Shown: piece by piece, positions 1-39,265 of the stretch
Position numbering within the stretch: position 1 is the first letter of the stretch
Layout of the letters: every line of letters begins with the position of its first letter
Assembly (NCBI GenBank): GCA_023300235.1
Contig: JALZWN010000267.1
Coordinates: 1-39,265, forward strand
From: Mariniblastus sp.
GTDB taxonomy: Bacteria > Planctomycetota > Planctomycetia > Pirellulales > Pirellulaceae
Reading direction: 5' to 3'
Length of the DNA stretch: 39,265 nucleotides
Made by a program: the position numbers and the translations under genes
Notes under the pieces: generated by a model
The model's input: only the letters and a program-made list of their open reading frames with translations
Told to the model about the DNA's origin: nothing
Databases searched by the model: none

Positions 1-5
1 GCATC

Positions 6-2276
6 TTAGTTTTTGCCAGTTTCGATGATGTCCAAGACCGAGCTTAGAAGCTGTTGGGTTTCTTTGGGCTGAGTCTCGCTGGCGTTGTATCGGTTGTACT
101 GTAGCAAGATCTCGTCAGTGGTCAGCAAAATGCCAGCGCGTTTGACGGCGTTTTGGAAGGCCGTTACTGCTTGCTGGCGTTGATCGATCGGCAGGCTGTT
201 TTCGCTGGCGAAGTTCAGAAGTTGCCTTTGAGCTTCGGGGGTGGCGATGTTCGACAAAATCTCACTGACGGGCGTCGAGAATCCTGGTTGGTAAATCAGT
301 TGCTGAATTTTCTCTTGATGACGGCCAAGGCCAAAGAACGAATAAGCTTTGCGGTCCTTGGCGACTTGGGCCAGCCAGCGAATCGCCACGTTGGCTTGTC
401 GATTACGTTGAGCTCGATCTTGGCGGAAGGTGGAAACCTGATTCACCATTTGGTCGACGCTTGATCCGATCAAAGCTGGCGTCGAGGTAAGCGGAATCGC
501 CGTCACATTGTTCCGTTCGAGTCGCAACATCGCTCGTTGGCTCCGGCGAGCGTCATCGTACAGTAGTGCAATCGGAATGTGGGAGGTGCGCCAATCGTTT
601 CGCAGTTGTTGAATTAGGGCGTCGAAGCCTGGGCTGGTGATTCTGTCGCTGACCAAAATGATTTCGATGTCGGAATTGGTTGTCGCGATTTCAAAAAGTT
701 CTCGCCCCGTTTGAGCAGCTTCACCGCGTAATCCGGATGAGGCTACGGTGGCTGCGTAGGTTTGAGCGACGTCCAGGCGATGATGGCCGACTAAGGCTGA
801 CGGTTGACCGCTGCCATTGGCTAGGAAAACGGCCAGCGTGACAGCGTGGCTGCTACCGGGGAAGGCTTGTTTGGGATCAAGTGTTGCGATGGCGTCGAGT
901 GCCGCGAATTGAACACTGCGTTCGCCCGAGAGCATGGCGTGTGTGAGTGGTGGGTAGTTGCCTGAGAGTTGAGTCAGTACCGAGGCGTCGTTCATTGCCT
1001 TGAGGATTTCGCAGCAAGCGGTGGCCGCAGGGAATAGTTCGCATTTAATTGCGGCTTGCAAAAGCTCGTTCGTTTCCGTGGCCGAAAGGCGAAGTTTTTG
1101 GATCTGTTTAGCGGCGTCGATCGCGACGTTGGGGCCGGCAACGCGTTTGGCGAGTTCCAGTTGCGTCAGCAAGTACAGCTCGCGGTTGTCGTCTGAAAGA
1201 GGATTGCTCTCGTACATGCCACGCGCAAAATACGATGCTCGGCGGCAACGATCGATGGCGACGTTGGAGGGCTGCGAGATGACTTTTTGCTGTTCGTTAT
1301 CCCAGATCCAAATGTTACTCGACTGGCGTAGTAGGATCGGATCGCGTTTTTGTTTGAGGGCTTCGAGAGTTTCTCGTCCGAACCAATTTTCGATTTGAAA
1401 AATATCCAGATGGGCGCCGGGGCGTTTACTCAAAATTTTCGAAGCGGTCGAATGGATCAAATCGTTTTGGTTGGGCGCCAAGATGGCCAAGTACAAAACA
1501 CTTAACGCGTCTTTGGAATTGATTTGCGCGAGTGCTCGGATGGCTTCTAGTTTGACTTGAGGGTCGTTGGCCATGCCGGCGGCGATGATCGGTTCGGGAA
1601 GCTCGGTAGCAAGAGCTTTTAACGCTCCGCGAAGACCCGGGAATTGTTCGACGCGATCGTCTCGGGTGAAGGCGTTCAAAATGTTGGCCATGGCTGGTTC
1701 GCCGATGATGCGAAGTTGGCGTAAGGCTTTATTGCGAGCTGAACTGTCGTCGGAGTTCAGCGAAACCAGCAAACTATCGTAACGCTCGGGGGACTGAAGG
1801 CCTCGCCGTGCTCCTTGTAAAACGTAATCTCCAACGGCATTTCCGATCGGCTGGAGATCGCGGCTTAGATAGATTTCTTGAAAGAAACCAGAGCCGACTT
1901 TAGTGGTCAGGTCGAGTAGTTGTTCGTCGCTTAGTTGCAAGGCTTGAAGTTGGCCGAGCATTACTCTAGCGTCGTCGAATAGTTCGACGTTCACCAGCAT
2001 CTCAGCCGCTTGCGCGATCGCCACGGGATCTTGCGGAACGCGATCTTGCAGCGTTCGGCGAATCATCCGCTGGACGTTCGTTAGCTCGGCTTCTTGGGCG
2101 AACGAGTTTCCGGCAGCGGTCAGCAGCAACACTAGCCCTGCTAGGCAAGCGATTAACTGGCGGCTGGTGTTAGTCCAGTGGTCGGCAGGCTGGCCGATGC
2201 TGAGCGAGCTCGATTGATTGCGGTGATGTGGTTTACGGCGCAATGTAGGTCCGGTCTTGCAGCGAAATGGGGTCAT
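6..2276 (-). CDS. Exported HEAT-like protein with a degenerate receiver-like domain
   Basis: 756 residues, complete, with the stop almost at the window edge. After a charged N-terminal stretch of about 39 residues comes a hydrophobic segment (about 40-58) ending in SFA before QEAELTN, which reads as a signal peptide or membrane anchor, so the body should lie outside the cytoplasm. Residues about 160-285 are alpha-helical repeats of HEAT type (ARNKALRQLRIIGEPA, VKLEAIRALAQI). Residues about 478-620 follow the order of a response-regulator receiver fold: EIILVSD (537-543 region), then a helix with LIQQLRNDW, then IPIALLYDD. The acidic pair of the first strand and the conserved lysine of the fifth are not evident, so it is probably not phosphorylated. 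The remainder is helical without recognised motifs. The ATG at 2276 is the only methionine before the hydrophobic segment. No enzymatic role can be assigned; the architecture suggests a scaffold. The gene call is firm, the function unknown. Confidence 0.85.
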   Translation of the reverse strand: MTPFRCKTGPTLRRKPHHRNQSSSLSIGQPADHWTNTSRQLIACLAGLVLLLTAAGNSFAQEAELTNVQRMIRRTLQDRVPQDPVAIAQAAEMLVNVELFDDARVMLGQLQALQLSDEQLLDLTTKVGSGFFQEIYLSRDLQPIGNAVGDYVLQGARRGLQSPERYDSLLVSLNSDDSSARNKALRQLRIIGEPAMANILNAFTRDDRVEQFPGLRGALKALATELPEPIIAAGMANDPQVKLEAIRALAQINSKDALSVLYLAILAPNQNDLIHSTASKILSKRPGAHLDIFQIENWFGRETLEALKQKRDPILLRQSSNIWIWDNEQQKVISQPSNVAIDRCRRASYFARGMYESNPLSDDNRELYLLTQLELAKRVAGPNVAIDAAKQIQKLRLSATETNELLQAAIKCELFPAATACCEILKAMNDASVLTQLSGNYPPLTHAMLSGERSVQFAALDAIATLDPKQAFPGSSHAVTLAVFLANGSGQPSALVGHHRLDVAQTYAATVASSGLRGEAAQTGRELFEIATTNSDIEIILVSDRITSPGFDALIQQLRNDWRTSHIPIALLYDDARRSQRAMLRLERNNVTAIPLTSTPALIGSSVDQMVNQVSTFRQDRAQRNRQANVAIRWLAQVAKDRKAYSFFGLGRHQEKIQQLIYQPGFSTPVSEILSNIATPEAQRQLLNFASENSLPIDQRQQAVTAFQNAVKRAGILLTTDEILLQYNRYNASETQPKETQQLLSSVLDIIETGKN

Positions 2277-2442
2277 GACGTTAATGGGATCGACGTTTCA
2301 TCAAGACTTGCAACAGGTTTAGATCGTCTGTGCAGATTGTAACTACGGTGACGGTTAAAACGGTTGTCAATTGTTCAAAACTGGGTTTGGAGGCGTTGAA
2401 TGATCGCTCAAACCAAGCAAAAACAGCTGCCCACTGGCGAGA

Positions 2443-3819
2443 CTAGTTCAGCCGGTCTTTCCAAATCGTGATTTGCTGGTGGACTCGATCGGGGTTGGTC
2501 GAGCCTTCGCTTTGAAACGCTTTGACAGCGTTTTTCACGCCCAGCACATCATAAACCGACTTGTCCAAGTCAGCGTCAACGGCTTGGAAATCTTCGAGCG
2601 AAAGTTCGGCTAGGGTGACTGATTTGGACGTCGCCAGGCGGACCAATTCGCCGATCGAGTGATGAGCACTGCGTTGCGGCATCCCACGTTTGACGAGGTA
2701 TTCCATCAGGGTGGTGGCGTCTAGGAAACCTTTTTCGATACGCGAGTTGATCGAATCGACTTTCAAATCGGCACCGGCAACCAGGGGAGCGGCCAGTTCG
2801 AGGCAGGCTTTCACTGTATCGACGGCGTCAAACAACGGTGGTTTGTCTTCTTGCAAGTCGCGGTTGTAGGCCAGCGGTAGGCCTTTGGTCAAAACCAGCA
2901 AGGTTTGCAAGCTGCCGATTAGGCGAGCGGATTTTCCGCGAGTGAGCTCGAGGACGTCGGGGTTGATTTTTTGGGGCATGATCGAGCTGCCGGTACAAAA
3001 CTCGTGCGGCAGTTTGATGAAGTCGTATTCGACGGTCGCCCACATGATCCACTCTTCGGCCCAAGTGCTCAGGTGGATTCCAATATTGGCCAAACAGAAC
3101 AGCGTCTCCAAAACGAAGTCGCGGTCGCTGGAGGAGTCGATGCTGTTGGCCACGATGCCGTCAAAGCCTAAGCGTTTGGCTGAGTTTTGTCGGTCGATGT
3201 TTAGGGTCGTGCCGGCCAAGGCTGCGGTGCCGAGGCTGCAGAGGTTCACACGTTTGCGGCAGTCGGCCAAACGCTGGCGGTCGCGAGCGAATTTTTCGAC
3301 GTAGGCCAGCCAAACGTGATTCGCCAGAACTGGCTGAGCTCGTTGCAGGTGGGTGTAAGCTGGAATGATCACGCCGGTGTCTTTGTCGCAGCGGCTCAGG
3401 TAGGCTCGTTGCAGATTGGCCAACAGTTCGTCGATTTGATCGATCGCGTCCCGCACCCAGAGCCGAAGATCAGTGGAGACTTGGTCATTGCGACTGCGAC
3501 CGGTATGCAGTTTGCGGCCGATGTCTCCGATGCGATCGATTAACGCTTGTTCGATGTTCATGTGGATGTCTTCCAGTTCTTCACGAATGGGAAACGTTCC
3601 GGCTTCGATTTCTTTTTGAATGTCGGTCAGGTTGGATTCGATTTGATCGCGTTCGTCGGCGGTCAAGATTCCTTGGTCGGCTAACATGCTGGCGTGAGCG
3701 ATGCTGCCGGCGATGTCGTGGCGGAAAAGACGCGCGTCAAAACTAATGCTTTCGGTGAAACGTTCGACGCGTTTGTCGACGGCGGAATCAAAGGCACCGC
3801 TGCGGCTTGGACTGGACAA
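2443..3819 (-). CDS. argH: Argininosuccinate lyase
   Basis: Last step of arginine synthesis: splits argininosuccinate into arginine and fumarate in the cytoplasm as a homotetramer. The open frame (to 3828) gives 461 residues, normal for the family. Numbering from there, TGRSRNDQ (109-116), THLQRAQP (159-166) and the fumarase/aspartase superfamily signature GSSIMPQKINPD (279-290 region, carrying the catalytic serine loop) are all present. The frame could start at GTG 3828, but the sequence AGAGGTG abuts that codon. TTG at 3819 lies about six bases downstream of AGAGGTG, a normal ribosome-binding distance, and gives a protein beginning with SSPSRSGAF, so I prefer it. It is transcribed alone; no other arg genes adjoin, although carB, which supplies carbamoyl phosphate to the same pathway, lies 1.3 kb away on the other strand. 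The function is secure; the start is uncertain by three codons. Confidence 0.96.
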   Translation of the reverse strand: MSSPSRSGAFDSAVDKRVERFTESISFDARLFRHDIAGSIAHASMLADQGILTADERDQIESNLTDIQKEIEAGTFPIREELEDIHMNIEQALIDRIGDIGRKLHTGRSRNDQVSTDLRLWVRDAIDQIDELLANLQRAYLSRCDKDTGVIIPAYTHLQRAQPVLANHVWLAYVEKFARDRQRLADCRKRVNLCSLGTAALAGTTLNIDRQNSAKRLGFDGIVANSIDSSSDRDFVLETLFCLANIGIHLSTWAEEWIMWATVEYDFIKLPHEFCTGSSIMPQKINPDVLELTRGKSARLIGSLQTLLVLTKGLPLAYNRDLQEDKPPLFDAVDTVKACLELAAPLVAGADLKVDSINSRIEKGFLDATTLMEYLVKRGMPQRSAHHSIGELVRLATSKSVTLAELSLEDFQAVDADLDKSVYDVLGVKNAVKAFQSEGSTNPDRVHQQITIWKDRLN

Positions 3820-4055
3820 AAAAAACACCTCTAAAAAGGGATTTTGGGGATCTTGATTGGGAAATTACAGCGGTATCTTATCGTAGCGACCTCGATTTTG
3901 GCCAAACCGGGGCGGCTGAATGCTTGAAAAGTCGCTAAAATCGTGGCCAGTGGAGGGCTCAGGTTGCGACAAACCAGATGCCGATCACGTTTTAGTTTGA
4001 AAAATCCTCTCAGGCTGTTTTGAACAACCCGCTTGAATATCGATCGACGAAAAAT

Positions 4056-4799
4056 ATGTTTTGCTTCAATTTGCGATTTGAGTTTGCTGTATTGTCCGTT
4101 GGCTTATCGCCGGTGGTGCGGCTTGGTTTGCCGTTGGGTGTGGTGATGGCGGTTTGGATGTTGGTGGGATTGTTGCCAGCGGCTCAGGCGGTCCAGATGC
4201 CGATGGCAGAGACGAAGAAACTGGTCGATGGCACGGATTTGAAGCGGGCCGATTGGAACGAAGTTAACCCCACGGGTTCGCGAGCGGTGTTTAAAATGCC
4301 GGTTAAGCATCGATTTGTGGAGCGAACGTTTACGCCAGTGAAGGGTAGGCCGTCGATCAAGGTGCGGTTGTACATTGGTAGTGCTCCAGAATCGAAGATG
4401 AACTTCACCGTCAATTACAACGATTTGGCGGAACAGCCCCGCGGAACCAAAGGCGTTAACGCCACGCTTGAAGGGGTGGTGCGGGGGAGTCTGAGCAACG
4501 TGTCCGGGCAGTTGTTGGACAAGAAAGAGATCAAGCTTGGTCGCGTTAAGGGGCGGCAATTTGCTTATCAGTTTGCTGATAACCAGAACAATCAATACGT
4601 CGTGCTCTCGCGGGCCTACATCAAGGAACGGCGGATTTATCAATTGACGGTTGTGATGGATTTGCCCAGTTATGTGGAAAAGCAAGAGTACCACGAGGAA
4701 GTGGCTGCTTTGTTTTTGAACTCATTTAAGATTGTGCGGGCGAAATCTGATTTGCCGCCGATTCCCAAGGCTCCGCCGAAGACCGATGGTGAATCTTAG
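4056..4799 (+). CDS. Small exported protein of unknown function
   Basis: About 247 residues from ATG 4056; the same frame is open to a TTG at 4020 (259 residues). A long hydrophobic segment (VVMAVWMLVGLLPAAQA) ending in an Ala-x-Ala site before VQMPM indicates secretion. The mature part is a roughly 190-residue mixed alpha/beta protein with sections such as RLYIGSAPESKMNFTVNY and KGRQFAYQFADNQNNQYVV, ending in a proline-rich tail (PPIPKAPPK). I do not recognise a named domain; the spacing of strands recalls small lipoprotein-like or PsbP/DUF1795-like folds, but this is only an impression. No cysteine follows the signal region, so it is not a lipoprotein. It stands alone between argH (divergent) and carB. 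Neither start has a convincing ribosome-binding site. Gene reality is supported by the signal peptide and consistent codon use. Confidence 0.75.
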   Translation: MFCFNLRFEFAVLSVGLSPVVRLGLPLGVVMAVWMLVGLLPAAQAVQMPMAETKKLVDGTDLKRADWNEVNPTGSRAVFKMPVKHRFVERTFTPVKGRPSIKVRLYIGSAPESKMNFTVNYNDLAEQPRGTKGVNATLEGVVRGSLSNVSGQLLDKKEIKLGRVKGRQFAYQFADNQNNQYVVLSRAYIKERRIYQLTVVMDLPSYVEKQEYHEEVAALFLNSFKIVRAKSDLPPIPKAPPKTDGES

Positions 4800-5172
4800 G
4801 GCACAGCTTTGACCGGTTAGCTTGTTAGCTCTGCTAAAACAACTTAAGCCAGCCAGCCTGCCCGCCAGCTAGTCATTGTCGAAAGCCGTCAAAGCTCGCT
4901 TGGTCGGTCAACTCGGTTTAGCCAGAACCGCCGGTGCTGGGGCGGGGGCCGAGTCACCAAAAGGTTTTTGTCGCAGGGGCACAGATTTTTAAAAGTTTGC
5001 GTTGAATTTGGCCGGAAAGCGAATCGGCACCTTGAAGGATTGCGGGGGTGGTTGGTACGCTTGGGAAATTTTGTAAATACAGCAAATTTTGACCTGCAGA
5101 GGCAATTCCAGCGGTTCGAATTTTGTTGGCCAAAAGTCTATCGAAACCCCGTAACAACCAAGGCAAACAACT
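4800..5172. other. Gene-free stretch upstream of carB
   Basis: 373 bases between the small exported protein and carB. Short overlapping frames exist on both strands but none has a start, length or composition that convinces. A short inverted pair (TTAGC...GCTAA, about 4817-4837) follows the exported-protein gene but lacks a T-run. No tRNA or known riboswitch was recognised. The length leaves room for a carB leader and promoter, which I could not place with confidence. Confidence 0.4.
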
Positions 5173-8100
5173 GTGCCACGTCGCGACGATATCAAAAAAA
5201 TCATGCTCATTGGTTCCGGTCCTATTGTGATCGGCCAGGCTTGCGAATTCGATTACTCAGGAACTCAGGCTTGCAAAGCGCTTCGTGAAGAAGGCTATGA
5301 AGTCGTGCTGGTTAACTCAAACCCGGCCACGATCATGACCGACCCAGCCACGGCCGAGCGGACTTATATCGAGCCGCTGGACTGGCGGATCGTTGAAAAG
5401 ATTATCGCTGAAGAAAAGCCTGATGTCCTGCTGCCGACGCTTGGCGGCCAGACGGCGTTGAACTTGGCGATGGATCTGTCTGCCAACGGCGTGTTAGAAA
5501 AGTACGGTGTGGAAATGATCGGTGCCGACGCCGACGTGATCGACAAAGCCGAAAATCGCGATCGTTTCCAGCAAGCGATGCACGCTTGCGGTTTGGATAT
5601 CTGTTACGGAAAAACCGTCAACACCGTCGAAGAAGCTCGCGAAGTCCAAGAAAAAGTTGGCATGCCTTGCTTGATTCGCCCAAGTTTTACCATGGGCGGC
5701 AGTGGATCGGCGATCGCCTATAACAAAGATGAATTTGATTTGTTGGTTCGTCGAGGGCTTGACCAATCGCCGACGAACGAAGTTTTGATCGAAGAATCCA
5801 TCATCGGTTGGAAAGAGTACGAGATGGAAGTCGTGCGCGACTTGGATGACAACGTGGTCATCATCTGCGCAATTGAGAACTTCGATCCAATGGGCGTTCA
5901 CACGGGTGACTCGATTACCGTCGCTCCAGCTCAGACGTTGTCCGATAAAGAATACCAGCGAATGCGAGACGCGAGTCTTGCCGTGATTCGCGAGATCGGT
6001 GTTGAGACGGGCGGTTCGAATATCCAGTTTGCGATCCATCCCGACACCGGGCGAATGATCGTGATCGAAATGAACCCGCGCGTGAGCCGGTCGAGTGCGT
6101 TGGCTTCTAAAGCGACGGGTTTCCCGATTGCGAAGATCGCCGCGAAGTTGGCCGTTGGTTACCGCATGTGGGAACTTAATAACGATATCACGCGTGAAAC
6201 CAAAGCCTGTTTCGAACCGACGATTGACTACGTCGTCACCAAAATTCCTCGCTTCACGTTTGAGAAGTTCCCGGAAGCCGATTCGACGTTGATGACTCAG
6301 ATGAAGTCCGTCGGCGAAACGATGGCCATCGGTCGTACTTTTAAAGAGTCGTTCCAAAAAGCGTTGCGTGGTTTGGAAGTCGGTAGCTTTGGTTTTGGTT
6401 GCGACAGTAAAGATCTGTGGGGGACTGACGAGCAGCCCGATCGCGACGAGATCCGGGCGAAATTGTCGGTGCCGAATTCGGATCGACCGTGGTACCTGCG
6501 ATACGCATTCAAAAGCGGCATGACGATCGACGAGATTCATGAGTTGTGCAAGATCGACCGATGGTTTTTGCACCATTTGTCGGGCATTGTCGAAATGGAA
6601 AATTTCTTGCGGACGCGAACGCTCGAAGGCATCACCAAAGAAGAGATGTTGCAGGCCAAGCAGTTTGGGTTCTCGGATCGCCAGATGGCAACGATTTGGG
6701 ATTCAAACGAAATTGCCGTTCGCGACCACCGGAAATCTTTGGGCGTGATTTCAACTTACAAATCCGTGGATACCTGTGCGGCTGAATTCGAAGCTTACAC
6801 GCCGTATTACTATTCGACTTACGAGTCCGAGTGCGAGGCGCCGGGCAAGTCGGACAAAAAACGGATCATGATTTTGGGCGGTGGACCCAACCGAATCGGG
6901 CAGGGCATCGAGTTCGATTATTGCTGCTGCCACGCGAGTTTTGCGTTGCGTGAGTTGGGGATCGAGTCCGTGATGGTGAACTCGAATCCTGAAACCGTTT
7001 CAACCGATTACGACACTAGTGACTTGTTGTTCTTTGAGCCGTTGACGGTCGAAGACGTTTTGAATATTTGTGATCGCATTCAGCCTGATGGCGTGATCGT
7101 TCAGTTCGGCGGACAGACCCCGTTGAACTTGGCCAGGGCGTTGTCCGAAGCGGGCGTGACCGTGATCGGTACGAGTGTCGATACGATCGATGCGGCAGAG
7201 GATCGTGAGCAATTCCAGCAGTTGTTGAACAAGGTCGGTTTGAAGCAACCGGCCAACGGCATCGCCCGCACGATGGCCGAAGCTCGCCAACAAGTGACGA
7301 CGGTTGGCTATCCGGTTTTGGTGCGTCCGAGTTTTGTGTTGGGCGGTCGAGCGATGGAGATTTGTTACGACAAGGTGCAGTTTGAGCGGTTTGTTGCAGA
7401 GGCGTTTATCGTGGCGGCGGGCCAGCCAGTGTTGATCGACAAGTTTCTTGAAGAAGCGATCGAAGTCGATGTCGATTGTATTTGCGACGGCACCGATGTT
7501 GTGGTGGCCGGAATCATGGAACACATCGAAGAAGCCGGGGTGCACTCGGGTGATTCCGCTTGCTCGATCCCGCCGTACTCACTATCCGAGGAAACATTGA
7601 ACGAAATTCGTGATGCTTCCAGGTCGATGGCCAAAGAGCTAAACGTGATCGGTTTGATGAACGTTCAGTTCGCGGTTAAAAAAGAAGACGACGTGACGAA
7701 CGTTTATGTGCTTGAGGTCAACCCGCGGGCCAGTCGTACGGTTCCATTTGTGGCCAAGGCGACTGGTGTGCCTGTCGCGAACATTGCGACCAAGGTCATG
7801 GCCGGGCATACATTGGCTGAACTGGGAATTAAAGAGCAACCGTTGCCGACGACTTACAGCGTCAAGGAAAGCGTGTTCCCGTTCCGAAAGTTTGTGGGGG
7901 TGGATATCGTGTTGGGCCCAGAGATGCGTTCGACGGGCGAAGTGATGGGGATTTCCAAGAGCTTCCCGATCGCGTTTGCGAAGAGTCAATTGGCAGCCGG
8001 CGTGACGTTGCCGACCGAAGGCAATGTGTTTGTGAGCGTTAGTTCTCGGCATAAGGCTCGGGCGGTCAAGATCGCTCAGCAGTTGCACGAAATGGGCTAC

Positions 8101-8409
8101 ACCGTTTTGGCGACCTCGGGCACGGCGCGTGGAATCCAAGACGCGGGTGTGCCAGTTCAAGTGGTCAAAAAGATTATCGAAGGCCAGCCAAACTTGATCG
8201 ACCACATGAAGAACGATGGCGTCGATTTGATTTTGAACACGCCCAGTGGCAAAGGTGCTCGTACCGATGAAGGTACAATTCGCGCAACCGCGGTGCAGCA
8301 TGGTATTCCTTGTATCACCACGATTCAAGCAGCTGAAGCGGTGGTTGAAGCCTTGCAAGCGCTTCGCAACGAAGAGATGGGCGTCGAGGCGTTGCAAGAG
8401 CGTTTTTAA
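5173..8409 (+). CDS. carB: Carbamoyl-phosphate synthase, large subunit
   Basis: Makes carbamoyl phosphate from bicarbonate, two ATP and ammonia delivered by the glutaminase subunit CarA; the product feeds pyrimidine and arginine synthesis. At 1078 residues it matches the usual length (about 1073). Its two homologous halves are clear: the first opens with [20 protein letters not shown] and the second with [19 protein letters not shown], each an ATP-grasp synthetase unit with NSNPAT/NSNPET and [21 protein letters not shown] helical linker lies between them and an MGS-like allosteric domain occupies about residues 940-1078 ([33 protein letters not shown]). GTG at 5173 is the start, since the first residues [16 protein letters not shown] match family N-termini. 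carA is not adjacent, so the subunits are encoded apart here. A strong terminator follows. Confidence 0.98.
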
Positions 8410-8438
8410 GCATTGCTTAGGATGACCAACTTACATGA

Positions 8439-8470
8439 AAAAAGGGCGACCCATTGGGGCCGCCCTTTTT
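8439..8470 (+). terminator. Rho-independent terminator after carB
   Basis: An inverted repeat AAAAAGGGCG (8439-8448) / CGCCCTTTTT (8461-8470) with a GC-rich inner stem and trailing T-run starts about 30 bases after the carB stop codon. This is the textbook form of an intrinsic terminator reading on the plus strand. Its A-run/T-run symmetry could let it also serve the convergent minus-strand gene ending at 8584, though that gene ends more than 100 bases away. Confidence 0.88.
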
Positions 8471-8583
8471 CTTTGTCTTGTTCGGTATGATTTGGTTGAT
8501 TCTAAACGCATGTTCCGCAACCTTTTTGAGCGACGCATTTTCTGTCGTGTCGCGAAGTGTTGGAACGTGCTAAATCAATCGTA

Positions 8584-9345
8584 CTAAATCAAACCGCCAT
8601 ACTCTTCTCCGTCGCTTCCGTACAGGCCTTCGTCGATTCGACGATCTTCGGTGTCCAGCGATCCGTCCAATCCCAGAGCGGTACGCAGTTGATTGAAACG
8701 GTCGGCGTACTTTTCAGACGAACTATGGATGTGCTCGGCCTCGGTGATGAACTTCATGTCTTGTCGTTCAGGCAAGCCATGAGATTCGAGTGTGAACTCG
8801 TAAGGCTCAAGTGGGCTGCCGTAAACGATCAGTAATTTGTGTTCTTCGAATTGAATCTCTTGCGGAGTGCGAGGATTCAAAACCGCGATGCCGGTACAAC
8901 CATCGTTGGTCAGCAAGTCTTCGAAATCCCACAGGATGCTTGCAAGCACGGGCATGTCGATGTGTTCACGGTACATGTCAACGTGACCGGTTTGCGTGCC
9001 GTTGTGGCTGGATTCAAGGACAACGTCAACAACGCTTCCAAGGCGACTGATCATGTTCATGAATAGTGGGAACACGATTTCTTTGGACGCCGCCGCCATG
9101 ATGACAGGCACCTTGGCTTTGGATTCTTCGTCGATGTAGGTGTCGTGACGATAGCCTTGCGATGGCCGGATCTTTAGATCCATGGCTGGTCGAACGGCAT
9201 CGGTCAATTGAAATTTGTCGTATTGATTGACTTGCAGATGGGCTGCAAGATCGCCTTCGCTGGCATCTTCAAAGCTGCCGAAAGGTGTGGTTCCATCGCC
9301 GAGTTGATTTGCGAACTCGTCGTGGGATGGGTCTGGATGGGTCAT
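8584..9345 (-). CDS. Conserved acidic hypothetical protein
   Basis: 253 residues from ATG 9345; the frame stays open to an ATG at 9384, but the protein beginning MTHPDPSHDEF looks the more natural start. The body has a compact globular feel: KVPVIMAAASKEIVFPLFMNMISRL, then VVDVVLESSHNG, then a run with WDFEDLLTNDGCTGIAVLNP and LLIVYGSPLEPYEFTLE, and an acidic tail rich in Asp, Glu and Gly (SDGEEYGG). There is no signal peptide or membrane segment, so it is probably cytoplasmic. I do not recognise a catalytic motif or named family. It is transcribed alone, convergent with carB and divergent from the GNAT gene. The frame is long and overlaps nothing better, so the gene is likely real. Confidence 0.8.
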   Translation of the reverse strand: MTHPDPSHDEFANQLGDGTTPFGSFEDASEGDLAAHLQVNQYDKFQLTDAVRPAMDLKIRPSQGYRHDTYIDEESKAKVPVIMAAASKEIVFPLFMNMISRLGSVVDVVLESSHNGTQTGHVDMYREHIDMPVLASILWDFEDLLTNDGCTGIAVLNPRTPQEIQFEEHKLLIVYGSPLEPYEFTLESHGLPERQDMKFITEAEHIHSSSEKYADRFNQLRTALGLDGSLDTEDRRIDEGLYGSDGEEYGGLI

Positions 9346-9615
9346 GGTGGTCTCGTGGGTAAATGAATCCAGAAGTGGCAACATGTGGGTCCACTTCCGG
9401 TTCGATGACCAAATCTAGGTCACGATACGGGGCGTGTATGAGTTCCATGCAAAACGGTCCTTTTTCTGGACTGCAATCTGCCCACTAATCGTTACAACCC
9501 GAACCTTGCAATTGCAGAATTCTTGTTTCTTCGCGTATGCCGCTTACTTGAGATTCAATTAGAATGATTCGAGCGAGAGAAAATATTCAAATTTGCTTTG
9601 AGGGAGCAGCGAAAC

Positions 9616-10203
9616 GTGAGAGAGAGTCAGGGCTCAATCGAGGATTTAAAGACCAAGCGGTTGGTGTTGCGCCAGTTTTGTTCTGCCGATGCACCGCGAA
9701 TCCATTATTTGGTCAACGACAAACAAGTGGCTTACAATACGCATTACATCCCTCACCCCTATTCCGAGGGTGCGGCAGAAGAGTGGCTGAAAGAGCATGC
9801 CGACCTCGTCGGGTGTGGTCGAGCGGCGGTGTTCGCGGTTTGCCAGCAGTCAGCTGACGAGTCTGATGAGGCGCCGGAATTGATTGGAACGGTCGGTTTG
9901 GCGATCGCAGACGTGGATCATCAGGCCGAGATCGGTTATTGGTTCGGCCGAGATTATTGGGGCAACGGATTTTGCACCGAAGCGGTCGTGGCGGTGCTCG
10001 GTTACGGTTTCGACCAGCTTGGCCTGCACCGTATTTTTGCTCAGCACATCTCTCGCAATGGAGCGTCGGCTCGGGTGCTGGAGAAAGCCGGCTTTAGTCG
10101 GGAAGGCCTGATGCGTCAGCACGCTCGCAAGTGGGGCGTGTTCGAGGACGTTGTTTGTTACGGTATGCTGTGCAAAGATCCGCGGCCAACATGCGATAAG
10201 TAG
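9616..10203 (+). CDS. GNAT-family acetyltransferase (RimJ/RimL type)
   Basis: Predicted to transfer acetyl from acetyl-CoA to an amine, often a protein N-terminus or small molecule in this subgroup. The family order is complete: LKTKRLVLRQF at the start, GTVGLAIADVD, the acetyl-CoA binding region AEIGYWFGRDYWGNGFCTEA, then LGLHRIFAQHISRNGASARV and LEKAGFSREGLMRQHA. It lacks a signal peptide. GTG at 9616 is preferred as start because AGGGAG (9601-9606) sits nine bases upstream; the frame also offers TTG at 9598. A variable loop with acidic residues (SADESDEAPE) interrupts the middle. Two small same-strand genes follow closely and a terminator closes the cluster at about 10.9 kb. The substrate cannot be told from sequence. 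Confidence 0.92.
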   Translation: MRESQGSIEDLKTKRLVLRQFCSADAPRIHYLVNDKQVAYNTHYIPHPYSEGAAEEWLKEHADLVGCGRAAVFAVCQQSADESDEAPELIGTVGLAIADVDHQAEIGYWFGRDYWGNGFCTEAVVAVLGYGFDQLGLHRIFAQHISRNGASARVLEKAGFSREGLMRQHARKWGVFEDVVCYGMLCKDPRPTCDK

Positions 10204-10278
10204 CCGGTTGGTTCGTCATTGCAGTTTTACCAGGTCAAGCAGATACAAGAATTGTTCCTCCACTCGCGCGACGTTTTG

Positions 10279-10425
10279 ATGGACATGGCCAATGCAACGA
10301 GACTTAGTTACGAAGAAATTAACGTTCTTGTTTGGTACTTTTTGATTCCATTTACTTGGGCGGCGTTTTGGAAGCGTCGACGTCTGACAAGAATCACTGC
10401 GGATCTCAATACATTACAAAGGTAG
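10279..10425 (+). CDS. Possible small membrane protein (about 48 residues)
   Basis: A short frame lying 9 bases before the next gene and 75 bases after the GNAT gene. From ATG 10279 it encodes about 48 residues with one hydrophobic helix (INVLVWYFLIPFTWAAFW) followed directly by the basic stretch KRRRLTRI, the signature of a single-pass protein with a positively charged inner flank. The frame extends upstream to TTG 10219 (68 residues). No ribosome-binding site is obvious. The clean helix plus basic tail, the tight fit between two genes and the shared strand are the support; chance remains possible for so short a frame. Confidence 0.45.
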   Translation: MDMANATRLSYEEINVLVWYFLIPFTWAAFWKRRRLTRITADLNTLQR

Positions 10426-10434
10426 GGTGATTGG

Positions 10435-10863
10435 ATGCAGGTCGAACCGAGTGCTCACGCGCCAGAGCTTTTGTACAAATGCATGGTCAAAGCGACAACG
10501 GCTGAAGGCGACCAGCGGAAGTATGGCCCTAACTGGGCTTTTTCGCGCCGAGGTTCGCTTAAGGTGTTTGACGATCGTTTGGAGTGTGGTGACTGGCAGA
10601 TTGCGTTTTGCGATTTAGAAAACGCGGTGCTGTATTCGTTCCGGTCGTTCTTTTTTCGGCTGCCAGGTTACATTTTAACGGTGGAGGCCAACGACAAGAC
10701 TTACCACTTTGGGCTCAATGGCTGGGGTGGATTCTGGAAAGGCCAGTTGCCGTTTGAAGTGAAGCGAGAAAAGGGAAAGCTTCAGTTCAGCTGGTTTAGT
10801 ATCGCGGTCCGCACGGTGCTTGTCGGTTACCTTGGTTATGCTTTGTGGCTGTGGGCCACCTAG
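10435..10863 (+). CDS. Hypothetical protein with C-terminal membrane helix
   Basis: 142 residues from ATG 10435. The first 115 residues appear to be a small beta-rich domain (SLKVFDDRLECGDWQIAF, ILTVEANDKTYHFGLNGWG), reminiscent of PH/GRAM-like or YcxB-like domains that examine membrane surfaces. That comparison is by pattern only. The C-terminus (FSIAVRTVLVGYLGYALWLWA) is a single hydrophobic helix, so the protein is probably tail-anchored in the inner membrane with the domain in the cytoplasm. It follows the small membrane frame by 9 bases and is closed by a terminator 35 bases downstream, so the GNAT gene, the small frame and this gene may be one transcript. I cannot assign a function. Confidence 0.75.
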   Translation: MQVEPSAHAPELLYKCMVKATTAEGDQRKYGPNWAFSRRGSLKVFDDRLECGDWQIAFCDLENAVLYSFRSFFFRLPGYILTVEANDKTYHFGLNGWGGFWKGQLPFEVKREKGKLQFSWFSIAVRTVLVGYLGYALWLWAT

Positions 10864-10897
10864 GGATAGCAGTGGAAATAGTTGGAATTGCTTGAAG

Positions 10898-10926
10898 CCA
10901 CCGATGGCTTGTCCATCGGTGGTTTT
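10898..10926 (+). terminator. Intrinsic terminator after the GNAT cluster
   Basis: A perfect 10-bp stem CCACCGATGG (10898-10907) / CCATCGGTGG (10913-10922) with a five-base loop, followed by TTTT. It lies 35 bases after the stop of the 142-residue protein and points along the plus strand. Confidence 0.8.
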
Positions 10927-10981
10927 AAATTTGCCTGCAGCAGCGAACTCGAAATAGAAAATTGAGCTTGCGGCTTACTAG

Positions 10982-12514
10982 CTACTCGCCGCACATGATC
11001 TTTTTGACCGCCGCCAAATCGTCAGCTGAAGGCGTCGGCGGTGTCCCGGCCAAGCCAAAGCACTGTTGCACCGAGATACTGCTAAACCCTTCTTGTAGCA
11101 TTTCCAGGCTATCGATTGTCATCATCGCAGGATGCTGATATCCACAAGCTCGGCTCAGTTGCAAAATCTCTTTGCGGAGTGTGACAATGTAATTTGCCAG
11201 CCGCGCCGATTTATCGGTCGGGTCCAACCCACGCATCAGCCACTTGTTTTGAGTCGCCACGCCGGTCGGGCATTTACCGGTTTGACAAATTTGGGCCTGA
11301 ATGCAACCAATCGCCAACATGGCTTCACGAGCGATACAAATCATGTCCGCTCCCATCGCCATCGCCAACAACGACTCTTCTGGGAACCCAAGCTTGCCGC
11401 TGCCCATGAATACTATTTTTTCGTGTAAGCCCTTTTCTGCAAACGTTTCGTAGACGCGATTGAAGCCCAGCTTAAACGGCAGCGAAACGTGATCCGAAAA
11501 CGTCAGCGGCGCCGCACCGGTTCCACCTTCGCCGCCATCCACTGCGATGTAATCCACGCCCCGTTGGCCAGACTCCATCAGCTGAGCCAGTTCATTCCAG
11601 AAATCCATTTGTCCGACCGCGGACTTGATGCCGATCGGTGTCCCGCCACTGGCATCGGCGATACGTTCGACAAAATCCAATAGCTCGTCGGCGTTGGAGA
11701 ACTCAATATGCGCCGCCGGGCTAAGGCAATCCTTGCCCATCGGCACACTGCGGATTTTGGAAATCTCTGCGGTGATTTTTTTAGACGGCAACACTCCTCC
11801 ACGCCCCGGTTTGGCACCCTGGGAAAGCTTCACCTCAACTGCACGGACATCAAACTTCTCGCAAGTTTCCGCGAACAACGTTTCATTGAACCGGCCGTTG
11901 TCCAACCTCGCTCCGTAGTAGCCGGTGCCCAGTTGCCAGATCAGTCCCGCTCCATGATCGTGGTACTGGGAGACTCCTCCTTCACCGGTATTGTGCAAGC
12001 AATCGGCAATTTTGCAGCCACGATTCATTGCTTCCACTGCCGCCGCGCTCAGCGATCCGTAGCTCATCGCGGAGACGTTGATGATCGAATTCGGCCGAAA
12101 GGCTTTTTTGCGATCGCGATGTTGGCCGAGCACCTTCGCGACGGGGATCGAGTAGTTGGGGTCGTAGTATGGATCGTTCGGCTGTGGATCTAGAATCGGA
12201 AAGGTGGCTTGTTTAATAATCAGGTAGCCGTTGGCGTTTTCGAGATCATTGTCGGTACCGAAGCCAAAGTAGTTATTCGTTTTATCCGCCGAGCGATAGA
12301 TCCAGTCTCGCTGGTCGCGGCTGAACGGGCGTTCTTCGTTGTTGTTGGCAACGATGTACTGCCGTAATTTGGGGCCGAGTTCTTTCAGCACATGCCGGCC
12401 ATGGCCAACGACCGGGTAGTTGCGCAGAATCGGATCGCGGGTTTGCAACACGTCATGGATCGCCACCGCAATTATGATTAAAGCCAGAATGCCCAAACCT
12501 ATCAACCAAAACAT
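10982..12514 (-). CDS. Membrane-anchored FMN-binding glutamate-synthase-like protein
   Basis: 510 residues. It corresponds to the FMN/3Fe-4S synthase half of the glutamate synthase large chain, without the N-terminal glutaminase domain, and begins instead with a hydrophobic anchor (residues 2-20). The TIM-barrel core shows VSAMSYGSLSAAAVEAMNRG, HNTGEGGVS, a lysine-rich active-site region (EVKLSQGAKPGRGGVLP), the FMN phosphate-binding DYIAVDGGEGGTGAAP, and the 3Fe-4S cysteines C404, C410 and C415 with glutamate-synthase spacing, followed by PTGVATQ. Family knowledge: such short forms are widespread in bacteria, but their physiological reaction is not generally settled; true glutamate synthesis would need ammonia or a separate glutaminase. 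It is transcribed alone, convergent with the preceding cluster. The family assignment is firm, the exact substrate uncertain. Confidence 0.93.
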   Translation of the reverse strand: MFWLIGLGILALIIIAVAIHDVLQTRDPILRNYPVVGHGRHVLKELGPKLRQYIVANNNEERPFSRDQRDWIYRSADKTNNYFGFGTDNDLENANGYLIIKQATFPILDPQPNDPYYDPNYSIPVAKVLGQHRDRKKAFRPNSIINVSAMSYGSLSAAAVEAMNRGCKIADCLHNTGEGGVSQYHDHGAGLIWQLGTGYYGARLDNGRFNETLFAETCEKFDVRAVEVKLSQGAKPGRGGVLPSKKITAEISKIRSVPMGKDCLSPAAHIEFSNADELLDFVERIADASGGTPIGIKSAVGQMDFWNELAQLMESGQRGVDYIAVDGGEGGTGAAPLTFSDHVSLPFKLGFNRVYETFAEKGLHEKIVFMGSGKLGFPEESLLAMAMGADMICIAREAMLAIGCIQAQICQTGKCPTGVATQNKWLMRGLDPTDKSARLANYIVTLRKEILQLSRACGYQHPAMMTIDSLEMLQEGFSSISVQQCFGLAGTPPTPSADDLAAVKKIMCGE

Positions 12515-12794
12515 ATCGGTGTTCTTTCAGATGTCATTTGTTTTTGGAAACCCATCGCGCCGTGGCGCTGCCGTATTGAGGTGGGTAGAGTTTACCAAAA
12601 CCTGTCAAGTTTCCACAGCCGATGGAAAGCGAGCATCTGGCTCGCTTCCAGCCACAATCGGAACAACCTTTCGATGACCGTTTTCTCGCGGTGTACCGGC
12701 CAACGGTAAAACCACAAGAAGAATTCGATTTATCAATTCGCCTTCTACTTAGTCAGCTTCTAAAACCGGCGGGTTGGCTTAATATAGAACGGCA

Positions 12795-15440
12795 ATGGCC
12801 GAGCAAAAAAAACACTCACGATCAGGACTGAACCCCAGCTTTGAGCTTCGTTGCTGGCTGCCGTGGTTGGTGATCGGTTTTGTTTGGCTGTGGTTTTGCG
12901 GACCGATGATGTGTGGCCAAACCGTCGTCGGGTTCAGGGACTCAGCGAGCCTGTACTTTCCGATGTTCGAAGCGATCGACAGCGTCTGGGCAGAAGGTAA
13001 AATCCCGCTCTGGAATCCGTTCTGTAACTTCGGTATGCCGCTGGTTGCCGATGGGACGTCGAGTGTCTTCTATCCCGGTAAAATCATCTTTGCTGCTCGT
13101 TTTTTAGATTACCCAAGTCGCTATGGGATCTACATCGGGATCCACGTGCTGTTGGCCGCGGCCAGCACTTATTGGCTGGCTCGCGCGTTGCGTTGCCAGC
13201 GATCGGGAGCAACGATCGCTGGGATTGCATTCGCCTTCGGAGCACCGGTTGTGTTTCAAGCGACGAACGTGATTTATTTGGTTTCCGCGGCGTGGCTGCC
13301 GATTGCGGTTCTTGGTGTCTGGCGTTTTCTGAACACGCAACGAATCAACACGCAGCCAATCGCTTGGTCACTGCTGGCTGCGGTGGCTTGCGCGATGATG
13401 ATTTTGGGCGGCGATCCGCAGATGGTGTACCACGCCGGCTTGATCGCCGCGGCTTCGATTGCGTGCTCGGGGGCATCCGTCGCAATCGGTTTTATTAAAG
13501 GCAGCCCTCAGGCGAAACAAAATCTGCGAAACTTCGGCAGGCAGATCCTTTGCTTGTTGATCATGGTGATCGGGACCTCGTTGATGGCCGCGATTCAGCT
13601 TTGGCCGACCGCTCAGCTGGCCGCTCGTAGCGAACGCGCCGAGCTGAATCATGCTGTGAATTTATGGTCGACGTTCCAGCAAAACGCCGACGGGCAACCA
13701 AAGTCGTTCGAATCATTGTTGACCCATTCGGATGTCATCGTGGGGCAGTACCAATTTAGTTTGCCGCCTTGGTCGTTGATTGAAATGATCTCGCCCAACG
13801 TCAGCGGAAAGCCTTTCCCAACTAACGCTCGTTGGGCAGACTGTTTGGAGGCTGGCGATCGAATGTGGTTTCCTTCGCTGTACATTGGCTTGGTGACGTT
13901 GCTGTTGGCACTGGGCCAAATTCGTTTGTGTGGGCGAAATGAAATCAACGTGTGGCTCAGCTGGATCTTGCTGTTGTTTTTACTGGGCTCGTTTGGATGG
14001 TACGGGCTGATGTGGATTTGGCACGAGCTGGATGGAGTACCGATGCACGAAAACCAATGGGCGGCGCCGGTGGGCGGGGTGTATTGGTTGATGAGCGTTT
14101 TGCTGCCAAAGTATTTTGTGTTTCGATATCCAGCAAAACTGTTCGTCGTTGCCAGCTTGGCGTTTTGTTTGTTGGCCGGTCGTTCGTGCGGTCGAGGTGA
14201 TTGGCTTAGGCAACTAAACGTAAAGTCAACGGTGGTCAACTTGATTGCGATCGGATCAATCGGCTTGTTTCTGATCGCAGGAATCGGTGCAATCGAGCAG
14301 CTATCCGGAAACTCGTTCCATGCGATGACGATGTTTGGCCCGTTCCAAACCAACGAAGCGATCGCGCAGGTCTATTTCTCGTTGGGGCACCTGTTCGTAT
14401 TAGGCAGCTTGATTTGGATGGTATGTCGCCTCGGAGATTTAAAACCAGTTCAAGGGGTTCACTCAAACGAGCAAGCTGCATCAAATCCTCCGCCTGCTCA
14501 GGCCAGAAGCGAAATGGTTGCGTGGTGTCTGGTGTTTTTGACGGCGATTGATCTGGGCATTGCCAATCGTTGGGTGCTGTCAGAAATCCCCACATCGGTC
14601 TGCCAGCAAGAAATGGTGCTAGGCGACCAGTTGGCGTCGCTGGGTGGTGCAAGCGAAGGCGGTCGACCGCACAGTAAAAAGATATTTGCATCGGGCTATG
14701 TGCCACTCGAATTTGAAACGAACGTCTCACAAAATCGATTGGCGGAAATTGCCGATTGGCAGCGGCAGACTTTGCAAGCCAAATGCCACCTGAACCAGAA
14801 AATTCGCTTGGTCGGGAGCTTCCATTCGATTTGGCCTCAGGCGTACCTGCAATTTAACGAGGCTTACTTAGCCGATCTTAAAACCGCGTTTCGGTCAGGC
14901 CAAGAATGGGAGTCGGACCCGATGTTTTTGCTGGACGAATACGGCGAAGAGATTGAAACGTTGTACGCGATTTCGGGCGAGCGAGACGATTTGCGGCTGA
15001 CCGATCTAAATGTATCGGTTGACTCGGCGTTACAAGCGGGGCTGATGACGCTGCTGGTAATCGAAAACCCAAACGTAACGATCGAGCGTGAATTCTTTGA
15101 CTGGAACGAGACTTGCTTCCAACTGCTGGCTCATCGAGGGCTTGGGGATAACTGGCTGGAGCTGCCGGTTTTGTTTGACGAAGGCTGGCAAATACAGGTC
15201 GGTTTGGTTGGCGGTTCGGCCGATGTCAATTTTGAATCGGCCCCAATGAAAGCTTCTGGGCGTGATTTGCTGCAGATCCAGTTGCCCGATCAAGTGGGAC
15301 GTTTTGAAGTACAGCTAGCGTACCGTCCGAAGTGGTTTTGGTGGGCGTCAGCGATAAGTATTGTCAGTTGGGTGCTTGCGATGAGTGGGATGCTGATTTT
15401 GTTTTTTAGACGGCCAAGTTCAATTTCGCTTCATCGGTAA
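12795..15440 (+). CDS. YfhO-like polytopic membrane protein
   Basis: 881 residues. The N-terminal two thirds carry many hydrophobic helices. The first extracytoplasmic loop reads VVGFRDSASLYFPMFEAI and IPLWNPFCNFGMPLVADG, the typical opening of the bacterial YfhO family (GT-C glycosyltransferase-like membrane proteins), in which an acidic residue in this loop is expected to be catalytic. A soluble domain lies at about residues 600-850, and the end is a single helix (FWWASAISIVSWVLAMSGMLILFF) with a basic tail. In Gram-positive relatives YfhO decorates teichoic acids; in planctomycetes the acceptor is unknown, so a role in cell-surface glycosylation is inference. It sits at the head of a plus-strand run with a small membrane protein and a HIT hydrolase, without obvious functional connection. 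Confidence 0.88.
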   Translation: MAEQKKHSRSGLNPSFELRCWLPWLVIGFVWLWFCGPMMCGQTVVGFRDSASLYFPMFEAIDSVWAEGKIPLWNPFCNFGMPLVADGTSSVFYPGKIIFAARFLDYPSRYGIYIGIHVLLAAASTYWLARALRCQRSGATIAGIAFAFGAPVVFQATNVIYLVSAAWLPIAVLGVWRFLNTQRINTQPIAWSLLAAVACAMMILGGDPQMVYHAGLIAAASIACSGASVAIGFIKGSPQAKQNLRNFGRQILCLLIMVIGTSLMAAIQLWPTAQLAARSERAELNHAVNLWSTFQQNADGQPKSFESLLTHSDVIVGQYQFSLPPWSLIEMISPNVSGKPFPTNARWADCLEAGDRMWFPSLYIGLVTLLLALGQIRLCGRNEINVWLSWILLLFLLGSFGWYGLMWIWHELDGVPMHENQWAAPVGGVYWLMSVLLPKYFVFRYPAKLFVVASLAFCLLAGRSCGRGDWLRQLNVKSTVVNLIAIGSIGLFLIAGIGAIEQLSGNSFHAMTMFGPFQTNEAIAQVYFSLGHLFVLGSLIWMVCRLGDLKPVQGVHSNEQAASNPPPAQARSEMVAWCLVFLTAIDLGIANRWVLSEIPTSVCQQEMVLGDQLASLGGASEGGRPHSKKIFASGYVPLEFETNVSQNRLAEIADWQRQTLQAKCHLNQKIRLVGSFHSIWPQAYLQFNEAYLADLKTAFRSGQEWESDPMFLLDEYGEEIETLYAISGERDDLRLTDLNVSVDSALQAGLMTLLVIENPNVTIEREFFDWNETCFQLLAHRGLGDNWLELPVLFDEGWQIQVGLVGGSADVNFESAPMKASGRDLLQIQLPDQVGRFEVQLAYRPKWFWWASAISIVSWVLAMSGMLILFFRRPSSISLHR

Positions 15441-15493
15441 GTCGCTTATACTCTTGAGATCATTCAGTTTGCATCCCTTACTTTGATTTGTTC

Positions 15494-15934
15494 ATGTCTC
15501 AATCAAACCAAAACCCCGGCACGCCCAAGCAGTCCTCGCAACGCCCTCGCCAAAAACGTGGCATGATGGATGTGATCCTAGGTCAGAAGCTGCTGATCTA
15601 TGGAATGATCGGGTATTTATGTGCGATGCCCATCCTGATTGGCGCTAATGCGTTTCTTGGCGGGACGGCCGAAGAGCCGGTGGTTACTTCGATGTTCGCC
15701 GTCGTTTTGGCAATTGGATTCTTTGCCTTTATGGCGGCAGCTATCGTGGGCGCGATGGGCATCGTCCGGATGGGCACCGTGCTGTTTCCCAAATCACGTT
15801 ATGTGTACGCAATCGGAGCTTGTTTGCCGGTTCCGATCATTGGGTTGATCGTCATGTTCACCAGTAATGCCAAGGCAACGAAATACCTGAAAGAAAGAGG
15901 CGTGACGGTTGGGTTTTTGGGAGCGAAGCGTTAG
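15494..15934 (+). CDS. Three-helix membrane protein of unknown function
   Basis: 146 residues from ATG 15494 (a TTG lies two codons upstream at 15488). A basic, Gln/Ser-rich cytoplasmic start (residues 1-22) is followed by three hydrophobic segments: LLIYGMIGYLCAMPILIGA, MFAVVLAIGFFAFMAAAIVG, and ACLPVPIIGLIVMF. It ends in a short polar tail (SNAKATKYLKERG). No catalytic motif is visible and I do not recognise the family by name. It follows the YfhO-like gene by 53 bases on the same strand, so the two may be co-transcribed. Clear membrane topology and codon use make it a credible gene. Confidence 0.8.
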   Translation: MSQSNQNPGTPKQSSQRPRQKRGMMDVILGQKLLIYGMIGYLCAMPILIGANAFLGGTAEEPVVTSMFAVVLAIGFFAFMAAAIVGAMGIVRMGTVLFPKSRYVYAIGACLPVPIIGLIVMFTSNAKATKYLKERGVTVGFLGAKR

Positions 15935-16018
15935 CCGTTGCCCTACGGATCAAAGCGATAGAGAATTTGGCAGACTCTGAAAAGAACAAACAGAATACAA
16001 AACCTTCGAGGCAAACCA

Positions 16019-16363
16019 ATGGCAAAAACGATTTTCAAAAAGATCATCGACGGCGAGATCCCAGCCGACATTCTTTACGAAGACCAATGGTGCTTGGCTT
16101 TCCGCGATATTCAGGCTCAAGCTCCCACGCACGTATTGGTGATTCCTAAGAAAGAAGTCGTCAACGTCGCGGGACTTGAGGAGGAAGACGCCGAACTCGC
16201 CGGTCGACTATTGTTGGCCGTTGGCAAGGTCGCGAAGGAGTTAGGCGTCGATGAATCCGGTTATCGCGTGGTCGCCAATATCGGCAAACACGGCGGTCAA
16301 TCGGTTGACCATTTGCACCTTCATTTGCTCGCCGGCCGTCAGATGACTTGGCCACCGGGGTAA
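16019..16363 (+). CDS. HIT-family (HinT-like) nucleotide hydrolase
   Basis: 114 residues, the standard length of a single-domain HIT protein. It shows the family order IFKKIIDGEIPADILYED, then FRDIQAQAPTHVLVIPKK, and ends in HLHLHLLAGRQMTWPPG with the histidine triad H98, H100 and H102; by family knowledge the middle histidine attacks the phosphoramidate. Members split AMP-N-linked compounds and protect cells from stray adenylates. It is cytoplasmic, with no signal. It lies 84 bases after the three-helix membrane protein, on the same strand, and is convergent with the CBS-domain gene; a long hairpin separates the two. Confidence 0.95.
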   Translation: MAKTIFKKIIDGEIPADILYEDQWCLAFRDIQAQAPTHVLVIPKKEVVNVAGLEEEDAELAGRLLLAVGKVAKELGVDESGYRVVANIGKHGGQSVDHLHLHLLAGRQMTWPPG

Positions 16364-16394
16364 GCGTCGACTTGCAGCCAGGGAAACCGCGAAG

Positions 16395-16436
16395 AATTCA
16401 GCCGCGGATCCGTGAAAACCTGCGGCTAGAAATTCA
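16395..16436. terminator. Hairpin between convergent genes, possible bidirectional terminator
   Basis: Between the HIT gene (+) and the DUF21 gene (-) lies an imperfect palindrome: GAATTC plus AGCCGC (16400-16405) on one arm, GCGGCT (16422-16427) and then AGAAATTC on the other. It lacks a strong T-run, so it is a weaker terminator candidate than the others here. Its position between two gene ends is the main support. Confidence 0.4.
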
Positions 16437-16448
16437 CTCTATCTAGTA

Positions 16449-17438
16449 CTACCGTTTCAAAGAAACCATCGGCCCATTCAACAATGGGTCGGTTAGTTGG
16501 TCGATCGACAACAACCCGACCTTCCGACCGCGAGCGTCCACCACCAGCAGCAACGTCTCGCGGTTGGCCTGCATCTGCAAGATTACCTCGCCGACCAGTT
16601 CTGTGTTTTTAACAGAACGCAACTCCCGAATCGCGTCACCTGCACTCTTCTTGGACGCGTCGACTAAAAACTCGAGCGTTCGAACGTAGCCGACGATATT
16701 GTTTTTTGTTTTTTCAAACACCGGCACGTCGGCCAGTTTGTTATTTCGAGCCAGCTTTTTGATCGCGTCGGCGGTCGCGTCTCGCTTCACCGCATGGCTA
16801 CGATTGATTGGCTGGCAATATTCTCCGACAGGTCGAGCAGCAACCAAGAAGAAACTCTGCGCGAGGTGTCGTTGAGTCGGATGCAGGATGCCGGCTTCAA
16901 GGCCTTCTTCAAAGACTTCTTGCAGTTCCTTGCGGGCCAACGTCAGGCGAATCTTTTCCGGCGACTGTCCTAACAGCCAGCCCAGCAGCCAGCTCATCGC
17001 CCACAACACCGCCGCAACTGGCGCGAAGATCACCGCAAAGAACAAAAACAACGGCGCCGCCAATCGCAGTAAGAAATTGGGGGCTTGATAAAACAAATTC
17101 TTCGGCAGTAACTCGCCGTAAACAAACAGCATCGGCGATAACAAAATCGGCGCCAGCATTTCGCCGAGCCCCGAAACCTGCATCTGACGAGCCAGCAAGA
17201 CGATCGCGAGGCTGGTCACGTAGTTCGCCACGTTATTGCCGATCAGCGTGGTAGCCACAAACAAAGCTGGATTGTTAATCAGCTTCACGAGTGCTTTGGA
17301 CATCCGATCGCCGTCCAGGCTCGCCATCACAATCCGCACACGGCTGGCGCGGTAAAATCCAGTTTCACTGCCACTGAAAAATCCGCTCAGGAAAATTCCC
17401 AGTAACAATAACGCCAGCGTCCAGATAACAATCATCAT
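16449..17438 (-). CDS. DUF21/CNNM-type membrane transporter, truncated form
   Basis: 329 residues. The N-terminal half is the CNNM (DUF21) transmembrane domain, opening with LLLGIFLSGFFSGSETGFYRASR, where the small-residue FSGSE stretch is typical of this transporter family, and continuing with ILLSPMLFVYGELLPKNLFYQ. A CBS-pair region follows (FEKTKNNIVGYVRTLEFL, LLLVVDARGRKVGLLSIDQL). It then ends, without the CorC/HlyC C-terminal domain that the upstream gene retains. The family exports Mg2+ or Co2+. Its ATG overlaps the upstream stop by four bases (ATGA), so the two are translationally coupled and may form a heteromer. This is supported by arrangement only. Confidence 0.9.
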   Translation of the reverse strand: MMIVIWTLALLLLGIFLSGFFSGSETGFYRASRVRIVMASLDGDRMSKALVKLINNPALFVATTLIGNNVANYVTSLAIVLLARQMQVSGLGEMLAPILLSPMLFVYGELLPKNLFYQAPNFLLRLAAPLFLFFAVIFAPVAAVLWAMSWLLGWLLGQSPEKIRLTLARKELQEVFEEGLEAGILHPTQRHLAQSFFLVAARPVGEYCQPINRSHAVKRDATADAIKKLARNNKLADVPVFEKTKNNIVGYVRTLEFLVDASKKSAGDAIRELRSVKNTELVGEVILQMQANRETLLLVVDARGRKVGLLSIDQLTDPLLNGPMVSLKR

Positions 17439-18706
17439 GGCTGGTCCTCCCGTTCGACCAACTCGACTTGCACCAGCATCACCCCGCGCTGAGCCACCTC
17501 GATCACGTCAAACTGAAACGGGCCCCAATGGCAGTGGTCACCGGTTTCGGCCAGCCGTTGCAACGACTCTTGGATGATCCCCCGAACGGTAACACTCGGC
17601 GGCGTCGGAATCTCGACATCCAATCGTTTGGCCAGTTGACGCATTCCCATGATTCCAGCGACTTGCCAGCGTCCCGGTTCGACCTGTTCAATCGCTGGAC
17701 GGTCCAGCAATCGAGCGGTCCGCGACGGGTCGTAGGTGAAGATGGTCTCAAGAATATCTTCGATCGTCAAAACCCCAATGGTCTCGCCGAACTCATTGAC
17801 CACCACGTTCACTTCGCGATCGTATTGGGACATCTTTTCTAGGGCATCCGCCACCGTCGCACACCATGGCAAGTACAGTACCGGTTCGGCCGCGCGATCG
17901 ATATTTTCGTCGTTCAGCTGAAACTGATTGTCTAGCCGGATCGCGCGTTCAATGTCGCCGCCGTCTGGTTCAGTGACCAGCAGGTAACCGCTTTTGGGGA
18001 TATCTCCGTCTAGGTCTTTCAAAGCAACCGGCGGCTGGAATGACTCAAACTGCGTTCGTGGCCGCATCCATTCTTCGACGCGGATCGTTGATAGCTGCAC
18101 AATGTTTTGCAACACCGCTTGTTCTTGTTTAATCACTGCGGCATCGGTTCCAGATAACTCAATGGCTCGCTCCAGGTCCGTGACCGCCAACACCGGTTCG
18201 GCTTTGAAACCTGGCCATAGTAACCGTCGAGAAATCGTATTGGCCGATTGCAAAACCGGCATCAACGGATCCACGACCCGAACTGCGATCGACAATGGCA
18301 TTCCTAGGAAGCGAGCCATCCCGCGCGGTTTGAGCACGGCGAAGGTTTTGGGTAGCATCTCGCTGAAAAAAATAATCAACAGCAACGTCGCCGACACAAA
18401 CAACCACGCTCCCGTCGATCCGAGCGTAGGCATTTTTTCGATGCGAATCGCCACGATTGAGCTGATCGAAAAGTAGGCCACATTGATGACCAAGTTCCAG
18501 AACAGCACGGCCGACAGCAAACGGTCCGGATCGGCAAGCAACTTCAGCGCACTCTGTTCGCCGGAGAGCCCCGAACGTTTCATTTCCCTGCGTTCGCGTG
18601 GCTGCAAATAGAACAACGCCGCTTCGCTGGCGGAAAAAAATGCCGAGCAAACGATCAAGATCATCATCGTGATCAGCCACGGAAGCAGCGTCAGCAGTTC
18701 GTTCAT
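17435..18706 (-). CDS. DUF21/CBS/CorC-domain transporter (hemolysin C-like)
   Basis: 423 residues with the full family layout: an N-terminal transmembrane domain beginning LITMMILIVCSAFFSASEAALFYL and containing IIFFSEMLPKTFAVLKPRGMARF; a CBS pair with WCATVADALEKM and VNVVVNEFGETIGVLTIEDI; and a C-terminal CorC/HlyC domain (about residues 335-420, WQVAGIMGMRQLAKRLDVE through FQFDVIEVAQRGVMLVQ). Family knowledge: divalent-cation (Mg2+/Co2+) efflux, regulated by nucleotide binding in the CBS pair. It is first of a two-gene operon; the next gene starts within its stop codon. ATG 18706 is immediately before the first helix, as expected. Confidence 0.93.
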   Translation of the reverse strand: MNELLTLLPWLITMMILIVCSAFFSASEAALFYLQPRERREMKRSGLSGEQSALKLLADPDRLLSAVLFWNLVINVAYFSISSIVAIRIEKMPTLGSTGAWLFVSATLLLIIFFSEMLPKTFAVLKPRGMARFLGMPLSIAVRVVDPLMPVLQSANTISRRLLWPGFKAEPVLAVTDLERAIELSGTDAAVIKQEQAVLQNIVQLSTIRVEEWMRPRTQFESFQPPVALKDLDGDIPKSGYLLVTEPDGGDIERAIRLDNQFQLNDENIDRAAEPVLYLPWCATVADALEKMSQYDREVNVVVNEFGETIGVLTIEDILETIFTYDPSRTARLLDRPAIEQVEPGRWQVAGIMGMRQLAKRLDVEIPTPPSVTVRGIIQESLQRLAETGDHCHWGPFQFDVIEVAQRGVMLVQVELVEREDQP

Positions 18707-18890
18707 GTTAGCGGTGTAACATCCATGCGAGGTAATTTAATCATTTCTGTTTTGTTTGCGATTTCAAACTCGCCCATAAGGCAACCGCCGGGTTTGGTTT
18801 AGCGGCCAGCCGAAGGCGACGGTGCTTTCAAGCCGCGAAACTAATTTACAGTCTACCACCAGAATCAACCCAAAGGTTTGAGGGTAGGGT

Positions 18891-19135
18891 AAATCTGTTT
18901 TTGAATCAGGGTGCTCTGGTAGTCCGACGCGTTAGGGAGGAACCAGGTGCAATCCTCACTAACGGGCCCGTTGATTTAGCATATTTTGGCGAAGTCTAAA
19001 AAATGTGGAGATGGGCTTTCAGCCTGTCTTACTCGCTGCCCCCATGCAAATGACAGGCTGGAAGCCCATCACCACATTTCCTCGCAAACGTGTCGGGCTA
19101 CTAATTATAAGGATTTCCTTGTTTGTGAAGCGGGC
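18891..19135. repeat. Palindromic intergenic repeat, copy E
   Basis: The left end (18891-18941) reads AAATCTGTTTTTGAATCAGG, then the core TGGTAGTCCGACGCGTTAGG. The right end (19079-19125) is the same core in the opposite direction, TCCTCGCAAACGTGTCGGGC followed by TACTA. The ends thus form inverted repeats. Inside are a hairpin (18930-18941 with 18953-18964) and a 28-base inverted repeat (19001-19028 with 19052-19079). It matches the copies around metG at both ends but has a different interior. Confidence 0.75.
19001..19079. repeat. 28-bp inverted repeat inside copy E
   Basis: Arms 19001-19028 and 19052-19079 pair over 28 positions with one mismatch and one G-T pair, around a 23-base loop. 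The left arm contains GATGGGCTTTCAGCCTGTC and the right arm its near complement. The right arm plus loop recur, in the opposite orientation, in copy F at about 24350-24387. Confidence 0.85.
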
Positions 19136-19148
19136 TAAACCAAGCTGA

Positions 19149-21008
19149 TCAATCATCGCTCATCAACGACGAACGCCCCGTCGAAACTAGGAACTCGCTC
19201 AGCCGAGGAATCATCATCGCGAGTGTTGTGAATCCAAATGTCGTGCCGACGACTAACAGTACCGTTAAATAGTCTTGTAGCAACAAGCTGGTGATCGAAT
19301 AAAACATTGTCAGCGGCAGCAGAGCACAGGCAACCACCAGCGCGGTCGAAGGCACGTTGTATCCCAATGATAAATACAAACCAATCGACCCGCCAATAAT
19401 ACAGGCCAAAAACGGAGCCAGCTGAGCCGTCGCGTTACCTTGGAACGAAATCATCATCACAATTACTGTCACCACGCCCAAGAACAAAAAGAACAACGTC
19501 CCGAGGCTCACCGCGATCGCTTGGCGGCTACCACCGTAAGACATTCCGCAGTGGACTCCCAGCGTGGTCGCGAACAGCAGCATCACCGCCGAACCAACGA
19601 CCAGGTAAATCAGATTTTCGGTGCTCAACGCATCATTGAACCACAGGTAAAAACAAACCGCGATTGGAATCAACGCCATATCTGCGGCGACGATTGATAC
19701 GCCGGCGATTTTTCCGAACAAAAATTCTTTCGGCGAAATGTCCGTCACCATCAACAAGTCCAGTGCTCGTCCGTCCCGTTCAGTCGTGATGGAGGTAACT
19801 GCCAGTGCGTTGATCATCATCAGGCTCACCACCATCAGCGGGATCATCACCTGGCCAATTGGCGGCACGCCGACGGAATCATCGAAGTTAACTTGAGTTG
19901 TTTGTCCTGAAGCGATCATTGAATAGATTGCAAAAATCGCGCAAGCCGCCAGCAGCCAATAGGCACCGCGGATGAATAAAATCTTACGCCCGTAAGCCCA
20001 CGTCACCGCCTCGCGCCACAACACCGGGTTGTCCCAGACTCGGCGACTGCGTTGCTGTTGCACTCGCGATCGATCGTCAACGTGGCCGGCTCGTAGCTGT
20101 TCGGATTGTTCGACAATCGCCGCGCCTTGTACTTTGTCTTCGTCGGTCAGCTTACCGGTGAAGACATCGATCCCTGCTTGCGCGGATTCCGTTTCGTTAG
20201 TTTGTCCGCGGCGAACATCGCGACTGGGGTTCCAGCGTCGGACTCGCAAGATCGCCAACGAGCACAGCCCGCCGGTGATGGCGGCGGCGATTCCCAGAAA
20301 CGGCAGCACCGTGCTGGCCCAAGAGGTGACGATCGTGGGTTTGCTGGCGGCGATGACGACGCGAACGGGGTTGGCGACCAGGCCGATCGCACGGGAGTTG
20401 ATGCCGGCGATGTCGAGATTCAAAAATACCGCCGCTTCGGCCAAGCCCAGCCAAGCAGCCAAGATCATGGCGACCAAGGCGAGGCTCTGGAAAGTTTTTT
20501 CTCGCCATAGAGCGACCGTCGCGCCTAAGCTTCCTGCGGCCAATGCGGTCAACGCGGTTACTGCAAACGTCCAGCCGACTTGGGCAAACGAAGTTCCACC
20601 GAACAACACGATCAGCATAAAGATCGGTGCCGCCGCGATAAGCATCACGCCGATGTTCAGCAGGCTTGCCAGTAGTTTGCCTAATACTAACTCGCTATTG
20701 GTCAGGCGACTCATTAATAAAAGGATCAATGTCTGACGGTCTTTTTCGACCGCCACGCTACTGGCCGCTTGCAGGGCTGACAAGAACAAGATCAACGCGA
20801 GTTGCAGCGGTGCCAAAATCTGAAACAACAAAGTCCCAAAGTTCGCCATATCGCTGATGTTGCGAACCGCTTGGGTGCCGTTGAGGATCATCCAGGCGGT
20901 GCAGATCAGTAATAACAATCCGCCAGCGTAAACCGTGCGAGCGATATAATGCTTGGCGCGGCGGGGGGAGACAGCAGCTTCGCGAGAAAAAACGGGACCG
21001 ACAAACAA
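19149..21008 (-). CDS. ABC-2 type transporter permease
   Basis: 619 residues with about twelve hydrophobic helices in two related halves. Each half begins with a similar amphipathic section (FVGPVFSREAAVSPRRAKHY at the start, RRVWDNPVLWREAVTWAYGR in the middle) and then shows the ABC-2 pattern (ERDGRALDLLMVTDISPKEF, KDRQTLILLLMSRLTNSELV). The two halves are joined by a long polar linker (about residues 265-325). It looks like a fused pair of permease domains. No ATPase gene adjoins, so its partner is encoded elsewhere. The start is TTG at 21008: the first residues are well conserved-looking and no ATG is nearby. It is divergent from the ECF sigma gene with about 230 bases between. Substrate unknown. 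Confidence 0.88.
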   Translation of the reverse strand: MFVGPVFSREAAVSPRRAKHYIARTVYAGGLLLLICTAWMILNGTQAVRNISDMANFGTLLFQILAPLQLALILFLSALQAASSVAVEKDRQTLILLLMSRLTNSELVLGKLLASLLNIGVMLIAAAPIFMLIVLFGGTSFAQVGWTFAVTALTALAAGSLGATVALWREKTFQSLALVAMILAAWLGLAEAAVFLNLDIAGINSRAIGLVANPVRVVIAASKPTIVTSWASTVLPFLGIAAAITGGLCSLAILRVRRWNPSRDVRRGQTNETESAQAGIDVFTGKLTDEDKVQGAAIVEQSEQLRAGHVDDRSRVQQQRSRRVWDNPVLWREAVTWAYGRKILFIRGAYWLLAACAIFAIYSMIASGQTTQVNFDDSVGVPPIGQVMIPLMVVSLMMINALAVTSITTERDGRALDLLMVTDISPKEFLFGKIAGVSIVAADMALIPIAVCFYLWFNDALSTENLIYLVVGSAVMLLFATTLGVHCGMSYGGSRQAIAVSLGTLFFLFLGVVTVIVMMISFQGNATAQLAPFLACIIGGSIGLYLSLGYNVPSTALVVACALLPLTMFYSITSLLLQDYLTVLLVVGTTFGFTTLAMMIPRLSEFLVSTGRSSLMSDD

Positions 21009-21241
21009 TATTCTGATTCGAGTTGAAGGGATTGGGCGACGAAGTAGAACCTAAATTATAGCCAAATCGGCTGATTTGCCGATTGTAGCAAAACGAACTT
21101 GAGCGGCGAATGTTCAAGGAAATAGCGGTAAGCCTACGAAAGTCCATAGATTGCCGTCAACCTTCCTGTTTTAATACGTTTCATGGCAATAAATAGTTTG
21201 GTCGATCCGTCCAAGCTTCAGGCAAAGAAAAGGGCATTTGA

Positions 21242-21805
21242 TTGAATTCGGATTCATCTAAAACTGCTTTTTCGCCTGAACAGGTGCAAAGTCTGTATGA
21301 TCAGCATGCAGCGGCGTTGACCAGTTTTTTGGTCGGGATCCTCCGTGACCATTCTACCGCCGCCGATGTGCTGCAAACAGCCTTTGCGAAACTGCTGGAA
21401 CACGGACACACGATCCAGCAGGCGAGTTCCGCCAAGTCATGGCTATTCAAAGTTGCGTTTAACGAAGCGATGGTGGTTAAGCGAAAAACCGCCGTGCATC
21501 AGCGGCACGCAGAATCGATTGCTTGGAAAATAGATTTATCAGCAGGGGCTGACAAAGGAAATGACTTCCGGTTAAGCCAGTCGATGCACCGTGTCATCCA
21601 ACAAGAAAATGTAGAACAAGTAAGGGCAGCACTCCTCGAACTGCCTGAGCAGCTACAAGATGTGGTTAAAAAACGCATCTACGAAGGATTAAAGTTTAAA
21701 GACATTGCCTCCGCGCTAGATATTCCACTTGGGACCGCACTGGCGCGGGCTCAATTGGCGTACAAAAAACTTGAACCACTTCTCCGGCAAGTGAACGAAG
21801 ACTAA
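21242..21805 (+). CDS. ECF-family RNA polymerase sigma factor
   Basis: 187 residues, normal size for an extracytoplasmic-function sigma factor. Sigma region 2 covers about residues 14-75 (LYDQHAAALTSFLVGILRD, then AADVLQTAFAKLLEHG, and AKSWLFKVAFNEAM). Region 4 covers about residues 128-183 (ALLELPEQLQDVVKKRIYEG, FKDIASALDIPLGTALARAQ). The start codon is TTG 21242; no ATG is available near it. Its stop overlaps the next gene's start by one base (TAATG), so the two are coupled. Upstream, AACC (about 21159) and CGTTTC (21177) lie 15-16 bases apart and could be an ECF-type promoter for autoregulation, which is a weak call. It heads a three-gene sensing unit. Confidence 0.94.
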   Translation: MNSDSSKTAFSPEQVQSLYDQHAAALTSFLVGILRDHSTAADVLQTAFAKLLEHGHTIQQASSAKSWLFKVAFNEAMVVKRKTAVHQRHAESIAWKIDLSAGADKGNDFRLSQSMHRVIQQENVEQVRAALLELPEQLQDVVKKRIYEGLKFKDIASALDIPLGTALARAQLAYKKLEPLLRQVNED

Positions 21806-22449
21806 TGAACAACAATAACCAAAACAGCGGATCGCGACCGAGCGACTCCAACAGTGATTTGTCTTGGGTGGCACTTTGCTACGTAGCCAATGAATTGGAC
21901 GCTGGAGCAAGGCGACAATTTGAGATTCGCCTTGAACGAGACCAAGCCGCGCGTGATGCGGTCGTCCGGGCGTTCGATGATGCTCGTTTGCTGGACCTTG
22001 CGTTGGACGCAATCGGCGATCCGGTCGCACAGCCGACTTGTGAATTAAGCGATCGTGAAACGAGATCGTCGCAACGTATAACAACCGTTCGTGGGAAATC
22101 TGTCTGGCGCCGAGCGTTACTAGGGATCGCGGTGGTTGGTTTGTTGGCGTTGGTGTTGACTCAGCTACCGCAGGGGCAGTCGGGGCCTGAGATCGCTCTA
22201 AACACTGGCGACTCGGGTTCAGCCGGTGAGATCACCGAAGCTGCCATGTCATTGGCTGAAACTTGGGCCGATGCTGAATGGCAAGCGGATTTACAAGTTG
22301 AAATTGCTGACACCGAGGCTGGTTTGACGTTTGATGCTCAGCGGATTGGCCCGCCCGAACTGCTGGAGGATACTGGTCAAGATGACTGGATGATCTCGAC
22401 TTTGATCGATATGGCGGAAGTTTCAGGCTCGCCAGAATCTGGAAGCTAG
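21805..22449 (+). CDS. Membrane anti-sigma-like protein
   Basis: 214 residues. The N-terminal 70 residues (WVALCYVANELDAGARRQFE, IRLERDQAARDAVVRAFDDA) match the helical pattern of planctomycete anti-sigma domains, though the zinc HxxxCxxC motif of the ZAS class is absent. One membrane helix (about residues 103-120, ALLGIAVVGLLALVLTQ) follows, then an acidic extracytoplasmic tail of about 95 residues. The overlap of one base with the sigma gene and the single-pass topology make it the likely partner that holds the sigma factor at the membrane until a signal arrives. That role is inferred from position and topology. Confidence 0.85.
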   Translation: MNNNNQNSGSRPSDSNSDLSWVALCYVANELDAGARRQFEIRLERDQAARDAVVRAFDDARLLDLALDAIGDPVAQPTCELSDRETRSSQRITTVRGKSVWRRALLGIAVVGLLALVLTQLPQGQSGPEIALNTGDSGSAGEITEAAMSLAETWADAEWQADLQVEIADTEAGLTFDAQRIGPPELLEDTGQDDWMISTLIDMAEVSGSPESGS

Positions 22450-22525
22450 GCTGCCATTCGGAAATGGCTGGCGTATTGCTTTGGTTGCAATTGGTTTCGT
22501 TGAATCGAAATTGGGAAGTTTTACG

Positions 22526-23314
22526 ATGACACGTTTTTATAAAAATCTCAACGCAAGGCGGCAGCTTTTTCTTTGCCTTGCCAATGTGTTTGCGTTGACT
22601 TTGCTATCCGGCAATGCACTGGCGTTGCAAGTTAATCTTAGCGAGCCGGTTGCTGTTCAGGGAAAGCCGAAGGCCCAGAAGGGCGCAAGGGGCGAGCAAG
22701 GCGGTAAAAAGGAAGCCAAGCCTGCACCAAGGAAGTTGTCCGAAGCTCGGGTTACTGAGCTGAGGGGGTTTGCGAAACAGCACCACCCGGAGATCATGCC
22801 CTTGTTAGATTTCCTGGGAAAGGAGCGACCGAAGAAATTTGACCAAGTCATGAATGGTCTTAACCGAGATGTAAGTAATCTGGAAAAGGCCAAGCAGAAA
22901 TCTCCCGAGGCATATGAACGAGGCTTGGCAGCTTGGGTCAATCAGTCACGAATTCAGCTTTATGCGGCTCAGTTCAAAGTCGCAGCTGACAAGGAAACGG
23001 CAGCGAAGCTTCGGCAAAAGATTGAGGTGCTGGTTGCGGAAAAAATTGACACTCGGATTGCCTATCTAGAAAAGGAACGCGAAGCTGTTCTGGAGAAGGC
23101 AGAGCGGATTGGGAAGTCGATTGAGACCCAGAAATCAACGCGTGAAGCAATGATTAAAAAACGGATCGCGTCGGTGACCAAGCATGCTCTGAAAATGAGA
23201 GAGAGGAAAAAGTCGGGCTCAGACAAAGAAGAGTCTGTGAAAAAAGAAACAATGAAGGAAGAGGCAGTGGCAAAGCCAGTGCCGGATGATTCGGTGAGAA
23301 ATCCCGTTAATTAG
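22526..23314 (+). CDS. Exported coiled-coil protein of the ECF operon
   Basis: 262 residues from ATG 22526; the frame is open from 22481, but the signal peptide MTRFYKNLNARRQLFLCLAN...LLSGNALA starts naturally at 22526. The mature part begins with a Lys/Gly/Glu-rich linker (GKPKAQKGARGEQGGKKEAK), then a long helical region rich in Lys, Glu, Arg and Ala without prolines (about residues 70-220) that should form coiled coil, and a charged tail ending KPVPDDSVRNPVN. Periplasmic helical proteins of this kind next to ECF sigma systems (CnrX, Spy or heavy-metal-resistor types) sense envelope or metal conditions. No metal-binding motif is visible, so that comparison is structural only. It lies 76 bases after the anti-sigma gene. 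Confidence 0.85.
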   Translation: MTRFYKNLNARRQLFLCLANVFALTLLSGNALALQVNLSEPVAVQGKPKAQKGARGEQGGKKEAKPAPRKLSEARVTELRGFAKQHHPEIMPLLDFLGKERPKKFDQVMNGLNRDVSNLEKAKQKSPEAYERGLAAWVNQSRIQLYAAQFKVAADKETAAKLRQKIEVLVAEKIDTRIAYLEKEREAVLEKAERIGKSIETQKSTREAMIKKRIASVTKHALKMRERKKSGSDKEESVKKETMKEEAVAKPVPDDSVRNPVN

Positions 23315-23488
23315 TGCGGTATTCTTGTGCTGAGCCAGATTTCGGGGAGAGTGTTTTGTTTTTTGTCGAAGTAGCTGCAATATCTCAGAGCTTCACTGTA
23401 TATTGTGGTTGAGACGTCTATCGTTTGGCCATCCAGTCAGCGTTTTGATGTAAAGCCCCACTTCCCGGCAAGCTTTTTGCTCGCTGTA

Positions 23489-23517
23489 AATCTTGATGTT
23501 TTCATCGAGATTTTTTT
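23489..23517 (+). terminator. Intrinsic terminator of the ECF operon
   Basis: A 10-bp stem AATCTTGATG (23489-23498) / CATCGAGATT (23503-23512) with one G-T pair and a TTTT loop, followed by a run of seven T. It is about 175 bases after the last gene of the operon and points along the plus strand, so the transcript would carry a long 3' tail. Confidence 0.75.
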
Positions 23518-23560
23518 ATGCGCGTAACAATCGACCTGGGCTGGCAGGTTCGCTGCGTTC

Positions 23561-23650
23561 AGGGAAATGTTATCCCCGCGGATGAGCGAGGAATCCATCG
23601 TCGGCTTTGCCTCCGTAAAAGGCGACTATCTCCGTATGACTAAAACAATG
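23561..23650 (+). repeat. Palindromic intergenic repeat, shortened copy C
   Basis: The left part AAATGTTATCCCCGCGGATG AGCGAGGAA corresponds to the left end and core of the metG copies. It runs through a section like GTCGCCTTTGCCTCCGT and joins directly to AAAAGGCGACTATCTCCGTA, which belongs near the right end of those copies. The whole middle (about 200 bases) is missing, leaving a compact hairpin. Confidence 0.6.
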
Positions 23651-23762
23651 TCTCTTCCGGGGATTTAGTGGCTGCAAAAGGCCAAGGGCCTGACCATTCC
23701 TCGAGCCCAGCCGAAAGAACTGAAAGTTCCGCAGGGCTGGGGCAGGATCTACCATTTCTGGT

Positions 23763-24134
23763 TTATTCGCGGTTTCGCATGAAGTCGGCGACTTGTTCAA
23801 AGAACGTCTTTAGGTTCAAAGAAACCGAACCCGGGACGTTGGTTTCTTTCATCGCTTCGGCCATTAGTTCAAGCCAGCGATCGCGTTCGGGGATGCCGAT
23901 GGAAAACGGAGCGTGCCGCATGCGTAGGCGAGGATGCCCGCGCTCTTGGATGTAGCGATCGGACCCGCCGAAGCGAAAGATCAAAAAGTCTCGCAGCCGT
24001 TTTTCGGATCCTTCCCAATCGTCGTCGGGGTACATCGGTCCAATCAAATCGTCGGTGCGGATACGGCGATAAAAGGCCGCGACCAAGGCGGTGATTTCTG
24101 TTTCGCCAAATTCGGCAGTGGAGGGGGTGTCCAT
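23763..24134 (-). CDS. glbO: Group II truncated hemoglobin
   Basis: 123 residues, the normal length for the 2/2 globin fold. The group II signature is complete: FYRRIRTDDLIGPMYP (Tyr22 at the B10 position), FGGSDRYIQERGHPRLRMRH with APF, where His74 is the expected proximal heme ligand, and Trp87 in ERDRWLEL at the G8 position typical of group II. Family knowledge: binds O2 and reacts with NO or peroxide, aiding oxidative or nitrosative defence. It is cytoplasmic. It lies downstream of the ABC exporter on the same strand; the last 24 bases of that exporter gene are duplicated just before its start (24143-24166), so it was probably once directly coupled to it. Confidence 0.95.
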   Translation of the reverse strand: MDTPSTAEFGETEITALVAAFYRRIRTDDLIGPMYPDDDWEGSEKRLRDFLIFRFGGSDRYIQERGHPRLRMRHAPFSIGIPERDRWLELMAEAMKETNVPGSVSLNLKTFFEQVADFMRNRE

Positions 24135-24142
24135 GTTTCTAA

Positions 24143-24166
24143 TACGTGTCGATTGAGTTGGCTTGT
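24143..24166. repeat. 24-bp direct repeat, hemoglobin-side copy
   Basis: Identical to 24557-24580 over 24 bases (TACGTGTCGATTGAGTTGGC then TTGT). On the minus strand it encodes QANSIDT as in the exporter. Read on, it would give one tyrosine and a TAG ending four bases before the hemoglobin ATG. Confidence 0.9.
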
Positions 24167-24267
24167 TTGGCGGGCATGCGCCATCGGTGTAGATCTGAGA
24201 AAATCGGTGGCTAATTTATACTTTAACGCAGAATGTTTAGCCATGGATCTACATAGATCTTCATTGC

Positions 24268-24420
24268 AAATCAGTTTTTGAAACGGGGAGTCCTGGAGGC
24301 CGATGCGCCAGCGAGAGCAAATGGTAGCCCGACGCGTGAGCGAGGAACTTGTGGTGATGGGCTTCTAGCCTGTCATTTGCATGGGGCTCGTGGTGGATAA
24401 GACAGAAAGACGGCAGGCGG
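24268..24420 (+). repeat. Palindromic intergenic repeat, copy F
   Basis: Begins AAATCAGTTTTTGAAACGGG (24268), then carries the core TGGTAGCCCGACGCGTGAGC GAGGA (24322-24346). It continues with GTGGTGATGGGCTTCTAGCC and TGTCATTTGCATGGGG, matching the reverse complement of the right half of copy E (19036-19077) almost base for base. A matching right end was not found, so the copy is probably truncated. Confidence 0.7.
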
Positions 24421-24555
24421 CCAGTTGTCCAGTCGTAGCGGAATCGAAATGGCGCTGAGGAACGACCAAAGCAACGCGGCGTCGAAAATAAGTCGCAGCC
24501 AGCCAAACCTGGGTTGGGCTTCTGGCGTGATTGAATCTCGATCGGCTGGCATTTT

Positions 24556-26601
24556 TTACGTGTCGATTGAGTTGGCTTGTCGCGCGACCATTTGGGCGTA
24601 GTGGCCGTCGAGTTGCATGAGGGATTGGTGATTGCCCGATTCGATGATTTGTCCGTCGTCGATGACGATGATTTGATCGGCGTCGATGATGGTCGAAAGT
24701 CGATGAGCGATCACGAAGGTGGTACGGTTTTTCAGCAAAGTCTTCATAGAGTTTTGAATCAGCTGTTCGCTTTCGGTGTCTAGGTTGCTGGTGGCTTCGT
24801 CCAAGATCAGGACCTTGGGATCGGCCAGTAGCGCCCGTGCGATCGCTAAGCGTTGTCGTTGACCGCCGGACAGCTTAACGCCTCGTTCGCCTACGATCGA
24901 GTCGTAGCCAAATTCAAGATTGACAATAAATTCGTCCGCGTTGGCTTGTTTGGCCGCTTGGATGACTTGTTCGCGAGTGGCTTCACGACTGGCGTAGGCG
25001 ATGTTTTCAAAGACCGTACCGTCGAACAGGAACACTTCTTGTTGCACGATGCCGATCAGTTCGCGAAAGGAAGCCAGTTGGTAGTCTCGCAGGTCGTGGC
25101 CGTTGAGCGTGATGCGGCCTAGGCGGGGGTCGTAGAATCGAGCGACCAAGTCGGTGATGGTGGTCTTGCCGGCGCCGCTGCGGCCCACAAGTGCGACGAC
25201 GGTGCCGCCTTCGACGGTCAAATTGAGGTCTCGGATAATGTCTTTAGGTGACGCAGCGACGGCGGTTTCTGTTTCAGAGGTCTCGGTGGCGTTTGAGCCG
25301 TCTGAGTTTGAGCCGTCTGAGTTTTCGCGGAGGGCGGAGTCGTTGCCGTAAGCGAAGGACACGTTTTCGAATTTGATTTGCTGGATGTCTTGGTCGGCTA
25401 GGCGAGCGTTGTCTTTGTCGGGTTTGTCGACGTCGGTTTCGAGGACTTCGAAAACACGTTCCATCGAAGCCAGGGAGCGTTGTAGTTCGGTCAGCGATTC
25501 AACGATTTGCCAAACCGGGTTCAGCAGTAGGAAAGTGTAAAAGTGGAACGCGGAGATATCTCCGATGGTGGTTCGCTGTTCAACGGGCACGTTGTTGGCG
25601 ATGTCGCTGAGGTACCAGTAGCCACCGGCCCAAGTGATCACGACACCGATCAACGCCATGAGGAATCCCCAGGTGCTCCATAGAATGATTTCGCGTTTGG
25701 CGGCGAACATTCGCATGCGGGTGATGGTGTGATGGCCGAGCGTAAATTCATGCGATTCGCGTTTTTCGCCTCCGAAGGCGCGCACCGCGCGGATGCCTTG
25801 GAACGCTTCACCGACTCGGCCGTCCACGATCGCGACGTCTTTGCGTATCGCGCGATAGATCGGACGGATGCGGCGGATGGCGATCATGGATAGGATCATG
25901 ATTGGCGGCACGATGCCAAGTGCGGTGAGGGCGAGTTTCCAGTTGAGCGTGAATAGGATGACGGTGGCCAGCAGGAGGCGGAGCACAGCCACGCCGGGGC
26001 TGATGACTGCCATTTGTAGTAGGCCAGTGGTTTTGTTGATGTCGTCGGTCAGTCGCGAGATGATCCCGCCGACTTTCATGTTGGACAGCTTGTCCAAGCC
26101 TAGCCGAATCAAGCGATCAAAGAGGGATCGTCGTAGCTGCAAAATCACGCGAATGTTCAGCAAGCGCTGGTTCCATGCGCGGGCGACGCCCAGAATGCGA
26201 GTCAAAACGACCACTACTAGGAACACGCCACCGACCAGATGGAGTTGGCTGAGTTGTTGGGTGGGGGAGAGGTCTTTGAGCAGGATTTGGTCGATGATGT
26301 GTCGAGCAAAGAGTGGTTGGATGATTTCCAGCACGGAGACCATGACGGCTAAGAGTCCTAGCGCCAGCACCATCGGCCAGTGTCGCCAGAGCGTTTGGAT
26401 GTACAGGCGCAGGTAGCTGCGTCGGTTGCCGGTTGATTTGTTTTTGCCGTCGGCTGGCTGGTTGGTGTCGTCGGAAGTGTCTTGTTGTTGAAGCTTGCCG
26501 CTGGCAAATTTTTTCTGGAAGCCTTGGAAGCGATTCTTGGACGTGTTGGCGGCGTCTGAGTTGACCGGCATGCCGGAGTTGGACGAGTCGGTGGCGGGCA
26601 T
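24556..26601 (-). CDS. MsbA-like ABC exporter (fused permease and ATPase)
   Basis: 681 residues from ATG 26601; the frame continues to 26661 but that start would overlap the upstream gene. A Ser/Asn/Gln-rich cytoplasmic tail precedes six membrane helices (ABC type I exporter domain). The ATPase domain has Walker A GRSGAGKTT, signature LSGGQRQR, Walker B VLILDEATSNLD and the H-loop IAHRLST; numbered from 26661 these lie at 493, 597, 617 and 652. The family exports lipids, drugs or peptides as a homodimer. An odd Ser/Asp/Asn/Thr/Glu-rich insertion of about 27 residues lies between the A-loop (FAYGNDSA) and Walker A, partly encoded by a 15-bp tandem repeat (25291-25320). The stop codon sits in a duplicated 24-base segment. 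Confidence 0.95.
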   Translation of the reverse strand: MPATDSSNSGMPVNSDAANTSKNRFQGFQKKFASGKLQQQDTSDDTNQPADGKNKSTGNRRSYLRLYIQTLWRHWPMVLALGLLAVMVSVLEIIQPLFARHIIDQILLKDLSPTQQLSQLHLVGGVFLVVVVLTRILGVARAWNQRLLNIRVILQLRRSLFDRLIRLGLDKLSNMKVGGIISRLTDDINKTTGLLQMAVISPGVAVLRLLLATVILFTLNWKLALTALGIVPPIMILSMIAIRRIRPIYRAIRKDVAIVDGRVGEAFQGIRAVRAFGGEKRESHEFTLGHHTITRMRMFAAKREIILWSTWGFLMALIGVVITWAGGYWYLSDIANNVPVEQRTTIGDISAFHFYTFLLLNPVWQIVESLTELQRSLASMERVFEVLETDVDKPDKDNARLADQDIQQIKFENVSFAYGNDSALRENSDGSNSDGSNATETSETETAVAASPKDIIRDLNLTVEGGTVVALVGRSGAGKTTITDLVARFYDPRLGRITLNGHDLRDYQLASFRELIGIVQQEVFLFDGTVFENIAYASREATREQVIQAAKQANADEFIVNLEFGYDSIVGERGVKLSGGQRQRLAIARALLADPKVLILDEATSNLDTESEQLIQNSMKTLLKNRTTFVIAHRLSTIIDADQIIVIDDGQIIESGNHQSLMQLDGHYAQMVARQANSIDT
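24557..24580. repeat. 24-bp direct repeat, exporter-side copy
   Basis: Covers the last seven codons and most of the stop of the ABC exporter. The identical partner is at 24143-24166, exactly 414 bases away. Confidence 0.9.
25291..25320. repeat. 15-bp tandem repeat inside the ABC exporter gene
   Basis: Two exact units of GTTTGAGCCGTCTGA in a row, encoding the repeated Ser-Asp-Gly-Ser-Asn part of the polar insertion before Walker A. The unit is a multiple of three, so copy-number change would keep the frame. Confidence 0.9.
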
Positions 26602-26635
26602 GCTAGCGGGTCTTTTTAAAAAGGGTTTGGTGGGG

Positions 26636-27160
26636 TTACTTGAAAAAGCCAATAACCGCACAAATCAAACCGATGCCACCGATCGCTATTAGGCCGTATG
26701 AGATGTTACGCAGGATGATGCCTTGTTTGTTTTGGCCAACATACGGTCGCTCTTGCCAAGCGGGCAGGCCAGCCTCTAGCGGCATCGTTTCGTAGAGTTG
26801 GGCGAGTTCGGTCGCGTTTGCTTGGTCGACTAAGCTGTCTACGTTGCTGATTTCTTTTTCGACGACCGTTTCGTAATCGAATAGTTTGTTAGAGGCAAAT
26901 GTCCAGAGTCCGGCACCACCACCGCCGCCGAAGATCAGCATGATCATGCCGAGCACGAACAGCTTTCCGCCTTGGCTGTTTTTTTTCAACGCAGCGGGCG
27001 CGGCCGTTTCGATCACTGGCAATTGTTTCAGTTGGCCGAGTCGAGGGGCTTGGATGGTCTGCTGACAGCCCACGCACGCGAGATCTTGTCCAGCTTGGGT
27101 TGTCGAAACCACGTTGGAGTGCTGGCAGTGAGGGCAGTTGAGCGAGTATCGGGGCGACAT
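26636..27160 (-). CDS. Zinc-ribbon membrane protein
   Basis: 174 residues. The start carries a zinc ribbon with C9-x2-C12 (CPHCQ) and C29-x2-C32 (CVGCQ), followed by a linker, a glycine-rich membrane helix (LFVLGMIMLIFGGGGGAGLW, about residues 67-86), an extracytoplasmic segment of about 60 residues with EKEISNVDSLVDQANATELA, and a second helix at the C-terminus (SYGLIAIGGIGLICAVIGFF). The ribbon should face the cytoplasm. Such ribbon-plus-helix proteins are common in planctomycetes without known function. It ends 34 bases before the preferred start of the ABC exporter and is very probably its operon partner. Three palindromic sites lie on its promoter region. Confidence 0.82.
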   Translation of the reverse strand: MSPRYSLNCPHCQHSNVVSTTQAGQDLACVGCQQTIQAPRLGQLKQLPVIETAAPAALKKNSQGGKLFVLGMIMLIFGGGGGAGLWTFASNKLFDYETVVEKEISNVDSLVDQANATELAQLYETMPLEAGLPAWQERPYVGQNKQGIILRNISYGLIAIGGIGLICAVIGFFK

Positions 27161-27192
27161 GGACGTTTACCAGCAAAAACGGTGAGGTTGTT

Positions 27193-27275
27193 CAAACAGT
27201 GTGTTTGGTTATTTAAACAGTGTGTTTGTTTAGACGGTCAATAAGTGGTGAGTGTTCAAACAGTTATTTCGTTTG
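27193..27275. promoter_or_regulatory. Tandem operator-like palindromes
   Basis: CAAACA-GTG-TGTTTG (27193-27207) is a perfect inverted repeat. TTTAAACAGTGTGTTTG (27212-27228) repeats it 21 bases further on, two helical turns. A third, looser site CAAAC...GTTTG follows at 27257-27275. They cover the proposed minus-strand promoter of the zinc-ribbon gene, as binding sites of a dimeric regulator would. Confidence 0.5.
27212..27241 (-). promoter_or_regulatory. Candidate promoter of the zinc-ribbon/ABC exporter operon
   Basis: On the minus strand TTGACC (27241-27236) and TTTAAA (27217-27212) are separated by 18 bases. This resembles a sigma-70 type -35/-10 pair (five and four of six consensus bases) ending about 50 bases upstream of the ATG at 27160. 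It overlaps the second palindrome. Confidence 0.35.
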
Positions 27276-28098
27276 AGGAAGATGGGCGTAGGATCGGTGG
27301 GAGTTCAAGCCTGATCGTTGGGTAATCCAAAGATTCTGCGAAAACAAATTTTTGTCGTTGGCGGTGGGTTTGGCAACGCCTGTCTAGATTCCGTGATCGG
27401 AGATATCGGCAAGGCTACAATGTCAAACATTGCCGGACGTTTTCATTGGTTTGCTTGCGGGGATTAGATATACGCAAAATCTTTGCTGTCAGCTTTATTT
27501 TTACTGGACGACGTAAGCATGGCGAGTAGAATAAGGTGTCTGCGAAATCGACACTCTCGCTGTATCAACAGCCCATCGTTTTTTCTGAGATTTTTGAATT
27601 TGTTTGCCAAGTTCAAAGACCAGTTTAAGAACATTTTATAAAGTGAAGAAACGATTTTATCGCACTCAACAGTTTGCATGAAAGCAGGCTGCCAAAAACC
27701 ACGATGATTTGAGACGCATTGTGGGTCAACAGGGCTGTTGTCAGACCAATTCCATTCTTTCAATGTTGTGAAACAGACGTTCGGTAAGATTGCTCGCCAG
27801 CGTATGCCTGAAAAGGTTGCGTTTGTGGTAGTAACTCAACGTGTTTTTTTCAATGTCGATTTCAAGCAGCGCTCCAAATTTTTGATGTTACTTTTTCGCG
27901 GTTCCCTTACTTGCGATGAGGTATTTTTAAGAATGATTCGTTGGAGCTGAAAGTTTGTGGTTTCTGGTTGAATCACCACATGTTGTGGGGGTTTATTTTT
28001 AGTCTTGAACTAAGTTTTGTCTGCCGCTCGTATCGCACATCTGGGTTCGATATTCGGCAGGACTACGTTTTAAAAATAAAATTGCCAGGAGTACTCAA

Positions 28099-29655
28099 TT
28101 GTACGACGCATTGCTCGATGACGATGACGCAACAAGAACTCGCGTTGCTCCCCAAGGGTTTGAGGATGTTGTAGCTTCAAACGCTGAAGTTACTGATGAC
28201 GATACCGCTCCGCGTGAGCAGGCTGCCCCCAAAACCCCCGCAGTTGCTGCCGGTGAGGGACTCAGTGCTGGTATGGAAATCGATTCGTGGTCGGACGACC
28301 CCGTTCGGATGTACCTAACTCAGATGGGTGAAATTCCGTTGTTGACGCGATGTGAGGAAATCACATTGGCGAAGCAAATCGAAGATTCGCGTCGTGAGTT
28401 CCGTACTAAGTTGCTTGAGTGCGATTATGTAATCCGCCACGCATACAAAATCTTAGTACGTGTGCACCGCGGTGAATTGCCGTTTGATCGTACCGTTCAG
28501 GTTTCGGTCACCGATCGTTTGGAAAAAGAACAGATTCTCGGCCGCATCCCACACAACTTGGCGACTTTGGCAACCTTGCTCAAACGCAACCGGCACGATT
28601 TCTTGGTGGCGTCGTCCAAAACCGAATCGAAAGCTCGCCGCACGACCGCTTGGCAGAATCTTGCTCGTCGCCGTCGTCGTTGCGTTCGTTTGATTGAAGA
28701 ACTTGGTTTGCGTACCCACCGTATCGAATCGATGTTGGGCACGATCGAAGATTTCAGCGTTCGCGTTGATGAGCTATCTGCCAAGATTAAAAAGCACAAA
28801 CAAGAAAAAAAGCCTGCCAACGAGCGACAAAGCTGGGTGGACGAACTCCGCACGATTTTGTTGGCTTGCCAAGAGTCTCCATCAAGCCTGCGTCTTCGCG
28901 TGAAGTTCTTGCGAAAGACTTATTCGGGCTACCAACAGGTCAAGCGTGAGCTGTCTGAAGGTAACTTGCGATTGGTGGTTTCGATCGCCAAGAAGTATCG
29001 TAATCGTGGGTTGAGTTTCTTGGATTTGATTCAAGAAGGTAACGCCGGTTTGATGCGTGCGGTGGACAAGTTTGAATATCGTCGTGGTTTCAAGTTCTGT
29101 ACCTACGCGACTTGGTGGATTCGCCAAGCGATCACGCGTGCGGTTGCTGATCAAAGCCGGACCATTCGTATTCCTGTTCACATGGTTGAAACGATGTCTC
29201 GTGTTCGCACTTGCTCGCGTCAACTGTTGCAAGAACTTGGCCGCGAACCTTCGCTCGAAGAAGTCGCGCGCCGCAGTGAAACCACCATCGATGAAGCTCG
29301 CCGCGTTCTAGCGATGAGCCGCTATCCGATTAGCTTGGATCGCCCTGTCGGTAACAGCGAAGACAGCCACTTCGGTGACTTGCTGCCCGATGGCGACGCG
29401 GAAAGCCCAGCGGTTGGTGCTTCGCAAGAAATGTTGAGTGGTCGAATTCAAGACGTTTTGAAGACGCTCAGCTATCGCGAACGCGAGATCATTAAGCTGC
29501 GTTACGGCTTGGGCGACGGTTACAGCTACACGCTGGAAGAAGTCGGACACATCTTTAAGGTGACCCGCGAGCGTATTCGCCAGATCGAAGCCAAGGCAGT
29601 TCGCAAACTGCAACAGCCAAGCCGCTCGCAAGAGTTGGTCGGCTTCTTGGACTAG
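28099..29655 (+). CDS. rpoD: Primary RNA polymerase sigma factor
   Basis: 518 residues. Region 1.2 (about 66-98, [19 protein letters not shown]) is followed by a non-conserved section of about 175 residues with a basic patch (RRRRRC at 191-195). Region 2 (286-360, [40 protein letters not shown]) melts and reads the -10 element. Then come region 3 and region 4 (about 452-512, [32 protein letters not shown]), which reads the -35. The acidic start is too short for a full region 1.1. TTG 28099 is the start: AGGAG (28088-28092) lies just upstream and the next in-frame candidates are distant. It is transcribed alone, with a terminator downstream. The full region 2-4 match and 1.2 make this the housekeeping type, not an alternative sigma. 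Confidence 0.94.
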
Positions 29656-29731
29656 TCCGAATTTAGAATCGTGCCGAGTGATCAGGTTTGAACCTGTTTA
29701 ATAAAAAAAGAAGCGTTCTCGCTTTGAAAAA

Positions 29732-29760
29732 TACCCCATCGTTTACGGTGGGGTTTTTTT
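29732..29760 (+). terminator. Intrinsic terminator after rpoD
   Basis: Stem ACCCCA (29733-29738) / TGGGGT (29748-29753 region) extended inward by CG pairs around TTTA, followed by seven T. It is about 80 bases after the stop codon. Confidence 0.85.
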
Positions 29761-29847
29761 GTTGGTGAGTGGCGTTGCCACGCAATGCAAGGCTGGAGCG
29801 TTCCGCGGCGGAGAGGTTGTGAGTTTATCCAACAGATAAGTGGGGGC

Positions 29848-29938
29848 CATGTTCACGCGTTGGACGTAGTGGGCACTGTGTCTATCGCGAACATGCTCAC
29901 GCGAAGTTGAAGGCTGCGTCTAACGTGGCGTGAGCATG
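29848..29938. repeat. Cluster of CATGYTCACGCG repeats
   Basis: CATGTTCACGCG (29848-29859) and CATGCTCACGCG (29892-29903) are direct repeats 44 bases apart. GCGTGAGCATG (29928-29938) is the inverse, so the second and third, or first and third, can pair into a hairpin. It differs from the metG-flanking repeat family. Confidence 0.6.
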
Positions 29939-30066
29939 TCTGGGGTAAAATGCGGCAACCAACATTTCAGATCGCGTGAAGCATGGCACCCTTGTGTTGC
30001 AGTTGAAATATCTAAAGCAACAGCCGTTTTGGCGAGTTCACCTGGTTGGATTGATCATCGAACGGT

Positions 30067-31293
30067 TTATTTCCACTGAATATCAGCTTTGCCCGATTCG
30101 ACGTTTAGCTCAACCGACGCGTGTTCGAATTCCCGAGTGTAGTGGTAGCCGTTTTTGGTAGCGGGGCCCTTTGGTGTCCCCAGTTTCTTGTGGTATTCAG
30201 GGAGCGTCTTGAGCCACAGTGCGTTGGACGTTGGTTTGCGGCCACGAGGGTTAACGTCGTACCCGTCGTGCAGGCACAGGTACGAATGCTTTTCGGCGAT
30301 GACTAAGAACATCGCAATGCAATAGTTGACGCGGTCTTGATCGATGCTCTCGAAATCTTTCAAGTGGCCGTGGACTTCATCGATCTTGTCGCTCATCGTT
30401 GCTTGGCCAAGATTCAACGTGAGGGCGATGATCTTGCCTTGCCGGGCTGCCGTTTGAGCGGTTGCAATTCCTTTGGCTAGGTAATCGGCTTTGCTTGCGT
30501 CTGCGACGGCGTGCTCAAAACCTTCTAAGTACGACCCATCGAAGTCGTCCATGAACTCGAGCCCACCGTTGTCGAATCTGGCTCGCAGCATGTTGGCAAG
30601 CATCAGCTTATCGGTTCCGATCGACTTGCGAGTGTCACGCATCATTTGGTTAAAACCATCGATCACGGCTTCCTTCTTACCATCGGGTAGCGTTCGTTTT
30701 AGGAAAGAGGAAAGCACTTTGACGTTGCCGTCGAGAAACAAACCGTCGACGTCAGGGTGTTTGGAGGTTTGGGCCGCTGCATCGACCCACCATTGTCGCA
30801 ACTTCGGATTTGACAAATCGTAGGCTTGGATTTTTGATCGGATCAAGTTTTGTTGGCCTTTTTTGCTGGTCAAAAAAGCATCGGGAATCGAATCTAAAAG
30901 CTTGTTTGATTCGTAAGATCCGTAGTGGACGATGACGTTGCGATAAAACAGAACCTTTGCGTCCGGGTTGATGGCTTTGATTGCTGTGGCGGCTTCGATG
31001 GTTCCGGCTTCGGTCGACCCGTAGTCTTTTTCGCCGGTTGTCTTTTCGAGTGTGATCAGCGGGAACGAGGCGAGGTGATTTAGTTCTTCGGGAGTGAACT
31101 TTTGGTTTTTGCGAACATGGCTGTACAGCGGCAAGGTGTCCCAGCTGAATTCTGGCATTGAGGCCGATGGAGTGCTACTGGTTACCGGTTTGATCAAGCC
31201 CTGATTGGTTGGTTTGGCGGCCGATTGAGCCAGCAGGCTGGTCGGGATGGCGACAAGGGTAAAAAGGCCAACGATGATGCTCGGGAACTTCAT
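30067..31293 (-). CDS. Exported putative glycoside hydrolase (GHL15-like)
   Basis: 408 residues with a signal peptide (MKFPSIIVGLFTLVAIPTSL LA, cut about residue 22). The mature protein has the pattern of a TIM barrel of the hypothetical glycosyl hydrolase 15 type: FPLITLEKTTGEKDYG, INPDAKVLFYRNVIVHYG, YDLSNPKLRQWWVDAA, VDGLFLDGNVKV (Asp188), LANMLRARFDNG and FMDDFDGSYLEGFEHA (acidic residues about 249-257), where catalytic acids would be expected. It then reads CLHDGYDVNPRGRKPTSNAL. The assignment is by remembered family pattern, so moderate. It is probably active outside the cytoplasm on an unknown polysaccharide, in keeping with marine planctomycetes. It is transcribed alone; ATG 31293 precedes the signal peptide directly. 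Confidence 0.8.
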   Translation of the reverse strand: MKFPSIIVGLFTLVAIPTSLLAQSAAKPTNQGLIKPVTSSTPSASMPEFSWDTLPLYSHVRKNQKFTPEELNHLASFPLITLEKTTGEKDYGSTEAGTIEAATAIKAINPDAKVLFYRNVIVHYGSYESNKLLDSIPDAFLTSKKGQQNLIRSKIQAYDLSNPKLRQWWVDAAAQTSKHPDVDGLFLDGNVKVLSSFLKRTLPDGKKEAVIDGFNQMMRDTRKSIGTDKLMLANMLRARFDNGGLEFMDDFDGSYLEGFEHAVADASKADYLAKGIATAQTAARQGKIIALTLNLGQATMSDKIDEVHGHLKDFESIDQDRVNYCIAMFLVIAEKHSYLCLHDGYDVNPRGRKPTSNALWLKTLPEYHKKLGTPKGPATKNGYHYTREFEHASVELNVESGKADIQWK

Positions 31294-31918
31294 GGGGGCG
31301 GCAATTCAAACGTAGAAAAGATGCTTGGCACATTTGCCAAAATTGGAAGTGGAGTATGACTGAATCACCTAGTTTGGAATAGTTCGTGTGCCGCCGAAAA
31401 GCTGTTTTTCCAGCGTTCATGCGTCAGCCCGCCAAGCCCATAGTCGCCTTTGACTCCGTGAAAGTAGTGCTACCTTAGGTGGACGTCTATAAAGCGGTTG
31501 GCTCTGAATAAACAGGCGTCTTGTAGCTCGGCGTTTATCTTCGGCCGGCGTTTATCTAAAGAGCTGCACAGGAGTGGCTGAATGAGAGATTTGTCGAGTT
31601 CACGTTAGCTTTGTAGAAATACGGTCCTGCTTGTTCGCCCATGCAAACGCTTCTTTCACGGAGAGAAAGGCGACTATCTGCGAATGACGGAATCGACACG
31701 CCCGTTGGCGAGGAACCCATGGAAATCCTCGCTCACGCGTCGGGCTACCATCGATAGGAACTTCCTAATTTGCCAAACTGATTCACCCGCCAAACCCTCT
31801 GCACTGGCCTGACGCAAGAGCACCATTCCCGGTAAAATCCGCACTGCTCCTGAAGTTTGAAAGAGATTCCTTTAATAGTTCGGCGAACCGCAAAACAGCT
31901 TTTCGCGTCCAATCAAGC
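31294..31918. other. Divergent gene-free stretch upstream of metG with repeat copy A
   Basis: 625 bases between the divergently transcribed glycosidase and metG genes. About 31430-31784 is repeat copy A. The remaining 134 bases before metG form its leader; I saw no T-box and could not fix a promoter. Confidence 0.6.
31430..31784 (+). repeat. Palindromic intergenic repeat, copy A (before metG)
   Basis: Aligns with copy B (34010-34405) from CCCATAGTCGCCTTTG at 31437 onward. 39 consecutive bases (31625-31663 versus 34254-34292) are identical, followed after one mismatch by GAAAGGCGACTATCT. The right end has a hairpin and the inverted core TCCTCGCTCACGCGTCGGGC TACCA (31726-31750), then GGAACTTCCTAATTTG as in the outer end of copy B. 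The left end is degenerate. Confidence 0.8.
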
Positions 31919-33997
31919 ATGAACCAACGCAAAATCCTTGTCACCAGTGCCTTACCCTACGCCAACGGCCCCATTCATTTGGGACACTTGGTCGAATATA
32001 TCCAGACGGATATTTGGGTTCGTTTTCAAAAGCTCCGTGGGCACAACTGCATTTACATGTGTGCCGACGATACGCACGGCACCGCCATCATGCTGCGGGC
32101 TCGTAAAGAAGGCCGCAGCGAAGACGAAGTGATTGCCGAAGCGAACGAAGATCATCAAAAAGACTTCGCAGGCTTTCAGGTAAACTTTGACAACTACGGC
32201 AGCACCAACAGCGACGAAAACAAAAAGCTGTGCGGAGAAGTCTGGCAGGCGATCCGCGATGCGGGCCTGGTCGTGGAGAAAGACGTCGAGCAATTGTTCG
32301 ACGTTCAAGAAGGCACGTTCTTGGCCGACCGCTTTGTAACCGGTACCTGTCCGACTTGTGGCAAGCCCGATCAGGCTGGCGACAACTGCGAATGCGGTGC
32401 CACCTATTCGCCGGTAGATTTGATCGACCCGGTCAGCACGATTTCGGGGACCAAGCCAGAGATTCGAACGGCCAAGCACTTGTTCATTCAACTTGAGCAG
32501 TTGCATGGGTTCCTCGAAGAGTGGACTCAGTCGGGCAAGCATTTGCAACCGGAAGTAGCTAACTATCTACGCGGCCACTTTCTGGGCGATCCCAATAGCA
32601 AAGAAGGTGCGAAAGAACTGCGCGACTGGGATATCTCTCGACCAGCTCCCTATTTCGGTTTTGAAATTCCAGATGCCCCCGGGAACTATTGGTATGTCTG
32701 GTTCGATGCACCGATCGGGTACATGGCTTCGACTCAGCAATGGTGCGATGCCAACGGTGAAAAACTTGACGATTGGTGGAAGAGCGACGACGTTGAGATT
32801 CACCACTTCATCGGAAAAGATATTACTTACTTCCACACGTTATTTTGGCCGGGGATGTTGAAAGCGTCTGGTTATAGCTTGCCGAAAAAAATTCACATCC
32901 ATGGTTTTTTGACTGTCAACGGTCAGAAAATGTCAAAGCGTGATGGCACGGCGTTCAAAGCTTCGACTTACTTGAAGCACTTGGATCCGACCGCGTTACG
33001 GTATTTCTACGCATCTAAGTTAGGCCCGCGGCTGGATGATATCGACTTGAGCATGACCGAGTTCGTAAGTAAGGTGAATTCTGACTTGGTTGGCAAGGTC
33101 GTGAACTTGGCTTCGCGAAGTGCAAAGTTTGTCAAAGACGTCGGTTTGTCGGCTACCTATCCGGACGACGGTGGGTTGTTCGCTGCAGGTGCTGCGGCCG
33201 GCGAAGAGATCGCGGCGGCTTATGAAGCCTGTGAATACAACAAAGCCATGCGTTTAGTGATGGAGTTGGCCGATCGAGCCAATCCGTACGTCGAAAACGC
33301 CGAGCCTTGGGTGCTGAAGAAGGATCCAGAGAAGGCTCAAGAACTACAAGACGTTTGTACGATTGCGTTAAACTTGTTCCGGCAGTTGGTGATTTATCTA
33401 TCGCCAGTCCTTCCAGAGCTGGCCGAAAAAACAGCGACGTTGTTCGGCGAACCGATTACGTCTTGGGACCAAGCACAAACTCCGCTGGTAGGTACGCCAG
33501 TGGCGAAATTTAAACACATGATGAAACGAATTGAAGAAAAGGATATCACTGCGATGGAAGAAGAAAGCCAACAAGAAGCCGCTGAAATCAAAGCCGCCGA
33601 AGCCAATGCAGCCGCCGCGGATCAATACGGTGATAGCGGTCAGCCAATGATCGACGAACCGATGACCGAAGAGTGCACGATCGAAGACTTTGTGAAAGTT
33701 GATTTGCGAGTGGCACGGATTGTCAGCGCGGAACACGTCGAGGGTGCTCGGAAGCTGTTGAAGCTTACGTTGTCTTTGGGCGGCGATCATCGCAAGCAGG
33801 TTTTCGCCGGCATCAAAGCGGCTTATGAGCCCGAGGCGTTGGTCGGGCGATTGGTTGTGATGGTGGCCAACTTGAAGCCGCGTAAAATGAAATTTGGCTT
33901 GAGCGAAGGCATGGTTTGTGCTTCGGGCCCCGGTGGAGAAGAGGTCTTCTTGCTAAGCCCAGACGAAGGTGCAAAGCCTGGGCAGCGAGTCCACTAA
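31919..33997 (+). CDS. metG: Methionyl-tRNA synthetase
   Basis: 692 residues; charges tRNA-Met with methionine in the cytoplasm. The catalytic Rossmann core has the HIGH motif as HLGH (20-23) and KMSKR (337-341). The zinc knuckle inserted in the core shows C144-x2-C147 and then C157-x1-C159 ([12 protein letters not shown]), one residue shorter in the second pair than the usual CxxC. After the anticodon-binding helical domain comes an Ala/Glu-rich linker ([20 protein letters not shown]), then a C-terminal tRNA-binding domain from about residue 586 ([39 protein letters not shown]), which dimerises such enzymes. ATG 31919. It stands alone, bracketed by two similar repeats. Confidence 0.98.
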
Positions 33998-34455
33998 GGT
34001 TTCGGGGGGAATCAGTTTTACAAATTCGGAAGTCCCTTTAAATGGTAGCCCAACGCGTTAGCGAGGAACCCATAGTCGCCTTTGCCTCCGTGAAAGTAGC
34101 GTTACCTTCGGTGTACATTCACAACGCGTTTGGCTCTGAATTAACAGGAGTTGTTTAGACCGTTTTTTTAAGGCCGGCGTTTATCCCAAGACCTCCTGCG
34201 GAGTGACCGGATAAGAGACCTGCCGAGTGCATCTTAGCTTTGTAGAAACGTGTTCCTGCTTGTTCGCCCATGCAAACGCTTCTTTCACGGAGTGAAAGGC
34301 GACTATCTCCGCATGGCTAAATCAACAGGCGCGTTAGCGAGGATTATTACGGGTTCCTCGCTAACGCATCGGGCTACCAGAATGCCGAGCTTCAAAAACT
34401 GGTTTACCCTGGCTAAGGTTTGGCGGTTGTTTTCAACCGCGAATTATGGCGGGGC
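33998..34455. other. Gene-free stretch after metG holding repeat copy B
   Basis: 458 bases between the 3' ends of metG and the BshC-like gene. Almost all of it (34010-34405) is repeat copy B; no other terminator for either gene was seen, so the element's hairpins may do that work. Confidence 0.65.
34010..34405 (+). repeat. Palindromic intergenic repeat, copy B (after metG), best-preserved
   Basis: The left end AATCAGTTTTACAAATTCGG (34010) leads to the core TGGTAGCCCAACGCGTTAGC GAGGA (34043-34067). The right end is the reverse complement: TCCTCGCTAACGCATCGGGC TACCA (34355-34379) and then TTCAAAAACTGGTT (34391-34404). Terminal inverted repeats are thus about 55 bp, imperfect. Inside the right end is a 13-bp perfect hairpin (34331-34343 with 34355-34367), and subterminal segments near 34073 and 34285-34307 are also mutually inverted. 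No coding frame is inside. Confidence 0.85.
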
Positions 34456-36099
34456 CTAAACGGCAAAGTTCTTTTCCGTCAGCCGCTTCAAATCATCGAC
34501 CAAGCTCTCGCCGAACAAGCAAAAACTATATTCTCGCGAGTTGGCGATTTCGCTGGAGCGTAGCTGAGCGGTCAACGACTCGATTTCTTTGCCTAGTTCG
34601 TCGTCTGATGGTTTTAGAAGTGCTCGCAATGCTTGATTGATCTTGGTGATGGCGAGGTGCTTTTCGAGTGACCAAATGTCTGGCGAATCGATCCACTGAC
34701 GCTTTTGTTTAATCAATTCAACGGCTTGAGAGGGCAGTGAATTGCTCGCCAAAAAACGCTCCGGATGAAAGTTGTACTCGCGGCGACGAGTTCGCAGTTG
34801 CGTGATGTCCGCTTGGGAGAGTTTCGGAACCTGAGTCGGCAAGCAGAAAGTCGCGGAGACGGTAAGGTGTTTTGGTAGTCGGCAGCCAAAGAACGTTTGG
34901 CAGATTGCATCGGTCAATTGATCGTACTTCGCGCCACCGACCCCATGAATAAAGATGTCCGACATAAATAGCCGGCAGAACATCGTGGTTGAAATCGCAC
35001 GTGATCGAATTGTGATGCCGAGTGTTTTTAGCTGTTTAAACGCACTGATGAAATCAGCTTTAGGGATTGTTTGGCTGAGTTGTTTGCGGTCGGACAATTC
35101 AAACGATTCAGGGAGGTTGCGAATGAACAGGCGTTGGCGTTCTGGGATTTGATCGGACGAAATCCAGAATGGCACTTCCGTCCATCCGTCGATTTGTTCC
35201 AGTGCTGGGACCGGGTGCGAGCTGCTGCGAATCCGATTGACGTGTCGGTATTCGAGCAATACTTGGTTGTAGCAGTTCAGAAACTCGGTTGCTCGATCAA
35301 AGACCGCAGCTGCAAAGGTCGCAAACGTTGTTGTTTGGCAGAGTTTGCTGACGGGAACTTCGAGAGTACGTAGACCGATGTTTTGTTCGAAGCGATGTCG
35401 TCCGGCGGCGATCGTTGCTCCGAGCATCGGTGCGGGAGTCGATTTTGAGAGTTCTGTATAGGCTTGGTTCACTTCCGGCCAAAGTCGTTGAGCGATGCAA
35501 GGTTCGTTGGCGAAGGCGATTTGGTGGATTCGGTTTGCTGTTTCAAAAAAGAACGAGCTATCTTGAATCGAACGTTGCTCATGAGGCATGACTGCGTCGG
35601 GCTTATCGATGGCGATTGTTTGAGTGCGAACGGGTTCGGAGGCTAGGTCTGGGCAGCGAATCGTGTGGTGATTTGACAAGTCCGAGTCGACGATCAAGTT
35701 GACGGCGATTCCATTAGCGCGATCGGCTAGTTCAGACAAGACAAAGTTTTTGTACCACACGCCCGCGTGATAGAGCACCGGTTGGTGCCCAGACATGACG
35801 ATCGGTTGATCGGCCAAGTCGATCGATTGGCGATGAGGCAAGTACTGGTTTGAATAGCTTAAGGCGGATTCGATCAGTTCGTTCCGGGCTCGTGACTGCA
35901 ACTGGCCGAGAGTTGGGTTTTCGTTGAAGAAAGAAATCTTTAACGGCGTCGCAGCTTGGCTTTTGATATGATCGCGATTGGCGTCCAGCCGGCGGGGCGC
36001 TTGGTTGAGCGGTGGAAGGTGCAGCGCCGATTTGTTCTGCTGAGGAACCCTGATGCGTTGGCGATCAATCGCGGGTTGACGAGGGTGAGGATCAACCAA
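34456..36099 (-). CDS. BshC-like protein of unknown function
   Basis: 547 residues in the open frame from a TTG at 36099; the true start may be further in, since conserved-looking sequence begins near residue 52 (PLKISFF). Motifs: VMSGHQPVLYHAGVWYKN (101-118), AVNLIVDSDLSNHHTI (132-147), RSRAISTTMFCRLF and FIHGVGGAKYD (383-393). Their order and spacing parallel the bacillithiol cysteine-adding enzyme BshC (GQQPGLF, the PVFW-EDHD segment, and the GGPAE-type loop), and the length agrees, but the residues differ enough that function is open. It is soluble, without a signal. It overlaps the end of the glycosyltransferase gene by eight bases in this start choice, indicating an operon. Confidence 0.8.
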   Translation of the reverse strand: MVDPHPRQPAIDRQRIRVPQQNKSALHLPPLNQAPRRLDANRDHIKSQAATPLKISFFNENPTLGQLQSRARNELIESALSYSNQYLPHRQSIDLADQPIVMSGHQPVLYHAGVWYKNFVLSELADRANGIAVNLIVDSDLSNHHTIRCPDLASEPVRTQTIAIDKPDAVMPHEQRSIQDSSFFFETANRIHQIAFANEPCIAQRLWPEVNQAYTELSKSTPAPMLGATIAAGRHRFEQNIGLRTLEVPVSKLCQTTTFATFAAAVFDRATEFLNCYNQVLLEYRHVNRIRSSSHPVPALEQIDGWTEVPFWISSDQIPERQRLFIRNLPESFELSDRKQLSQTIPKADFISAFKQLKTLGITIRSRAISTTMFCRLFMSDIFIHGVGGAKYDQLTDAICQTFFGCRLPKHLTVSATFCLPTQVPKLSQADITQLRTRRREYNFHPERFLASNSLPSQAVELIKQKRQWIDSPDIWSLEKHLAITKINQALRALLKPSDDELGKEIESLTAQLRSSEIANSREYSFCLFGESLVDDLKRLTEKNFAV

Positions 36100-36847
36100 C
36101 CTGCGTACTCCCGATTTTCTTGAAGTCGGCTGGCAAGGCTTTGAAGGCGTTTTCCAAAACCTGTTTGTAATAGTTTAAGCGTCGCTCGGGATCGTCGAGT
36201 TCTTCGCCGAAGGAGCGGTTTTCGTCCAAATAAATTCTCGGCACGGCGACCTCTACGACCGACAAGCGGTGCAGTGCCGATTGTACCCACAGTTCCAGCG
36301 GCATCGCGTAACCCGTATCGGTCAGCGATAGATTTTGAATCGCTTCGACGCGGTAGGATTTGAAACCACAAAACGCATCCGTCAACTGATAGCCCAAACG
36401 CTCATTCACAATCTGAGCGATTTGCATGTTGATGGCTCGTCGCTGTTCGGGCGGAGGAGAGTCTGAATCAAAGGACTGCAAATAGCGACTTCCTGAAACA
36501 ATATCCGCGCCGCTGCGAATGCTTTCGGCGACGAACTGGCGAATCCGTTGAGGTTCGTGTTGGCCATCGCAATCGATCGTGACCACGTATTCGAATCCTT
36601 TTTCGGCAGCGAATTCGAAAGCGGTTTTTAATGCGGCGCCGTAACCTTGGTTGACCGGGTGAGTCACGCACAAAACGTCGCTGCGTTTGGCGAGTTTTTC
36701 AGCGGTGCCGTCGGACGATCCGTCGTCGACAACCAACGTGTTGGACGAATGTTTTGCCACCAAGTCCAGCACATTGTCGACGGTGTCTACTTCGTTGAAT
36801 ACCGGAAGCGCAGTCAGAAATCGGTCGTCAAGATCAGGAGAGTTCAT
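36092..36847 (-). CDS. Family 2 glycosyltransferase (dolichyl-phosphate mannosyltransferase-like)
   Basis: 251 residues. GT-A fold with the expected motifs in order: LTALPVFNEVDTVDNVLDLV, TLVVDDGSSDGTAEK, VNQGYGAALKTAFEFA, then the nucleotide-sugar/metal site TIDCDGQHEP, and GSRYL plus TDAFCGFKSYRVEA. This is the DPM1-like subgroup, which moves a sugar from a nucleotide donor to polyprenyl phosphate on the cytoplasmic face. No membrane helices follow the catalytic domain, so it is soluble or peripheral. The stop codon falls within the start of the BshC-like frame, so the two genes are co-transcribed. Acceptor unknown. Confidence 0.93.
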   Translation of the reverse strand: MNSPDLDDRFLTALPVFNEVDTVDNVLDLVAKHSSNTLVVDDGSSDGTAEKLAKRSDVLCVTHPVNQGYGAALKTAFEFAAEKGFEYVVTIDCDGQHEPQRIRQFVAESIRSGADIVSGSRYLQSFDSDSPPPEQRRAINMQIAQIVNERLGYQLTDAFCGFKSYRVEAIQNLSLTDTGYAMPLELWVQSALHRLSVVEVAVPRIYLDENRSFGEELDDPERRLNYYKQVLENAFKALPADFKKIGSTQVG

Positions 36848-37051
36848 ATACGCTTCGAAGGTGACAAGAATAATAAGCGATTCATTTTAAGCTGGTGCGG
36901 CTCTTGGTCAACGTGCAGCGAGTTGCCCAGTGAGTTCGGGCACTGAATCGCTGGGAAATTGCGTAACAGGGCAGTTGTTTGGGCCAAACGGTGCTTCGTT
37001 GGAATCGAGCCAATTATTGGATGCGATGTGAATTGGAGTTCTTACGAGTTT

Positions 37052-37843
37052 TTAAAACCAATGGATCGGATCCGTTTCATCTTTGCTAGCCCAAACGGTG
37101 GAGTCGGAGAATTCACTGGCCAACGTAGCTGCCAGTAATTCCACAGCAAATCGTTCGCTCGAGTGATGGCTCAATAGCACCATCGCCACGCCATTGGCTT
37201 TGGCCTCGAGGGCTGTGTGAAAAGTCGCTTCACCAGTGACGAAGGTATCGCAACCGGCCCGGACCGCCGCTGACAAAAACGAGCCGCCGCTGCCGCATGC
37301 GACGGCAACTTTATTGACCGAACGATCGGCAGTGCCAACGGCTCGGACTGTAGTTAAGTCAAAATCAGTTTTGATCTGAGCGATGAAATCACCGAGCGAT
37401 TTTGCGGTGGCGAGTTTGCCGATTCGTCCGGCGCCCAGTTGCTCGGGATCGTCCTGGATCGGTTTGATGGGGGTGGCGTCGACGATGCCCAATCGTTGGC
37501 TGAGCGATTGATTGATGCCAGATACCGCCGAATCAAAACCGGTGTGCGGGCTGTAGATCGAAACGCCGGCTCGAATTAAATCCCAGATTAGTTTTGAAGC
37601 AACCGTCTCGGTCGTGATTCGTTTGAGCGGCCGGAACGGAATCGGGTGGTGCGAAACAATCAAGTCCGCTTGCTGCGAGATCGCCTCGGCGGCCGATTCA
37701 GGCGTGACCGTCAGGCAAGTCATTATCCGCCCGGCTTTCAGCTTGGGGTCGCCGACCAACAACCCAACGTTGTCCCATTCCTCGGCCAGCCGAGTGGGAG
37801 CGAATTGGTTCAGGAACTGACTGACTTGAGCGATCTTGGGCAT
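37052..37843 (-). CDS. Nif3-like dinuclear metal centre protein
   Basis: 263 residues, the short form of the Nif3/YbgI family. It opens with VSQFLNQFAPTRLAEEWDNV and GLLVGDP, and the metal ligands are visible: H65 and H66 in VSHHPIPF, H100 and D104 in SPHTGFDSA, and H226 and E230 near SHHSSERFAVE. The family forms toroidal hexamers with two metals per subunit and is often annotated as GTP cyclohydrolase 1 type 2, though the physiological reaction is not settled. It lacks the extra PII-like middle insertion of longer members. ATG 37843. Transcribed alone. Confidence 0.93.
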   Translation of the reverse strand: MPKIAQVSQFLNQFAPTRLAEEWDNVGLLVGDPKLKAGRIMTCLTVTPESAAEAISQQADLIVSHHPIPFRPLKRITTETVASKLIWDLIRAGVSIYSPHTGFDSAVSGINQSLSQRLGIVDATPIKPIQDDPEQLGAGRIGKLATAKSLGDFIAQIKTDFDLTTVRAVGTADRSVNKVAVACGSGGSFLSAAVRAGCDTFVTGEATFHTALEAKANGVAMVLLSHHSSERFAVELLAATLASEFSDSTVWASKDETDPIHWF

Positions 37844-38076
37844 GATGGTGTTGGGGGAGAGTGCGGCTGTGGATGAAAATTGATTTTCTTGCGGGCTCTA
37901 AATCGCGATGCTTTGAACCGACGCTCTTAGTTTAACAGGATTTGTGCTGTTGTAGCCAACGGGGCATTGGTAGCCAACTGGTCATTATTTCGCGTTGGGA
38001 TTAGGATTTCTCGCTGAACAGCAATTTTATTTTAAGCAACAACGGAACTTGCAAAACTTTCGTTAGCCAACAAACC

Positions 38077-38865
38077 ATGTTGAAACTCAAAAAGTCAATT
38101 TTTCTGGACACGCTTCGCCAGCCTTTCAAAACGGCGATCGTGACCGCCGCCAAGTTGGGCGCCGATGCGGTTGAAATCAACGGGCGTACGGAGATAAAAG
38201 CTGAGGAACTTTCGCGGACTGGGGTTCGGCATATCCGTAAGCTTTTGTTAGATCTTCAGTTGAGCGTGTCTGCGATTCACTTTCAAACGAATTATGGTTA
38301 CGGCGACTTGCACTTGCTGGATCAACGAATCGAGGGAACCAAAGCCACGTTGGGAATGGCTTACGAGTTGGGCTGTAACGTGGTGGTCAATCGGGTCGGC
38401 AAGATTGCGGCCGATGCGGCGGATCCTAGCCGGATTACGATGGTGCAGGCGCTGAGCGACATCGGTAATCATAGCCAAAAGGCAGGTGCCTGGTTGGCGA
38501 CTCGAACCGGCGCCGATAATGGGGAAACTTTAAAGGAATTGATCGACGCGTTGCCGACTCAAGCGTTGGGCGTTGATTTTGATCCGGCGGAGTTGGTAAT
38601 CAACGGGCACAGCCCGACCGAAGCGATGAAGTTGTTGTCGCAGAACGTGATGAGCTGTCGGGCTCGGGATGCAGTGACAGATTTTTCTTTAGGTCGAGGT
38701 GTTGAGGTGCCGCTGGGCAAAGGAGCGGTTGATTGGCCGGCGCTGCTGGGTGCGCTCGAGCAAAAATCGTACGGTGGGTACTTTACCGTGCACCAAGAAA
38801 ATGCGCCCGATCCTGTGGCGGCGTGCGAGGAATCGTTTGGGTATTTACAAGAGATGTTTGGGTAG
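38077..38865 (+). CDS. Sugar isomerase/epimerase-like TIM-barrel protein
   Basis: 262 residues. The pattern is of the xylose isomerase-like (AP endonuclease 2) TIM-barrel superfamily: FKTAIVTAAKLGADAVEIN in the first unit, LSVSAIHFQTNYGY, LGMAYELGCNVVVNRVG, LATRTGADNGETLKELIDAL, GVDFDPAELVINGHSP, CRARDAVTDFSLGRGVEVPL and KGAVDWPALLGALEQKSYGG near the end. Acidic and His residues in these strands would bind a divalent metal. Members isomerise or epimerise sugars or inositols; which one cannot be said. No signal peptide. ATG 38077. It is divergent from the Nif3-like gene. A 15-bp tandem repeat begins directly after its stop. Confidence 0.9.
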   Translation: MLKLKKSIFLDTLRQPFKTAIVTAAKLGADAVEINGRTEIKAEELSRTGVRHIRKLLLDLQLSVSAIHFQTNYGYGDLHLLDQRIEGTKATLGMAYELGCNVVVNRVGKIAADAADPSRITMVQALSDIGNHSQKAGAWLATRTGADNGETLKELIDALPTQALGVDFDPAELVINGHSPTEAMKLLSQNVMSCRARDAVTDFSLGRGVEVPLGKGAVDWPALLGALEQKSYGGYFTVHQENAPDPVAACEESFGYLQEMFG

Positions 38866-38895
38866 GTGATGAGTTCTTAGGTGATGAGTTCTTAG
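38866..38895 (+). repeat. 15-bp tandem repeat after a stop codon
   Basis: GTGATGAGTTCTTAG occurs twice exactly, then a partial third (GTGATAGG). The first copy starts at the base after the isomerase stop TAG. Each unit ends in TAG in the same frame. Confidence 0.9.
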
Positions 38896-39000
38896 GTGAT
38901 AGGGCACCGCGATTAGCAGGAAACACCAAGCTCGTCTGCACTCGGTTTTTTGGGGCTCGTTTTCTTATTAACTGGCTAGTCGATCTGGCCGAGCTCCGAA

Positions 39001-39045
39001 TGTCGCCTTTTACTCCGTAAAAGAGCGCACTCTCAGGACAGCCTA
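39001..39045 (+). repeat. Palindromic intergenic repeat, fragment D
   Basis: TGTCGCCTTTTACTCCGTAA AAGAGCGCACTCTCAGGAC follows the left inner part of copies A and B (GTCGCCTTTGACTCCGTGAA in A). The core and outer end are not recognisable, so this is a fragment. Confidence 0.5.
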
Positions 39046-39218
39046 GCGTTAACTGCCCGTTTTCAAAATTGGGGTAAGAAAGTCACTCTTACATCCACCT
39101 CTTAAAGCCTTGAGATTGGTTCAACTTCGGTGGCGAACGTTCTTCCCGTTCCGTATTTTCGTAAGCGTTTGTCTCGTCGAACGTTCGGCCGGGCGCAGAG
39201 ACGCTCTTCCTAGGTCCG

Positions 39219-39265
39219 TTAAGACTTGGCTTTTTGTTCCGCCTGCGCTTTTAAGTACGCTTTAG
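39219..39265 (-). CDS. C-terminal end of a gene leaving the window
   Basis: On the minus strand the last 14 codons read KAYLKAQAEQKAKS followed by TAA (stop at 39219-39221). The Lys/Ala/Gln/Glu-rich composition is typical of a helical bacterial C-terminus, and the frame enters open from the edge. Too little is present to name the protein. Confidence 0.35.
   Translation of the reverse strand, partial: KAYLKAQAEQKAKS

What the first reader, a model, noticed from the sequence alone, without database searches (positions are those of the whole stretch)
34010..34405. MITE-like element with about 55-bp inverted ends and a nested hairpin
This non-coding segment has imperfect terminal inverted repeats (AATCAGTTTT... 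core TGGTAGCCC; right end GGGCTACCA...AAAACTGGTT), subterminal inverted segments (near 34073 and 34285-34307), and a perfect 13-bp hairpin at the right end. At least five other copies or fragments with the same core exist in this window. The form is that of a small non-autonomous mobile element or a REP-type repeat; no transposase is present to explain it. No target-site duplication was visible.
Basis: seen in the sequence. Interest (0 to 1): 0.72.

Follow-up and report, generated by a model that had tools for sequence, protein, structure and literature searches.

The report
ISAs1-type miniature transposon carrying nested hairpins
A 409-base stretch of non-coding DNA in a planctomycete genome is one copy of a large family of miniature jumping elements, most likely moved by a borrowed ISAs1-type transposase, that carries REP-like hairpin repeats inside fixed ends.

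Summary
In 54 paired-end elements of the same genome the duplication register is exactly 10 bp: 23 of 54 match at 7 or more of 10 positions, against 13 of 2862 mispaired flanks. Ends are CAGGG...CCCTG. Four of eight ISAs1-family elements read here have similar ends and perfect 10-bp duplications, and a paper gives CAGGG and 10 bp for ISAs1. Best reading: a MITE moved in trans by an ISAs1-family DDE transposase, although none was detected in this genome. The REP/RAYT reading fails for the whole element but fits its cargo: 47 of 54 elements hold a GTAG-tagged palindrome, and the size classes (about 133, 245 and over 360 bp) reflect further palindromes nested inside. Related species carry the same ends around different palindromes, mostly with 10-bp duplications. 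A new MITE family, of modest interest.

The parts
33993..34002 (.). left copy of the target-site duplication, ACTAAGGTTT; contains the TAA stop (33995-33997) of the methionyl-tRNA synthetase gene
   Evidence: Pfam of the gene
34003..34411 (+). the whole MITE, 409 bp, ends CGGGGGGAATCAGTTTT ... (reverse complement) CAGGGTAAACCAGTTTTT
   Evidence: paired ends with a 10-bp duplication
34412..34421 (.). right copy of the target-site duplication, GCTAAGGTTT (9 of 10)
34003..34019 (+). left terminal repeat, A type (2 mismatches to CAGGGYRAATCNGTTTT)
34395..34411 (-). right terminal repeat, B type (1 mismatch)
34043..34074 (+). left REP-like arm, TGGTAGCCC-AACGCGTTAGCGAGG-AACCCATA
   Evidence: arm of I2
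34348..34379 (-). right REP-like arm, inverted copy of the above
   Evidence: arm of I2
34072..34117 (+). left inner arm with the hairpin GTCGCC-TTTGCCTCCGTGAAAG
   Evidence: arm of I1
34261..34306 (-). right inner arm with the hairpin GTCGCC-TTTCACTCCGTGAAAG
   Evidence: arm of I1
34331..34367 (.). perfect 13-bp hairpin (arms 34331-34343 and 34355-34367)
   Evidence: I3
31437..31790 (+). second long-class copy; right end at 31790 (3 mismatches), left end not found
   Evidence: 78% over 314 nt
18885..19129 (.). middle-class copy; left end 18885 (1 mismatch), right end decayed
23565..23648 (+). fragment
24262..24348 (+). partial copy: end motif at 24262 (2 mismatches) and REP core at 24328
39002..39027 (.). 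isolated inner-hairpin fragment

Best explanation
34003-34411 is a copy of a non-autonomous DDE transposon (MITE). An ISAs1-family transposase supplied in trans most likely recognised the CAGGG-ending inverted repeats and joined the element to a target cut with a 10-base stagger; repair then made the 10-bp duplication. Shown: many copies across the genome, matching ends, a single 10-bp register of flank duplication, no sizeable ORF inside, and a short element-free gap at the same gene junction in three relatives. Inferred: that the enzyme was of ISAs1 type (from end motif plus duplication length), and that movement has ceased or is rare here (long-class cores average 83% identity, many duplications are eroded, no transposase was detected). 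Inside the ends sits a REP-like palindrome, and in longer classes further palindromes nest within it; these look like cargo.
For: 54 paired-end elements: per-position flank identity 0.46-0.61 in the 10-bp register against about 0.25 when mispaired, other registers near background; 23 of 54 at 7 or more of 10, against 13 of 2862 mispairs; permutation 0 of 2000 on the 9-bp score. 118 ends with at most 1 mismatch in this genome, control 0. ISAs1 elements L209, L212, L214 and L122 have ends CA(G/C)(G/T)G-N-AATC and 10 of 10 duplications. Passages in PMC11946415 (CAGGG, 10-bp repeat) and PMC6305408 (ISArsp11). Related elements with 9-10 of 10 duplications in three other genomes. Junction without the element.
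Against: No ISAs1 gene found in the genome: PF13808 0, PF01609 0; the genome is a 94.8% complete draft, so a helper may be missing from the assembly. Beyond CAGGG..AATC the ends do not match the ISAs1 elements read. Of eight ISAs1 yardsticks, L213 gave 9 bp with CACGG ends, and L210, L211 and L121 gave nothing clear. 31 of 54 pairs match below 7 of 10. One of the 54 pairs (L201) re-uses the right end of another (L146), so it is spurious.
Confidence: 0.82

Rival explanations
1. The whole element is a REP/BIME/REPIN-type repeat moved by a RAYT (Y1, HUH) transposase acting on single-stranded hairpins.
For: The arms contain a GTAG-tagged palindrome, the RAYT substrate mark described in PMC3733652 (passages). 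One Y1_Tnp-like ORF of 208 aa exists in the genome, below the family cut-off, and Y1_Tnp is found in 19 of 28 genomes of the genus. REPs also occur without MITE ends.
Against: 10-bp target duplications, which RAYT or IS200-type movement is not known to make (recalled). The nearest REP core to the RAYT-like ORF is over 3 kb away and itself lies in a MITE. Twelve RAYT loci of relatives show only three short weak matches to the modules.
Confidence: 0.06
2. It is a MITE of another DDE family that also makes 10-bp duplications, not of ISAs1.
For: No ISAs1 gene found here; only ISAs1 elements were used as yardsticks.
Against: End motif CAGGG..AATC and 10-bp length both agree with ISAs1; ISAs1 genes occur in 6 of 28 genomes of the genus.
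Confidence: 0.1
3. It is mainly a structured RNA or regulatory element kept by selection.
For: Strong fold; position between two convergent genes; paired changes in the inner hairpin (C-G 36, T-A 8 of 59 hairpins).
Against: 14 of 59 are G-G mismatches at that same pair; no terminator-like or promoter-like site; no Rfam match at gathering thresholds; the copies are scattered and flanked by target duplications.
Confidence: 0.02

Closest known systems
ISAs1-family insertion sequences
   Same: Ends beginning CAGGG (or CACGG) and a 10-bp target duplication
   Different: No transposase gene, 72-645 bp instead of about 1.2-1.3 kb, and no end similarity beyond CAGGG..AATC
Bacterial MITEs (type with inverted repeats and target duplications)
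   Same: Short, non-coding, inverted ends, many copies, target duplication
   Different: Up to three nested layers of palindromes, and different palindromes inside the same ends across species
GTAG-tagged REPs and RAYT/REPtron systems (PMC3733652, passages)
   Same: The inner palindrome carries GTAG and occurs in inverted pairs; the passages name R. baltica as a host of several REP families
   Different: Here the palindrome lies inside a DDE-type MITE in at least 10 of 30 sampled REP sites, and no RAYT flanked by it was seen

Membership tests
MITE | terminal inverted repeats | tested here: met
MITE | target-site duplication of fixed length | tested here: met
   10 bp
MITE | no transposase gene inside | tested here: met
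   no ORF over 38 aa wholly inside
MITE | many copies in the genome | tested here: met
ISAs1-related (helper family) | ends starting CAGGG | tested here: met
   family trait
ISAs1-related (helper family) | 10-bp target duplication | tested here: met
ISAs1-related (helper family) | ISAs1 transposase in the same genome with the same ends | tested here: not met
   PF13808 0 hits, PF01609 0 hits, no ISAs1 ORF in the MITE loci fetched; draft genome
REP / BIME moved by RAYT | GTAG-tagged palindrome | tested here: met
   cargo only: 47 of 54 elements hold the core
REP / BIME moved by RAYT | RAYT gene flanked by the same repeat | tested here: not met
REP / BIME moved by RAYT | no target duplication on movement (recalled) | tested here: not met
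   10-bp duplications

The most novel reading that the evidence does not exclude
In Pirellulaceae and kin, one pair of ISAs1-type ends acts as a chassis that picks up and exchanges REP-type palindromes, so that part of a GTAG REP family was spread by a DDE transposase rather than by RAYTs. Within one genome (Pirellulales IP29b_bin.16) the same ends hold different palindromes, and the palindrome CCCGACGCGTNAGCGAGG sits in this chassis both there and in the window's genome.
Probability: 0.35. Interest if true: 0.62.

Novelty: new variant of a known kind. Interest (0 to 1): 0.42.

Why it matters
It gives a planctomycete repeat family a definite transposition mechanism (exact ends, a 10-base stagger, a candidate enzyme family) and shows REP-like hairpins travelling inside a DDE-type MITE. 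That bears on the open question of how REP palindromes reach high copy number in genomes with few RAYTs. Otherwise it is ordinary mobile-element biology.

Tried and rejected
RAYT/REPIN origin of the whole element: rejected on the 10-bp duplications and because the one RAYT-like ORF has no REP core within 3 kb in the stretch read. Rfam family: no match at gathering thresholds. Terminator or promoter: none by the simple scan. Hairpin covariation: mixed, 8 paired changes but 14 mismatched cells at the same pair, so not used as support. Autonomous copy: by eye, no pair of ends 1-3 kb apart in the places listed (the listing for this genome is partial); no ISAs1 ORF in the MITE loci fetched (360 loci plus the window, where the only hits are in loci fetched as ISAs1 genes or yardsticks). 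ISAs1 pieces of genus-mate G009: many broken, ends not resolved. Context of insertions relative to genes: stop-to-stop frames on short loci, too crude, not used. Near-full-length copies in 29 relatives: none, only 25-53 nt module matches in 10 of 29.

Literature: search listings. No listed title or abstract start describes an ISAs1-related MITE or MITEs of Pirellulaceae; the library lacks most subscription journals, so this is no proof of absence. Papers seen as passages only: PMC3733652, PMC3542288, PMC10969869, PMC6305408, PMC11946415, PMC3281130. That RAYTs leave no target duplication is recalled, from no call.

Full report
What is there. The reported structures are real. The outer arms, subterminal arms and the 13-bp hairpin were found by the repeat finder, and the stretch folds far better than shuffled DNA (z -7.5, 0 of 100 shuffles as good). 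BLAST of the element against the window finds a second long copy at 31437-31750 (78% over 314 nt), with its outer end reaching 31790, plus shorter copies and fragments at 18886-19129, 23565-23648, 24319-24348 and 39002-39027.

Genome-wide family. The genome (4.73 Mb, 311 contigs, 94.8% complete) gives 121 matches with only 40 of 312 first-look candidates scored. A query for one end gives 42 matches with 40 of 233 scored. The end pattern CAGGGYRAATCNGTTTT with at most one mismatch occurs 118 times here (0 for the reversed pattern) and 0 to 4 times in each of the other 27 genomes of the genus. Searching 29 other genomes with the whole element gives only 25-53 nt module matches, in 10 of the 29. 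The family was therefore amplified in this lineage.

Exact ends and target duplication. An alignment of 30 copies and of end sequences puts the ends at CAGGG...CCCTG. I paired ends in 126 overlapping own-genome loci and kept 54 pairs; one pair (L201) re-uses the right end of another (L146) and is spurious. Among registers 5 to 13 only 10 bp stands out: 0.46-0.61 identity per position, against about 0.25 for mispaired flanks. There 23 of 54 match at 7 or more of 10 positions, two of them at 10 of 10, against 13 of 2862 mispairs. A permutation test on the 9-bp score gave 0 of 2000 as high as observed. The other 31 of 54 are below 7, as old or wrongly paired elements would be. For the finding itself the duplication is ACTAAGGTTT / GCTAAGGTTT and the element is 34003-34411. 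The left copy contains the TAA stop of a methionyl-tRNA synthetase gene (31919-33997). No ORF over 38 aa lies wholly inside the element; one of 69 aa runs out of its right end.

Junction without the element. Of 26 other genomes of the genus that matched the end of that gene, 23 gave a usable 3' end. None of the 23 has an end motif with 3 or fewer mismatches in the bases read after the stop (500 bp in 21, and 316 and 59 in two). The next gene of the window (34456-36099) was found downstream in 6 of the 23. In three (L351, L355, L356) its near end lies about -16, 60 and 10 bp from the stop; in the other three (L335, L336, L350) it lies 1.0-1.25 kb away. In the window the gap is 458 bp, or 39 bp once the element and one duplication are subtracted.

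Which transposase. I looked for the ends of eight ISAs1-family elements by the best joint score of inverted repeat and 8-11 bp duplication. L209 (annotated ISAzs15), L212, L214 and the genus-mate element L122 have ends CAGGGCAATCGCTTG, CAGTGCAATCGGGTG, CAGGGCAATCGGGTG and CACGGCAATCGCTTG, with perfect 10-bp duplications. L213 gives 9 bp with CACGG ends; L210, L211 and L121 gave nothing clear. A passage of PMC11946415 states that ISAs1 has 14- to 22-bp inverted repeats starting with CAGGG and a 10-bp direct repeat. A table in PMC6305408 gives ISArsp11 (ISAs1) the ends CAGGGCTGATG... and a 10-bp repeat. The MITE ends, CAGGG(C/T)(A/G)AATC, agree on both traits but not further inward. No ISAs1 gene was found in this genome with PF13808 or PF01609; 6 of 28 genomes of the genus have PF13808 matches, 4 of them over the cut-off. 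The helper is therefore inferred, not shown.

Cargo. 47 of the 54 paired elements hold the REP core (4 or fewer mismatches to CCCGACGCGTNAGCGAGG), against 0 of 54 shuffled elements. Of 18 elements of 120-165 bp, 17 hold it alone. Of 18 of 190-290 bp, 15 hold a palindrome with GGGCTTCCAGCCTGTC. Of 11 above 360 bp (the spurious L201 pair included), 7 hold the GTCGCCTTTCACTCCGTGAAAG hairpin arms; this is the class of the finding. Seven are shorter than 120 bp. So the longer classes look like the small element with further palindromes nested inside. Cores of 30 long-class copies average 83% pairwise identity (75-96%, 435 pairs). The exact REP core occurs 93 times in the genome (control 0). Of the first 30 places, 10 have an end motif (2 or fewer mismatches) upstream, nine of them at exactly 38 or 46 bp and one at 29; two could not be tested. 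At a control distance it was 0 of the 27 that could be tested. So many REPs also occur without recognisable MITE ends.

Other species. A scan of the public genome collection with a stricter end pattern gave 66 stretches, many of them chance hits in unrelated organisms. Elements with both ends were found in the Pirellulales MAG IP29b_bin.16 (5 pairs from 10 loci: duplications 9, 10, 9, 9 and 9 of 10), in Rubripirellula obstinata (8 and 6 of 10), and in the genus-mates G002 (10, 9 and 3 of 10) and G006 (9 of 10). The pattern fixes most of the first 21 bases, but similarity runs on for some bases (TTTTTCAAACTGGG) in several of them. The palindromes inside differ: in IP29b three elements hold CCCGACGCGTAAGCGAGG (one arm imperfect in L230) and two hold AGCGC(C/T)AGCAAGGGAA; R. 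obstinata and G002 hold others. In 241 genomes of the family the strict pattern is in 7, with 23 of 32 hits in this genome.

Judgement. That this is a MITE with 10-bp target duplications is shown. The ISAs1 assignment is a strong inference. That these ends act as a shared carrier for REP-type palindromes is the most novel reading the evidence allows, and it is not proven.

Noticed in passing
L007 (G000:C266:6326-7007): The left part of the long-class element (about 187 bp) is repeated head to tail three times in a row before the full copy.
   Followed up: partly
window 18885-19129; many own-genome loci: A palindrome of about 60 bp, TGTGGWGATGGGCTTCCAGCCTGTC...GACAGGCTGGAAGCCCATCWCCACA, is nested in 15 of 18 middle-class elements and may itself be a mobile or REP-like unit.
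   Followed up: partly
L031-L033, L041-L047 (genus-mates G002, G010, G015): The inner hairpin ATAGTCGCCTTTCGCTCCGCGAAAGTAGCG occurs there as separate, often inverted pairs, a further REP-like family.
   Followed up: partly
L144 (G000:C249:9134-9778): A 645-bp paired-end element holds extra sequence with inverted repeats of its own, perhaps an unrelated repeat inserted inside a MITE.
   Followed up: no
L123, L127-L138 (genus-mate G009): This genome has 13 mostly broken ISAs1-like pieces, a possible former helper population in the genus.
   Followed up: partly
L048 (G000:C271): The only Y1/RAYT-like ORF found in the genome (208 aa, below the Pfam cut-off) stands without flanking REPs.
   Followed up: partly
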